Assembly (NCBI GenBank): GCA_026981985.1 | Contig: JALSHZ010000115.1 | Span: 1 to 47,984 of the forward strand | DNA from: Gammaproteobacteria bacterium | Lineage (GTDB): Bacteria; Pseudomonadota; Gammaproteobacteria; UWMA-0217 | Direction: 5' to 3' | DNA length: 47,984 nucleotides | In this document: piece by piece, positions 1-47,984 of the stretch | Numbering within the stretch: the first letter of the stretch is position 1 | Layout of the letters: each line of letters opens with the position of its first letter | Translations under genes and position numbers: made by a program | Notes under the pieces: generated by a model | What the model was told of the DNA's origin: nothing | Databases searched by the model: none | Seen by the model: the letters and a program-made list of their open reading frames with translations, nothing else

Positions 1-248
1 GCAAAGAAGAAGGTGGTCGTCACACCCCGTTCTTCAACGGCTATCGTCCACAATTCTACTTCCGTACCACCGACGTCACCGGCTCTGTCGACCTGGAAGA
101 AGGCACAGAAATGGTCATGCCGGGTGATAACGTCAAGATCACCGTCAGCCTGATCGCGCCGATTGCGATGGAAGATGGTTTGCGCTTCGCAATCCGCGAA
201 GGTGGCCGTACCGTGGGTGCGGGTGTTGTATCCAAGATTATTGAGTGA
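1..248 (+). CDS. tufB: Elongation factor Tu, C-terminal part (first tuf copy)
   Basis: This is the 3' end of a tuf gene cut by the window edge; the reading frame begins at base 3 and ends with TGA at 246-248, giving the last 81 residues of domain 3 of EF-Tu. EF-Tu carries aminoacyl-tRNA to the ribosome as a GTP complex. The stretch matches the end of the complete tuf copy (16307-16554) at every base except 128 (T here, C at 16434), a synonymous GAT/GAC change. Sequence identity stops right after the stop codon. Lying ahead of tRNA-Trp and secE, it corresponds to the copy usually called tufB. Confidence 0.97.
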
Positions 249-270
249 TACCCTTCCCGCCCCTATGCGA

Positions 271-299
271 CAGCGGCAGATTCGTTCTGCCGCTGTTTT
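271..299 (+). terminator. Rho-independent terminator-like hairpin after tufB
   Basis: A perfect 10-bp stem (271-280 with 286-295) closes a 5-base loop TTCGT and is followed by TTTT and a further T-rich stretch. It has the form of an intrinsic terminator. It ends only about ten bases before the 5' end of tRNA-Trp, so either read-through supplies the tRNA or the hairpin separates the primary transcript into tuf mRNA and tRNA precursor. Confidence 0.85.
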
Positions 300-308
300 G
301 CTTTTTAT

Positions 309-384
309 AGGCCAGTGGCTCAATTGGTAGAGCAGCGGTCTCCAAAACCGCAGGTTGGGGGTTCGAGTCCCTCCTGGCCTGCCA
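309..384 (+). tRNA. trpT: tRNA-Trp (anticodon CCA)
   Basis: A complete 76-nt cloverleaf is visible. The acceptor stem pairs 309-315 with 374-380, followed by discriminator G381 and an encoded CCA at 382-384. The anticodon stem pairs GCGGT 335-339 with ACCGC 347-351 around a 7-base loop with anticodon CCA at 342-344. The T arm contains GTTCGAGTC. The sequence closely follows the E. coli tRNA-Trp pattern. Its place between tufB and secE is the usual one in many gammaproteobacteria. Confidence 0.98.
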
Positions 385-429
385 TTATTTATTGATGGCA
401 GCACAACGAACGACGTCTGCAAAGAGTCT

Positions 430-807
430 ATGTCCAAAGATAACAAAGAACCCGTATCGTCCCCGCTGGATAAGCTGAAAATGGCTGCCGCGCTTGCTCT
501 GGTGGCTGTTGGAATAGCGGGTTTTTATTATTTTTCCGAAGGTTCCAATCTCTATCGCGTGCTAGGGATGCTTGTGCTTTTCGGTGTGGCTGTGGGTTTG
601 TTTGCTACCACTGCCAAAGGGCAGGCGCTGCTCTCGTTTATGCGCGGCGCGCGTACCGAGGTGCGCAAGATGGTCTGGCCCACGCGCCAGGAAGCGTTGC
701 AGACTACATTGATAGTGATGGTGCTGGTCGTCATCGTGGGTATTTTTCTCTGGCTCGTCGATATGTTTCTCGGTTGGGGAGTCAGGCAAGTGATTGGGGG
801 AGCCTGA
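430..807 (+). CDS. secE: Preprotein translocase subunit SecE
   Basis: SecE is the small essential inner-membrane subunit that clamps SecY in the SecYEG protein-export channel. The 125-residue product has three hydrophobic segments (about 18-35, 43-60 and 92-113), the three-helix form found in enterobacteria and relatives. It also has the conserved cytoplasmic amphipathic region with the motif WPTR at 83-86 just before the last helix. The start at 430 is chosen because the frame upstream runs into tRNA-Trp. The ribosome binding site is weak (AAAGAG). The gene is followed at once by nusG, the standard pair. Confidence 0.96.
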
Positions 808-808
808 C

Positions 809-1342
809 ATGGCCCTGCGTTGGTATGTGGTGCATGCCTATTCCGGCTTCGAGCTGCAGGTGAAGCGCTCGCTCGAAGAGCGTGTCAAGCGCTACGGCAT
901 GGAAGACTCTTTTGGCGATATTCTTGTTCCCACGGAAGAAGTCGTTGAAATGCGTGACGGCCAGAAGCGCCGCAGCGAGCGCAAATTTTTCCCGGGGTAC
1001 GTGCTTGTGCAGATGGAGATGAATGAAGACACTTGGCATCTCGTCAAGGATGTGCCCAAGGTGCTTGGCTTTATCGGCGGCACCAGTGATAAGCCTGCCC
1101 CTATCACCGAAAAGGAAGTTGATGTCATCCTGAATCGTGTGCAGGAGGGTGTCGAGAAGCCACGGCCCAAAGTGTTGTTCGATGTTGGTGAGGTTGTGCG
1201 TGTTATCGATGGCCCGTTCAACGACTTCAATGCAGTTATTGAGGAAGTCAACTACGACAAAAACCGGTTATTGGCAGCGGTACAGATTTTTGGACGGTCT
1301 ACGCCGGTTGAGCTGGAATTCCACCAGGTCGAGAAGACCTGA
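809..1342 (+). CDS. nusG: Transcription termination/antitermination factor NusG
   Basis: NusG binds RNA polymerase, suppresses pausing, helps Rho and links polymerase to the leading ribosome through S10. The 177-residue product shows the NGN domain from the start ([10 protein letters not shown], then FFPGYVLV near 66-73) and a C-terminal KOW domain from about residue 123 ([15 protein letters not shown]). The length is close to the 181 residues of E. coli. The ATG at 809 follows a strong GGGGGAG ribosome binding site lying in the end of secE, and starts one base after the secE stop, so the two are translationally linked. Confidence 0.97.
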
Positions 1343-1353
1343 CGCTTTTTTTT
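1325..1353 (+). terminator. Possible weak attenuator at the end of nusG
   Basis: CAGGTC (1325-1330) can pair with GACCTG (1336-1341) around the nusG stop codon, and a run of eight T (1346-1353) follows after four more bases. The stem is short and the T run is offset, so at most this is a weak attenuator between nusG and rplK. Confidence 0.35.
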
Positions 1354-1418
1354 CACTATCGGGGAGCCTGGTATCGATAGCAGGTGCTGGGCGTTTGTAC
1401 CCGTAACAGGAGTAATGA
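1354..1418 (+). promoter_or_regulatory. rplKA leader, possible L1 autoregulatory site
   Basis: The nusG-rplK spacer contains GGGGAGCCTGG (from 1361) and CAGG (1381-1384), which can form a short stem around TATCGATA. In E. coli, ribosomal protein L1 represses rplKA by binding a short-stem leader just ahead of rplK. Position and size fit, but I cannot confirm the binding structure by eye. The AGGAG at 1408-1412 is the rplK ribosome binding site. Confidence 0.35.
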
Positions 1419-1853
1419 ATGGCAAAGAAGATTGAGGCCTATATCAAGCTGCAGGTGCCTGCCGGAGAGGCGAACCCTAGTCCGCCAGTTGGCCCGGCTC
1501 TGGGTCAGCATGGTGTGAATATCATGGAATTCTGCAAGGCGTTCAACGCCAAGACGCAGAAGGTTGAAAAGGGGTTGCCGATTCCCGTCGTCATCACTGT
1601 TTTCAATGACAAGAGCTTTACTTTTGTTACCAAGACGCCGCCCGCTTCGATTCTGTTGAAAAAGGCGGCTGGTATCAAGAGCGGTAGCGCGGTACCCAAT
1701 ATGAACAAGGTGGGTAAGGTTACGCGCGAGCAGCTCGAAGAGATCGCTAAAACCAAGGAGCCTGATCTGACCGCTGCCGACATGGATGCCGCGGTACGCA
1801 CCATTGCAGGTACCGCGAGAAGCATGGGTCTTGAAGTCGAGGGGGTGGTTTAA
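1419..1853 (+). CDS. rplK: 50S ribosomal protein L11
   Basis: L11 binds the GTPase-associated region of 23S rRNA with L10/L12 and is needed for factor-dependent steps and the stringent response. The 144-residue product has the N-terminal L11 domain (IKLQVPAG near 9-16, then [20 protein letters not shown]) and the C-terminal rRNA-binding domain ending in a typical [10 protein letters not shown] segment. E. coli L11 has 142 residues. AGGAG six bases ahead of the ATG fixes the start. Its stop TAA is directly followed by the ATG of rplA, so L11 and L1 are coupled. Confidence 0.98.
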
Positions 1854-2549
1854 ATGGCTAAGCTCAGCAAACGAATGAAGGCTGCTCGCGAAAAGATCGA
1901 TCCTGAGAAGCAGTATGAGGCGCCGGTGGCGCTCAAGCTGGTCAAGGATACTGCTACGGCGAAATTTGTCGAGTCTGTCGATGTGGCAATCAATCTGGGT
2001 GTTGATCCGCGGAAATCCGACCAGGTTGTACGTGGTGCGACCGTGTTGCCAAAAGGTACCGGGCAAACAGTCAGGGTTGCTGTATTCGCGCAGGGTGACA
2101 ATGCAGATAAGGCCAAGGCAGCTGGTGCCGATATTGTCGGCTTTGATGATCTCGCTGATGAGGTTAAGCAAGGCAATATGGATTTCGACGTGGTAATCGC
2201 GACACCGGATGCGATGCGCGTAGTAGGTCAGCTGGGGCAAATCCTTGGTCCGCGTGGTCTGATGCCGAACCCCAAGGTCGGGACGGTTACCGCCGACGTC
2301 GAAACGGCAGTTAAAAATGCCAAGGCGGGGCAGGTACGCTATCGCACCGATAAGGCGGGCATTATTCACTGCACTATCGGTAAGGTGGATTTTGCCGAGA
2401 CTGATCTTGAGGAAAATCTCAACGCGCTGCTGGCTGATTTGATCAAGCTCAAGCCGGCATCGGCAAAAGGCATTTATGTGCAGAAGGTTTCGGTCGCGTC
2501 CACGATGGGGCCATCCGTAGCCGTCGACAAAGGTACGCTCGCGATCTGA
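1854..2549 (+). CDS. rplA: 50S ribosomal protein L1
   Basis: L1 forms the mobile stalk that guides deacylated tRNA out of the E site and represses its own operon in E. coli. The 231-residue product matches the family length and shows the typical middle section [18 protein letters not shown] (about 129-146) and a C-terminal [10 protein letters not shown]. The ATG is the next base after the rplK stop, with GAGGGGG in the end of rplK as ribosome binding site. A long structured spacer with the rplJ leader follows. Confidence 0.98.
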
Positions 2550-2579
2550 CTGATTGCGACACGCCGCATGCTCCGCCTG

Positions 2580-2803
2580 TCGGAGCTTGTGGTGGTAGAA
2601 CTTTGATCCGCTGCAAGGACGTAGCGGTCATCGAAGACCGCAGGTGTCAGGCGAGACCTGGCTTAATGGGTGGTACCCGGCCTGCGCAGATGGTGTAACC
2701 CGGGTTGAACCTGCCGCGGGAACACCGATGGTGTCAGTGCTTCGGCGCTGATGTTTGTGAACCGTGGTGGGCCCAGGTGGCCTCCACAAGAGGAGAGCTG
2801 ATC
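2580..2803 (+). promoter_or_regulatory. L10 (ribosomal protein) leader of rplJL
   Basis: The 254-base gap between rplA and rplJ holds blocks very close to the known L10(L12)4 mRNA binding leader of E. coli: AAGACCGCAGG at about 2634-2644, then TTAAT, then CCTGCGCAGATGGTG at about 2681-2695 (E. coli has CCTGCGTAGACGGTG). Pairing of the first and third blocks makes the kink-turn stem recognised by L10. L10-L12 binding there represses rplJL translation in E. coli, so the same autoregulation is inferred here. Confidence 0.8.
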
Positions 2804-3334
2804 GTGGCTTTAAATCTCGAAGGCAAAAAGAAAGTTGTTGCTGAGGTTGCTGCGGTGGCTGCTGAAGCCCATTCCGCGATTGCAGCAGAGTATCGCGGTT
2901 TGGTCGTGGGCGATATCACTGAGTTGCGTGCCAAGGCGCGCGAGTCTGGTGTCTACCTGCGAGTGGTGAAAAACACGCTTGCGCGTCGTGCTGTGGAAGG
3001 AACAGAGTTTGAGTGCATGCAGGAAGGGTTTGTTGGTCCTTTGATGCTTGCGTTTTCTCTGGAAGATCCCGGCTCGGCTGCTCGGTTGCTGAAGGATTTC
3101 GCCAAGGAGCACGAAGCTCTGAAGGTGAAGATGATCGCCTTGGGTGGTCAGATCCATGATGGCTCCGAGCTGGCGCGTTTCGCAAGTCTGCCGACGAAAG
3201 ATCAGGCTATCAGTATGCTGATGTCTGTGATGAAGGCGCCGGTAGAAAAGCTGACCAGGACGATCAACGAAGTGCCCGGCAAGCTTGTGCGCACAGTAGC
3301 TGCAATACGTGACCAGAAAGAATCTGCCGCCTGA
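2804..3334 (+). CDS. rplJ: 50S ribosomal protein L10
   Basis: L10 anchors L7/L12 dimers to the ribosome and, as the L10-L12 complex, represses its own translation. The 176-residue product starts VALNLEGKK, read as Met from a GTG start at 2804 with AGGAG at 2791-2795. An in-frame upstream extension would cut into the regulatory leader and has no counterpart in the family. The body contains the conserved VYLRVVKNTLARRAVEGTEF block (about 48-67) and a C-terminal helix region ending KLVRTVAAIRDQK that binds L12. rplL follows after 50 bases. Confidence 0.97.
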   Translation: MALNLEGKKKVVAEVAAVAAEAHSAIAAEYRGLVVGDITELRAKARESGVYLRVVKNTLARRAVEGTEFECMQEGFVGPLMLAFSLEDPGSAARLLKDFAKEHEALKVKMIALGGQIHDGSELARFASLPTKDQAISMLMSVMKAPVEKLTRTINEVPGKLVRTVAAIRDQKESAA

Positions 3335-3384
3335 TTGTCAGGCTGGTTTAACCCGTTAGATATTTGAATTTTAGGAGATTAACA

Positions 3385-3765
3385 ATGGCTGTTTCCAAAG
3401 AAGACATTCTTGACGCAATTGCGGAAATGTCGGTAATGGATGTCGTCGATCTGATTTCGGCGATGGAAGAAAAATTTGGTGTTTCTGCTGCTGCGGCTGT
3501 CGCCGCCATGCCTGCCGCTGGCGCTGGTGGTGACGAAGCTGCTGCAGAAGCGAAGGATGAGTTTGATGTTGTGATGACTAGCTTTGGCAGCAGCAAGGTT
3601 GGCGTCATCAAGGTTGTTCGTGCCGCTACTGGTCTGGGGCTGAAAGAAGCGAAAGACATGGTTGAAGGTGTGCCTTCCACGATCAAGGAAGCTGTCACCA
3701 AGGACGAAGCCGAGGAGCTTAAGAAGCAACTCGAAGAGGCTGGCGCAACTGTAGAGCTCAAGTAA
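3385..3765 (+). CDS. rplL: 50S ribosomal protein L7/L12
   Basis: L7/L12 is the multi-copy acidic stalk protein that recruits and activates translational GTPases. The 126-residue product has an N-terminal dimerisation helix region (to about 33), an Ala/Gly-rich hinge (about 34-52) and the conserved C-terminal domain with [20 protein letters not shown], the factor-binding helices. The ATG at 3385 follows TTAGGAG. An attenuator hairpin sits between it and rpoB, which fits the need for about four times more L12 than other products of the cluster. Confidence 0.98.
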
Positions 3766-3806
3766 CCCTGAGGTTGCTGACTCATAGTCGTCGGTTTTTC
3801 CGATCA

Positions 3807-3838
3807 GGCTGACAGCCTTCGCGGCTGTCGGCCTTTTT
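3807..3838 (+). terminator. rplL-rpoB attenuator/terminator
   Basis: An 11-bp stem with one G-U pair (3807-3817 with 3823-3833) closes the loop TTCGC and is followed by TTTTT at 3834-3838. In E. coli a partial terminator at the same place lets only part of the transcripts continue into rpoBC. The position argues for the same attenuator role here, since I see no strong promoter between it and rpoB. Confidence 0.8.
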
Positions 3839-3898
3839 CTGTTTCCCCTGCGTGGTCAGTGCGCGAATTCTGGCACCTGATAGAGAAGAGGTTTGATA

Positions 3899-6800
3899 AT
3901 GGCATATAGCTTTACGGAGAAGAAACGTATTCGTAAGGATTTTGGTAAACGCCCCACAGTTTTGGGCGTTCCGTTCCTTCTTTCCACGCAGTTGGACTCT
4001 TTTCGTCAGTTTTTGCAGACCGATGTTCCCCTGGACAAGCGCCGGGATAGCGGCTTGCATGGCGCTTTTAACTCGGTGTTTCCGATCGTCAGCTACTCTG
4101 GCTATGTGCAGCTGGAATATGTCGACTATCGCATGGGGCCTCCCATGTTTGATATCAATGAATGTCGTCTGCGCGGTGCGACTTATGCTGCGCCGTTACG
4201 GGTGACGTTGCGCCTCGTCATTTATGACAAGGATGCCCCGGCCGGCAAGAAGGTTGTCAAGGATGTGAAAGAGCAGGAGGTCTACATGGGTGAGATGCCT
4301 TTGATGACCGACACCGGTACTTTCATTATCAACGGCACCGAGCGGGTAATCGTCTCTCAGTTGCATCGTTCCCCGGGGGTCTTTTTTGACCACGACAAGG
4401 GCAAGACGCACTCCTCCGGTAAATTGTTGTTCAACGCGCGGGTTATTCCTTATCGTGGCTCATGGCTTGATTTCGAGTTCGATCCCAAGGATTGTGTGTT
4501 CGTGCGTATCGACCGTCGGCGGAAGCTGCCGGCCACCATTCTTCTGCGTGCGCTGGGCTACGAGAACGAAGAAATTCTGGCGACGTTCTACGACTTTCAG
4601 AAAGTCAATCTGAAGGGTCCTGATGACTACGAGATCGAAATTGATCCACAGGATCTGAAAGGCGAGCAGGCAGGCTTTGATATCAAGATCAAGGGCAAAA
4701 GGCTGGTAGAGGCTGGTAAGCGTATTACCGTGCGCCATATCAAGGCACTGGAAAAAGCCGGTATCAAATCATTCCCCGTGCCGCGGGAGTATCTTGCAAC
4801 CAAGGTGCTCGCGAAAGACGTTGTCGACACCGATACGGGGGAAATCGTCGCACACGCAAATGATGAGCTGACCGATGAGGTGCTGGACGCACTCGAAAAG
4901 GCGGGCATCAAGAGCGTAGAAGTATTGTTTATTAATGAGGTCGATCGCGGCCCGTATATTTCCCAGACATTGCAGATCGATCCGACCCGCTCCCAGCTGG
5001 AAGCACAGGTCGAGATCTATCGCATGATGCGTCCGGGCGAGCCGCCGACGAAGGAAGCAGCTCAACAGTTGTTCGAGAACCTCTTCTTCAATCCGGATCG
5101 CTACGATCTGTCCGATGTCGGGCGGATGAAGTTCAACCGCCGAATCGGTCGGGAAGATTCTACCGGGTCCGGTGTGCTGGACAAGGAAGACATCCTGGCG
5201 GTGCTGAAAGTGTTGATAGACATCCGCAACGGTAAGGGTGTTGTCGATGATATCGATCACCTCGGCAATCGTCGGGTGAGAAGTGTCGGTGAGATGGCGG
5301 AAAACCAGTTCCGTGTCGGCCTTGTCAGGGTCGAGCGCGCGGTCAAGGAACGCCTCTCGATGGCCGAGAGCGAGGGCTTGATGCCGCAGCAGTTGATCAA
5401 TGCCAAGCCGGTTGTTGCTGCGGTCAAGGAGTTCTTTGGTTCCAGCCAGCTCTCGCAGTTTATGGACCAGAACAACCCGTTGTCGGAAGTGACCCATAAA
5501 CGGCGTATTTCGGCACTTGGTCCGGGTGGTCTGACCCGTGAGCGAGCCGGTTTCGAGGTGCGTGACGTACACCCGACGCACTACGGTCGTGTCTGCCCGA
5601 TTGAGACACCGGAGGGGCCGAACATCGGTTTGATCAACTCCCTGGCGGTGTATGCGCGGACGAACGATTTTGGTTTTCTTGAAACGCCTTATCGCAAGGT
5701 AAAGGGCGGCAAGGTTACTGACGAGATCAGCTATCTGTCGGCCATCGAAGAAGCCAATCTGGTCATCGCACAGGCGAATGCATCGATAGACGAAAAAGGT
5801 AACCTGTCGGATGACTTGGTTTCCTGTCGTCACATGAATGAATTTACGCTCGTGCCGCCAGAGAAAGTCGACTATATGGATGTATCGCCGCGACAGATCG
5901 TCTCGGTTGCCGCATCACTTATCCCCTTTCTTGAGCATGACGATGCCAACCGTGCATTGATGGGATCGAACATGCAGCGCCAAGCTGTGCCGTGTCTGCG
6001 TGCTGAAAAGCCGCTGGTTGGTACCGGTATGGAGCGGGTGGTAGCAGTAGATTCCGGCTCCTCGGTTGTTGCCAAGCGTGGTGGTCGTGTCGACTCGGTT
6101 GATTCCGGCCGCATCGTCGTTCGGGTTAATGATGACGAGACCATTGCCGGTGAAGTGGGAGTCGATATCTATCGCACCCGCAAATACTCGCGCTCCAACC
6201 AGAATACCTGTATCAACCAGCGTCCGTTGGTCAATCCTGGCGACATCGTCGCGAGGGGCGATGTGCTGGCGGATGGCTCGTCGACGGATATGGGTGAGTT
6301 GGCGCTGGGGCAAAACATGCTGGTCGCATTCATGCCGTGGAACGGTTACAACTTCGAGGATTCCATACTCGTTTCCGAACGGGTGGTTCAGGAGGATCGG
6401 TTTACCACTATCCATATCGAGGAGCTGACCTGCGTCGCGCGTGACACCAAGCTGGGTGCTGAAGAGGTCACGGCCGATATTCCGAATGTCAATGAAAGCC
6501 TGCTAGCCAAGCTGGATGATTCCGGCATCGTCTATATTGGTGCCGAGGTGAAACCAGGTGATATTTTGGTTGGTAAAGTCACACCGAAAGGGGAAACCCA
6601 GCTGACGCCGGAAGAAAAACTGCTGCGTGCGATCTTTGGCGAGAAAGCCACCGACATCAAGGATACCTCGCTGCGCGTCGGTTCAGGAACGTATGGCACT
6701 GTGCTGGATGTTCGCGTCTACACACGCGACGGCGTGAAGAAAGACAACCGGGCGTTGCAGATCGAAGAAGCGGAAATGGACCGTATTCGCAATGACCTGC

Positions 6801-7975
6801 GCGACGAGATCCGCATCTACGAGGATGATATCTACGCCCGTGCCCGTGCCTTGTTGATGGGCAAAGTGGCGCAGAGTGGCCCTGACCTCAAGGCTGGCGA
6901 CAAGATCAGCAAGAGCTACCTCGACTCTCTCGAGCGTAAGCGCTGGTTTGAGATCGCCATGCAAGACGAGGAAATCAACGATCAGTTGGAGAATTTGCGC
7001 GGCATCATTGATAGCCAGGAAGATGTTTTTCAGGAGCGGATGAAGGAAGCGAAGGCGAAGCTTGATGCGGGTGATGATCTGGCGCCTGGTGTGCTGAAGA
7101 TGATCAAGGTTTACCTCGCGGTGAAGCGTCGTGTTCAGCCTGGTGACAAGATGGCGGGCCGGCACGGGAACAAGGGTGTTATTTCCCAGATCGTGCCAGT
7201 CGAGGACATGCCTTATTCCGAGGACGGCAGGCCCGTCGATATTGTTTTGAATCCTCTGGGTGTTCCGTCGCGTATGAACGTCGGTCAGGTTCTTGAGGTG
7301 CATTTGGGTTGGGCTGCCAAGGGGCTTGGTCTGAAAATCGGCAGAATGCTCGATGCTCAGGCGAAGATGGCTGAGTTACGGGGATTCATCTCCGAAATCT
7401 ATTCTACTGGCGGACGTCAGCAGGATATCAGCAGTCTCAGTGATGAAGAGGTGCTGGAGCTAGCGAAAAATCTGCGCGGTGGTGTGCCCATGGCGACACC
7501 TGTGTTCGATGGTGCGAGCGAGGAAGAGATCAAGTCGATGCTCAAGCTTGCCGATTTGCCAGAGACTGGCCAGGCCGTACTTTATGATGGCCGCACCGGT
7601 GAGGCATTCGATCGCCCGGTAACGGTTGGCTACATGCACATGCTGAAGCTGAATCACCTCGTTGATGACAAGATGCATGCGCGCTCGACCGGGCCATACA
7701 GTCTCGTCACGCAACAGCCATTGGGCGGCAAGGCGCAGTTTGGTGGCCAACGCTTTGGTGAGATGGAGGTCTGGGCGCTGGAAGCGTACGGCGCGGCTTA
7801 CACATTGCAGGAGATGCTCACCGTGAAATCGGATGATGTGGTTGGGCGTAACAAGATGTACAAGAACATCGTCGATGGAAATCATCGTATGGAAGCCAAT
7901 ATGCCTGAGTCCTTCAATGTGCTGATGAAAGAGATTCGCTCTCTTGGGCTCAATATTGAATTGGAACAGGACTAG
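3899..7975 (+). CDS. rpoB: DNA-directed RNA polymerase subunit beta
   Basis: The beta subunit forms one pincer of RNA polymerase and much of the active-site cleft. The 1358-residue product is close to the 1342 of E. coli and begins [18 protein letters not shown]. The rifampicin region around residues 515-540 reads [13 protein letters not shown], then [12 protein letters not shown], so the usual resistance positions (D516, H526, S531 in E. coli numbering) carry the sensitive residues. The C-terminal part has [25 protein letters not shown] chose the ATG at 3899, preceded by AGAGAAGAGG, over an in-frame TTG six bases earlier. rpoC follows after 18 bases. Confidence 0.98.
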
Positions 7976-7993
7976 GATCCGGGAGTTTAGACA

Positions 7994-10900
7994 ATGAAAG
8001 ATTTACTTAACCTGTTCAAAAGACAGACCGAGCAAGAACACTTCGATGCTATTCGCGTAGGGCTTGCTTCTCCCGAGACGATCCGTTCCTGGTCTTTTGG
8101 CGAAGTCAAAAAGCCGGAAACAATCAATTATCGTACCTTCAAGCCCGAGCGGGACGGGCTGTTTTGCGCCAAGATTTTTGGCCCGGTGAAGGACTATGAA
8201 TGTCTCTGTGGTAAGTACAAGCGGCTGAAACATCGCGGCGTCGTTTGCGAAAAGTGTGGCGTTGAGGTGACGCAGACCAAAGTGCGTCGTGAGCGCATGG
8301 GGCATATTGAGCTGGCCAGCCCGGTGGCGCACATTTGGTTTCTCAAGTCGCTGCCGTCACGGATCGGCCTGCTGCTGGACATGACGCTGCGTGATATCGA
8401 GCGCGTGCTCTATTTCGAGGCGTTCATCGTCACCGAACCCGGTTTTACGCCGCTCGAAAAGGGGCAGCTGTTGTCAGACGAAGCGTATCTCGAAGCGGTT
8501 GAGGAATACGGCGACGACTTCGATGCGAAAATGGGTGCCGAGGCGGTACTTGAGCTGCTGAAGAGTGTCGATCTGCGGACCGAGGCTGAGGATTTGCGCG
8601 TTGCCATGGGCGAAACCAAATCCGAAACCAAGCTCAAGCGTATCTCCAAGCGCCTCAAACTGGTGGAATCTTTCCTCGAGTCCGGTAACAAGCCCGAGTG
8701 GATGATTATGTCGGTGCTACCGATTCTGCCACCCGACTTGCGCCCGCTGGTACCGCTCGATGGTGGCCGTTTCGCGACTTCCGATCTGAACGACCTCTAT
8801 CGTCGAGTCATCAATCGCAACAACCGTCTCAAGCGTCTGCTCGAACTCAATGCGCCCGACATCATCGTGCGCAATGAAAAGCGCATGTTGCAGGAGGCTG
8901 TTGACGCGCTGCTCGACAATGGCCGCCGTGGCCGCGCCATCACTGGCACCAATCGTCGTCCCCTGAAGTCGTTGTCCGACATGATCAAGGGCAAGCAGGG
9001 GCGCTTCCGGCAAAACCTGCTGGGAAAGCGTGTCGACTATTCCGGCCGTTCGGTTATCGTGGTCGGTCCCACCCTGAAACTGCATCAGTGCGGCCTGCCG
9101 AAAAAGATGGCGCTGGAGCTGTTCAAGCCATTTGTTTTTGGTCGCTTGAATCGTCTCGGTCTGGCAACCACCATCAAGGCGGCAAAAAAGGCTGTCGAGC
9201 GCGGTGGCCCCGAGGTTTGGGATATTCTCGATGAGGTGATTCGCGAGCATCCGGTCATGTTGAACCGGGCGCCGACGCTGCACCGCTTGGGCATTCAGGC
9301 TTTTGAGGCCGTGCTTGTCGAGGGTAAGGCGATTCGCCTGCACCCCTTGGTTTGTGCGGCATTCAACGCGGATTTCGATGGCGACCAGATGGCTGTTCAC
9401 CTGCCGCTGTCGATCGAGGCGCAGCTGGAAGCGCGTGCGTTGATGATGGCATCGAACAACGTGCTGTCACCAGCCAATGGCGAGCCGATCATCGTACCGT
9501 CACAAGACATCGTTTTGGGGCTGTATTACATGACGCGCCAGAAGATTAATGTCAAAGGCGAAGGGATGGTGTTTGCCGATGTCGATGAGGTGCATCGGGC
9601 GTATGAAAATGGTCAGGTTGAGTTGCATGCCCGGGTGAAGGCGCGGATTACTGAGGTGGTGGCCAATGACAAGGGTGAGAATGAAGCGGTTCAGCGCTTG
9701 GTTGATACTACGGTAGGACGCGCCTTGCTGTCATCGATCGTGCCGCCAGGCATGAGTTTCGATGTGGTCAACTGCGACCTCAATAAGAAGGCAATCTCGA
9801 ATCTGATCAACACCTGCTATCGCCAAGTTGGTCTCAAGGAAACCGTGGTATTTGCCGACCGCCTGATGTACACCGGTTTCAAGTACGCGATGAAGTCTGG
9901 CGTCTCATTCTGCGCGGATGATATGGAGGTGCCTGCCGAGAAAGCCACGATCCTCGCCGAAGCGGAAGAGCAGGTGAAGCAGGTCGAGGCGCAATATGCG
10001 GCGGGCCTGGTGACGCACGGCGAGCGTTACAACAAGGTGGTCGATATCTGGACCCACACCAACGACCAGATCGCGAAGGCAATGATGGCCAACCTTGGGC
10101 ATGAGGAAGTTGTCAATGCCGAGGGCAAGCTGGAGCAGCAGCCATCGTTCAACTCAATCTTTATGATGGCCGATTCGGGCGCCCGGGGTTCGGCAGCGCA
10201 GATTCGCCAGCTTGCAGGCATGCGCGGGCTGATGGCAAAGCCGGATGGCTCGATTATCGAGCAACCGATCACGGCTAACTTCCGCGAAGGTCTGAATGTA
10301 CTGCAATACTTTATTTCGACCCACGGTGCGCGTAAAGGTCTCGCCGATACAGCGTTGAAGACGGCAAACTCCGGATACCTGACGCGGCGCTTGGTCGATG
10401 TCGCGCAAGATTTGGTCATTATCGAGGACGATTGCGGTACTGAACAGGGTGTTCTGATGAAACCCATCATTTCTGGTGGAGAGGTCGTCGAGCAGCTGGG
10501 TGATCGTGTGCTCGGTCGTACCGTTGCCAAGGACGTGATCAAGCCGGGTGGGCGGAAAGTCCTTATCCCGGCGGGTACGCTGCTGGATGAGGCATGGGTC
10601 GAAAAGCTCCAAGAGCTGGGTGTCGATGAAATCCTCGTAAGGTCGCCACTGACCTGTGAAACTCGCTACGGTGCTTGCGCCAGCTGCTATGGGCGTGATC
10701 TGGCGCGAGGCTATCGCGTCAATATCGGTGAGGCGATCGGCGTTATAGCCGCGCAGTCCATCGGTGAGCCGGGTACGCAGCTGACGATGCGTACCTTCCA
10801 TATTGGCGGTGCGGCATCGGGCGCGGCAGCGATCAGTAGCATCGAGGTTCGCACTGCTGGTAGCGTCAAGCTCCTCAAGCTCAAGAGCGTGACCAATTCT

Positions 10901-12211
10901 GAGGGTAACCTCGTTACCGTATCGCGCTCTGGTGAGATGAGCGTGGTCGACGAGCATGGTCGTGAACGGGAGCGTTACAAGCTTCCTTATGGCGCCATTT
11001 TGACCGTCAAGGATGGTGAGAAGGTGTCTGCCGGTCAGGAGGTCGCCACTTGGGATCCGCACACTCACCCGATTGTTACCGAGGTGGCGGGCAAGGTGAA
11101 GTTCTACGACTTTATCGAAGGTGTGACGGTCGATAAGCAAGTAGATGATATTACTGGCCTGACATCGACCGTGGTCATCGATCCGAAATCACGCGGCGCG
11201 GCTGGCAAGGACTTACGTCCGATGGTCAAGTTGCTCGATGAAGAAGGCAATGATGTCAACTTGGCGGGTACCTCCATTCCGGCCAATTACGTGTTGCCAG
11301 GTGGTGCGATCGTTGGCTTGGAAGATGGTGCGGACGTTGCGATCGGTGATGTACTGGCACGGATTCCTCAGGAGTCGACCAAGTCGCGGGATATTACGGG
11401 TGGTCTGCCACGCGTTGCCGACCTGTTCGAGGCAAGAAAGCCGAAAGAGCCAGCCATCATGGCGGAGGCGACCGGTACCATTTCCTTCGGCAAGGAGACC
11501 AAAGGTAAGCAGCGTCTGGTCATAACCGATGAGAAGGGCGAGACCTACGAGGAACTCATTCCGAAATGGCGCCATATCGACGTGTTCGAGGGTGAGCATG
11601 TGGAGAAGGGTGAAATCATTGCCGATGGCGAGCCGAGTTCTCATGATATTTTGCGGCTGCTGGGTATCTCTGCTTTGGCGGAGTACGTCGTTCAGGAGAT
11701 TCAGGATGTCTATCGCCTTCAAGGTGTAAAGATCAACGACAAGCACATTGAGGTGATCATCCGGCAGATGCTGCGCAAGGTTGAGGTCGTGGATCCGGGT
11801 GATACCAGGCTGCTTAAGGGTGAGCAGGTCGACCGCTCGCGCGTACTCGACGAGAATGACAAGTGTCTGGCGCAAAACAAGATTCCCGCCACTTATCGGG
11901 ACATTTTGCTCGGCATCACCAAGGCGTCACTGGTTACCGAGTCGTTTATTTCTGCTGCGTCGTTCCAGGAAACGACCCGAGTGCTGACCGAGGCCTCCGT
12001 GCGTGGTGCGCGTGATGACCTGCGTGGACTCAAGGAGAATGTTATTGTCGGTCGCCTCATTCCTGCAGGGACAGGGCTTTCACATCACCGCGAGAAACGC
12101 CGCAAACGTTCCATCGACAGTGTTTATGACGAGGTCATGGGTGGGGGTGCAGAGTCCGCGACCGGTAGTACCGTATCGCTAGATGTTCCGGTGGATGAAT
12201 CGAGCGAATAG
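7994..12211 (+). CDS. rpoC: DNA-directed RNA polymerase subunit beta'
   Basis: The beta' subunit carries the catalytic magnesium site and the clamp. The 1405-residue product (E. coli 1407) shows the first zinc site as C70, C72, C85 and C88, the catalytic loop NADFDGDQM, and the second zinc site with CGTEQG and [16 protein letters not shown]. The trigger-loop region (about 920-940) has [18 protein letters not shown]. The ATG at 7994 follows GGGAG. It is cotranscribed with rpoB. Its end is separated from rpsL by 156 bases holding a strong promoter. Confidence 0.98.
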
Positions 12212-12234
12212 CAATCAACATGGCGTCAATAAGG

Positions 12235-12264
12235 GTGCGCCTATTTTGTGCGCCTATTTTGTGC
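12235..12264 (+). repeat. 13-bp tandem repeat upstream of the str promoter
   Basis: The unit GTGCGCCTATTTT occurs twice in direct tandem (12235-12247, 12248-12260) followed by GTGC, the start of a third copy. It abuts the -35 box of the str promoter. The A/T runs lie about 5-10 and 18-23 bases ahead of the -35, so a role in binding RNA polymerase alpha or a regulator is possible. Replication slippage is the simple alternative. Confidence 0.85.
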
Positions 12265-12293
12265 TTGACAGCACATCAGGCGCTCACTACAAT
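12265..12293 (+). promoter_or_regulatory. Strong sigma70 promoter of the str genes
   Basis: TTGACA (12265-12270) and TACAAT (12288-12293) are separated by exactly 17 bases: a perfect -35, a 5-of-6 -10 and optimal spacing. Transcription would start near 12300 and read rpsL, rpsG, fusA and tuf. It lies in the rpoC-rpsL gap, where a separate str operon promoter is expected. Confidence 0.85.
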
Positions 12294-12303
12294 GCGCCAC
12301 CCT

Positions 12304-12334
12304 CGACAGACCCGGGTGCGCTCTGGGTCTGTCG
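12304..12334 (+). terminator. Stem-loop at the predicted str transcript start
   Basis: CGACAGACCC (12304-12313) pairs perfectly with GGGTCTGTCG (12325-12334) around an 11-base loop and is followed by TTTCTGTTTA. It may terminate read-through from rpoC. Because it begins a few bases after the predicted start point of the str promoter, it would also cap the 5' end of the str mRNA, as a stabilising or attenuating structure. Confidence 0.65.
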
Positions 12335-12367
12335 TTTCTGTTTAGGGCGGGAGAAACCTGAGAAAAA

Positions 12368-12742
12368 ATGGCAACGATTAACCAATTAGTACGCAAGCCA
12401 CGAAAGCGTAAACCTTCAAAAACCAACGTGCCGGCCCTTGAGGCTTGTCCGCAGCGGCGTGGCGTGTGTACGCGTGTATATACCACGACGCCTAAGAAGC
12501 CGAACTCGGCAATGCGGAAAGTTGCGCGTGTACGCTTGACCAATGGCTATGAGGTCACCAGTTACATTGGTGGTGAGGGTCACAACCTTCAAGAGCACTC
12601 AGTGGTGTTGATTCGTGGTGGTCGTGTCAAGGATTTGCCTGGTGTTCGCTATCACGTGGTCCGCGGTAGCCTCGATACTCAAGGCGTGTCGAATCGAATG
12701 CAGGGTCGTTCGAAATACGGCACCAAGCGTCCCAAGAAGTAA
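12368..12742 (+). CDS. rpsL: 30S ribosomal protein S12
   Basis: S12 lies at the decoding centre and controls accuracy. The 124-residue product (same length as E. coli) includes [19 protein letters not shown] and [12 protein letters not shown], with K43 and, in [14 protein letters not shown]88 and the usual methylthiolated Asp next to it. These are the streptomycin-sensitive residues. First gene after the str promoter; the ATG follows GGGCGGGAGAAACC. rpsG begins 11 bases after its end. Confidence 0.98.
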
Positions 12743-12747
12743 GGTAG

Positions 12748-13224
<477 letters not shown>

Positions 13225-13245
13225 GCATTAGGAGAATACCCAAGG

Positions 13246-15339
13246 GTGGCTCGCACAACTCCCATCGAGCGATACCGGAACATCGGTATTATGGCGCATA
13301 TTGATGCGGGCAAGACAACGACCACTGAGCGCGTGCTTTTTTATACCGGTGTCTCTCACAAGATAGGTGAGGTGCACGACGGCGCTGCGACCATGGACTG
13401 GATGGAGCAGGAGCAGGAGCGGGGTATTACGATTACCTCGGCGGCGACGACCTGTTTCTGGAGTGGCATGGAAGGTGGTTTTGATAAGCACCGGATCAAT
13501 ATCATCGATACGCCTGGCCATGTCGATTTTACGATAGAAGTTGAGCGGTCGTTGCGGGTTCTTGATGGGGCTTGTGCGGTATTCTGCGCTGTCGGTGGTG
13601 TTGAGCCGCAGTCGGAAACGGTATGGCGGCAGGCGAATAAATATCGCGTGCCTCGCATGGTCTTCGTCAATAAGATGGATCGTGCCGGTGCGGACTTTTT
13701 ACGGGTCGTCGAGCAGATTCGCACGCGGCTGGGCGCCAATCCGGTGCCCGTCCAGTTGCCGATCGGCGCTGAAGAAAATTTTGCTGGTGTGGTCGACTTG
13801 GTCGGTATGCGGGCAATCTATTGGAGCGACGAAGATCGGGGTGTAAGTTTTGATATCAAGCCGGTCCCTGATGATATGGTCGGGGTCTGCGCCGAGTATC
13901 GTGAAAAGCTTTGCGAGTCTGTCGCCGAGGCGAACGAAGCGTTGATGGATCGTTACCTCGAGGATGGCGATCTGAGCGCTGAAGAAATCGTTGAGGGTCT
14001 TCGCCAACTGACCTTGGCGAATGAGGCGGTGCCAGCCTATTGTGGCTCGGCATTCAAGAACAAGGGTGTCCAGACCATGCTAGATGGTGTGATTCAATTC
14101 ATGCCGTCACCGCTGGATATTCCGCCGGTAGAAGGCGGGCTGGATAACGGTGAGCCCGGGATCCGGGAAGCGCGCGACGATGCGCCCTTTTCGGCGCTTG
14201 CGTTCAAGATCGCAACCGATCCTTTTGTCGGTAGCTTGACCTTTTTCCGGGTCTATTCCGGGGTGCTGAGTTCCGGCGATGCGGTTTATAACTCGGTCAA
14301 GGGGAAGCGTGATCGCGTTGGTCGCTTATTGCAGATGCACGCGAATCATCGTGACGAGATCAAGGAAGTTCGCGCAGGCGATATTGCGGCAGCGGTTGGT
14401 CTGAAAGAGGTAACCACCGGCGATACGCTGTGTGACCCTGGGGCGGTTATCGTGCTCGAGCGAATGGACTTTCCCGAGCCGGTCATTTCCGTTGCGGTGG
14501 AGCCGAAGACCAAGGCCGATCAGGAAAAGATGGGGGTTGCGCTGGGAAAATTAGCGCACGAAGACCCCTCTTTTCGGGTGCGTACCGATGAAGAATCGGG
14601 GCAGACCATTATCTCTGGTATGGGTGAGCTCCATCTGGAGATTATCATCGACCGTATGCGGCGTGAGTTCTCGGTCGAAGCAAATGTCGGTGCCCCGCAG
14701 GTTGCGTATCGTGAAACGATACGCAAACGGGTCGAGGCGGAAGGCAAGTTCGTGCGTCAGTCGGGAGGCCGCGGTCAGTATGGGCACGTCTGGTTGCGGC
14801 TCGAGCCCAAGGGGCGTGGTTCTGGTAATGAGTTCGAAAGCGCTATCGTCGGCGGGGTTGTTCCGCGTGAATTTATACCGGCTGTTGAAAAAGGGGTGAT
14901 GGAGCAGCTGGAATCGGGGGTTGTTGCTGGTTTCCCGGTGGTTGATGTGAAGGTAACGCTGTTTGATGGCTCTTATCATGATGTCGACTCCAGTGAGATG
15001 GCATTCAAGATCGCCGGCTCCATGGGTGTCCGGGCGGGCACGCTAGAGGCAGACCCTGTCATTCTGGAGCCGGTGATGAATGTCGAGATCGTTACGCCGG
15101 AAGATTTCATGGGGGACGTCATGGGCGACATTAATCGCCGTCGGGGCGTTGTTCATGGGATGGATGATATGCCAATGGGGAAGGTGATCCGCGCCGAGGT
15201 CCCATTGGCTGAAATGTTCGGTTACGCAACCGATCTGCGTTCTGCCACCCAAGGTAGAGCGACTTATACGATGGAATTCGCGAAGTACTCCGAAGCGCCC
15301 GCGAGTGTGGCTGACGAGATTATGAAAAAGGCATCCTAG
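13246..15339 (+). CDS. fusA: Elongation factor G
   Basis: EF-G is the GTPase that drives translocation and, with RRF, ribosome recycling. The 697-residue product has the G1 motif AHIDAGKTT near residues 17-25, the switch region [13 protein letters not shown] near 88-92 and NKMD near 142-145. The C-terminal domains contain [14 protein letters not shown] and the final domain V (VNEPVM-like [15 protein letters not shown]). It starts with GTG at 13246, with TTAGGAG about 12 bases ahead. It lies between rpsG and tuf as in classical str operons. Confidence 0.98.
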
Positions 15340-15363
15340 AACTGAATTGGAAGGATTATCGTA

Positions 15364-16554
15364 ATGTCTAAAGAAAAATTTGAACGTACGAAACCACACG
15401 TAAACGTTGGCACGATTGGTCACGTAGACCACGGCAAGACGACACTGACAGCGGCGCTGACGAAAGTCATGGCGGAGCAACAGGGCGGTGAAGTCAAGGC
15501 GTTCGATGAGATCGACAACGCACCGGAAGAAAAAGCGCGTGGCATCACCATCTCTACCTCCCACGTGGAATATGAGTCGGACAGTCGCCACTACGCCCAC
15601 GTCGACTGCCCGGGGCACGCCGACTACGTCAAGAACATGATCACTGGTGCAGCCCAAATGGACGGCGCCATCCTCGTGGTCTCGGCGGCGGACGGCCCCA
15701 TGCCGCAAACGCGCGAGCACATCCTGCTGTCGCGTCAGGTAGGTGTCCCCTACATCGTCGTCTACATGAACAAAGCGGACATGGTCGACGATGAAGAGTT
15801 GCTCGAGCTGGTAGAAATGGAAGTGCGTGACCTGCTGTCCACCTACGACTTCCCGGGAGACGATACCCCGATCATCACCGGCTCCGCACTCAAAGCGCTC
15901 GAAGGTGATACCAGCGAAATCGGCACCCAGTCCATCATCAAGCTCGTTGCTGCCATGGACGACTACATCCCCGAGCCGGAACGCGCCATCGAAGGTGACT
16001 TCCTGATGCCCGTGGAAGATGTTTTCTCCATCTCTGGACGTGGCACGGTGGTCACCGGACGGATTGAACGCGGCATCATCAAAGTTGGTGAGGAAGTCGA
16101 GATCGTCGGCATCAAGGACACCATCACCACTACTTGTACTGGCGTCGAAATGTTCCGCAAACTGCTCGACGAAGGTCAGGCGGGGGACAACGTTGGCGTC
16201 CTGCTGCGCGGCACCAAACGCGAAGAAGTCGAGCGTGGTCAAGTGCTGTGCAAGCCCGGCTCCATCACCCCGCACACCAAGTTCGAGGCGGAAGTGTACG
16301 TACTCAGCAAAGAAGAAGGTGGTCGTCACACCCCGTTCTTCAACGGCTATCGTCCACAATTCTACTTCCGTACCACCGACGTCACCGGCTCTGTCGACCT
16401 GGAAGAAGGCACAGAAATGGTCATGCCGGGTGACAACGTCAAGATCACCGTCAGCCTGATCGCGCCGATTGCGATGGAAGATGGTTTGCGCTTCGCAATC
16501 CGCGAAGGTGGCCGTACCGTGGGTGCGGGTGTTGTATCCAAGATTATTGAGTGA
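15364..16554 (+). CDS. tufA: Elongation factor Tu (complete tuf copy)
   Basis: EF-Tu delivers aminoacyl-tRNA to the A site. The 396-residue product has GHVDHGKT (about 19-26), DCPGHADY (about 81-88) and NKAD (about 136-139), followed by beta-barrel domains 2 and 3. Its last 248 bases are identical to the tuf end at the start of the window except for one synonymous base, which points to gene conversion. Codons here are strongly C-ending (GAC, ACC, ATC, AAC), unlike fusA and rpsJ on either side. rpsJ starts five bases after its stop. Confidence 0.98.
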
Positions 16555-16559
16555 TTTAA

Positions 16560-16871
16560 ATGGCTAAGCAGAATATCCGCATCCGTCTCAAGGCGTTCGA
16601 TCACCGTTTGATCGATCGTTCTGCCAAAGAGATCGTCGAAACCGCTAAGCGCACTGGTGCGCTTGTTCGCGGCCCGATCCCGTTGCCAACCCGCAAGGAG
16701 CGTTTCACGGTGTTGATCTCTCCTCACGTCAATAAGGATGCTCGGGACCAGTATGAGTTGCGTACGCACAAGCGTCTGCTTGATATTATCGAGCCGACGG
16801 ACAAGACTGTTGATGCGCTGATGAAGCTGGATCTGGCAGCAGGTGTGGATGTGCAAATAAAGCTTAACTAA
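16560..16871 (+). CDS. rpsJ: 30S ribosomal protein S10 (NusE)
   Basis: S10 is a 30S head protein and also NusE, the partner of NusB and NusG in antitermination. The 103-residue product equals the E. coli length and shows [14 protein letters not shown] at the start and the central [15 protein letters not shown] loop block. There is no spacer of note after tuf: the GAGTGA over the tuf stop serves as ribosome binding site, so translation is probably coupled. A promoter and hairpin then separate it from rplC. Confidence 0.98.
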
Positions 16872-16891
16872 GCGAAATTTTCTGCTATAAT
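16864..16891 (+). promoter_or_regulatory. Probable promoter between rpsJ and rplC
   Basis: A perfect TATAAT (16886-16891) lies 16 bases after TTAACT (16864-16869, 4 of 6 consensus), which overlaps the rpsJ stop. Transcription would start near 16898 and drive rplC onward. This makes rpsJ the end of the str-tuf unit and splits it from the rest of the S10 genes. Confidence 0.65.
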
Positions 16892-16903
16892 GCGCGCCCT
16901 TTC

Positions 16904-16934
16904 ACGGCCCAGGTAGCTTTTTGCCCTGGGCCGT
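16904..16934 (+). promoter_or_regulatory. Leader stem-loop before rplC
   Basis: ACGGCCCAGG (16904-16913) pairs perfectly with CCTGGGCCGT (16925-16934), loop TAGCTTTTTGC. There is no T run after the stem, so it is a poor terminator on the plus strand. It starts about six bases after the predicted start site of the TATAAT promoter, so it may be the first part of the S10 leader, which in E. coli is where L4 represses the operon. Confidence 0.6.
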
Positions 16935-16999
16935 TAAGTTAATAAATGTCGGTATGGTGAGGCTTGAAAAGGTTTTCGCTGTATTAAGAGGTTGATGAG

Positions 17000-17632
17000 A
17001 TGTCAGTCGGAGTTGTTGGCAAAAAGTTGGGTATGACCCGCGTTTTCACCGAGGACGGAGTATCTGTCCCGGTGACTGTGATCGAGGTGCAGCCGAATCG
17101 TGTAACCCAGGTGAAGACCGTTGATGTCGACGGGTATTCCGCTATCCAGGTTACCGTAGGCAATAAAAAAGCTTCTCGTGTCACCAAGCCGGAAGCCGGG
17201 CATTTTGCCAAGGCGCAGGTTGAGCCTGGGCGCGGTTGCTGGGAGTTTCGCCTCGACGTCGATCATGGGTTCGTTCCGGGGTCTGAAGTGGAGGCGTCTA
17301 TTTTCGAGGATGGCCAGATCGTCGATGTGACCGGCACAAGCATCGGTAAGGGTTATGCGGGTTCGATAAAGCGCAACAACTTCGCCGGTAAAGATGCGAC
17401 GCATGGCAACTCTATCAACCATCGGACACCTGGCTCGATCGGCCAGTGTCAGACGCCTGGTCGGGTTTTCAAGGGTAAGAAAATGACCGGGCATATGGGT
17501 AATGTTAGGCGTACCGTACAGAATCTACAGGTCGTGCGTGTGGATGATGAGCGTAATTTGCTGCTGGTCAAAGGTGCGGTTCCCGGTTCAAAGGGCGGTG
17601 ATGTCATCATTCGTCCCGCGATCAAGGCATAA
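17000..17632 (+). CDS. rplC: 50S ribosomal protein L3
   Basis: L3 helps start 50S assembly and reaches toward the peptidyl-transferase centre. The 210-residue product begins with the conserved [13 protein letters not shown] and contains [20 protein letters not shown] (about 134-153). This is the loop holding the glutamine that is methylated in many bacteria, at SIGQCQ. The length matches E. coli (209). AAGAGG ahead of the ATG at 17000 supports the start. It begins the downstream ribosomal transcription unit and is followed by rplD after 11 bases. Confidence 0.98.
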
Positions 17633-17643
17633 GGTAAGAGATT

Positions 17644-18246
17644 ATGGATCTTCAGGTTCAGGGTGGGGGTTCCGTGTCGGTGTCTGATGCGGCGTTCGCT
17701 ACCGAATTCAATATGGCGCTTGTGCATCAAGCTGTCGTGGCTTACATGGCGGCGGGGCGCGCTGGAACAAAAGCGCAGAAAAATCGTTCAGGGGTTCGCG
17801 GTGGTGGCGCCAAGCCGTGGCGCCAAAAAGGAACGGGTCGTGCGCGTGCTGGCACCTCTCGTAGTCCGATATGGCGCTCCGGTGGTGTGACATTCGCGGC
17901 GCAGCCGCGCAGCTACCGGCAAAAGCTCAATAAGAAAATGTATCGCGCTGCGATGCGCTCGATCGTGTCGGAATTGATTCGCCTCGATAGGCTCAAGGTG
18001 GTTCCTGCTTTTGATCTTGAGGCGCCCAAGACCAAGGGTATGGTGAAGGCGCTAGCGGATCTGGGTTTGCAGGACGCCTTGGTCATTGTGGGCGAGGTCT
18101 CTGAAAATCTGGCGCTTGCTGCCAGGAATCTGCCTTTTGTCGACGTTGTCGAGGTGTCTGGGCTGAATCCTTATACGCTCGTTCGGAATGAGAATGCTGT
18201 GATTACCGAAGCTGCACTAAAGACGCTTGATGAGGTGCTGTCGTGA
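17644..18246 (+). CDS. rplD: 50S ribosomal protein L4
   Basis: L4 lines the exit tunnel and in enterobacteria represses the S10 operon. The 200-residue product shows the extended tunnel loop with [20 protein letters not shown] (about 47-66), the usual macrolide-contact region without insertions, and [11 protein letters not shown] after it. E. coli L4 has 201 residues. Its stop TGA overlaps the GTG start of rplW (GTGA at 18243-18246), which indicates translational coupling. Confidence 0.98.
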
Positions 18247-18539
18247 ACGAGTTGAGGTTGATGGAGGTCTTGAAGGCGCCTCATGTGTCAGAAAAGGCAG
18301 CGCTTGCGGCGGAGTCTGGCAATCAATATGTGTTCCGGGTTGCTACGGATGCAACAAAGGGTGAAGTTCGAAAGGCTGTCGAAAAAATGTTTGACGTTAA
18401 AGTCGAGCAGGTTCGCGTCTTGAACGTCAAGGGTAAGACGAAGCGTTTCGGGGCCCGGCTTGGTAAGCGGTCTGATTGGCGGAAGGCTTATGTGCGTCTG
18501 GTCGAGGGCCAGGAAATCGAAATGCTCGGTGCCGAGTAA
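18243..18539 (+). CDS. rplW: 50S ribosomal protein L23
   Basis: L23 sits at the tunnel exit and docks trigger factor and SRP. The 98-residue product (E. coli 100) has the family pattern [14 protein letters not shown] at the start and [14 protein letters not shown] with the basic loop in the middle. It starts with GTG at 18243, overlapping the last bases of rplD. An alternative later start would lose the conserved N-terminus. rplB follows after 13 bases with GAGGG ahead. Confidence 0.97.
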
Positions 18540-18552
18540 GTAGAGGGTTGAT

Positions 18553-19380
18553 ATGGCAACGGTAAAGGCAAGGCCTACATCGCCAGGCAGGCGTTTCCAG
18601 GTAACAGTTCGTGGTGCCGTGTTGCATAAGGGAGATCCTTATGCGCCGCTGGTTGAGAAGAAGAGTAAAAGTGGTGGGCGGAACAACAAAGGGCGCATCA
18701 CGACCCGCCATGTCGGTGGCGGTCATAAGCAGCGCTACCGCGTCATCGACTTTAAGCGCAACAAAGATGGTGTGCCGGGTAAAGTAGAGCGGGTCGAATA
18801 TGATCCTAATCGCACCGCGCATATCGCGCTGGTGCTTTACGCCGACGGCGAGCGCCGCTACATCATAGCGCCCGATAAGGTGGGTGCTGGTGATTTGGTT
18901 GTCTCCGGGGTTAATGCGCCGATCAAGGTCGGTAACTGCCTGCCGCTGAGGAATATCCCCTTGGGTACTGTTGTCCACTGTGTTGAGCTGAAGCCTGGCA
19001 AGGGTGCACAGTTGGCTCGCTCCGCCGGGGCTAGCGCGCAGTTGGTGGCCAAAGAAGGTGCTTATGCCACGCTCAGGTTGCGCTCCGGTGAGATGAGGAA
19101 GGTGCTGTCGGATGGCCGTGCGACCATAGGGGAGGTCTCCAATGGTGAGCATTCGTTGAGGAAGCTCGGTAAGGCTGGCGCAGCGCGGTGGCGAGGAGTC
19201 CGTCCCACGGTTCGCGGTGTCGCGATGAATCCGGTTGATCACCCGCATGGTGGTGGTGAGGGGCGCACCTCTGGTGGCAGGCATCCGGTTAGTCCCTGGG
19301 GTGTCCCAACCAAGGGTTACAAAACCCGCAAGAACAAGCGCACCGATAAGTTGATCGTGCGCCGTCGTAACCGCAAGTAA
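18553..19380 (+). CDS. rplB: 50S ribosomal protein L2
   Basis: L2 is one of the oldest ribosomal proteins, needed for subunit joining and peptidyl transfer. The 275-residue product (E. coli 273) contains [20 protein letters not shown] near residues 37-56 and the diagnostic C-terminal [17 protein letters not shown] with the essential histidine, about 225-241. The C-terminus is basic, ending with RRRNRK. Preceded by GAGGG at 18543-18547; rpsS follows after 17 bases. Confidence 0.98.
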
Positions 19381-19397
19381 GAATTTAAGGTGAGAAA

Positions 19398-19673
19398 GTG
19401 CCTCGTTCCCTGAAAAAAGGTCCATTTGTCGATCATCATCTGACGAAGAAGGTGATGCAAGCGGTTGAGAGTGGTAACAAGCGGCCAATCAAGACTTGGT
19501 CGCGCCGTTCGATGGTGACGCCAGAAATGGTCGGTCTGACGATCGCGATCCATAACGGGCGGGTCCACGTGCCGGTGCTGATCAACGAAAACATGGTAGG
19601 CCACAAGCTGGGTGAGTTTTCATTGACCCGGACTTACAAGGGCCATATTGCTGACAAGAAATCTAGGCGATAA
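19398..19673 (+). CDS. rpsS: 30S ribosomal protein S19
   Basis: S19 binds the 30S head with S13 near the A-site tRNA. The 91-residue product begins with the family signature [14 protein letters not shown] and continues with [15 protein letters not shown] and [19 protein letters not shown]. coli S19 has 92 residues. It uses a GTG start at 19398 with AAGGTGAG just ahead, confirmed by the conserved first residues. rplV begins two bases after its stop. Confidence 0.98.
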
Positions 19674-19675
19674 CG

Positions 19676-20008
19676 ATGGAAGTTTCTGCAAAATTGCGTG
19701 GTATCCGAATTTCGCCACAAAAGGCGCGACTCGTTTGTGATCAGGTTCGTGGCTTGCCAGTCGAACGCGCGCTCGAGGTCTTGATGTTTAGTCCCAAGAA
19801 AGGGGCAAAAATCGTCAAGAAGGTGCTTGAGTCCGCGATTGCGAATGCCGAACACAATGAAGGTGCTGATATTGATGAGCTTCGGGTATCGAAGATTCAT
19901 GTTGATCAAGGGCCAGTGTATAAGCGGATACGCCCGCGAGCTAAAGGCCGGGCGAACCGGATCCTCAAGCGTACCAGTCATATAACAGTCCGCGTAAGCG
20001 ACCAGTAA
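19676..20008 (+). CDS. rplV: 50S ribosomal protein L22
   Basis: L22 contacts all 23S domains and its long beta-hairpin lines the exit tunnel. The 110-residue product, equal to E. coli, has the N-terminal [20 protein letters not shown] helix-loop and the hairpin region near [20 protein letters not shown] (about 81-100), with no insertion of the type linked to macrolide resistance. It starts two bases after rpsS. The only visible ribosome binding site is CTAGGCG over the rpsS end, so coupling is likely. Confidence 0.98.
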
Positions 20009-20020
20009 AGGGTTTTACTC

Positions 20021-20713
20021 ATGGGTCAAAAAGTACATCCAATCGGTTTTCGTCTTGGTATCGCGGCAGACTGGAACTCGCGCTGGTATGCGGACGGCAA
20101 GGACTACTCCCGCTTTTTGGTAAAGGACGTAGAAGTCCGCGATTACCTCAAGAAGCGCTTGTCGCAGGCGTCGGTAAGTAAGGTGCATATCGAGCGTTCG
20201 GCAAATTCTGCATTGATTACCATCCATACGGCCAGGCCTGGAATCGTCATTGGCAAGAAGGGTGAGGACATCGAGAAACTGCGTGGGCAGTTAAGCAAAA
20301 TGATGGGCATGCCGGTCGCGGCAATAAAAATCAATATCGAAGAGGTTCGCAAGCCAGAAATCGACGCACAGCTAGTTGCAGAAAGTATCGCGCAGCAGCT
20401 TGAGCGTCGGATCATGTTTCGTCGAGCAATGAAGCGCGCGGTTGGTAACGCAATGCGCCTCGGCGCGCTGGGCGTGAAAGTCAAGGTTGGGGGAAGGCTC
20501 AATGGGGCGGAGATCGCGCGTTCGGAATGGTACCGGGAAGGACGCGTGCCCTTGCATACGCTGCGCGCCGATATCGACTATGGTGTGACCGAGGCGAACA
20601 CGACTTATGGCGTCCTTGGGATCAAGGTCTGGATCTACAAGGGAGAGGTTTTCGATCTGGAACAGAAATCCGCCCGTGAAGACACCCGGAAGAAGCGCAA
20701 AGGCGCTAACTAA
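20021..20713 (+). CDS. rpsC: 30S ribosomal protein S3
   Basis: S3 lies at the mRNA entry channel and has helicase activity with S4 and S5. The 230-residue product begins [13 protein letters not shown], the family signature. It carries the KH domain with [11 protein letters not shown] (about 69-79) and a C-terminal S3 domain with [21 protein letters not shown]. coli S3 has 233 residues. AAAGGG precedes the ATG at 20021. Its C-terminal tail is basic (RKKRKGAN). Confidence 0.98.
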
Positions 20714-20724
20714 GGAGTTTCGAG

Positions 20725-21138
20725 ATGCTTCAGCCTAAAAGAACCAAGTATCGCAAGCAGCATAAGGGGCGCAATCGTGGCCTCGCTCAGAGTGGCAACA
20801 GGGTCAGTTTCGGAGAGTATGGACTCAAGTCTCTCGAGCGTGGAAAGATTACGGCGCGCCAAATAGAGGCAGCCCGTCGAGCGATGACGCGTCACGTGCG
20901 CCGGGTTGGAAAAATATGGATCAGGATTTTCCCGGATGTTCCAGTTACCAAAAAGCCACTCGAAGTCAGAATGGGTAAGGGTAAAGGAAACGTCGAATAT
21001 TGGGTAAGTAAGATCCAGCCCGGTCGGGTGTTGTATGAGATGGAGGGCGTAGACGAGGAAACGGCGCGTAAAGCGTTCGAACTCGCGGCCGCGAAACTCC
21101 CAGTAAAAACGACGTTTGTCAAGCGTCAGGTGATGTAA
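20725..21138 (+). CDS. rplP: 50S ribosomal protein L16
   Basis: L16 helps form the tRNA A-site binding region of the 50S subunit. The 137-residue product (E. coli 136) begins with the signature [17 protein letters not shown] and includes [19 protein letters not shown] and the loop [13 protein letters not shown] (about 75-90), which carries the arginine hydroxylated in E. coli. AAGGAG is a strong ribosome binding site. Its TAA stop overlaps the ATG of rpmC by one base (TAATG). Confidence 0.98.
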
Positions 21139-21323
21139 TGAAAGCTGTTGAACTTCGTGAAAAGAGCGTTCCAGAGTTAGAGGCAGAGTTGGTTGGTCTG
21201 TACAAAGAACAGTTCAATCTCCGCATGCAGAAGGGTGTTGGCCAATTGTCGCGCCCAGACCAGTTCTCGAAGGTTCGCAAAAATATCGCGCGCATCAAGA
21301 CTGTTCTCAACGAGAAAAGATAA
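21138..21323 (+). CDS. rpmC: 50S ribosomal protein L29
   Basis: L29 is a small alpha-helical hairpin protein at the tunnel exit, next to L23. The 61-residue product contains the typical [20 protein letters not shown] and a second helix [17 protein letters not shown]. coli L29 has 63 residues. It begins at the last base of the rplP stop, so it is translated by re-initiation. rpsQ follows after 16 bases. Confidence 0.97.
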
Positions 21324-21339
21324 GTCAGAGATTTAACGT

Positions 21340-21594
21340 ATGAGTGACGAAAAGCAAAAGATCGAGAGAACCCTGACCGGGCGCGTTGTCAGTGACAAGA
21401 TGGACAAGACTGTAACCGTCCTGATCGAGCGCAAGGTACGGCATCCTCTCTACGGAAAGTTTATCAAGCGTTCCACTAAGGTGCATGTTCATGATGAGGA
21501 TAACGCCGCTAAGCAGGGCGATACCGTCGTGATCACGGAGTCCAGGCCTTACTCGAAGACGAAGAGTTGGGCGTTGGTGGAAGTGCGCAAATAG
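21340..21594 (+). CDS. rpsQ: 30S ribosomal protein S17
   Basis: S17 is a small OB-fold protein that starts assembly of the 5' domain of 16S rRNA. The 84-residue product (E. coli 84) reads [21 protein letters not shown], broken here as [14 protein letters not shown] and TVTVLIE. It then has [13 protein letters not shown] and a typical [13 protein letters not shown]. The ribosome binding site is weak. It closes the S10 group and is followed by a 33-base spacer before rplN; I see no clear promoter in that spacer. Confidence 0.97.
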
Positions 21595-21627
21595 CGCCCC
21601 TGAACAGTCAAAGGCTGGTAAAAGAAA

Positions 21628-21996
21628 ATGATTCAGATGCAAACCGTTCTGGACGTGGCCGACAATAGTGGTGCCCGCAAGGTCCAGTGCATAAAAGTGC
21701 TGGGTGGGTCCCATCGGCGTTATGCCGGAATAGGCGATATCATCAAGGTTAGCGTGAAGGACGCCATCCCGAGAGGAAAGGTGAAGAAGGGTGACGTGTT
21801 CAATGCTGTCGTTGTACGAACTGCAAAAGGTGTTCGTCGTCCCGATGGCTCCTTGATTCGCTTTGATAACAACGCGGCTGTGCTGCTCAATGCAAACCTG
21901 GCGCCGATCGGGACGCGGATCTTTGGTCCCGTCACGCGGGAGTTGAGAACGGAAAAGTTCATGAAGATCATCTCCCTTGCTCCAGAAGTTCTTTAA
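21628..21996 (+). CDS. rplN: 50S ribosomal protein L14
   Basis: L14 binds 23S rRNA and forms an intersubunit bridge; RsfS binds to it to keep subunits apart. The 122-residue product (E. coli 123) shows the family start [20 protein letters not shown] and the central [18 protein letters not shown], ending with IISLAPEVL. It is the first gene of what is the spc operon in E. coli. AAAGG occurs upstream of the ATG. rplX follows after 12 bases. Confidence 0.98.
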
Positions 21997-22008
21997 TCAG
22001 GTAAGCAA

Positions 22009-22323
22009 ATGAAACGTTTAAAGACAGGTGACGAAGTAATCGTGATCGCTGGCAAAGACAAGGGGCGGCGGGGTGCGATAACTCGGGTAATTAAAGGCGA
22101 TAAAGTGCTCGTTGAGAATATCAATGTCGTCAAAAAGCATCAGAAAGGGAACCCCAATACGGGTGTGCCAGGCGGAATCGTCGACAAAGAAATGCCGATC
22201 GATTCTTCTAATGTGATGTTGTTCAATCCAGCGACTGGTAAAGGTGACCGCGTTGGATTCAAGTTCCTCGACGACGGTAGGAAGGTTCGGTACTTCAAGT
22301 CGAACGGCGAAATCGTCGAATAA
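22009..22323 (+). CDS. rplX: 50S ribosomal protein L24
   Basis: L24 is an early assembly protein that binds domain I of 23S rRNA. The 104-residue product has the KOW motif at the start ([20 protein letters not shown]) and a conserved central [21 protein letters not shown]. coli L24 is also 104 residues. CAGGTAAG ahead of the ATG gives the ribosome binding site. rplE begins 12 bases after the stop. Confidence 0.98.
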
Positions 22324-22335
22324 CGGGTATCAGTG

Positions 22336-22875
22336 ATGGCTAGACTCAAGAAATTATATAACGACGCAATTGTTTCCAAGCTCAAAGATGAGCTCGGTCT
22401 CGATAACGTCATGGAAGTCCCACGGCTGGAAAAAATCACGCTCAACATGGGTGTTGGAGAGGCCACGATTGACAAAAAAGTCATTCAGCATGCTGTGTCC
22501 GACATGGAGAAAATCTCGGGCCAGAAGCCGGTCGTAACGCTCGCGCGGAAATCCGAAGCCGGTTTCAAGGTGCGGGAAGGGTGGCCGATTGGCTGCAAAG
22601 TCACGCTGCGTAGTGATCGTATGTATGAGTTTCTCGATCGCCTCATCGCGATCGCGATCCCGAGGATACGCGATTTTCGCGGCATGAGTCCAAAAAGCTT
22701 CGACGGCCGGGGCAACTACAGTATCGGCGTAAAGGAGCAGATCATTTTCCCCGAGATCGACTACGACAAGATCGACAAGATTCGCGGGCTGGATGTTACC
22801 CTGACGATATCGGCAAAAAGCGATGAGCAGGCAAAAGCGCTGTTAGACGCGTTTTCGTTTCCATTCAGGAATTAG
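22336..22875 (+). CDS. rplE: 50S ribosomal protein L5
   Basis: L5 binds 5S rRNA and the P-site tRNA, joining it to the large subunit. The 179-residue product equals E. coli and begins [10 protein letters not shown], with the signature [16 protein letters not shown] (about 31-46), the loop [18 protein letters not shown] and a C-terminal [17 protein letters not shown] take the ATG at 22336; an in-frame GTG one codon upstream is possible but not needed. A weak GGGT precedes it. rpsN follows after 15 bases. Confidence 0.97.
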
Positions 22876-22890
22876 CACGGACTATATAGT

Positions 22891-23196
22891 ATGGCAAAGG
22901 TTTCCATGATTCAGCGCGAGCAGCGCAGGTCGAAGGCAGTAGCGAAGTATGCGGCCAAGCGTGCCGAGCTGCGGGCGATTATCAAGAACCCCGAAACAGA
23001 GTTTGAAGAGAAGATGGCGGCGGTTGAAAAACTACAGAGGCTGCCACGCGACTCGGCTAAGGTAAGGGGAAGAAATCGCTGTAGTCTCACCGGTCGGCCA
23101 CATGGTTACTACCGTAAATTCGGGCTCGGCCGTAATAAGTTGCGTCAACTTGCCATGCAGGGAGATATCCCGGGTCTTGTCAAGGCTAGTTGGTAA
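22891..23196 (+). CDS. rpsN: 30S ribosomal protein S14 (zinc-independent form)
   Basis: S14 is a late-assembling protein of the 30S head. The 101-residue product (E. coli 101) starts [13 protein letters not shown] and ends with [20 protein letters not shown] and a conserved [13 protein letters not shown]. It lacks the two CxxC pairs of the short zinc-binding S14, so it is the long, C-minus form. The ribosome binding site is poor. rpsH starts 15 bases after the stop behind GAGGAAG. Confidence 0.98.
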
Positions 23197-23211
23197 TTAG
23201 AGGAAGTCAAA

Positions 23212-23604
23212 ATGAGTATGTCTGACCCCGTTGCAGACATGCTGACCAGGATTCGAAATGGTCAGCGTGCAAATAAGCCAAGTGTTACGATGCCTGCGTC
23301 GAAGCAGAAGGTCGCGATCCTTAAGGTGCTTCAAGACGAAGGCTACATCGATGGCTTTGAAGTCAGTGATGATAAAAAACCGACATTGACTGTGGTCTTG
23401 AAATACTATCAAGGGCGACCAGTAATTGCCGGCATCAAGCGTGTCAGCCGCCCCGGACTTCGTATCTTTAAGGGTAAAGATGAGCTTCCGTCTGTTGACG
23501 CAGGTCTTGGTGTTGCGATCATATCAACCTCTAAAGGGGTGATGAGCGATCGCGCCGCGAGAGCAGCCGGTGAAGGTGGCGAAGTCATCTGCACCGTTAC
23601 TTGA
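23212..23604 (+). CDS. rpsH: 30S ribosomal protein S8
   Basis: S8 is a primary 16S rRNA binder in the central domain and the translational repressor of the spc operon in E. coli. The 130-residue product (E. coli 130) starts [18 protein letters not shown] and ends with the strongly conserved block [20 protein letters not shown], then EVICTV. GAGGAAG ahead of the first ATG supports 23212 over the Met two codons later. Confidence 0.98.
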
Positions 23605-23622
23605 TAGAGGTCGGATAAAGAG

Positions 23623-24156
23623 ATGTCACGTATTGCGAAAAACCCCGTTAAGGTCCCGTCAGGCGTCGAGCTGAGTGTGGAAGGGCAGCAGGTTAGCGTA
23701 AAGGGCAGCAAAGGGGAGCAAGCTATGCTTGTACATCCTGATGTTGTGGTCAATTTTGAAGACGGTCAGGTCAGTGTCAGGCCTCGTGCTGAGTCATCCA
23801 CGGACTTTTCTATGGCCGGCACGATGCGGTCACTTATTTCGAATATGGTCCGGGGTGTCAGCGAGGGCTTCGAAAAGAAACTCGAATTGGTTGGCGTTGG
23901 TTATCGGGCTAAGGCTCAGGGTAAGACGCTTAATCTCTCGTTGGGGTTCTCTCACCCCGTCGACTTTGAGGTGCCGGAAGGTATTCAGATTGAGACGCCG
24001 TCGCAGACTGAGGTTGTTATCAAGGGTGCCGACAAACAGCTGGTCGGTCAGGTAGCGGCTAATATCCGCGCCTTCCGTCCGCCCGAGCCGTATAAGGGCA
24101 AGGGAGTTAAGTATGCGGATGAGCGCATCATCCGCAAAGAAGCGAAGAAGAAATAG
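23623..24156 (+). CDS. rplF: 50S ribosomal protein L6
   Basis: L6 lies near the factor-binding region and sarcin-ricin loop. The 177-residue product (E. coli 177) has two related alpha/beta halves, the start [14 protein letters not shown] and a C-terminal signature [19 protein letters not shown]. The ATG at 23623 is preceded by GATAGAGGTCGG. rplR follows after eight bases. Confidence 0.98.
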
Positions 24157-24164
24157 GTTTAGCT

Positions 24165-24521
24165 ATGGTTAACAAAAAAGCTAGCAGGCTCCGCCGCGCA
24201 AAACGGGCACGCTCGAGAATTCGCGGGCGTGGTGTTAACCGGCTTTGCGTGTTTCGGACCCCGCGCCACATTTACGCGCAGATAATCGGCCCTGATGGCG
24301 GCACTACCGTCGCTACCGCATCGACCGTCGAAAAGGCTGTCAAGGGAGATTTGAAGTATACCGGCAATGCTGACGCCGCAGCTCAGGTAGGTAAGCTTAT
24401 TGCCGAACGCGCGCAAGAAAAAGGTATTGACTCTGTCGCTTTCGATCGTTCCGGATTCAAGTTCCATGGTCGTGTAAAAGCGCTCGCCGACGCTGCGCGT
24501 GAAGCCGGCTTAAAGTTCTAG
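24165..24521 (+). CDS. rplR: 50S ribosomal protein L18
   Basis: L18 joins 5S rRNA to the large subunit together with L5 and L25. The 118-residue product (E. coli 117) has a basic N-terminus ([18 protein letters not shown]), the [15 protein letters not shown] strand and the C-terminal [18 protein letters not shown] signature. The ribosome binding site ahead of the ATG is weak, so coupling with rplF is likely. rpsE follows after 13 bases with GAGG. Confidence 0.98.
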
Positions 24522-24534
24522 AGGCATTATAGAT

Positions 24535-25044
24535 ATGGCAAAGGCACAGTATCAGGATCAGAATTCGGACGGGCTGCAAGAGAAGCTTGTGGCGGTCAAC
24601 CGGGTGGCAAAAGTTGTCAAGGGTGGTCGGCAGTTCGGGTTCACAGCGCTCACAGTTGTGGGTGATGGCGAAGGGAAAGTGGGCATCGGATACGGCAAGG
24701 CTAAAGAGGTCCCCGTAGCGATACAAAAAGCGATGGAGCGCGCTCGCCGCGATATGGTAACTGTGGCGCTGAAAGATGGCACGCTGCAATACGACATCAC
24801 TGCCACGCATGGCGCAGCCAAGGTGTTCATGAAGCCGGCGTCGGAAGGTACTGGTATCATCGCTGGTGGTGCGATGCGGGCGGTTTTTGAGGTCCTCGGT
24901 GTGCGTAACGTGCTCGCGAAATGCATCGGGTCACGCAACCCTATTAACGTTGTTAAGGCAACGTTGAATGGCTTGGCGCAGATGTCTTCTCCCGAAGATA
25001 TTGCCGCCAAACGGGGCAAGACAGTCGAAGAGATTACGGGTTAG
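24535..25044 (+). CDS. rpsE: 30S ribosomal protein S5
   Basis: S5 lies at the mRNA entry and affects accuracy and spectinomycin binding. The 169-residue product (E. coli 167) has the double-stranded RNA-binding domain with [19 protein letters not shown] (about 22-40) including the spectinomycin loop without deletion, then [20 protein letters not shown] and a C-terminal helix. GAGG precedes the ATG. rpmD follows after five bases. Confidence 0.98.
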
Positions 25045-25049
25045 ACGTC

Positions 25050-25241
25050 ATGGCGGAAAACAAGCAGCTGAAAGTGACATTGCGCAAGAGCCTGAACGGG
25101 CGGCTAAAAAAACACAAGGCATGTGCTCATGGCCTCGGTATCCGGAGAATACACAATCCGGTCGTTGTCTTGGATACACCGGAGAATAGGGGGATGATTA
25201 ATAAGATCTCCTATATGTTAGAAGTTGAGGAAGCGTCCTGA
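25050..25241 (+). CDS. rpmD: 50S ribosomal protein L30
   Basis: L30 is a small ferredoxin-fold protein near 5S rRNA. The 63-residue product has [20 protein letters not shown] at the start and the conserved [21 protein letters not shown]. coli L30 has 59 residues. It ends in TGATG, where the stop overlaps the ATG of rplO by one base, and GAGGAAG lies in its 3' end as the rplO ribosome binding site. Confidence 0.97.
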
Positions 25242-25675
25242 TGAAGCTAAATACTTTGCATCCCGCAGCGGGGAGCCGCCCTACACGGAAACGCGTTGGT
25301 CGCGGTATTGGCTCCGGTCTCGGAAAAACTGCTGGTCGAGGGCACAAGGGTCAAAAGTCGCGGTCGGGTGGTTTCCATAAAGTCGGCTTCGAAGGCGGCC
25401 AGATGCCGTTGCAGCGCCGACTCCCAAAGGTCGGATTCACGGCGCGCAAATCACTCAGGAGCGCTCAGGTTCGTACGTCAGAACTCAATAGCATCGACGC
25501 AGAAATTATCGATATTGCGGCGCTGGTCTCCGCGAATATCGTGCCGCTGAACACCAAGCGAGTGAAGGTGTTTTTGTCTGGAGAGGTGACGAAGCCGGTC
25601 AGGCTTAAGGGCATCAGCGTCTCAAACGGCGCTCGTAGCGCGATAGAGGCAGCTCAAGGGAGCATCGAGGAATAA
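25241..25675 (+). CDS. rplO: 50S ribosomal protein L15
   Basis: L15 is a late-stage assembly protein with a long basic N-terminal arm. The 144-residue product equals E. coli and contains [20 protein letters not shown] (about 18-37), then [20 protein letters not shown]. The start overlaps the rpmD stop. secY begins two bases after its TAA, with GAGGAATAAC acting as ribosome binding site. Confidence 0.98.
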
Positions 25676-25676
25676 C

Positions 25677-27035
25677 GTGGCAAAACGTAGCAGGGCTAAG
25701 CCCGGCGCTTCAATTGGTGATATAGGCAAGGTTGCCGAGCTTCGACAGAGGCTCGGTTTTGTGGTTCTTGCGCTGGTGGTTTATCGCATCGGGACCTTTG
25801 TTCCCGTGCCTGGGATAAACCCCGGTGCACTGGCTGATTTCTTTAGTAATCAGACCGGCACGATTCTGGACATGTTCAACATGTTTTCCGGCGGCGCGCT
25901 TGAGCGCCTTAGCGTGTTTGCTCTTGGGATCATGCCTTACATATCTGCGTCGATCATCATGCAGTTGCTCACGGTCGTCGTGCCGACCTTCGAACAGCTG
26001 AAGAAGGAAGGGGAAGCAGGGCGTCGCAAAATCACGCAGTACACGCGCTACTTTACCGTCGCTTTGGCAACGTTCCAGTCGATCGGCGTCGCGCTCAGTT
26101 TGCAGTCGCAGACCTTTGCCGATGGCTCGATAGCAATCAATCCGGGGCCCGCATTCGTCTTTACGACCGCCGTCTCGTTGGTAACCGGTACGATGTTTCT
26201 GATGTGGCTCGGAGAACAGATTACCGAGCGTGGTTTGGGAAATGGAATTTCGTTGATCATCTTTGCGGGTATTGTAGCCGGGTTACCAGCTGCTATCGCG
26301 GGCACGCTCGAACTGGCAAGTACCGGGGAGTTGGCACCATGGCTGGTATTGTTGCTGCTGACACTCGCGGTTGGCGTGACTTATTTTGTCGTATTCGTGG
26401 AACGCGGACAGCGACGAATCACGGTGAACTATGCGAAAAGGCAGCAAGGCAACAAGGTGTACGCCGCGCAGTCGAGCCATTTGCCGCTCAAGTTGAACAT
26501 AGCGGGCGTTATTCCGCCGATTTTCGCGTCTAGTATCATTTTGTTTCCGGCGACGCTGGGGCAATGGTTTGGAAGTACCCAAGGTTTGAGCTGGATGCAG
26601 GACGTTGCGCTGCTACTGTCACCGGGGCAGCCGCTTTATACGTTGTTCTATGCCTTGGCGATTATCTTCTTCTGTTTCTTTTATACGGCGCTGGTTTTCA
26701 ATGCGCGCGAGACGGCGGAAAACCTCAAGAAGGCCGGTGCGTTTATTCCGGGGATACGGCCTGGCGAGCAGACAGCTCGTTATATTGACGGGGTGATGAC
26801 TCGGCTAACTGCGGTTGGTGCTATCTATATTACCGCGGTTTGTTTATTGCCAGAGTTCATGATCATAGCGTGGAATGTGCCGTTCTACTTCGGCGGGACG
26901 TCACTCCTTATTATCGTTATTGTTGTCATGGATTTTATCTCTCAGGTTCAGGCGCATTTGATGTCAAGCCAGTACGAAGGGCTCATGAAAAAGGCGAACC
27001 TGAAAGGCTATGGGCGTTCCGGCGCATTGAGATAA
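25677..27035 (+). CDS. secY: Preprotein translocase subunit SecY
   Basis: SecY is the channel of the SecYEG translocon in the inner membrane. The 452-residue product (E. coli 443) has ten hydrophobic segments. Conserved parts include [11 protein letters not shown] in the first periplasmic loop region, [20 protein letters not shown]-type sequence (here [18 protein letters not shown]) in the second helix, and [10 protein letters not shown]-like [18 protein letters not shown]. It also has the cytoplasmic loop [15 protein letters not shown]. It starts with GTG at 25677, two bases after rplO. It is paired with secE at 430-807 in this same window. Confidence 0.98.
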
Positions 27036-27066
27036 CCCGTTTTAGTTGATTTGTTAGGTGTAGATC

Positions 27067-27180
27067 ATGAAAGTTCGAGCATCAGTAAAAAAGATTTGTC
27101 GCGATTGCAAGATCGTCCGCCGCAAGGGCGTCGTGCGGGTGATTTGTAAAGATCCCCGGCATAAACAGCGTCAGGGCTAG
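27067..27180 (+). CDS. rpmJ: 50S ribosomal protein L36 (zinc-binding form)
   Basis: This short 37-codon gene lies between secY and rpsM, the classical place of rpmJ. The product starts [17 protein letters not shown] and ends DPRHKQRQG. It has the full zinc ribbon: C11, C14, C27 and H32. L36 is a tiny late-binding protein of the 50S subunit, and this is the zinc-binding 'C+' paralogue; a zinc-free partner elsewhere in the genome would be expected to be controlled by zinc limitation. TAGGTG precedes the ATG. Confidence 0.96.
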
Positions 27181-27248
27181 GCGAACGGGTTTTGACAGGC
27201 AGTAGTGCGATTTTTCATCTTATCATGGGCGTCAGTCTGTGATGGGGC

Positions 27249-27277
27249 TTGTATTCTGTTCGCTAAGTACCTAGAAT
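27249..27277 (+). promoter_or_regulatory. Possible promoter ahead of the alpha genes
   Basis: The 136-base rpmJ-rpsM gap is the longest in this part and contains TAGAAT (27272-27277), 17 bases after TTGTAT (27249-27254). The -35 box is poor. A better TTGACA at 27192-27197 has only TATCAT 23 bases downstream, too far. The gap is where E. coli has the S4-regulated alpha leader. Confidence 0.35.
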
Positions 27278-27316
27278 TGCGCACCCTTTTTCGAGGGGCG
27301 ACGTTGGAGAAGATAA

Positions 27317-27673
27317 ATGGCTCGTATAGCTGGTATTAATGTACCCGATAACAAACACGCAGTGATTGCGCTCACCTCGATTTACGGGATTGGGCGGACG
27401 CGTGCCAAACAGATTTGTGAGGCGGCGGGTGTTGAGCCGTCGAACAAAATGCGTGACCTCAGTGAAGGTGAGATCGAGAATCTCCGCACTGAGGTTGCCA
27501 AGTTCTCGGTGGAGGGTGACCTCCGTAGGGAAGTATCGATGAATATCAAGCGTCTGATGGATCTTGGCTGCTTCAGAGGCATCCGCCACCGTCGCGGACT
27601 TCCGTTGAGAGGGCAGCGTACAAGAACCAACGCGCGTACCAGGAAGGGGCCACGTCGCCCCATCAAGAGATAA
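27317..27673 (+). CDS. rpsM: 30S ribosomal protein S13
   Basis: S13 lies in the 30S head, contacts P-site tRNA and makes bridges to the 50S subunit. The 118-residue product equals E. coli and begins [19 protein letters not shown], with [14 protein letters not shown] (helix-two-turn-helix) and the basic end [27 protein letters not shown] precedes the ATG. It opens the alpha group and is followed by rpsK after 21 bases. Confidence 0.98.
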
Positions 27674-27694
27674 GGTTAGGCAGGTAAATTTAAT

Positions 27695-28084
27695 ATGGCC
27701 AAGGCTCAGAACCGAAGCAAAAAGAAGGTTAAAAAGGTAGTTACTGACGGCATCGCGCACGTCAACGCATCTTTTAACAATACGATTATTACGATAACCG
27801 ACCGTCAGGGTAATGCACTCTCTTGGGCGACATCGGGCGGATCCGGATTCCGCGGCTCGCGTAAGAGCACCCCCTTCGCGGCACAGGTTGCTTCGGAACG
27901 TGCTGGTGAAGCGGCTAGAGATTACGGATTGAAAAACCTAGAGGTTCGGGTCAAGGGGCCTGGCCCTGGGCGGGACTCGGCTGTACGTGCGCTGAACAAC
28001 CTAGGCTACAAAATAACATCCATCACGGACGTCACGCCGATTCCACATAACGGCTGCCGTCCTCCGAAAAAACGTCGGGTTTAA
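27695..28084 (+). CDS. rpsK: 30S ribosomal protein S11
   Basis: S11 is part of the 30S platform near the mRNA exit. The 129-residue product equals E. coli and shows [20 protein letters not shown] (about 23-42) and the C-terminal signature [18 protein letters not shown], including the Asn-Gly site that forms isoaspartate in E. coli. rpsD begins three bases after its stop with little ribosome binding site, so re-initiation is likely. Confidence 0.98.
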
Positions 28085-28087
28085 CAA

Positions 28088-28708
28088 ATGGCTAGATATA
28101 TCGGACCTAAGTGCAAGCTGAGCCGTCGTGAAGGCACGGATCTTTTTCTCAAGAGCCGTGCGCGGTCTCTGGATACCAAGTGCAAACTGGATAAGGTTCC
28201 TGGTCAACATGGGGACAGACGCAGCCGCCTCTCAGATTACGGTATGCAGCTGCGTGAGAAGCAGAAGCTCCGCCGTATCTACGGCGTTCTTGAAAAGCAG
28301 TTTCGTAATTATTTCAAGAAAGCGGCTTCACAGAAGGGCTCGACAGGCGAAAACCTGCTTAAACTGCTCGAATGCCGTCTCGATAATGTCGTCTATCGCA
28401 TGGGTTTTGGCGTCACGCGTGCAGAATGTCGCCAACTCGTCAGTCATAAGGCCATCATGGTCAACGGGACTGTCGTCAATATCCCTTCCTATCAGGTGAA
28501 AGCCGGAGATGTGGTCGAGATTCGTGAAAAGGCGAAGAAGCAGCTGCGCATCCAGGAAGCGGTAAATATTGCCCAGCAATTCGGCTTTCCCGAGTGGGTG
28601 GATGTCGACGCAAAGGCGATGACAGGTATCTTCAAGTCGGTTCCGGAGCGCAGTGATCTTGCTGCCGATATCAACGAGTCTCTCGTTGTTGAGCTGTACT
28701 CCAAGTAA
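28088..28708 (+). CDS. rpsD: 30S ribosomal protein S4
   Basis: S4 nucleates 16S 5'-domain assembly, takes part in mRNA entry and represses the alpha operon in E. coli. The 206-residue product equals E. coli. It begins [20 protein letters not shown] and contains [15 protein letters not shown], then the S4 RNA-binding domain with [20 protein letters not shown] and [12 protein letters not shown]. The start is three bases after rpsK. Confidence 0.98.
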
Positions 28709-28730
28709 GCTAGTAAAAGAGGTTTGGCAC

Positions 28731-29729
28731 ATGTCAGGAAGTCTTAACGAGATGCTGCGTCCCAGCAAAATCGTCGTTCAGGAACAGGGTCTCAATAAGG
28801 CCAAGGTTGTTCTGGAGCCACTTGAGCGGGGATTTGGTCATACCCTGGGAAATGCGCTTCGTCGTATTCTCCTTTCGTCCATTCCTGGCTGTGCAATCAC
28901 CGAGGCGCAGATCTCCGGTGTGCTGCACGAATACACCAGTATCGAGGGTGTGCAGCAGGATGTCGTCGAAATTCTGCTCAACCTCAAAGGCGTTGCGTTG
29001 ATCATGCATTCGAAAGAGGATGCAACTGTGACGATCAACAAGAAGGGGCCAGGACCCGTGCTGGCTTCTGATATTCAGGCCGATCACGATATCGAAATCG
29101 TCAATCCTGATCATCTGATTGCCAACATCACCGGTAAGACGACGCTGGAGATGACGCTTAGAGTTGAAAAGGGGCGCGGCTATCAGCCAGCCAATGTACG
29201 CGTTGATCCTGACGAGAACCGTGAGATTGGCCATATGTTGCTTGATGCGAGCTTTTCGCCGATCCGCCGCGTTGCCTACACGGTTGAAAACGCGCGGGTA
29301 GCTCAGAGCACCAACCTCGACAAGCTGGTGATCGATCTTGAAACCAATGGCACGGTCGACCCAGAGGAAGCAATCCGCCTTTCCGCGGGCATATTGCAGC
29401 AACAGTTGGCGATTTTTGTCGACTTTGAGAAGCAGGAAGCGCCACAGCCCGAAAAGCACGAGAACGAGATGGATCCGATCCTGCTGCGGCCAGTAGACGA
29501 TCTCGAATTAACGGTGCGGTCTGCGAATTGCCTCAAGGCCGAGAACATCTACTATATAGGGGATCTGATTCAGCGCACCGAGGTTGAGTTGCTGAAAACG
29601 CCCAATCTCGGCAAAAAGTCTTTGACCGAAATCAAGGACGTTCTTGCCTCTCATGGGTTGTCCATGGGAATGCGGCTGGAGAACTGGCCGCCGCCGGGGC
29701 TCGGCGACAACGACAAAAAAGCTTCCTGA
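28731..29729 (+). CDS. rpoA: DNA-directed RNA polymerase subunit alpha
   Basis: Alpha dimerises to start polymerase assembly and its C-terminal domain binds UP elements and activators. The 332-residue product (E. coli 329) has the N-terminal assembly domain with [20 protein letters not shown] (about 28-47). It also has a linker near 235-248 and a C-terminal domain nearly identical to E. coli ([17 protein letters not shown], then [19 protein letters not shown]). The ATG at 28731 follows AAAGAGG; an upstream extension in frame would overlap the end of rpsD and is not conserved. Confidence 0.98.
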
Positions 29730-29759
29730 TCATAAGTTTCAGCTTAAGGTAATCATCAA

Positions 29760-30134
29760 ATGCGTCATCGTAAAGCCGGCAGGCAGTTCAACCGCAATGC
29801 GAGTCATCGCAAGGCCATGTTGCAGAACCTGACCAATAATCTGTTTCGTCACGAACTGATCAAAACCACATTGCCGAAGGCCAAGGAGTTGCGCCGCGTC
29901 GCGGAACCGTTGATCACAATGGCCAAAGAGGATTCGGTTCATAAGCGTCGTCTGGCGTTTGCGCGTCTTCGCGACAAAGAAATGACCGGCAAGCTGTTTG
30001 CCGAACTTGGGCCACGCTACCAGGATCGACCCGGTGGCTATCTGCGTATTCTCAAGTGTGGAAACCGCCCCGGAGACAACGCGCCAATGGCGTATGTTGA
30101 GCTGGTTGACCGTCCGATGCCGGACGAGGAATAG
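29760..30134 (+). CDS. rplQ: 50S ribosomal protein L17
   Basis: L17 binds near the exit tunnel and ends the alpha group. The 124-residue product begins [20 protein letters not shown], the family signature, followed by [20 protein letters not shown], and closes with [18 protein letters not shown]. coli L17 has 127 residues. TAAGG precedes the ATG. The gene is followed by a strong terminator and the oppositely oriented uvrA. Confidence 0.98.
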
Positions 30135-30151
30135 CGCTCAATTGGCGTTGC

Positions 30152-30186
30152 AACAAAAAGGCCGGGCATTGCCCGGCCTTTTTGTT
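30152..30186. terminator. Bidirectional terminator between rplQ and uvrA
   Basis: AACAAAAAGGCCGGGC (30152-30167) pairs perfectly with GCCCGGCCTTTTTGTT (30171-30186) across a 3-base loop. The stem has an A run on one side and a T run on the other, so it works as an intrinsic terminator for both the alpha genes (+) and uvrA (-), whose stop is at 30195. Confidence 0.95.
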
Positions 30187-30194
30187 TCTGAGAT

Positions 30195-33017
30195 TCAATC
30201 AAGCAGTGGTTTGAGGTACTGGCCGGTATGAGAGTCCTTGTTGGCAGCCAGCATTTCAGGTGTGCCTTCGCCAATAATTTCTCCTCCGCCTGAACCTCCC
30301 TCTGGCCCCAGATCGACAATCCAGTCAGCGGTCTTGATCACGTCGAGGTTGTGTTCGATGACGATCACGGTATTGCCATGATCACGTAGGCGATGCAGTA
30401 CATTGAGCAGCTGTTCGACGTCATGAAAATGGAGTCCGGTGGTGGGTTCGTCGAGAATATAGATTGTGCGTCCGGTGTCGCGCTTGGAAAGTTCTCTTGC
30501 CAGCTTGATGCGTTGCGCCTCGCCTCCAGAGAGCGTTGTCGCGGCCTGCCCCAGGGTGATGTAGGAAAGTCCAACATCCATCAAGGTCGCGAGCTTGCGG
30601 CTGACGGCGGGCACTGCGGTGAAGAAGTCGGCGGCTTCTTCGACTGACATGTCTAGCACCTCGCTGATGTTTTTGCCCTTGTAGTGGATGTCGAGCGTTT
30701 CCCGGTTGTAGCGTTTGCCCCCGCAGACGTCGCAGGGCACATAGATATCGGGGAGGAAGTGCATCTCCACCTTGATGAGCCCGTCACCCTGACAGGCTTC
30801 GCAGCGTCCGCCTTTCACATTGAAGCTGAAACGCCCCGGTTTGTAGCCGCGGGAACGTGCTTCGCGGGTGCCGGCAAAAAGTTCTCGAATCGGTGTGAAC
30901 AGGCCGGTGTAGGTTGCGGGGTTGGACCGTGGGGTGCGGCCGATGGGACTCTGATCGATATCGATGATCTTATCGAAGTGTTCCAGTCCCTCAATGCTTT
31001 CATAGGGTGCGGGGTCGGTGGCTGCGCGATTCAATTCGCGCGCAATGGCGCGATAGACCGTGTCGTTGATCAAAGTCGATTTGCCTGAACCCGAGACGCC
31101 GGTGATGCAGGTTAGTAGCCCTACTGGGATGCTCAGCTCGACATTCTTCAGGTTGTTCCCTCGCGCGCCACGGACCACGAGCATTTTGTCCGGTTGCGGC
31201 GGTGTGCGCATGGGCGGCACCTCGATCCGTCGCTTGCCGGCGAGGTATTGGCCAGTAATCGAATGCCTGCTGCGCTCGATCTGTTTTGGTGTTCCCTGGG
31301 CAACGATTTCGCCGCCATGCAGCCCGGCGCCGGGTCCGATATCGATGACGTGGTCGGCGGCGCGGATGGCTTCTTCATCGTGTTCGACCACGATCACCGT
31401 ATTGCCAAGATCGCGCAGCCGGGCCAGCGTGTCGAGCAGGCGCTGATTGTCGCGTTGGTGGAGGCCAATGGATGGCTCGTCGAGCACGTACATGACCCCG
31501 ACCAGCCCGGCGCCGATCTGGCTGGCGAGGCGGATGCGTTGGGCTTCACCGCCGGAAAGGGTATCGGAGCTTCTGTCGAGACTGAGATAGTTCAAGCCAA
31601 CATTGGCGAGAAAACGCAGCCGCTCGCTGATCTCCTGGACAATTTTCGCAGCGATCTGCCCCTTGTGGCCCGTGAGTTTCAGCTGTTCGAAGAAGGCGAG
31701 GGCGTCACTGATTGGCAGGCTGGAGATTTGCGGGAGGTTGGTGTCGTTGATAAAGACATTGCGCGAGGCGAGATTGAGCCTGGTCCCTTCGCAGTCCGGA
31801 CAGGGCTGGGTGATCATGTACTTGGCGAGTTCATCGCGAACCGCAGAGGAGTCGGTCTCGCGATAGCGGCGCTCCATATTGTGCAGAATGCCTTCGAAAG
31901 GATGGCTGCGGGTAAATCGCAGCCCACGGTCATTGCGGTAGGTGAACTCGATGCTTTCACCACCGCTGCCGTAGAGGATCACCTTCTGTTGCTTCTTGGT
32001 CAGTTTCTTAAAGGGTTTTTCGATATCAAAGCCGTAGTGCGCTGCAAGCGAAGAGATCAGCTGAAAATAGTAGCCGTTACGTTTGTCCCAACCGCGGATG
32101 GCGCCATCTGCCAGTGACAGCTCGGGGTGGGCGACGATGCGGGTGGGGTCGAAGGTCTGGATGACACCAAGGCCATCACAGCTCGGGCAGGCGCCGGTGG
32201 GGCTGTTGAAGGAGAATATCCGCGGCTCCAGCTCGGGCAGTGAATAGCCGCAGTGGGGACAGGAAAAGCTCGATGAGAAAATGATCTCGGGCTCCTCAGG
32301 GTCGTCCATCCAGGCCACTTTTGCAATGCGGCTTGCCAGATTCAGCGCGGTTTCGAATGATTCGGCCAGGCGTAATTGCAGGTCGCCACGAACCCGAAAA
32401 CGATCTACGACCACATCGATACTGTGTTTACGACGCAGGTCCAGCTTGGGCGGATCGTCCAGCTCGTAGACTTCCCCATTGATTCGAGCACGAATGAAAC
32501 CCTGTGTCCGCAGGCTGTCGAGCAGCTGTAGGTGTTCCCCCTTGCGGTTGTTGACGACCGGTGCGAGCAGCATCAGCTTGCTGCCTTCGGGCAGGGTTAG
32601 CACCTGGTCGACCATCTGACTGATGGTTTGTGCTTCGAGCGCGACCTGGTGTTCGGGGCAGCGGGGAGTACCGGTGCGGGCGAACAATAGTCGCAGGTAG
32701 TCGTGTATCTCGGTAATCGTGCCGACGGTGGAGCGGGGGTTGTGCGAGGTGGTTTTCTGCTCGATGGAAATGGCTGGTGACAGCCCTTCGATATGGTCGA
32801 GGTCCGGCTTTTCCATCATCGACAGGAACTGCCGGGCATAGGCCGATAGTGATTCGACATAACGGCGTTGTCCCTCCGCGTAAATGGTGTCGAATGCCAG
32901 GGACGATTTGCCCGAACCTGACAGCCCGGTAATCACAATGAGCTTGTCGCGCGGAATGGCGAGATCGATATTCTTCAGGTTATGGGTGCGCGCACCACGA
33001 ATGATGATTTTGTCCAT
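30195..33017 (-). CDS. uvrA: Excinuclease ABC subunit A
   Basis: UvrA is the damage-sensing ATPase of nucleotide excision repair and loads UvrB. The 940-residue product matches E. coli in length. It has two ABC cassettes: Walker [10 protein letters not shown] (31-39) and a second GVSGSGKST near 640. Each cassette has an LSGGEAQR signature, and there are zinc modules with CPHCG and CPSC (about 255-285) and CEAC and CDVC (about 740-770). It starts with ATG at 33017 on the minus strand and diverges from the MFS gene. I see no LexA-type CTGT-N8-ACAG box ahead of it. Confidence 0.98.
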
Positions 33018-33165
33018 TGGGGTTGGGAAGTTGTTGGCGAGTTGGGCCTTGCGACCCCCGAAGAAAGCTAAAACGCCTGTTGCCCGATTGATGATTCTCG
33101 GGCTCGTCTCAGTGTGTAAGCTGATAATATACGACGGCCTCCGCTACTGAAAGAGCTTGATCGGA
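33018..33165. promoter_or_regulatory. Divergent control region of uvrA and the MFS gene
   Basis: This 148-base gap separates two diverging genes. An AT-rich core at 33123-33132 holds TGATAATAT, an extended -10 candidate on the plus strand for the MFS gene, and on the minus strand TATTAT/TATATT for uvrA; neither has a good -35. No CTGT-N8-ACAG LexA operator is visible. Confidence 0.4.
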
Positions 33166-34554
33166 ATGACAAAAAAAGAGCTTCAACCATTGACCGGGGT
33201 TGAACGGAGAACCACTGTCGGGCTGGCCGGTGTCTATGGCATTCGAATGCTTGGCCTGTTCATGATTCTGCCGGTATTCGCGCTGTATGCCACGACGTTG
33301 GAGGGGGTGACGCCGACGCTGGTTGGCCTGGCCATTGGTATATACGGTCTCACGCAAGCGGTATTTCAGATTCCGCTAGGGCTGCTTTCCGATCGTATAG
33401 GGCGTAAACCGGTGATTCTGGCCGGGCTGGCGGTGTTTGCCCTGGGCAGCGTGATTGCCGCAACCGCGACAACGATCGAGGGTGTTGTGGTGGGGCGGGC
33501 AATTCAGGGCAGTGGCGCCATCGCGGCGGCTACCCTGGCGCTATTGGCGGACCTGACGCGTGAAACGGTTCGAACCCGGGTGATGGCGATTGTCGGTGTG
33601 ACAATCGGTGTCTCCTTTTCGGTAGCGATGGTGCTGGGGCCGCTGCTGAACCAGTGGATCGGTGTGCCTGGTATTTTCTGGTTGACGGCGGTGCTGGCTG
33701 GGGTGGCTGGCTTGATCGTGTGGCAGGGCGTGCCAACACCGACACGGATCAAGCGTCATCGTGATACCGGCATGGTTTGGAGCTACCTGGGTGATGTGCT
33801 GCGGGATCGGCAGTTGCTGCGGCTCGATCTGGGCATTTTTACCCTGCATCTGTTGCTTGCTTCAAACTGGGTTGTGTTGCCGCTGCAGTTTCAGGATCAT
33901 TTTTCGATACCGTCGGTGTCGCATTGGAAAATCTACCTGCCTGTCATGTTGCTCGGGTTCGCGGCCATGGTGCCGTTCATCATCATTGCCGAAGCCCGGC
34001 AGAAGATGAAACTGGTTTTTGTGGCTGCGGTGGCCGTGCTGGTGATTGCGGAATTGCTGCTCTATGGCAACAACGCCAGTTTCTGGGCGCTGATGTTCGC
34101 GTTATGGGTGTTTTTTACTGCGTTCAATCTGCTGGAAGCCTCATTGCCGTCGCTGGTTGCGAAGACCTCGCCACCTGATGCCAAGGGCACGGCGATGGGC
34201 GTCTATTCGACATCCCAGTTCATGGGGATCTTCGTCGGTGGGCTGGCTGGCGGCTGGTTGCATGAGCATCATGGTCTGAGCGCAGTGTATCTGTTCGGTG
34301 CTGTGGTTGCCGCCATTTGGCTGCTGGCTGCCGCGAGTATGAAAAACCCCGGTTATTTGAGCAGCCTGGTGCTGGATGTGGGAGAGATGGATGAGCAGGC
34401 AGCCCAAGCGTTGGCCACCGAATTGGGGGGAGTGCCTGGTGTTGCCGAGGCAGTGGTGATCGCAGATGAGGGTGTTGCCTATCTCAAGGTCGATCGCGAA
34501 AAGGCGGCACTGGACACGCTGGAGCAGTATTCCAGACCAACGACAGCTATGTGA
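33166..34554 (+). CDS. MFS transporter with C-terminal YAM-like domain (YajR family)
   Basis: The 462-residue product is a 12-helix major facilitator. Motif A is GLLSDRIGRKP (about 73-83), followed by RAIQGSGAIAAATLALLADL. After the last helix it adds about 75 soluble residues (from about 385) with PGVAEAVVIADEGVAYLKVD, a ferredoxin-like segment matching the YAM domain of E. coli YajR, a proton-driven antiporter of unknown substrate. I read the ATG at 33166; an in-frame TTG lies three codons upstream. The uvrA-MFS-ssb order is also found in Pseudomonas, so this is a conserved neighbourhood. The substrate cannot be told from the sequence. Confidence 0.9.
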   Translation: MTKKELQPLTGVERRTTVGLAGVYGIRMLGLFMILPVFALYATTLEGVTPTLVGLAIGIYGLTQAVFQIPLGLLSDRIGRKPVILAGLAVFALGSVIAATATTIEGVVVGRAIQGSGAIAAATLALLADLTRETVRTRVMAIVGVTIGVSFSVAMVLGPLLNQWIGVPGIFWLTAVLAGVAGLIVWQGVPTPTRIKRHRDTGMVWSYLGDVLRDRQLLRLDLGIFTLHLLLASNWVVLPLQFQDHFSIPSVSHWKIYLPVMLLGFAAMVPFIIIAEARQKMKLVFVAAVAVLVIAELLLYGNNASFWALMFALWVFFTAFNLLEASLPSLVAKTSPPDAKGTAMGVYSTSQFMGIFVGGLAGGWLHEHHGLSAVYLFGAVVAAIWLLAAASMKNPGYLSSLVLDVGEMDEQAAQALATELGGVPGVAEAVVIADEGVAYLKVDREKAALDTLEQYSRPTTAM

Positions 34555-34653
34555 ACTTCCCATGTTTGTCATGCTCCGTGCGTCGACAAGACCTGATCGC
34601 CAATCCGCGCTAGAATCGCGCATTACTGAATGTAAGTTACTTAAGGTTCGAAC

Positions 34654-35112
34654 ATGGCAAGCAGAGGCGTCAACAAGGTTATTCTGGTCGGCAATCTGGG
34701 CAAGGACCCTGAAACCCGCTATATGCCCAGCGGCGGAGCGGTAACCAATATCACGGTTGCAACATCCGAGACCTGGAAAGATAAAGCAACCGGGCAACCA
34801 CAGGAGCGTACCGAATGGCACCGTGTTGTGTTCTTCAATCGCCTGGCGGAAATTGCCGGTGAGTATTTGAAGAAGGGCTCCAAGGTCTACATCGAGGGCA
34901 GTCTACGCACGCGCAAGTGGCAGGGTCAGGATGGTCAGGATCGCTATACCACCGAGATCGTCGCCAATGAGATGCAGATGCTCGACAGTCGTAGCGGCGG
35001 TAGTACGGGGGGATACGAGGAGCCGCCCATGCCGACGGAAGCTCCCCAGGTCGCCAGTAAGCCTGCGGCCCAGCCGGTGAAGGACGATTTCGAGGACGAC
35101 ATTCCTTTCTGA
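34654..35112 (+). CDS. ssb: Single-stranded DNA-binding protein
   Basis: SSB coats single-stranded DNA in replication, recombination and repair and recruits partners through its tail. The 152-residue product has the OB fold over the first about 110 residues ([47 protein letters not shown]). It continues with a Pro/Gly/Ala linker and ends with the acidic tip DFEDDIPF that binds partner proteins. It is a full-length essential SSB rather than a phage fragment. A TAGAAT at 34611-34616 might be its -10; the -35 is poor. Confidence 0.97.
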
Positions 35113-35169
35113 TGCTCGCTGGGGCGTCAATCCATCGATTTGACTGATCCCTTTCACAGTTTCAGTAAC

Positions 35170-35190
35170 TGCCACCGCTTGACGGTGGCA
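35170..35190 (+). terminator. Hairpin after ssb
   Basis: TGCCACCG (35170-35177) pairs perfectly with CGGTGGCA (35183-35190), loop CTTGA. It stands in the 203-base gap between ssb and rmlA. No T run follows, so its use as a terminator is uncertain; the rest of the gap shows no clear promoter. Confidence 0.4.
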
Positions 35191-35315
35191 ATCTCCAGAT
35201 GCTTGCAAGACAATACCGGCCATTCAGGGTGTGGCGGGTCACGTCTGGCCGTACTCCTTATTCAAGCTGATCCCGGCACGTCGGTCGGGGCAATGGATTT
35301 GCAGGCAATCAAAAC

Positions 35316-36197
35316 ATGAGCAAGCGTAAAGGCATTATCCTCGCGGGTGGCTCCGGCACCCGTCTGTACCCCCTTACCATCTCGGTCAGCAAGCAGCTGA
35401 TGCCGGTCTACGACAAGCCGATGATCTACTATCCGCTGACCACGCTGATGCTGGCCGGTATCAAGGATATCTTGCTGATCACCACGCCCCAGGATGCGGC
35501 TGCGTTCGAGCATTTGCTGGGTGACGGTTCGCAGTGGGGAATCAATTTGCAGTATGCGGTTCAGCCCAGCCCGGATGGCCTGGCGCAGGCGTTTCTGATT
35601 GGTGAAGAATTCATTGGCGATAGCCCGGTCACGCTGATTCTGGGTGACAATATTTTTTATGGTGAAGGGTTTTCACTGCGACTTCAGGGCATTGGTCGCC
35701 GCGATACCGGCGCGACCGTGTTTGGCTACTATGTCCATGATCCGGAGCGCTACGGTGTGGTCGATTTCGATGAGAGCGGAACCGCGACCAGCATTGAGGA
35801 AAAACCCGAACATCCCAAGTCCAACTACGCTGTAACCGGGCTCTATTTCTATGACAATGACGTGGTCGACATTGCCCGTAATGTAAAGCCGTCGCTGCGG
35901 GGTGAACTGGAGATCACCGACGTCAACAAGGTCTACCTCGAACGTGGCGACCTGGCGGTGATGCGCATGAGTCGCGGTACTGCCTGGCTGGATACCGGCA
36001 CCACGCAGTCATTGCTCGATGCCGCCAATTTCATCCGCGTCATCGAGGAGCGGCAGGGATTGAAGATCGCCTGCCCGGAGGAGATTGCCTGGCGACAGGG
36101 TTTCATCGACGATGAGCAGCTGGAAAAGATCGCGCAGCCATTGAAGAAGAGCGGCTATGGTGCCTATCTGCTGGCGATGCTCGACAAGCGGTACTAG
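35316..36197 (+). CDS. rmlA: Glucose-1-phosphate thymidylyltransferase
   Basis: RmlA makes dTDP-glucose from glucose-1-phosphate and dTTP, the first step of dTDP-rhamnose synthesis. The 293-residue product has the nucleotidyltransferase start [16 protein letters not shown] (about 6-21), then [25 protein letters not shown] with the magnesium-binding Asp, IEEKP, and a C-terminal [13 protein letters not shown]. Length and motifs are those of the homotetrameric RmlA family. It begins the plus-strand sugar-nucleotide set; rmlD starts two bases after its stop. Confidence 0.97.
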
Positions 36198-36199
36198 TC

Positions 36200-37069
36200 A
36201 TGACAAGCATTCTCGTCACAGGAGCCAATGGGCAGTTGGGTCAGGAGCTGCAACGGGCGGTACCGCAAGGCGTGGCGCTGATCGCGCTGGGGCGGCAGGA
36301 GCTGGATATTGCCGACGCTTCGGCCGTTAGTCGCAAGGTCGCGGAAGTTCGACCGGACTGGATCATCAACGCTGCTGCCTATACAGCCGTTGACAAGGCG
36401 GAGTCGGATGAGGAAATGGCCATGGCCATCAATGTCACTGGCGCTGAAAATCTGGCCAGCGCCGCGCTTGAATTCGGTGCGCGACTGGCGCATGTGTCCA
36501 CTGACTTCGTTTTCGATGGCTGCAAGAGCCGTCCTTACCAGCCGGACGATGCGATGAACCCGGCTGGCGTTTATGGTGAGACGAAACAAAAGGGGGAGCA
36601 GGCGGTCAGAGAAGTGATGGGCGACGACGCATTGATCGTGCGGACCGCCTGGGTCTACTCCGCGCATGGCAACAATTTCGTCAAGACAATGCTGCGTTTG
36701 ATGAGCGAGCGCGAGGAACTCGGCGTTATCGAAGACCAGGTGGGTACGCCGACCTGGGCGGCCGAGCTGGCCAAGGTGCTCTATCTCGCCATCGACAAGT
36801 CACTGGCAGGCACCTACCACTGGACCGATACCGGGGTGGCGAGCTGGTATGATTTTGCTGTGGCGATTCATGAACTTGGGCGTTCGATGGGGTTGCTGCC
36901 GCGTGATGTGACAATCAACCCAATATCCACCGAAGCATATCCGACCCCGGCTGCGAGACCGGCGTACAGTGTGCTGAGCAAGGAAGCAATGCGTCAGGCT
37001 ACCGGCTACACCGGCATGCACTGGCGTGCGGCACTGAACAATATGATGAAGGAACTTGAAAATGGCTAA
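36200..37069 (+). CDS. rmlD: dTDP-4-dehydrorhamnose reductase
   Basis: RmlD reduces dTDP-4-keto-rhamnose to dTDP-L-rhamnose with NAD(P)H, the last step of the pathway. The 289-residue product is an SDR protein with the nucleotide-binding GANGQLGQEL near 8-17, AAYTAVDKAE (about 58-67), STDFVFDG and the catalytic YGETKQKGE (Y and K four apart). GTPTWA and the C-terminal RPAYSVLS are also family marks. It follows rmlA after two bases and overlaps rmlB by eight bases. Confidence 0.96.
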   Translation: MTSILVTGANGQLGQELQRAVPQGVALIALGRQELDIADASAVSRKVAEVRPDWIINAAAYTAVDKAESDEEMAMAINVTGAENLASAALEFGARLAHVSTDFVFDGCKSRPYQPDDAMNPAGVYGETKQKGEQAVREVMGDDALIVRTAWVYSAHGNNFVKTMLRLMSEREELGVIEDQVGTPTWAAELAKVLYLAIDKSLAGTYHWTDTGVASWYDFAVAIHELGRSMGLLPRDVTINPISTEAYPTPAARPAYSVLSKEAMRQATGYTGMHWRAALNNMMKELENG

Positions 37070-38177
37070 TCTATTAGTGACCGGCGCCGCCGGTTTTATC
37101 GGGGCGAATTTTGTTTACTACTGGCTTGATACCTATCCCGGCGACCGGGTGATTGGTTTGGACGCACTCACCTATGCCGGCAACCACGAAAGTATTCGCT
37201 CGGCGGAAAGCAATCCGGCCTTTCGCTTCGTGCATGGGGATATTCGTGATCAGGCGCTGATCGAAAAGCTGCTGCGCGAGGAAAAGATCGACACCATCGT
37301 CCATTTTGCCGCCGAAAGCCATGTCGATCGCTCCATCAGCGGCCCCGACGCTTTCATCGATACCAATATCGGCGGCACGCACTCGATGCTGAAAGCCGCG
37401 CGTGCCGTGTGGCTGGATGGGCCGGAGGGGCGTTTGCCTCACCGTTTTCACCACGTATCCACGGATGAAGTCTATGGCACGCTGGGCCCGAACGATCCGC
37501 CGTTCACCGAATCCACGCCCTATGCGCCAAACTCACCTTATTCTGCCAGTAAGGCGGCATCGGACCATCTGGTCAGGGCTTACCACCATACCTACGGTCT
37601 GGAAGTAACGACCAGCAACTGCTCCAACAATTACGGTCCCTATCAGTTTCCGGAAAAGCTGATTCCGCTGGTGCTGATCAACATTCTGCATGGCAAGGCG
37701 CTTCCCATCTACGGCGACGGCAAGCAGATACGCGACTGGCTGTACGTGGATGATCATGCCCGCGGCATCGACCTGATCATCAAGAAAGGCCGGCTCGGTG
37801 AGACTTACAACATCGGTGGTCACAACGAATGGACCAATATCGACATCGTCAACCTCATCTGCAAGTTGATGGATGAGCGCTTTGCTGCCGATCTGCAGAT
37901 GAAAGAAAAATACCCCGATGCGCCTGCTGCACGTGGGGAGAAGGCTAACTCGTTGATCACCTACGTCAAAGACCGCCCCGGTCACGATCAGCGTTATGCG
38001 ATCGATGCGGCGAAGACGACAGCAGAGCTGGCCTACAAGCCCGTGGAAAGTTTTGAAACCGGTATCGATAAGACAATATCCTGGTATCTCGACAATGAAG
38101 GCTGGTGGCAGCGAATCCTCGACGGCAGCTACCAGGAATGGATTGATCAGCAGTATGCCGATCGGAAAGCAAGTTGA
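37062..38177 (+). CDS. rmlB: dTDP-glucose 4,6-dehydratase
   Basis: RmlB converts dTDP-glucose to dTDP-4-keto-6-deoxyglucose, an intermediate for rhamnose and other deoxysugars. The 371-residue product has the Rossmann motif GAAGFIG (8-14), HFAAESHVDRSI, STDEVYG with the conserved Asp-Glu pair, the catalytic YSASKAASDH, and NNYGPYQFPEKLIPL, all typical of the family. The ATG at 37062 overlaps the rmlD end by eight bases, with AAGGAAC as ribosome binding site; an in-frame TTG two codons earlier is less likely. No rmlC lies next to it. Confidence 0.97.
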   Translation: MANLLVTGAAGFIGANFVYYWLDTYPGDRVIGLDALTYAGNHESIRSAESNPAFRFVHGDIRDQALIEKLLREEKIDTIVHFAAESHVDRSISGPDAFIDTNIGGTHSMLKAARAVWLDGPEGRLPHRFHHVSTDEVYGTLGPNDPPFTESTPYAPNSPYSASKAASDHLVRAYHHTYGLEVTTSNCSNNYGPYQFPEKLIPLVLINILHGKALPIYGDGKQIRDWLYVDDHARGIDLIIKKGRLGETYNIGGHNEWTNIDIVNLICKLMDERFAADLQMKEKYPDAPAARGEKANSLITYVKDRPGHDQRYAIDAAKTTAELAYKPVESFETGIDKTISWYLDNEGWWQRILDGSYQEWIDQQYADRKAS

Positions 38178-38257
38178 GATTGGTTTGTCGGCGGCCGATG
38201 CCGGCGAGTATCGTTAAATAGTAAGAAGGGTTAGTTAGTGTTTTTTTGGGAGACAAT

Positions 38258-39646
38258 ATGAAAGTTACAATTTACGGTTCCGGCTATGTGGGGTTGGTGA
38301 CAGGCGCCTGTCTGGCGGATGTGGGCAACAAGGTACTTTGTGTCGATGTCGACGAAGAGAAAATCGCCAAGCTAAAGCAGGGCATTCTGCCCATCTACGA
38401 GCCTGGGCTTGATGGCGTCGTGGAAGACGCGATGAAGCGCGGCAATCTTGATTTCACGACCGATATGGATCGGGCGGTCAATCACGGCGAAGTACAGTTC
38501 ATTGCCGTCGGTACACCGCCGGACGAGGATGGTTCTGCCGATCTGCAGTACGTGCTGGCGGTGGCTGAGACAATCGGTCAGCGGATGACATCGCCAAAGG
38601 TCGTGGTGGATAAGTCAACCGTCCCTGTGGGTACAGCCGACAAGGTAAGGGCGAAGATCTCGGCGTGTCTGAACGAGCGAGGTGAGAAGTTGGACTTCCA
38701 CGTCGTATCCAACCCGGAGTTCCTGAAAGAGGGCGCGGCGCTGGATGATTTCAAGCGGCCTGACAGAATCGTGGTTGGGGTCGATAGCGACCATGCTACC
38801 AGCGTGATGCGGGAACTGTATGCACCATTCAACCGCAATCACGACAAGCTGATCGTCATGGACATCCGCTCCGCCGAGCTGACGAAATATGCTGCCAACG
38901 CCATGTTGGCCACCAAGATCAGCTTCATGAATGAGATTTCCCAGCTGGCTGAAAAACTGGGCGCGGATATCGAGGCCGTTCGTATTGGCATCGGCTCCGA
39001 TCCACGGATTGGTTACCAGTTCATCTATCCGGGCTGTGGCTACGGTGGCTCCTGTTTCCCAAAAGATGTGAAGGCGCTGGAGCGTACCGCCAGGGAAGTT
39101 GGTTTTGACGCACAGTTGTTGTCGGCGGTTGAGGCGAGGAACAACGATCAGAAGCATATTCTGTATCGCAAGCTCGATCGTCACTTCGATGGTGACCTCA
39201 AGGGCAAGACCATTGCCGTCTGGGGGCTGGCCTTCAAACCGAACACCGATGATATGCGTGATGCGCCTTCCAGGGTGCTGATGGAGGCGCTGTGGGAATC
39301 TGGTGCGAGCGTCCGCGCCTATGACCCTGAGGCCATGAATGAGACCCGCCGAATCTATGGCGAGCGCGATGACCTGGCGTTGGTTGATGAGCCCTATGCA
39401 GCGCTCGATGGGGCTGATGCACTGGTCGTCTGCACCGAATGGAAGATTTTCTGGAGCCCGGATTTCGAAGGGATCAAGCGGCGCCTTAGCAGCCCCGTCA
39501 TTGTTGATGGCCGCAACATCTACGACCTCGATCGCATGCGCCAGCATGGTTTCTCCTACTATGCTGTCGGGCGTGAACATGTCGAAGGCGAGGCCTCGTC
39601 AGCGGACAATGGCGTCGTGCAGCTGAAGGTTGGCGGTGCGAGGTAG
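38258..39646 (+). CDS. ugd: UDP-glucose 6-dehydrogenase
   Basis: This enzyme oxidises UDP-glucose to UDP-glucuronate in two NAD-dependent steps. The 462-residue product has the N-terminal NAD-binding [10 protein letters not shown] (7-16) and the middle dimerisation domain (about 200-300). The catalytic cysteine is C266 in [13 protein letters not shown], and the C-terminal UDP-binding domain contains [17 protein letters not shown]. The related GDP-mannose dehydrogenase is less likely given this match, but the substrate is inferred from the family. ATG at 38258 follows GGGAGA. It is 80 bases after rmlB, so probably in the same unit, and converges with the SDR gene. Confidence 0.95.
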
Positions 39647-39664
39647 CGACTGAACGGCTTTACC

Positions 39665-40528
39665 TTAGTCAGCCCGAACGAGATCTGCTCGTTCGGGCCT
39701 GAAAGGGCGCGGGGAGTAGTTGAAATCCCGTATGGCGTCACCGCTGTCGAAGACCAGATCCTGCTGGGTTCTGTCGGCCATCGAAGGCAGCAGGTGCCTG
39801 TATTGGGGGAGCAGCGCCGCCATTCGTATCGCGGTTCGGGCGACCGGTAGCGGTATATACACAGTACGCTGTTTGCGTCCCAATGCCTCAAATAGACGCG
39901 TGACCATTTCCCGGTAGCTGATCACATCCCCTCCACACAAGGCGTAAAGCGCGTTCTCTGTAGTCTGCTGTGTCAGGCACGCCAGCGCGGCATTGGCAAG
40001 GTCGGCGGCATGTACCGGGCTGCGTTTGCCGCATGCCTCCCCGAATAGCGGGAAGAAGCGGTAACGTTCGATGAAGCCTGCAATCACCGCAACATTCTTG
40101 TCCAATCCTGCACCATAGACCATTGTCGGGCGCAGAATCGTCCAGCCAATACCATGTTTCTCAGCGTAGTCTCGCAGCAGCGTCTCACCCAGACGTAGCA
40201 TTTCTGCCGTCTTGCGCTCTGCCGGGTCAGGAGAATCGATCTTGGAGACCGCGCTTGTCGAGCTGAAAGCGATGATTCTGCCGGGTGCAGAGTCGGATTC
40301 ATGAAGCATCTTGCCCAATACCCATATCGGCGCCAGGCTGATCAGCGTTTCATTGCCTGTAAACGTCAACGGGTTCCTGGAGATATCGTGCTGCATCCAG
40401 CTGATGCCCGGAGAGCCGGCCCCTTCATTCCTGCTCACCGCGGTGACCTGATACCCCTTGTCTGCCAGGGCGGGTAACAGGAAATGTCCGATCAAGCTGG
40501 TCGCGCCGAGTACAGTGACCACCGTCAT
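39665..40528 (-). CDS. Atypical SDR / NAD-dependent epimerase-like protein
   Basis: The 287-residue product has a Rossmann start TVVTVLGATSLIGHF with the glycine pattern GxxxxxG and later TILRPTMVYG, which marks an extended SDR fold. At the place of the catalytic YxxxK it reads PAERKTAE, so the Tyr is Pro and only the Lys is kept; it may bind a nucleotide without SDR chemistry. Similar proteins occur beside rhamnosyltransferase genes in surface polysaccharide loci, but I know no proven role. Its ATG overlaps the upstream GT2 stop in ATGA (40525-40528), so it is the last gene of the minus-strand operon. Confidence 0.85.
   Translation of the reverse strand: MTVVTVLGATSLIGHFLLPALADKGYQVTAVSRNEGAGSPGISWMQHDISRNPLTFTGNETLISLAPIWVLGKMLHESDSAPGRIIAFSSTSAVSKIDSPDPAERKTAEMLRLGETLLRDYAEKHGIGWTILRPTMVYGAGLDKNVAVIAGFIERYRFFPLFGEACGKRSPVHAADLANAALACLTQQTTENALYALCGGDVISYREMVTRLFEALGRKQRTVYIPLPVARTAIRMAALLPQYRHLLPSMADRTQQDLVFDSGDAIRDFNYSPRPFRPERADLVRAD
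39672..39698. terminator. Hairpin between convergent ugd and the SDR gene
   Basis: GCCCGAACGAG (39672-39682) pairs perfectly with CTCGTTCGGGC (39688-39698), loop ATCTG. It lies in the last codons of the SDR gene and just past the ugd stop. There is no T run on either side, so it would stop transcription only weakly or protect 3' ends. Confidence 0.45.
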
Positions 40529-41406
40529 CTGCGAAGACTCTGCAGTAACCATACTGGCGTCAGCAGAAAGAAACGGGCCCAAATTGCAGCGTAAACCCCA
40601 TACATCAGAATGCGCGGATATTGATCGGTGTAGAACTTCCGATAGTAGCGCGCCATACCCTTGTGCTTGTGCCATTCAACCCGCACCCGGCGATTATGGC
40701 TGCTGCCTCCTTTGGCATGGGTAATGGACACATGCGGCAAGAACATCACCTTCCAGCCTTTCAACCAGAACCGCTTGCACCAGTCCAGATCTTCACAATG
40801 TAGGAAGTAACCCTCATCCAGTGGTCCTACGTCTTCGAGCGCCTCGCGCCGCACAAGCATGCAAGCACCGGAGATGGCGTCGACCTCGACCGGGCCAGCA
40901 GGCAGCGGTTTACCCACCTTGTTGATGCCCTTTTCGCGGTTGCCTACCAGTGTTTTGAGTGCCGCGAGAGGTGTGGGTTCGTCGCGGCGGCACGCGCGCT
41001 GCTCGGAGCCGTCTTGGTTGAGAATCAGTGGGCCGGCCATTCCGGTTTGTGGATCGGATGACATGAATGTCAGCAGTTTTCTTACTGCATCGCCGGAAAT
41101 CAATGTGTCGGGGTTGATAAATAGTGCATACGATGCCGAAAGAAAATGTATTGCTCGATTGTTTCCAGCGGAAAAGCCAATGTTTGCAGCATTTCTTACA
41201 AGAACGACCCGTGCGTTTTGCTTAGCAATTGACTGGAGTTCCTCCAGGCTCCCATCGTTTGATCCATTATCGGCAACAATGATCTGGTTGATGTCGTCAA
41301 GGGCGATGGCCGAGTTGATGCAGTCGAGTATCTTGTGTCCACCGTTGAAGTTGACGATTACAATATCAAGGCACTGGTCGCTACGATTTTGATTTGTCGG
41401 TTTCAC
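40525..41406 (-). CDS. GT2 family glycosyltransferase (rhamnosyltransferase-like)
   Basis: The 293-residue product is a GT-A fold GT2 enzyme: DIVIVNFNGG (14-23), VADNGSNDGSL, NIGFSAGNNRAI, the Asp motif INPDT (97-101), DAISGACMLVRR and the acceptor-side FLHCEDLDWCKR (201-212). The pattern is that of the WbbL-type rhamnosyltransferases that add one sugar to a lipid carrier or chain. The rmlABD genes nearby make rhamnose a plausible donor, but this is inferred. It uses a GTG start at 41406 with GAGG ahead. Near the C-terminus there is a hydrophobic segment (about 270-289), possibly membrane-attached. Confidence 0.88.
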   Translation of the reverse strand: MKPTNQNRSDQCLDIVIVNFNGGHKILDCINSAIALDDINQIIVADNGSNDGSLEELQSIAKQNARVVLVRNAANIGFSAGNNRAIHFLSASYALFINPDTLISGDAVRKLLTFMSSDPQTGMAGPLILNQDGSEQRACRRDEPTPLAALKTLVGNREKGINKVGKPLPAGPVEVDAISGACMLVRREALEDVGPLDEGYFLHCEDLDWCKRFWLKGWKVMFLPHVSITHAKGGSSHNRRVRVEWHKHKGMARYYRKFYTDQYPRILMYGVYAAIWARFFLLTPVWLLQSLRR

Positions 41407-41432
41407 GTATGGACTGCCTCAGGGTGCCATGC

Positions 41433-42530
41433 CTAACGGTTTGGATTTTTAGACTGCTTTCGCCAGTGGTCAAGGCTTGGTTTTTCGACAAAGTGCCACG
41501 ACAGCATGGCCAGAAAGAGTGTTAATGGGAATGCAGATAAAAAAAGCGTAGTGGTGGGTATGTCTGGTCTGAGAAATACGAGAGACTGCTGAATCGGAAA
41601 TGCGTAGATATATAGCCCATAAGAGTAGTCCCCGAGTTGATTGAATCTTCGGATGAAGCCTGTGGGAATATAAGACAGATAAAGCAGCAAGTAGGGGAGT
41701 GCCAATGAATAAATGAAAAATGATATGTTTCCCGGAGAAGTTGATGAAATAATGACCAGTGCTAGCAGTATAGAAAATAGATGTTTGGATAAGGGGATAT
41801 TTTGACGGTAGATGTAGTATGCCCCTCCCATGAAAAACATGGCAGCAAATCTGATCATATGCGGGAGGTGAGGTCCGGTGATGAGATGGGTGCTGTGGTT
41901 AGCGAAATACACCACCGTAAACAAGACTGCGGTACTCGTGATTGAAACCTTCAGGAATTGGGGGTGAAGTCTTTTGAAAGTCAAAAGCGAAATTATCCCC
42001 AAGAATGTGAGTGCTGCGTACATCGCGACTTCCCATGGAAGTGTCCAGAGTGATCCATTGACTGAGTTTTTTACCGGTAAGTGCTCGAATGTCCCAGGAA
42101 GAGAAAACTGTATTGGCTCAACGACGAGGAGAGAGTTGTGGATAAAGAAGTTGTGGGTGGTGGGGGATTTTAGGTATTCCACCAGTGGTAGTGATGTGAA
42201 CAAGGGACCGATGATATACGCAGAGAAGGCAACAGCAACAATGAGGGCAGGGTAAATGCGAACGATTCTGGAAGTAATAAACGACTTTAGTTCTGATCGT
42301 TTGAGTAGGCTAGCACTAACTAGAAAGCCGCTGGTGACAAAGAATATATCCACTGCAAGGTGGCCAAAAGTAAATCCGGCGAGTACGCTAAGGGGTTCTG
42401 CTGGATTGCCCGTGAGTGGGTAGCTATGGCTTAGTATAACGAGTAATGCCGCAATAAATCGTATGAGGTTGAAGTTGTTGTCGCGCCCTCGCGTAAATGA
42501 GGATAGCCTTGGTATAGATCGGAGTAGCAT
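41433..42530 (-). CDS. Acyltransferase 3 family membrane protein
   Basis: The 365-residue product is an integral membrane acyltransferase of the OafA/Acyl_transf_3 type with about ten hydrophobic segments. The first carries NNFNLIRFIAALLVILSHSYP, broken here as IRFIAALLV and LSHSYP, with the likely catalytic His. Further marks are FFVTSGFLVSASLL, TSRIVRIYPAL and the end YGLYIYAFPIQQ. Such enzymes add acetyl or other acyl groups to O-antigen or capsule sugars. The C-terminus has no added SGNH esterase domain. It starts one base after the upstream stop (TGA-A-ATG). AT content is clearly above that of the ribosomal part. Confidence 0.9.
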   Translation of the reverse strand: MLLRSIPRLSSFTRGRDNNFNLIRFIAALLVILSHSYPLTGNPAEPLSVLAGFTFGHLAVDIFFVTSGFLVSASLLKRSELKSFITSRIVRIYPALIVAVAFSAYIIGPLFTSLPLVEYLKSPTTHNFFIHNSLLVVEPIQFSLPGTFEHLPVKNSVNGSLWTLPWEVAMYAALTFLGIISLLTFKRLHPQFLKVSITSTAVLFTVVYFANHSTHLITGPHLPHMIRFAAMFFMGGAYYIYRQNIPLSKHLFSILLALVIISSTSPGNISFFIYSLALPYLLLYLSYIPTGFIRRFNQLGDYSYGLYIYAFPIQQSLVFLRPDIPTTTLFLSAFPLTLFLAMLSWHFVEKPSLDHWRKQSKNPNR

Positions 42531-42531
42531 T

Positions 42532-45426
42532 TCAGGTCGTTGCAGGACTGTTGAGTTCGCCGTTTTCCATCCGCTCTTTCTGAGAAGAATGTTCGTTGTG
42601 GTGTTTGACTACAGCGTGCTTGTAGGCGTTATCGAGAGCGATCTGGCGTCGAACTCTGTCGCCAATGTCATGGGGTGTGTGGAATAGTGAGGTCGTCTTT
42701 TGAACCCATTTGAATAGACCTAGAGCTGCATATTTTTTCCATAGATCCCAGTCTTCTAAATGATCCATTGATTCGTCAAAGCCGCCGTGCTGTTCGAACA
42801 ACTTGCTCCGAAACAGAATGGACTGAATGGGAATGTAGTTGTGGTGTTTTAATATGTCGAGGCTGAACTCTTGATAGAAAAGACTCGGAGTGCTGTGTGA
42901 AACCTCGTGATAGAAGCCCGTGTTGCCGTCTTTCAGGGTGACCGTTTCAACATCCCAGGCAAGGGAGTAGGCGGCGTTGATGTTTGGTGTCGTGTGAATC
43001 GTGTTGTACAGGGTTTCGATATGATCTGGAAACAACAAGTCATCTTCGTCGAGCAGCAGTAGAAACTCGCCTTTTGCTTTTGACATGCCATGATTTCCGG
43101 CAGCTGAGCGCCCGACTTTGGCAAGAGGGTGGTATGCTAATTTAGCGTTGGGGCGATATTTTTCCGTGACTTCCTCTATAACCTCCTTTTTGGTCGTGCC
43201 ACCGTCTTCTACGATGATGTGCTCAATATTTGGGTACGTTTGATTCATCACTGATGCGATGCACTCTTTCAAGTGGCGTGCATCCGGGCCATGTGTTCTG
43301 GTAATCACGCTGACGAGGGGTAGAGCTCCTTCCAGTGGTTGCAGCTTGAAAAATGCGCCCCCTCTTCTCATTTCATAGTCGAAAGCTCTGAAAGGGAAAA
43401 AGGTATGGCCTCGTGGAGGCCGGCTTCTGAGGAAATATGGGGTATTTCTTGCGAGTGCTAGGATATTTTTGGCAACCATCTTTCGACTACCGGAAAAGCC
43501 TCCACCGCGCACCAGCAATGCGAACTGCAAGGGGAGGATCGCGGCGATATCCGACCAGTTTCCGTAACGCAGGCGCAGGTATGCGTTTGCAAGGGTGGAA
43601 CCGCTGAATTGAATGGGTTTTATTTCCGAAGCAGTCGAATAGGAGTAATGCCAGGCAACGGCGTTGGGAACGTAACGGAGCGAGTAGCCGTGAGCGCGTA
43701 GCCGGTAAGACAGTTCCACGTCTTCGCCATACATGAATATCCGTGGTTCGTAGCCGCCGACGTGTTCATAGGCTGTGCGCCGTATTAGAATGCATGCATG
43801 TGAAGACCAATTAACGTCAAGAGTAACAGGGTCGAGATATTTTGGGTGTTCATAAGGCTTTTGGCGTAGCTCCCACGAGGCTGTGTGAGTGCTGTCGGAC
43901 AAGGCGCGTGCTATCACTTTTTTCAGGGCATCTGGTTCAAGCGTGAGATCAACGTTCGTAATGAGTATGAACGGGTTTTTCCCGGCTGAGATCGCCGTAT
44001 GATGCCCCATTCCAAAGCCAAGATTTGCCTGCCGGATAATGTTGATGCTGGCAAATAGTTTGGCTTGGGATTTCTGGAACGCTTTAAGCAATTCAGGGGT
44101 GTTGTCGCTTGAGTTGTTGTCGACAAATGTGATATCCAGTTTGTTCGCTGGATAGTCAAGTGACAGTAGGCTTTCGAGAAATGCTGGTAACCACTTGGCG
44201 CTGTTGTGCGTGACAATGCTGATGTCGATGGCTGGTAGATCCGATTCTTCAGTAGTATTGGTGAGCCACTGGATATGCTCAGGACTCAATAACACACCCC
44301 CTCGTTGGCTGACGAAGGTGTTGATTGCCGGGCCATTTTGTCTTGAATACGGAAGGTGTCGAAGCACCTGCGTTAATCGTTGGATTCGTGCGTTGATCCA
44401 GAATAGCGGGGGGGCCAGGGGGGTTCCCTTGATGTTCGACTTCAGCCAGAAAGTTGACGCATGTCTGAGGTTGTTGATTCTCGTAAAAAATCTTATGGCT
44501 GGTGTAATGCTGGCTTGTAGGTCCTGGAGGTTCTGTTGAGTGTGGTTGAGTTCTTCTGATGTGCCGTTGAGCATACCGTTGAGCTGAGTAATTTCTTTGT
44601 CACGAGTTTCCAGCTGCTGTTTTAGCCAGCTGATGTCGTGATCTCTGGACTCGACTTGTTGTTTTAGCCAACTGATACCGTCTTCTCTGTCTCGTGTGTC
44701 AATCTGTGCTTTCTCCAGCTCTGCTTCGTACTGGATGGCGCTACCGAGGCGGGAAAACATGGTTTGGGTCACTATTACCTCTTGATCCTTTAGAGAAAAC
44801 AGCTCTATGGCTGCGTCTGGCAGGTCTTTGCCGATGCCGAGGGCGCCGAGGCCACTTGAGTGTGTGAATTCGAACGATGGATATGTGGTTCGAAGTTGCT
44901 GCCACAGTTTCCAAACCCCAAAGCCCCGTTCACGAACCTGAATGTCATGGAGCAGTACGATGCCGTGTTTGCTGAGCTTGGGGAGCCAGGTGTCAAAGTC
45001 ATGCTTGACGGCCTCGTAGGTGTGGAGGCCATCAATGTGCAAGATATCAATACTGGCATCATCGACTTGGGTCAGTGCATCGTCAAACGTTGAGCGGAGC
45101 AGCGTCGAAAAGTCTTGGTAGTTCTGATTGTTGTACTCAAGGACTGCACTGTAAATGGTATCGCCATAGAATCCCGCGTGCTCGTCTCCGCGCCAAGTAT
45201 CTATTGCAATACAGCGACTCGAGATGCCGCTTTCCTCTACAGCTTGGCAAAATGAAAAATATGAGTTTCCAGTGTGTGTTCCCAGCTCGACAATGCTAGA
45301 AGGCTTTAGCTTATTGACTAGCCAGAAAGCAAAGGGAATATGTCCGACCCAGGAGTAGGGGGGAACCAATCTTTTGGGCTGGCTGAGAATGATGTGAGGA
45401 GGGGTGGTGTGAAATATGGTATTCAT
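42532..45426 (-). CDS. Methyltransferase / coiled-coil / double GT2 glycosyltransferase fusion
   Basis: The 964-residue product has four parts. Residues about 30-220 are a class I SAM methyltransferase of the Methyltransf_24 kind (VELGTHTGNS at 46-55, HIDGLHTYEAV at 130-140, LLHD at 158-161). Residues about 230-305 are a charged helical, likely coiled-coil stretch with a 14-residue repeat (ISWLKQQ twice at 251 and 265). A first GT2 domain follows (about 400-640; SIVTHNSA, TNVDL as DxD, YGEDVELSYRLR), then a second (about 703-920; SVITRTHG, LDEDDLLFP as DxD, LEDWDLWKKY). It sits between wzt and the acyltransferase gene. Functions are inferred: chain assembly plus sugar methylation, perhaps chain ending. 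Substrates are unknown. Confidence 0.88.
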   Translation of the reverse strand: MNTIFHTTPPHIILSQPKRLVPPYSWVGHIPFAFWLVNKLKPSSIVELGTHTGNSYFSFCQAVEESGISSRCIAIDTWRGDEHAGFYGDTIYSAVLEYNNQNYQDFSTLLRSTFDDALTQVDDASIDILHIDGLHTYEAVKHDFDTWLPKLSKHGIVLLHDIQVRERGFGVWKLWQQLRTTYPSFEFTHSSGLGALGIGKDLPDAAIELFSLKDQEVIVTQTMFSRLGSAIQYEAELEKAQIDTRDREDGISWLKQQVESRDHDISWLKQQLETRDKEITQLNGMLNGTSEELNHTQQNLQDLQASITPAIRFFTRINNLRHASTFWLKSNIKGTPLAPPLFWINARIQRLTQVLRHLPYSRQNGPAINTFVSQRGGVLLSPEHIQWLTNTTEESDLPAIDISIVTHNSAKWLPAFLESLLSLDYPANKLDITFVDNNSSDNTPELLKAFQKSQAKLFASINIIRQANLGFGMGHHTAISAGKNPFILITNVDLTLEPDALKKVIARALSDSTHTASWELRQKPYEHPKYLDPVTLDVNWSSHACILIRRTAYEHVGGYEPRIFMYGEDVELSYRLRAHGYSLRYVPNAVAWHYSYSTASEIKPIQFSGSTLANAYLRLRYGNWSDIAAILPLQFALLVRGGGFSGSRKMVAKNILALARNTPYFLRSRPPRGHTFFPFRAFDYEMRRGGAFFKLQPLEGALPLVSVITRTHGPDARHLKECIASVMNQTYPNIEHIIVEDGGTTKKEVIEEVTEKYRPNAKLAYHPLAKVGRSAAGNHGMSKAKGEFLLLLDEDDLLFPDHIETLYNTIHTTPNINAAYSLAWDVETVTLKDGNTGFYHEVSHSTPSLFYQEFSLDILKHHNYIPIQSILFRSKLFEQHGGFDESMDHLEDWDLWKKYAALGLFKWVQKTTSLFHTPHDIGDRVRRQIALDNAYKHAVVKHHNEHSSQKERMENGELNSPATT
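44593..44676 (-). repeat. Two 42-bp repeats coding a 14-residue coiled-coil unit
   Basis: Residues 251-264 and 265-278 of the fusion protein repeat as ISWLKQQVESRDHD and ISWLKQQLETRDKE. The preceding TRDREDG and following ITQLNG look like worn copies. The DNA is still close between copies, which points to recent duplication or easy expansion. Fourteen residues equal two heptads, fitting an elongated coiled coil whose length could vary. Confidence 0.8.
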
Positions 45427-45450
45427 GACAATGTGACCCTGCTGCCGGCT

Positions 45451-46803
45451 TCAGAGGGTTGTAAGAGATATTGACTGCATTGGAATCCCTACCAATCCAG
45501 TGGAAAGGCTGGTGGCATGAGATTCGAAAACGATTGCATCGTGTATCCAATGGTGCTGTATGTGGTCTTCCTGTGTTCCTTCAGCAATTGCTACGGAGAC
45601 ACTATAGGGGCCTGAAGGCAATATTGGCATCGAAAATGTAAATTTTGTGAGCAAGGTATCTCCTTCTTTGCAGGCTATCGGGGTCTGTTGACAGGTAAGG
45701 TAGGTGTTGTCCCCAAAAAGAGTCTGACCCAGTTTGTCTTTGACTACGAATCCGACAATCGGGTTGTCTATTGGCTTGTTCAATGCAGAAACGATTTCTA
45801 TCGACACGGATTCTCCGCCAACAGCCCAGGTCAGGGAGGTGTCACTGGCGTCTGTGACTCGTACGTTGGTAATCGTCGCCAGCCCAGTTCCGAAGGACTT
45901 GGCCGGTTCATGAAACCGAAAGATTTCGAGATCGTTCCGCAGGTTGCTGTGTTGAATAAAAGCTGCACGTTGATCTGTCACCGCCTCAATGCACCTCCCG
46001 CTTTCAGGCGACTCTTCCTTCTTCTTGCTCTGGCATGATTGCTTTGTGCCGTCAATTTCCTGCGAGACTTCGTACACGCCTTCGAGATACTGCTCGGTCA
46101 CGTCTTTTGACTCTCCAGATGCTTTGATTCTTCCCTTATCGAGCCAGATGGCTTTAGTACAAAAATTGACAACGGAGCTGGTGTCGTGGCTGACGAACAG
46201 AATGGTGCCGTGTTTTTGGAATTGTCTTAGAAAGCGCATGCATTTCTGGGTAAAGAACACGTCGCCAACGGCAAGTGCTTCGTCAATGACGAGTATGTCG
46301 GCATCGACATGTGCAATGACGGCAAATGCTAATCGGACGAACATGCCGCTCGAATAGGTTTTCACTGGCTGCTCGATAAAGGTGCCTATATCCGCGAAGC
46401 CTACGATGCTATCGTATTTCTGACTGATTTCTTCACGGCTAAGCCCGAGTAGTGCAGCATACATGTAGATGTTGTCATGGCCCGAGAACTCGGGGTTGAA
46501 TCCGGCTCCCAACTCCAGTAGCGCGGCCACACGGCCATTGACCTTGATACTGCCAGATGTAGGTGTAAGTGTTTCGCAGATGATCTGCAATAGCGTGGAC
46601 TTCCCAGCGCCGTTTCTGCCGATGATTCCGACGGTTTCGCCTTCGAGAATGTTGAAGCTAATGTCTTGGAGCGCCCAGAATTCATCGAATAGCTGCCTCT
46701 TGCCCCGTACAAGTCCTTGGAGCAGGCGATGATGGGGTTTGTGATAGATCTCAAAGCATTTACTTATATTTTGTAACGATATGGCGGGAGACTCAGAGGA
46801 CAT
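45451..46803 (-). CDS. wzt: Polysaccharide ABC transporter ATP-binding protein with C-terminal carbohydrate-binding domain
   Basis: Wzt powers export of a finished glycan on its lipid carrier across the inner membrane. The 450-residue product has a nucleotide-binding domain (about 1-240) with Walker A GRNGAGKST (62-70), the signature YSSGM (150-154), Walker B ILVIDE (170-175) and the switch SHD (205-207). After a charged linker come about 150 residues with GDNTYL-type beta-strand sequence, the Wzt C-terminal fold that in O8/O9a systems reads the terminal chain modification. The ATG at 46803 overlaps the wzm end by 11 bases; an in-frame upstream extension would lie wholly in wzm and is not family-like. 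Confidence 0.93.
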   Translation of the reverse strand: MSSESPAISLQNISKCFEIYHKPHHRLLQGLVRGKRQLFDEFWALQDISFNILEGETVGIIGRNGAGKSTLLQIICETLTPTSGSIKVNGRVAALLELGAGFNPEFSGHDNIYMYAALLGLSREEISQKYDSIVGFADIGTFIEQPVKTYSSGMFVRLAFAVIAHVDADILVIDEALAVGDVFFTQKCMRFLRQFQKHGTILFVSHDTSSVVNFCTKAIWLDKGRIKASGESKDVTEQYLEGVYEVSQEIDGTKQSCQSKKKEESPESGRCIEAVTDQRAAFIQHSNLRNDLEIFRFHEPAKSFGTGLATITNVRVTDASDTSLTWAVGGESVSIEIVSALNKPIDNPIVGFVVKDKLGQTLFGDNTYLTCQQTPIACKEGDTLLTKFTFSMPILPSGPYSVSVAIAEGTQEDHIQHHWIHDAIVFESHATSLSTGLVGIPMQSISLTTL

Positions 46804-47581
46804 CGGCAAAACCTCTTCTCGTCTTCTGGAACCATGCGAAGCCCCCCCAAGCGACTGCAATGCTGACCAGAAGGGTCACCAGTAGGCTCGGCCAGTCCGG
46901 CATCTCCCCCCACATCATGACATTCCGCGCTTGCTCGATAATAAATGTCAGAGGGTTGAGGTATAGATAGATCTGGTATTTCTCGGGTATTGCGGAGATT
47001 GGGTAGAAAATTGGCGACATAAATAGCAGGAGAGTGCTGACAATGCCGGTTACTTGACTGATATCACGGAGGTAGACGCCTAGCGATGCCAGAAACCAAG
47101 AGAGCCCAAGGCAGTAGAAAATCAAGGGTAGCAATACGGCTGGCAGGAAAATGATGGTGGCATGAATGGAGTGGTTGACAGTAACAAAAAAGATCAACCA
47201 TACCAGTAGACTAACCAGTGTGTGGAACAGCGTCGATAGCAATGTAACCCAAGAAAGCGTTTCTAAAGGAAAAACGACCTTTTTGACGTAACTGGGGTTA
47301 TTTAGAATTTGATATGGTGCCCGAATAATGCACTCTGAGAGGAGGCCATGGATTATTAGACCTGCGAATAGTGCCAAGGCAAACTCGGTCTTGTTTTCAG
47401 ATCCTGTGCCCCATCGGGTCTTGAAAACGAAGCTGAAAACAAAGGTATATACCGCGAGCAGGATCAAAGGATTGATAAATGACCAGAGCAAGCCGAATAC
47501 CGATCCTTTGTAGCGTCCGGCAATTTCCCGACGTACCAGCTGGCCTATCAGTTCGGAATGCCGTGTGAAACTGCGGAGCAT
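46793..47581 (-). CDS. wzm: Polysaccharide ABC transporter permease
   Basis: Wzm is the ABC-2 type membrane partner of Wzt. The 262-residue product shows about six hydrophobic helices after an amphipathic N-terminal region (LVRREIAGRYKGSVFGLLW), a typical start for the family, and FMSPIFYPISAIPEK near the fifth helix, with LNPLTFIIEQARNV as the following signature. I take the ATG at 47581 because the length and N-terminus then fit Wzm proteins. An in-frame extension up to 47695 exists and has no family support, and the ribosome binding site at the chosen ATG is weak. It is the first gene of the six-gene minus-strand operon. Confidence 0.92.
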   Translation of the reverse strand: MLRSFTRHSELIGQLVRREIAGRYKGSVFGLLWSFINPLILLAVYTFVFSFVFKTRWGTGSENKTEFALALFAGLIIHGLLSECIIRAPYQILNNPSYVKKVVFPLETLSWVTLLSTLFHTLVSLLVWLIFFVTVNHSIHATIIFLPAVLLPLIFYCLGLSWFLASLGVYLRDISQVTGIVSTLLLFMSPIFYPISAIPEKYQIYLYLNPLTFIIEQARNVMMWGEMPDWPSLLVTLLVSIAVAWGGFAWFQKTRRGFADVL

Positions 47582-47984
47582 TTCGATGGCTGTGATGGGG
47601 AAGCGGGTGCTAGCGTTCAAGAATCCGATTCTCTTCGCAATGGGGGCAAGGACATCTGTGGGCAGGCCCCACTTCGGGTGATGGCAAAGTGCCATGGCCT
47701 CGCCTGTTGATCCATAAGCGCCCTAGGTTACCATTGGACACCGTGCTTTTCCATTGTGTTCTCGACGCGGGGTTGTCCCGGATCCGGATAAGTGATCGTC
47801 TGAAGGTGAGCAAAGATGGCTCCATTGAATGGATCATGTAACTTCTGAAGTATGTTGCAGGGAGCGAAGTCTACGGTAAGCAGATCTAAGGGATCAAATG
47901 ATCCGGTACAAGGATTTCAATGAGGGGCGTTAAGTATTCATGCGTCTGGATGGAAGGTACGATGTGGTTTTGTGCCGTCCCTAG
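47582..47984. other. Gene-free end region with likely wzm promoter
   Basis: About 400 bases hold no convincing gene. It should contain the promoter of the minus-strand operon, but I find no clear -35/-10 pair and no ops/JUMPstart element (GGCGGTAG) on that strand. An inverted repeat GGATCA-AA-TGATCC lies at 47891-47904. A short plus-strand frame opens with ATG at 47930 behind AAGGAT and is still open at the window end after 18 codons; it could be the start of a divergent gene, but the evidence is weak. Confidence 0.5.

Follow-up and report, generated by a model that had tools for sequence, protein, structure and literature searches.

A putative single-chain polysaccharide polymerase-terminator with a kinase-free methyltransferase head, encoded beside a CBD-bearing Wzt

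How long many bacterial surface glycans grow, and whether they may be exported, depends on a cap whose identity is seldom known. In a gammaproteobacterial genome (GCA_026981985.1, contig JALSHZ010000115.1), a single gene next to wzt encodes a methyltransferase, a coiled coil and two glycosyltransferase (GT) domains, raising the question of whether one protein could both build a surface polysaccharide and end it, and with which cap. The whole stretch of DNA analysed, 47,984 nucleotides long, is referred to here as the window, and its features are listed in Table 1. We think it likely that the protein is a single-chain polymerase-terminator for a surface polysaccharide that depends on an ABC transporter and is most likely an O antigen, and that its coil-held methyltransferase adds a plain O-methyl cap that is read by Wzt.

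Table 1. Features of the window, with positions counted from its first nucleotide and residue numbers referring to the 964-aa protein unless stated otherwise
Feature	Position	Strand	Basis or remark
964-aa protein: methyltransferase head, coiled coil and two GT2 domains	42532..45426	(-)	ORF, Pfam, AlphaFold2
Methyltransf_24 domain, residues about 29-199	44830..45342	(-)	Pfam, model, Foldseek, alignment
Coiled-coil helix, residues 245-303 (59 residues, about 9 nm)	44518..44694	(-)	AlphaFold2; heptad a/d RILVRILLRILLTLTLLI
Two 14-residue coil repeats, residues 251-264 and 265-278	44593..44676	(-)	28/42 bases identical
Linker from coil to first GT, residues 304-396	44239..44517	(-)	Counterpart of the S-x-SW-R/K-x-T-x-PLR segment of relatives
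First GT2 (GT-A) domain, residues 397-640; NVD 491-493, ED 568-569	43507..44238	(-)	Pfam, AlphaFold2
Second GT2 (GT-A) domain, residues 702-920; DEDD 793-796, ED 891-892	42667..43323	(-)	Pfam, AlphaFold2
wzt: ABC ATPase and C-terminal carbohydrate-binding domain (CBD)	45451..46803	(-)	Start probably ATG at 46803
Wzt_C cap-binding domain	45487..45900	(-)	Best solved match A. aeolicus Wzt CBD
W438 of Wzt	45547-45549	(-)	Aligned with methyl-stacking Trp362 of A. aeolicus
wzm: ABC-2 permease	46793..47695	(-)	Pfam
Acyl_transf_3 membrane acyltransferase	41433..42530	(-)	Pfam; adjoins the core in many relatives too
Single GT2, candidate adapter or initiating transferase	40525..41406	(-)	Pfam
rmlA, rmlD, rmlB and UDP-glucose dehydrogenase	35316..39646	(+)	Pfam

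The gene starts at an ATG and forms a single uninterrupted frame. The four segments that an earlier note had read from this frame were recovered by Pfam and AlphaFold2: Methyltransf_24 (Pfam residues 46-162, E 1e-27), a heptad helix and two GT2 domains (about 400-598 and 707-837, E 1.4e-36 for the two stretches together). The full-length AlphaFold2 prediction, made from a 42-row alignment, had a mean pLDDT of 86.9 and comprised a methyltransferase fold, the coil helix and two GT-A domains, the latter mostly above 90; pLDDT was below 50 across residues 285-338, one residue excepted. All domains of the protein are intact and their catalytic motifs are in place.

The minus strand reads, in order, wzm, wzt with its CBD, the 964-aa gene (24 bp downstream of wzt), and genes for the Acyl_transf_3 protein, a GT2 and an epimerase-like protein. 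The ORF-tool list starts wzt at a TTG at 46860. The locus may be cut because the contig stops at 47984. As listed, the epimerase-like ORF (39665-40675) and the GT2 ORF share ~150 bases, and the true start of the former is probably further in. No Rfam elements were found within 33-48 kb. The rmlA/rmlD/rmlB block lies away from rmlC, two copies of which are present elsewhere in the genome, so dTDP-L-rhamnose can be made; the gene at 34654 was ruled out as rmlC, as it encodes SSB. Across the family, rml genes were found near the core relatives in 22 of 80 loci (within fetched flanks), a link that supports rhamnose as the sugar but does not prove it.

Relatives were collected by scanning ~85,000 species genomes; 221 relatives were confirmed and 80 of these kept for family analysis. 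Sampling of a further 369 genomes of the class and 398 of the phylum added just three loci, the window's own aside, and the analysis therefore rests on the 80. When relatives were searched for the same domain order, the whole architecture was present in six (L002, L003, L004, L007, L027 and L041), indicating that the fusion is not an assembly artefact. Many more relatives share the GT2-GT2 core alone, mostly at 40-50% identity, under another N-terminal head: Methyltransf_11, Methyltransf_12, Methyltransf_23, sulfotransferase-like, hexapeptide plus GT99/Capsule_synth, PIG-L, GT2, or deacetylase plus GT2. Some are headless. The methyltransferase heads across the 80 loci are of four unrelated types, and no sequence similarity was found between heads of different classes. 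An apparent natural head/core split in L041 coincides with a run of unknown bases and was not taken as one. Several other arrangements were seen. Five Pseudomonas loci (L017, L018, L023, L025 and L015) have a hexapeptide (acyltransferase-like) and a GT99/Kdo-transferase-like domain fused ahead of the coil, possibly giving a two-step cap. An apparent membrane acyltransferase is fused N-terminal to the GT core in a Rickettsiaceae MAG (L068:238-3048), and the GT cores of L034:5212-8940 and L056:5731-9240 are extended at the C terminus by 324 and 539 residues, respectively.

The window head carries a SAM motif (E47-LGTHTGNS) and the motifs HID132G and HD161, and gave a mean pLDDT of 85 when modelled alone. 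The best PDB folds found by Foldseek were the cation-dependent O-methyltransferases SafC, MeT1 of Mycobacterium hassiacum and COMT-like enzymes, and a profile of eight heads returned MeT1 as the sole sensible sequence match in the PDB (E 2e-4). MeT1 (6g7d/6g80) is a saccharide O-methyltransferase acting on 1-OH (PMC9883506); it resembles the window head in fold, but methylates the reducing-end 1-OH of methylmannosides and is only 14-15% identical. The SAM motif is kept, and so are both aspartates in all relatives except L007, where the head is degenerate. In this Variovorax locus (L007:5824-8760), ~30 residues are lost, HIDGLH has become HIGRLH and the HD motif is gone; the GT core looks intact, making the locus a natural null for capping.

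We compared the cap-reading domains of the transporters. A CBD on Wzt marks capped-chain export, and the A. aeolicus CBD was crystallised with 3-O-methyl-mannose (PMC9445017). The window CBD matched that of A. aeolicus with E 6e-11, versus 0.002 for E. coli O9a, and the CBDs tested from Methyltransf_11- and Methyltransf_23-headed (MT11 and MT23) loci also had A. aeolicus as best match. Among 31 CBDs compared, with L004 set aside, an Aquifex-type best match was obtained for 15 of 16 methyl-headed loci; methyl-headed L037 was a near tie with the O9a score slightly higher, and the other methyl-headed CBDs also scored against O9a, more weakly. For the GT99-like locus L017, the best match was 5hno (E 7e-18), which we take to be the O12 Kdo-cap CBD. 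O12-type CBDs were found in four of five GT99-like loci and O9a-type CBDs in both fused O7-type loci, L011 and L044. The best match of these last two was 2r5o (E 2e-21 and 9e-17, respectively), the E. coli O9a CBD (PMC6286764), which serves a methylphosphate cap. The heads of L011 and L044 carry the six SAM-site residues published for Klebsiella pneumoniae O7 ORF6, which was compared through those residues only, at constant offsets of +1 and -6, suggesting that they are very probably O7-type methyltransferase-kinases.

With L004 set aside, all 16 CBDs that accompany kinase-free methyltransferase heads keep equivalents of Aquifex Trp362 and Ala348. Arg occupies the Trp362 site in O7-type, sulfotransferase-type and O9a CBDs, and Trp is also found in four near-identical GT99-like-headed Pseudomonas loci. 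Under the cap code considered below, this single position would help to show whether the cap is a methyl ether, as with Trp, or anionic, as with Arg. The likeness to the A. aeolicus Wzm-Wzt, which exports a 3-O-methyl-capped O antigen, covers the CBD reader only.

These data also bear on whether the head, like those of O7 and O9a, could make a methylphosphate cap by means of a kinase that went unrecognised. O7 ORF6 shows that a kinase domain can be missed in annotation (PMC11231755), but the AlphaFold2 model of the window protein has no unassigned folded segment of ~220 residues: the methyltransferase fold stops at residue 197-199 and nothing but short helices lies between it and the coil. Moreover, the DRRYDS motif common to O9a and fused O7-type CBDs is absent from the Aquifex-like window CBD. 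We consider a hidden kinase highly improbable.

Is the match between head and CBD general? In the 28 loci that combine a head with a CBD-bearing Wzt, the similarity of the CBDs tracked head class (partial Mantel r = 0.33, p = 2e-4, corrected for Wzt ATPase (NBD) and core similarity). CBDs from loci with the mutually unrelated MT24, MT11 and MT23 heads resembled one another at 0.46 of self-score, versus 0.07 for methyl/non-methyl pairs, and this trio ranked first among 84 head-class trios. The cores of these loci were no closer (0.458 vs 0.485). The methyl-head label changes 7-8 times on the core tree and twice on the CBD tree. L041 and L011 have cores that are 79% identical, unrelated heads and CBDs with 25% identity; for L041 and the window, identity is 47% between cores, 59% between heads and 51% between CBDs. 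Judged by these identities, the L041/L011 pair is a natural swap of head and CBD on close polymerases. Three Campylobacterales loci (L048, L054 and L058) were first picked by their methyl-type CBD alone, and a separate MT23-type gene was found afterwards between wzt and the headless core. The ATPase domain of Wzt is also somewhat closer among methyl-headed loci (0.66 vs 0.53), so part of the CBD link can be put down to the neighbouring domain. The chief departure from the pairing is L004/L022. L004 has the same head type as the window and an unrelated CBD; L004:3823-5076 and L022:2075-3331 have related cores and share one distinct CBD type, the head being a methyltransferase in one and PIG-L in the other. 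Further exceptions are L015 and L055. Sulfotransferase-type heads (L005, L014 and L020) often lie beside a short Wzt without CBD, unlike methyltransferase heads.

The head-CBD pairing and the conserved methyl pocket suggest that the chain end in the window is most likely a simple O-methyl ether that Wzt recognises. The resemblance to MeT1 could point elsewhere, to a methyltransferase that decorates in-chain sugars or each repeat, with the coil a mere tether and length set by transporter/polymerase stoichiometry. The Methyltransf_24 fold is generic, MeT1 does not act on a chain terminus, and the window coil is relatively short, all of which would fit. We nevertheless regard in-chain methylation as unlikely, given a Wzt whose methyl-cap-type CBD covaries with methyltransferase heads; the described Klebsiella non-terminator systems (O1/O2) use a Wzt without CBD (PMC11231755). 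More broadly, we lean slightly towards a modular writer-reader cap code, in which one GT2-GT2 core is combined with many unrelated cap-writing heads, each with a matching Wzt CBD. The CBD is encoded by the 3' end of the upstream gene and the head by the 5' end of the next, which places writer and reader side by side as a single exchangeable cassette of DNA. Such a pairing was not found described in our literature search, outside which most subscription papers lay; recombination of a transport-extension-termination operon has been noted in P. syringae (PMC12608077).

A terminal methyltransferase could act on chains of a set length if the coil held it at a distance. A second helix (residues 214-239) precedes the coil helix in the model, and the a/d positions over residues 245-308 read R-I-L-V-R-I-L-L-R-I-L-L-T-L-T-L-L-I, a heptad pattern equalled by none of 20,000 segment shuffles. 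The length of the coil in Table 1 was calculated at 0.15 nm per residue. That the coil is built from repeats, as the earlier note had it, held in part: two 14-residue copies, ISWLKQQVESRDHD and ISWLKQQLETRDKE, are clear (10/14 residues shared), but the third is a poor match (17/42 bases), and no DNA array within the window coil was reported by Tandem Repeats Finder. The S-x-SW-R/K-x-T-x-PLR segment of relatives is degenerate in the window linker, which may have a membrane or anchor role.

The window coil is short compared with some relatives' coils. The closest relative (L027:5995-9004, 53%) has a 53-residue (159-bp) tandem duplication in its coil and hence a longer rod; its frame is broken by a frameshift in the first GT domain, reflecting an assembly error or a pseudogene. 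In-frame DNA tandem repeats were also seen in the coils of L020 (residues 271-440, 96 bp x5.3), L080 (residues 324-491, 168 bp x3) and L011 (residues 565-600, 42 bp x2.6), and the period was a multiple of 21 bp, one heptad, in 10 of 16 such arrays. Such arrays could serve to adjust the length of a ruler. The great variation in coil length among close relatives, the L027 duplication included, could alternatively mean that the protein is a terminator-polymerase whose coil is an oligomerisation and membrane-scaffold element and no ruler, and the coil of WbdD does stabilise the neighbouring catalytic domain (PMC3482155). However, tuning of a ruler would yield length variation too, and coil length is an established ruler of the chain in E. 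coli O9a and Klebsiella O12 (PMC11231755). We hold the scaffold possible but rather doubtful, and favour a coil that measures.

The nearest solved structure to the GT core is the bifunctional chondroitin polymerase K4CP of E. coli K4 (2z86; Foldseek E 2e-26), which is likewise a tandem GT-A pair and a copolymerase. Unlike the window protein, K4CP is without head, coil or terminator and uses UDP-sugar donors, and the two share 16% identity.

In the single-chain polymerase-terminator that we propose, the two C-terminal GT2 domains would work at the membrane, taking turns to extend a lipid-linked chain at its non-reducing end with sugar, probably rhamnose from dTDP-L-rhamnose. The coiled coil, which is probably oligomeric, would keep the N-terminal methyltransferase at a distance, such that methylation may reach only chains that are long enough. 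Growth would then be stopped by a phosphate-free O-methyl ether, presumably on the terminal sugar, and the CBD of the adjacent Wzt would read the methyl group and license export via Wzm-Wzt. If head and CBD type predict the cap, the termini of uncharacterised O antigens could be read from the genome; polymerase, ruler and cap would become treatable as exchangeable modules. Close polymerases that carry unlike heads, each with its own matching CBD, constitute a natural experiment that makes this prediction directly testable.

Fusion of terminator, coil and polymerase in one chain has been shown experimentally for K. pneumoniae O7 ORF6 and O12 WbbB (PMC11231755). The window protein resembles this class in having a predicted capping enzyme N-terminal to an extended coil, polymerase GT modules C-terminal of the coil in the same chain, and an adjoining Wzm/Wzt with a C-terminal CBD. 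The wzt/CBD pairing, the family comparison and the cap-pocket residues give good, if indirect, support to the earlier supposition that polymerase and chain-ending enzyme are joined here with the coil between them. E. coli O8/O9a WbdD is likewise a methyltransferase terminator on a coiled-coil ruler with a CBD-type Wzt, and in O8 it is also kinase-free. WbdD has no GT in its chain, whereas two GT2 domains are fused in the window protein; O8/O9a instead recruit to WbdD a separate multi-GT polymerase, WbdA, whose GTs belong to another family. As previously read, the window modules are GT2 with a GT-A fold, in contrast to the GT4 (GT-B) of WbdA. WbbB of R. terrigena and K. pneumoniae O12 shares a terminator head, a coil, two polymerase GTs and a CBD-type Wzt, but has a GT99 beta-Kdo transferase head and GT102/GT103 modules, where Pfam gives only Methyltransf_24 and GT2 for the window protein. 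Closest in layout is O7 ORF6 (PMC11231755), with an N-terminal methyltransferase terminator, a central coil and two C-terminal GT2 modules, in a locus that also has wzm/wzt and rml genes. ORF6, whose GT2s are rhamnosyltransferases, differs in its kinase and internal CBM, its methylphosphate cap and its GT motif order (DXDD first and NXD second, versus NVD first and DEDD second in the window). The window head belongs to Methyltransf_24 and is kinase-free with no additional domain, versus the residues Y28/Y66/G91/G93/E112/Y158 plus kinase of ORF6. A methyltransferase fused through a coil to a pair of GT2 modules is already present in O7, so the layout has been seen before. The novelty lies in a GT2-GT2 core that bears a kinase-free Methyltransf_24 head, and in the exchange, across the family, of heads together with matched CBDs.

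What the first reader, a model, noticed from the sequence alone, without database searches (positions are those of the whole stretch)
45451..47581. ABC-type glycan export with a chain-end-reading Wzt next to its likely modifying enzyme
Wzt has about 150 residues beyond the ATPase, of the type that binds the modified end of O8/O9a chains. The next gene downstream begins with a methyltransferase domain. The pairing suggests that the chain is capped by methylation and that Wzt reads the cap. No wzx, wzy or wzz is present, which agrees with ABC-dependent export.
Basis: partly seen in the sequence, partly recalled or inferred. Interest (0 to 1): 0.55.

Follow-up and report, generated by a model that had tools for sequence, protein, structure and literature searches.

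The report
Methyl-capped glycan exporter with cap reader
A bacterium appears to build a surface sugar chain, mark its finished end with a methyl group using an enzyme fused to the chain-building enzymes by a long rod, and export only marked chains through a transporter with a matching end-reading pocket; the principle is known from E. coli, but this arrangement of parts is a new variant.

Summary
Wzt carries a Pfam Wzt_C domain whose model matches solved Wzt cap-binding domains (O9a Z 15.7, Aquifex Z 14.4). Its reading (methyl cap written by the neighbour, read by Wzt) is supported by inference; nothing was assayed.

New evidence: the pocket that holds the cap's methyl group in Aquifex is kept here (Val, Ser, Ala, Trp). 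E. coli O8 Wzt (direct sugar methylation) also has Ala/Trp; O9a Wzt (methyl phosphate) has Gly/Arg. A methyltransferase gene lies within 200 bp of 37 of 84 Wzt genes with the C-terminal domain, against 2 of 49 without. Methyltransferase similarity follows the reader domain more than the ATPase domain, but the rank version of that test is not robust.

Against: members of this methyltransferase family also sit beside Wzt proteins lacking the reader domain, and E. coli O101 isolates with a broken methyltransferase-coil gene still make O-polysaccharide. The genome holds wzx-, wzy- and wzz-like genes elsewhere. New variant of a known kind.

The parts
46793..47581 (-). wzm, ABC-2 type permease, 262 aa (ATG 47581; the frame opens at 47695)
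   Evidence: Pfam ABC2_membrane 9.3e-28; 53-58% identical to Wzm of L013, L014, L044, L050 and L051
45451..46803 (-). wzt, ATPase plus C-terminal cap-binding domain, 450 aa; start overlaps the wzm stop
   Evidence: ABC_tran and Wzt_C hits; best PDB sequence matches are 8dku and 7k2t, 1.5e-76 and 3.9e-76; 8dku is A. aeolicus WzmWzt by its title
45454..45933 (-). Wzt cap-binding domain, residues 291-450; pocket equivalents V353, S403, A405, W419, N366, A407
   Evidence: AlphaFold model; 2r5o Z 15.7, 8dky Z 14.4; profile alignments to Aquifex and O9a
42532..45426 (-). 964-aa methyltransferase-coil-GT2-GT2 protein, proposed terminator plus polymerase
   Evidence: Pfam Methyltransf_24 and two Glycos_transf_2 stretches
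44797..45426 (-). class I O-methyltransferase domain, residues 1-210
   Evidence: model, 249 of 342 residues at pLDDT 90 or more; MeT1 (6g80) and COMT-like folds; E47, G49, G53, D132, H135, H160, D161 invariant in 30 of 30 rows, two of them near-duplicates
44437..44787 (-). predicted single 117-residue helix with one heptad register, residues 214-330
   Evidence: model; own heptad scan, same register in 6 of 6 windows, weak (0.28) in the first
43357..44244 (-). first GT2 domain, about residues 395-690
   Evidence: Pfam; 46% identical to the first GT2 of L013 and L014
42592..43329 (-). second GT2 domain, about residues 700-945
   Evidence: Pfam; chondroitin synthase 2z87 7.7e-12; 42-44% identical to the second GT2 of L013 and L014
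41433..42530 (-). membrane acyltransferase (Acyl_transf_3), possible O-acylation of the glycan
   Evidence: Pfam 1.9e-25; a relative sits in L016
40525..41406 (-). GT2, possibly an adapter rhamnosyltransferase
   Evidence: Pfam; TIGR01556 1.7e-17, far below its cut-off
39665..40675 (-). NAD-dependent epimerase/dehydratase-like gene, role unknown (listed start overlaps the GT2)
   Evidence: Pfam Epimerase 5.2e-14
35316..38177 (+). rmlA, rmlD, rmlB: dTDP-L-rhamnose genes on the other strand
   Evidence: NCBIfam rmlA, rmlD and dTDP_gluc_dehyt over their cut-offs
38246..39646 (+). UDP-glucose 6-dehydrogenase-like gene
   Evidence: TIGR03026 over its cut-off

Best explanation
This is an ABC-exporter glycan locus with built-in quality control. 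The two GT2 domains of the 964-aa protein extend a lipid-linked, possibly rhamnose-containing, chain. The N-terminal methyltransferase, held off from them by a coiled-coil rod, methylates a hydroxyl of the terminal sugar once the chain is long enough to reach it, which stops growth. The Wzt C-terminal domain holds the methylated terminal sugar in a hydrophobic pocket (V353, S403, A405, W419) and admits finished chains to Wzm. Shown here: genes, domains, predicted folds, conserved pocket and active-site residues, and population-level pairing. Inferred: catalysis, the cap, the ruler function, the sugar, and dependence of export on the cap.
For: Wzt C domain: model against 2r5o Z 15.7, rmsd 2.5 over 144; against 8dky (bound 3-O-methyl-mannose) Z 14.4, rmsd 2.4 over 127; the first non-Wzt row is 9.4. 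Pocket: Aquifex L300/T346/A348/W362 hold the methyl group, and W362L essentially abolishes LPS binding (PMC9445017); the window has V/S/A/W; E. coli O8, which methylates sugar hydroxyls directly (PMC3482155), has M/A/A/W; O9a has L/S/G/R. Active-site positions invariant in 30 of 30 rows. Methyltransferase and coil follow each other with no space for a kinase. Adjacent methyltransferase: 37 of 84 Wzt with the domain against 2 of 49 without (Fisher 3e-7; 31 against 0 with own-genome seeds alone); one locus per family, median p 2e-5. Methyltransferase plus coil beside 12 of 24 W+N-pocket Wzt against 3 of 60 others at the 42-residue, 95% setting (p 7e-6; up to 0.005 over nine settings). Methyltransferase similarity follows the C domain given the ATPase domain (partial r 0.46, 0 of 2000 permutations), not the reverse (-0.02). 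In congener G001 the methyltransferase is of another family and the C domains share no significant BLAST similarity although the ATPase domains are 56% identical.
Against: This methyltransferase family is not tied to the reader domain: close members lie within 200 bp of 1 of 84 Wzt with it (L044; L045 is 839 bp away) and 1 of 49 without (L191), and of 27 named loci four (L012, L015, L021, L022) have one with a Wzt lacking the domain, a fifth (L032) about 7 kb away. In E. coli O101, isolates with a disrupted methyltransferase-coil gene still yield O-polysaccharide, without O-methyl and without one of the two repeat types (PMC13168486), so the cap need not be strictly required for export there. 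W+N pockets are not significantly richer in adjacent methyltransferases as such (14 of 24 against 23 of 60, p 0.14). The rank version of the co-variation test fails in three class-only sets and one stricter full set, and in the full set it is also positive for the ATPase domain (0.159, 4 of 1000). The fold alone does not tell the cap: the best match is the methyl-phosphate reader and the Kdo reader 5hno scores Z 13.7. Aquifex H350, which contacts the sugar's C2 hydroxyl, is Ala here. Linked inheritance explains part of the pairing. In G001 the whole transporter cassette differs and is turned round, so it is not a swap of reader and writer alone.
Confidence: 0.72

Rival explanations
1. The methyltransferase decorates internal sugars or marks chains without controlling export, and Wzt reads some other terminal feature (for example an acyl group from the neighbouring acyltransferase).
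For: The same methyltransferase family occurs with Wzt proteins lacking the reader domain. An acyltransferase gene lies next door. [quoted passage not shown] E. coli O101 isolates with a disrupted methyltransferase still yield O-polysaccharide (PMC13168486).
Against: The Wzt pocket keeps the methyl-holding residues, and the methyltransferase-coil layout is that of known terminators.
Confidence: 0.17
2. The cap is methyl phosphate, made with an unlinked kinase, as in O9a or Klebsiella O7.
For: Both known methyl-phosphate systems use a methyltransferase and a coil (PMC3482155, PMC11231755). The O9a domain is the best structural match.
Against: No Pfam kinase hit and no space for one in this protein; the pocket has Trp/Ala where O9a has Arg/Gly.
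Confidence: 0.05
3. The coil only tethers the methyltransferase to the polymerase and does not measure chain length (compatible with the methyl-cap reading).
For: Some relatives show no coil after the methyltransferase (L019, L034; by eye), and coil length varies widely.
Against: The coil separates terminator from polymerase as in O9, O12 and O7; the ruler is called established for O9 and O12 (PMC11231755).
Confidence: 0.25

Closest known systems
E. coli O8 (= Klebsiella O5) wzm-wzt-WbdD
   Same: Gene order wzm, wzt, methyltransferase with coil, then glycosyltransferase; kinase-free direct sugar methylation; Wzt pocket N/A/W
   Different: The O8 methyltransferase is from another family (strongest matches among 48 are L054, L066, L055, L065) and is a separate 425-aa protein; O8 Wzt has His where the window has Ala at position 350
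WsaE with Wzm/Wzt, Geobacillus stearothermophilus S-layer glycan
   Same: One protein with N-terminal methyltransferase and two rhamnosyltransferase domains; 2-O-methyl cap predicted to be read by Wzt (PMC2943079, passages)
   Different: The passages I read mention no coil and say that an additional length factor is possibly required; sequence relation not tested
Klebsiella pneumoniae O7 ORF6
   Same: Methyltransferase, coil and two C-terminal GT2 modules in one polypeptide (PMC11231755)
   Different: O7 has a kinase and a carbohydrate-binding-like domain between methyltransferase and coil, and a methyl-phosphate cap
Aquifex aeolicus WzmWzt
   Same: Cap-binding fold and methyl pocket; rhamnose-rich glycan with methylated caps (PMC9445017)
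   Different: H350 replaced by Ala here; the word methyltransferase does not occur in that paper's main text
E. coli O101/O162 methyltransferase-coil protein
   Same: N-terminal methyltransferase and C-terminal coil, in an ABC-exported O-antigen locus; needed for O-methylation (PMC13168486, passages)
   Different: The passages describe no GT modules in that protein; chains are still made without it; sequence relation not tested

Membership tests
Wzm/Wzt O-antigen exporters with cap-binding domain | ABC-2 permease plus ATPase in one operon | tested here: met
Wzm/Wzt O-antigen exporters with cap-binding domain | Wzt_C beta-sandwich fold | tested here: met
   PF14524 1.6e-36; Z 15.7 to 2r5o
Wzm/Wzt O-antigen exporters with cap-binding domain | binds a modified non-reducing end and exports only such chains | not testable with these tools
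   pocket residues kept; no binding or export assay
coiled-coil chain terminators (WbdD type) | terminator catalytic domain followed by an extended coil | tested here: met
   methyltransferase then 117-residue predicted helix; own heptad scan
coiled-coil chain terminators (WbdD type) | termination activity and length control | not testable with these tools
   none
E. coli O8 WbdD sequence family | methyltransferase of the O8 family | tested here: not met
   the O8 enzyme matches nine of 48 methyltransferases at E 1e-3 (L054, L066, L055, L065 and five weaker), the window domain not among them
WsaE | methyltransferase-GT-GT in one protein beside wzm/wzt | tested here: met
   activity and sequence relation to WsaE not tested
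Klebsiella O7 ORF6 | kinase and CBM between methyltransferase and coil | tested here: not met
   methyltransferase ends near residue 205, helix begins at 214

The most novel reading that the evidence does not exclude
Cap writer and cap reader co-evolve as interchangeable pairs across bacteria: methyltransferases of several families fill the slot beside Wzt, and most come with their own pocket signature in the Wzt reader domain, so the chemistry of the end cap (direct methyl or methyl phosphate, and perhaps the sugar or position) could be predicted from the genome. The window adds a Methyltransf_24-type pairing with signature F-V-N-S-A-A-W, in which writer, ruler and polymerase are one polypeptide.
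Probability: 0.4. Interest if true: 0.6.

Novelty: new variant of a known kind. Interest (0 to 1): 0.42.

Why it matters
Cap-dependent export has been worked out in a few systems. Here a kinase-free terminator of another methyltransferase family, a coil and a two-domain polymerase sit in one protein beside a matched reader. Named relatives (L013, L014) hold the same parts as two proteins, which makes a natural comparison for how termination, length control and polymerisation are coupled. If the pairing of methyltransferase family and pocket signature holds up, it gives a way to predict glycan end caps from sequence and to choose reader-writer pairs for testing.

Tried and rejected
Tandem-repeat tuning of the coil in this window: the protein shows a 14-residue pattern, but Tandem Repeats Finder reports no array there; dropped. 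The Trp pocket as a predictor of any adjacent methyltransferase: 14 of 24 against 23 of 60, p 0.14; only the methyltransferase-plus-coil version stands out (among loci that have an adjacent methyltransferase its p runs from 2e-5 to 0.04 over nine settings). Specific tie between this methyltransferase family and the reader domain: not found (one search counted 3 of 84 against 2 of 49 with an iterated profile that also picks up distant relatives, L084, L086 and L200).

Partial Mantel tests with Wzm as a further covariate (43 of 48 loci, five lacked a Wzm hit): linear 0.38 to 0.55, 0 of 1000 in each of six sets. Rank: full set 0.18, 0 of 1000, and 7 of 1000 after mild dereplication; not significant in the class-only set (103 of 1000), its two dereplicated forms (135, 645) or the strictly dereplicated full set (514). 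In rank form the ATPase domain is also positive in the full set (4 of 1000). The cruder same-family version gave 0.215, 1 of 2000. The ten named loci in the full sets had been chosen by their methyltransferase. The pocket and co-variation permutations ignore shared descent. One search dropped methyltransferases without a family partner (n 43 and 37 of 48); one family of three has mixed signatures (FFNDAAW, IGTRSDY, LGQRGAY); at the loosest cut-off position 350 gave 10 of 2000 and 313 gave 193 of 2000.

Methyltransferases were found with home-made profiles seeded from this genome, A3, L050 and L051. A simple motif check of an earlier run flagged 47 of 115 hits (my count) as lacking the pattern; I judged most genuine by eye, and the hits were not checked that way. 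The coil score is a home-made heptad measure. Sample limits: 84 of the 112 non-window Wzt_C matches (my count), taken by E-value; 49 of 50 short-frame ATPase matches picked by eye from the truncated listing, one contig-edge match dropped. L011 was left out of A1, A3, and L034, as near-duplicates. WsaE, O7 ORF6 and O101 sequences were not compared. I saw no paper on the writer-reader pairing in the listings (an open-access library only).

Full report
Observation. The window is contig C115, bases 1-47984, of an unnamed 3.35 Mb genome in 149 contigs. At its right end, on the minus strand, lie wzm (46793-47581), wzt (45451-46803), a 964-aa gene (42532-45426), an acyltransferase, a GT2 and an epimerase-like gene; rmlA, rmlD, rmlB and a UDP-glucose dehydrogenase precede them on the plus strand. 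Genes upstream of wzm, if any, are outside the window. G+C is 0.50 in 40-48 kb against 0.52-0.57 in the other 4-kb blocks, which suggests an exchanged cassette.

Reader domain. Wzt has the Pfam Wzt_C domain. An AlphaFold model from 12 sequences has mean pLDDT 76.8, with residues 1-35 under 50. Foldseek ranks Wzt chains in its first 17 rows. VIA-align gives 2r5o (O9a) Z 15.7, rmsd 2.5 over 144 residues, the Aquifex domain bound to 3-O-methyl-mannose Z 14.4, rmsd 2.4 over 127, and the Kdo reader 5hno Z 13.7; the first non-Wzt row is 9.4. So the fold is that of the family, and does not by itself tell the cap. In Aquifex the methyl group sits in a pocket of L300, T346, A348 and W362, with N313 and H350 contacting the sugar; unmodified mannose is not bound, and W362L essentially abolishes LPS binding (PMC9445017, section 9 and passages). 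The signature (positions 299, 300, 313, 346, 348, 350, 362) is FVNSAAW in the window, ILNTAHW in Aquifex, YMNAAHW in E. coli O8 (strain IAI1) and ILNSGSR in O9a. PMC3482155 (passages) says that the O8 enzyme methylates sugar hydroxyls directly while O9a adds phosphate and then methyl. So the window pocket resembles the direct-methyl readers, without the His that contacts C2.

Writer. The methyltransferase domain (Methyltransf_24) models well, and a single helix runs from 214 to 330 (mean pLDDT 89.2). Nearest folds are COMT-like O-methyltransferases and MeT1, a mycobacterial sugar 1-O-methyltransferase (PMC9883506, passages); MeT1 is also the only PDB match of the domain's profile at E 0.01 (6g7d, 3e-6). 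E47, G49, G53, D132, H135, H160 and D161 are invariant in 30 of 30 rows. The heptad register is constant along the helix. Two GT2 domains follow. In Vreelandella and Halomonas (L013, L014) the same parts are separate genes: a methyltransferase gene of 331 or 312 aa with a coil-like tail beside wzt, and a two-GT2 gene 44-45% identical to the window's C-terminal half, which has its own short coil-like N-terminal stretch (by eye) and an SxSWxVTxPLR motif. The other relatives that I scanned carry other glycosyltransferases after the coil.

Distribution. A scan of one genome per species gave 27 related loci: 12 have wzm and a Wzt with the C domain within the DNA held (two pairs of near-duplicates among them), 5 a Wzt without it (L012, L015, L021, L022, and L032 some 7 kb away), 10 no transporter. 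In 370 genomes of the class, 7 carry this methyltransferase family at E 1e-30.

Pairing tests. Among 84 loci with Wzt_C, 37 have a methyltransferase gene within 200 bp on the same strand; among 49 Wzt loci without the domain, 2 do (Fisher 3e-7). Those two are L191, a close member of the window's family, and L200, a distant relative. Taking one locus per family leaves median p 2e-5 (46 against 38 families). Twelve genomes hold both kinds: in 7 of them a Wzt with the domain has such a neighbour, in none of the 12 does the Wzt without it. W+N pockets have methyltransferase plus coil beside 12 of 24 against 3 of 60 (42-residue windows, 95% threshold; p up to 0.005 at other settings). Among 48 pairs, methyltransferase similarity follows the reader domain given the ATPase domain (partial r 0.457, 0 of 2000) and not the reverse (-0.017). 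With Wzm as a further covariate (43 loci) the linear result holds (0.38 to 0.55, 0 of 1000) but the rank result does not in the class-only sets or the strictly dereplicated full set, and in the full set the ATPase domain is positive too. Several methyltransferase families come with distinct signatures: the window's family F-x-N-x-A-A-W in 10 of 12; ITNSGAR in four of five (MTNSGAR in the fifth); the group that the O8 enzyme matches with H or T at 350 and W at 362 in four of four; FGNRGTY in four of four; one family of three is mixed. At the two stricter cut-offs (37 loci) the mutual information at 346, 348, 350 and 362 was reached in 0 of 2000 shuffles; shuffles ignore descent.

Congener. G001 has rmlD, rmlB and ugd 79-92% identical, but its transporter cassette is in the other orientation. 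Its Wzt ATPase domain is 56% identical; its C domain, still a Wzt_C domain (1.3e-13), has no significant BLAST similarity to the window's; and its methyltransferase is of another family, followed by a coil and a Glyco_trans_1_4 domain. G003, same family, has a Trp-pocket Wzt followed by a methyltransferase only distantly similar (25% over 151 residues), a coil and two GT2 domains.

Mechanism. The best reading is polymerisation by the GT2 domains, methyl capping by the N-terminal domain across a coil ruler, and selection of capped chains by Wzt. The logic matches published systems: WbdD in O8 and O9a, WsaE (PMC2943079, passages), Klebsiella O7 ORF6 (PMC11231755, section 10, the first parts of sections 11 and 13, and passages), and E. 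coli O101, where an intact methyltransferase-coil gene is a prerequisite for O-methylation (PMC13168486, passages). O101 also warns: isolates with the gene disrupted still yield O-polysaccharide, so strict dependence of export on the cap is not universal. What differs here is the methyltransferase family, the lack of a kinase, and the one-protein layout with a coil. Rhamnose is a guess from the neighbouring rml genes; rmlC matches lie on other contigs.

Verdict. Real, well supported as an inference, and a new variant of a known kind. The pairing of methyltransferase family with reader pocket is the part most worth following.

Noticed in passing
L047 (G248 C1), about 5360-7315: A related methyltransferase whose coil is built of near-identical repeats of about 42 residues (counted by eye, six heptads), so its length could change by recombination; a possible tunable ruler.
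   Followed up: no
L013 3341-5554 and L014 2926-5106: The separate two-GT2 proteins carry a short coil-like stretch and an SxSWxVTxPLR motif near their N-termini, as if the split halves could pair through coils.
   Followed up: partly
L049 120-899 and 948-1733: Two methyltransferases of this family in tandem; the second has lost the IDGxH motif and may be a non-catalytic partner.
   Followed up: no
L019 and L034: Relatives without an evident coil after the methyltransferase; in both the Wzt pocket Trp is replaced by Leu.
   Followed up: partly
G000 C98:4063-4740: Second Wzt-like ATPase match in the same genome, 31% identical, with one TGA inside.
   Followed up: no
window 40000-47984: G+C drops to 0.50 from about 0.55, in the part that differs in the congener G001.
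   Followed up: partly
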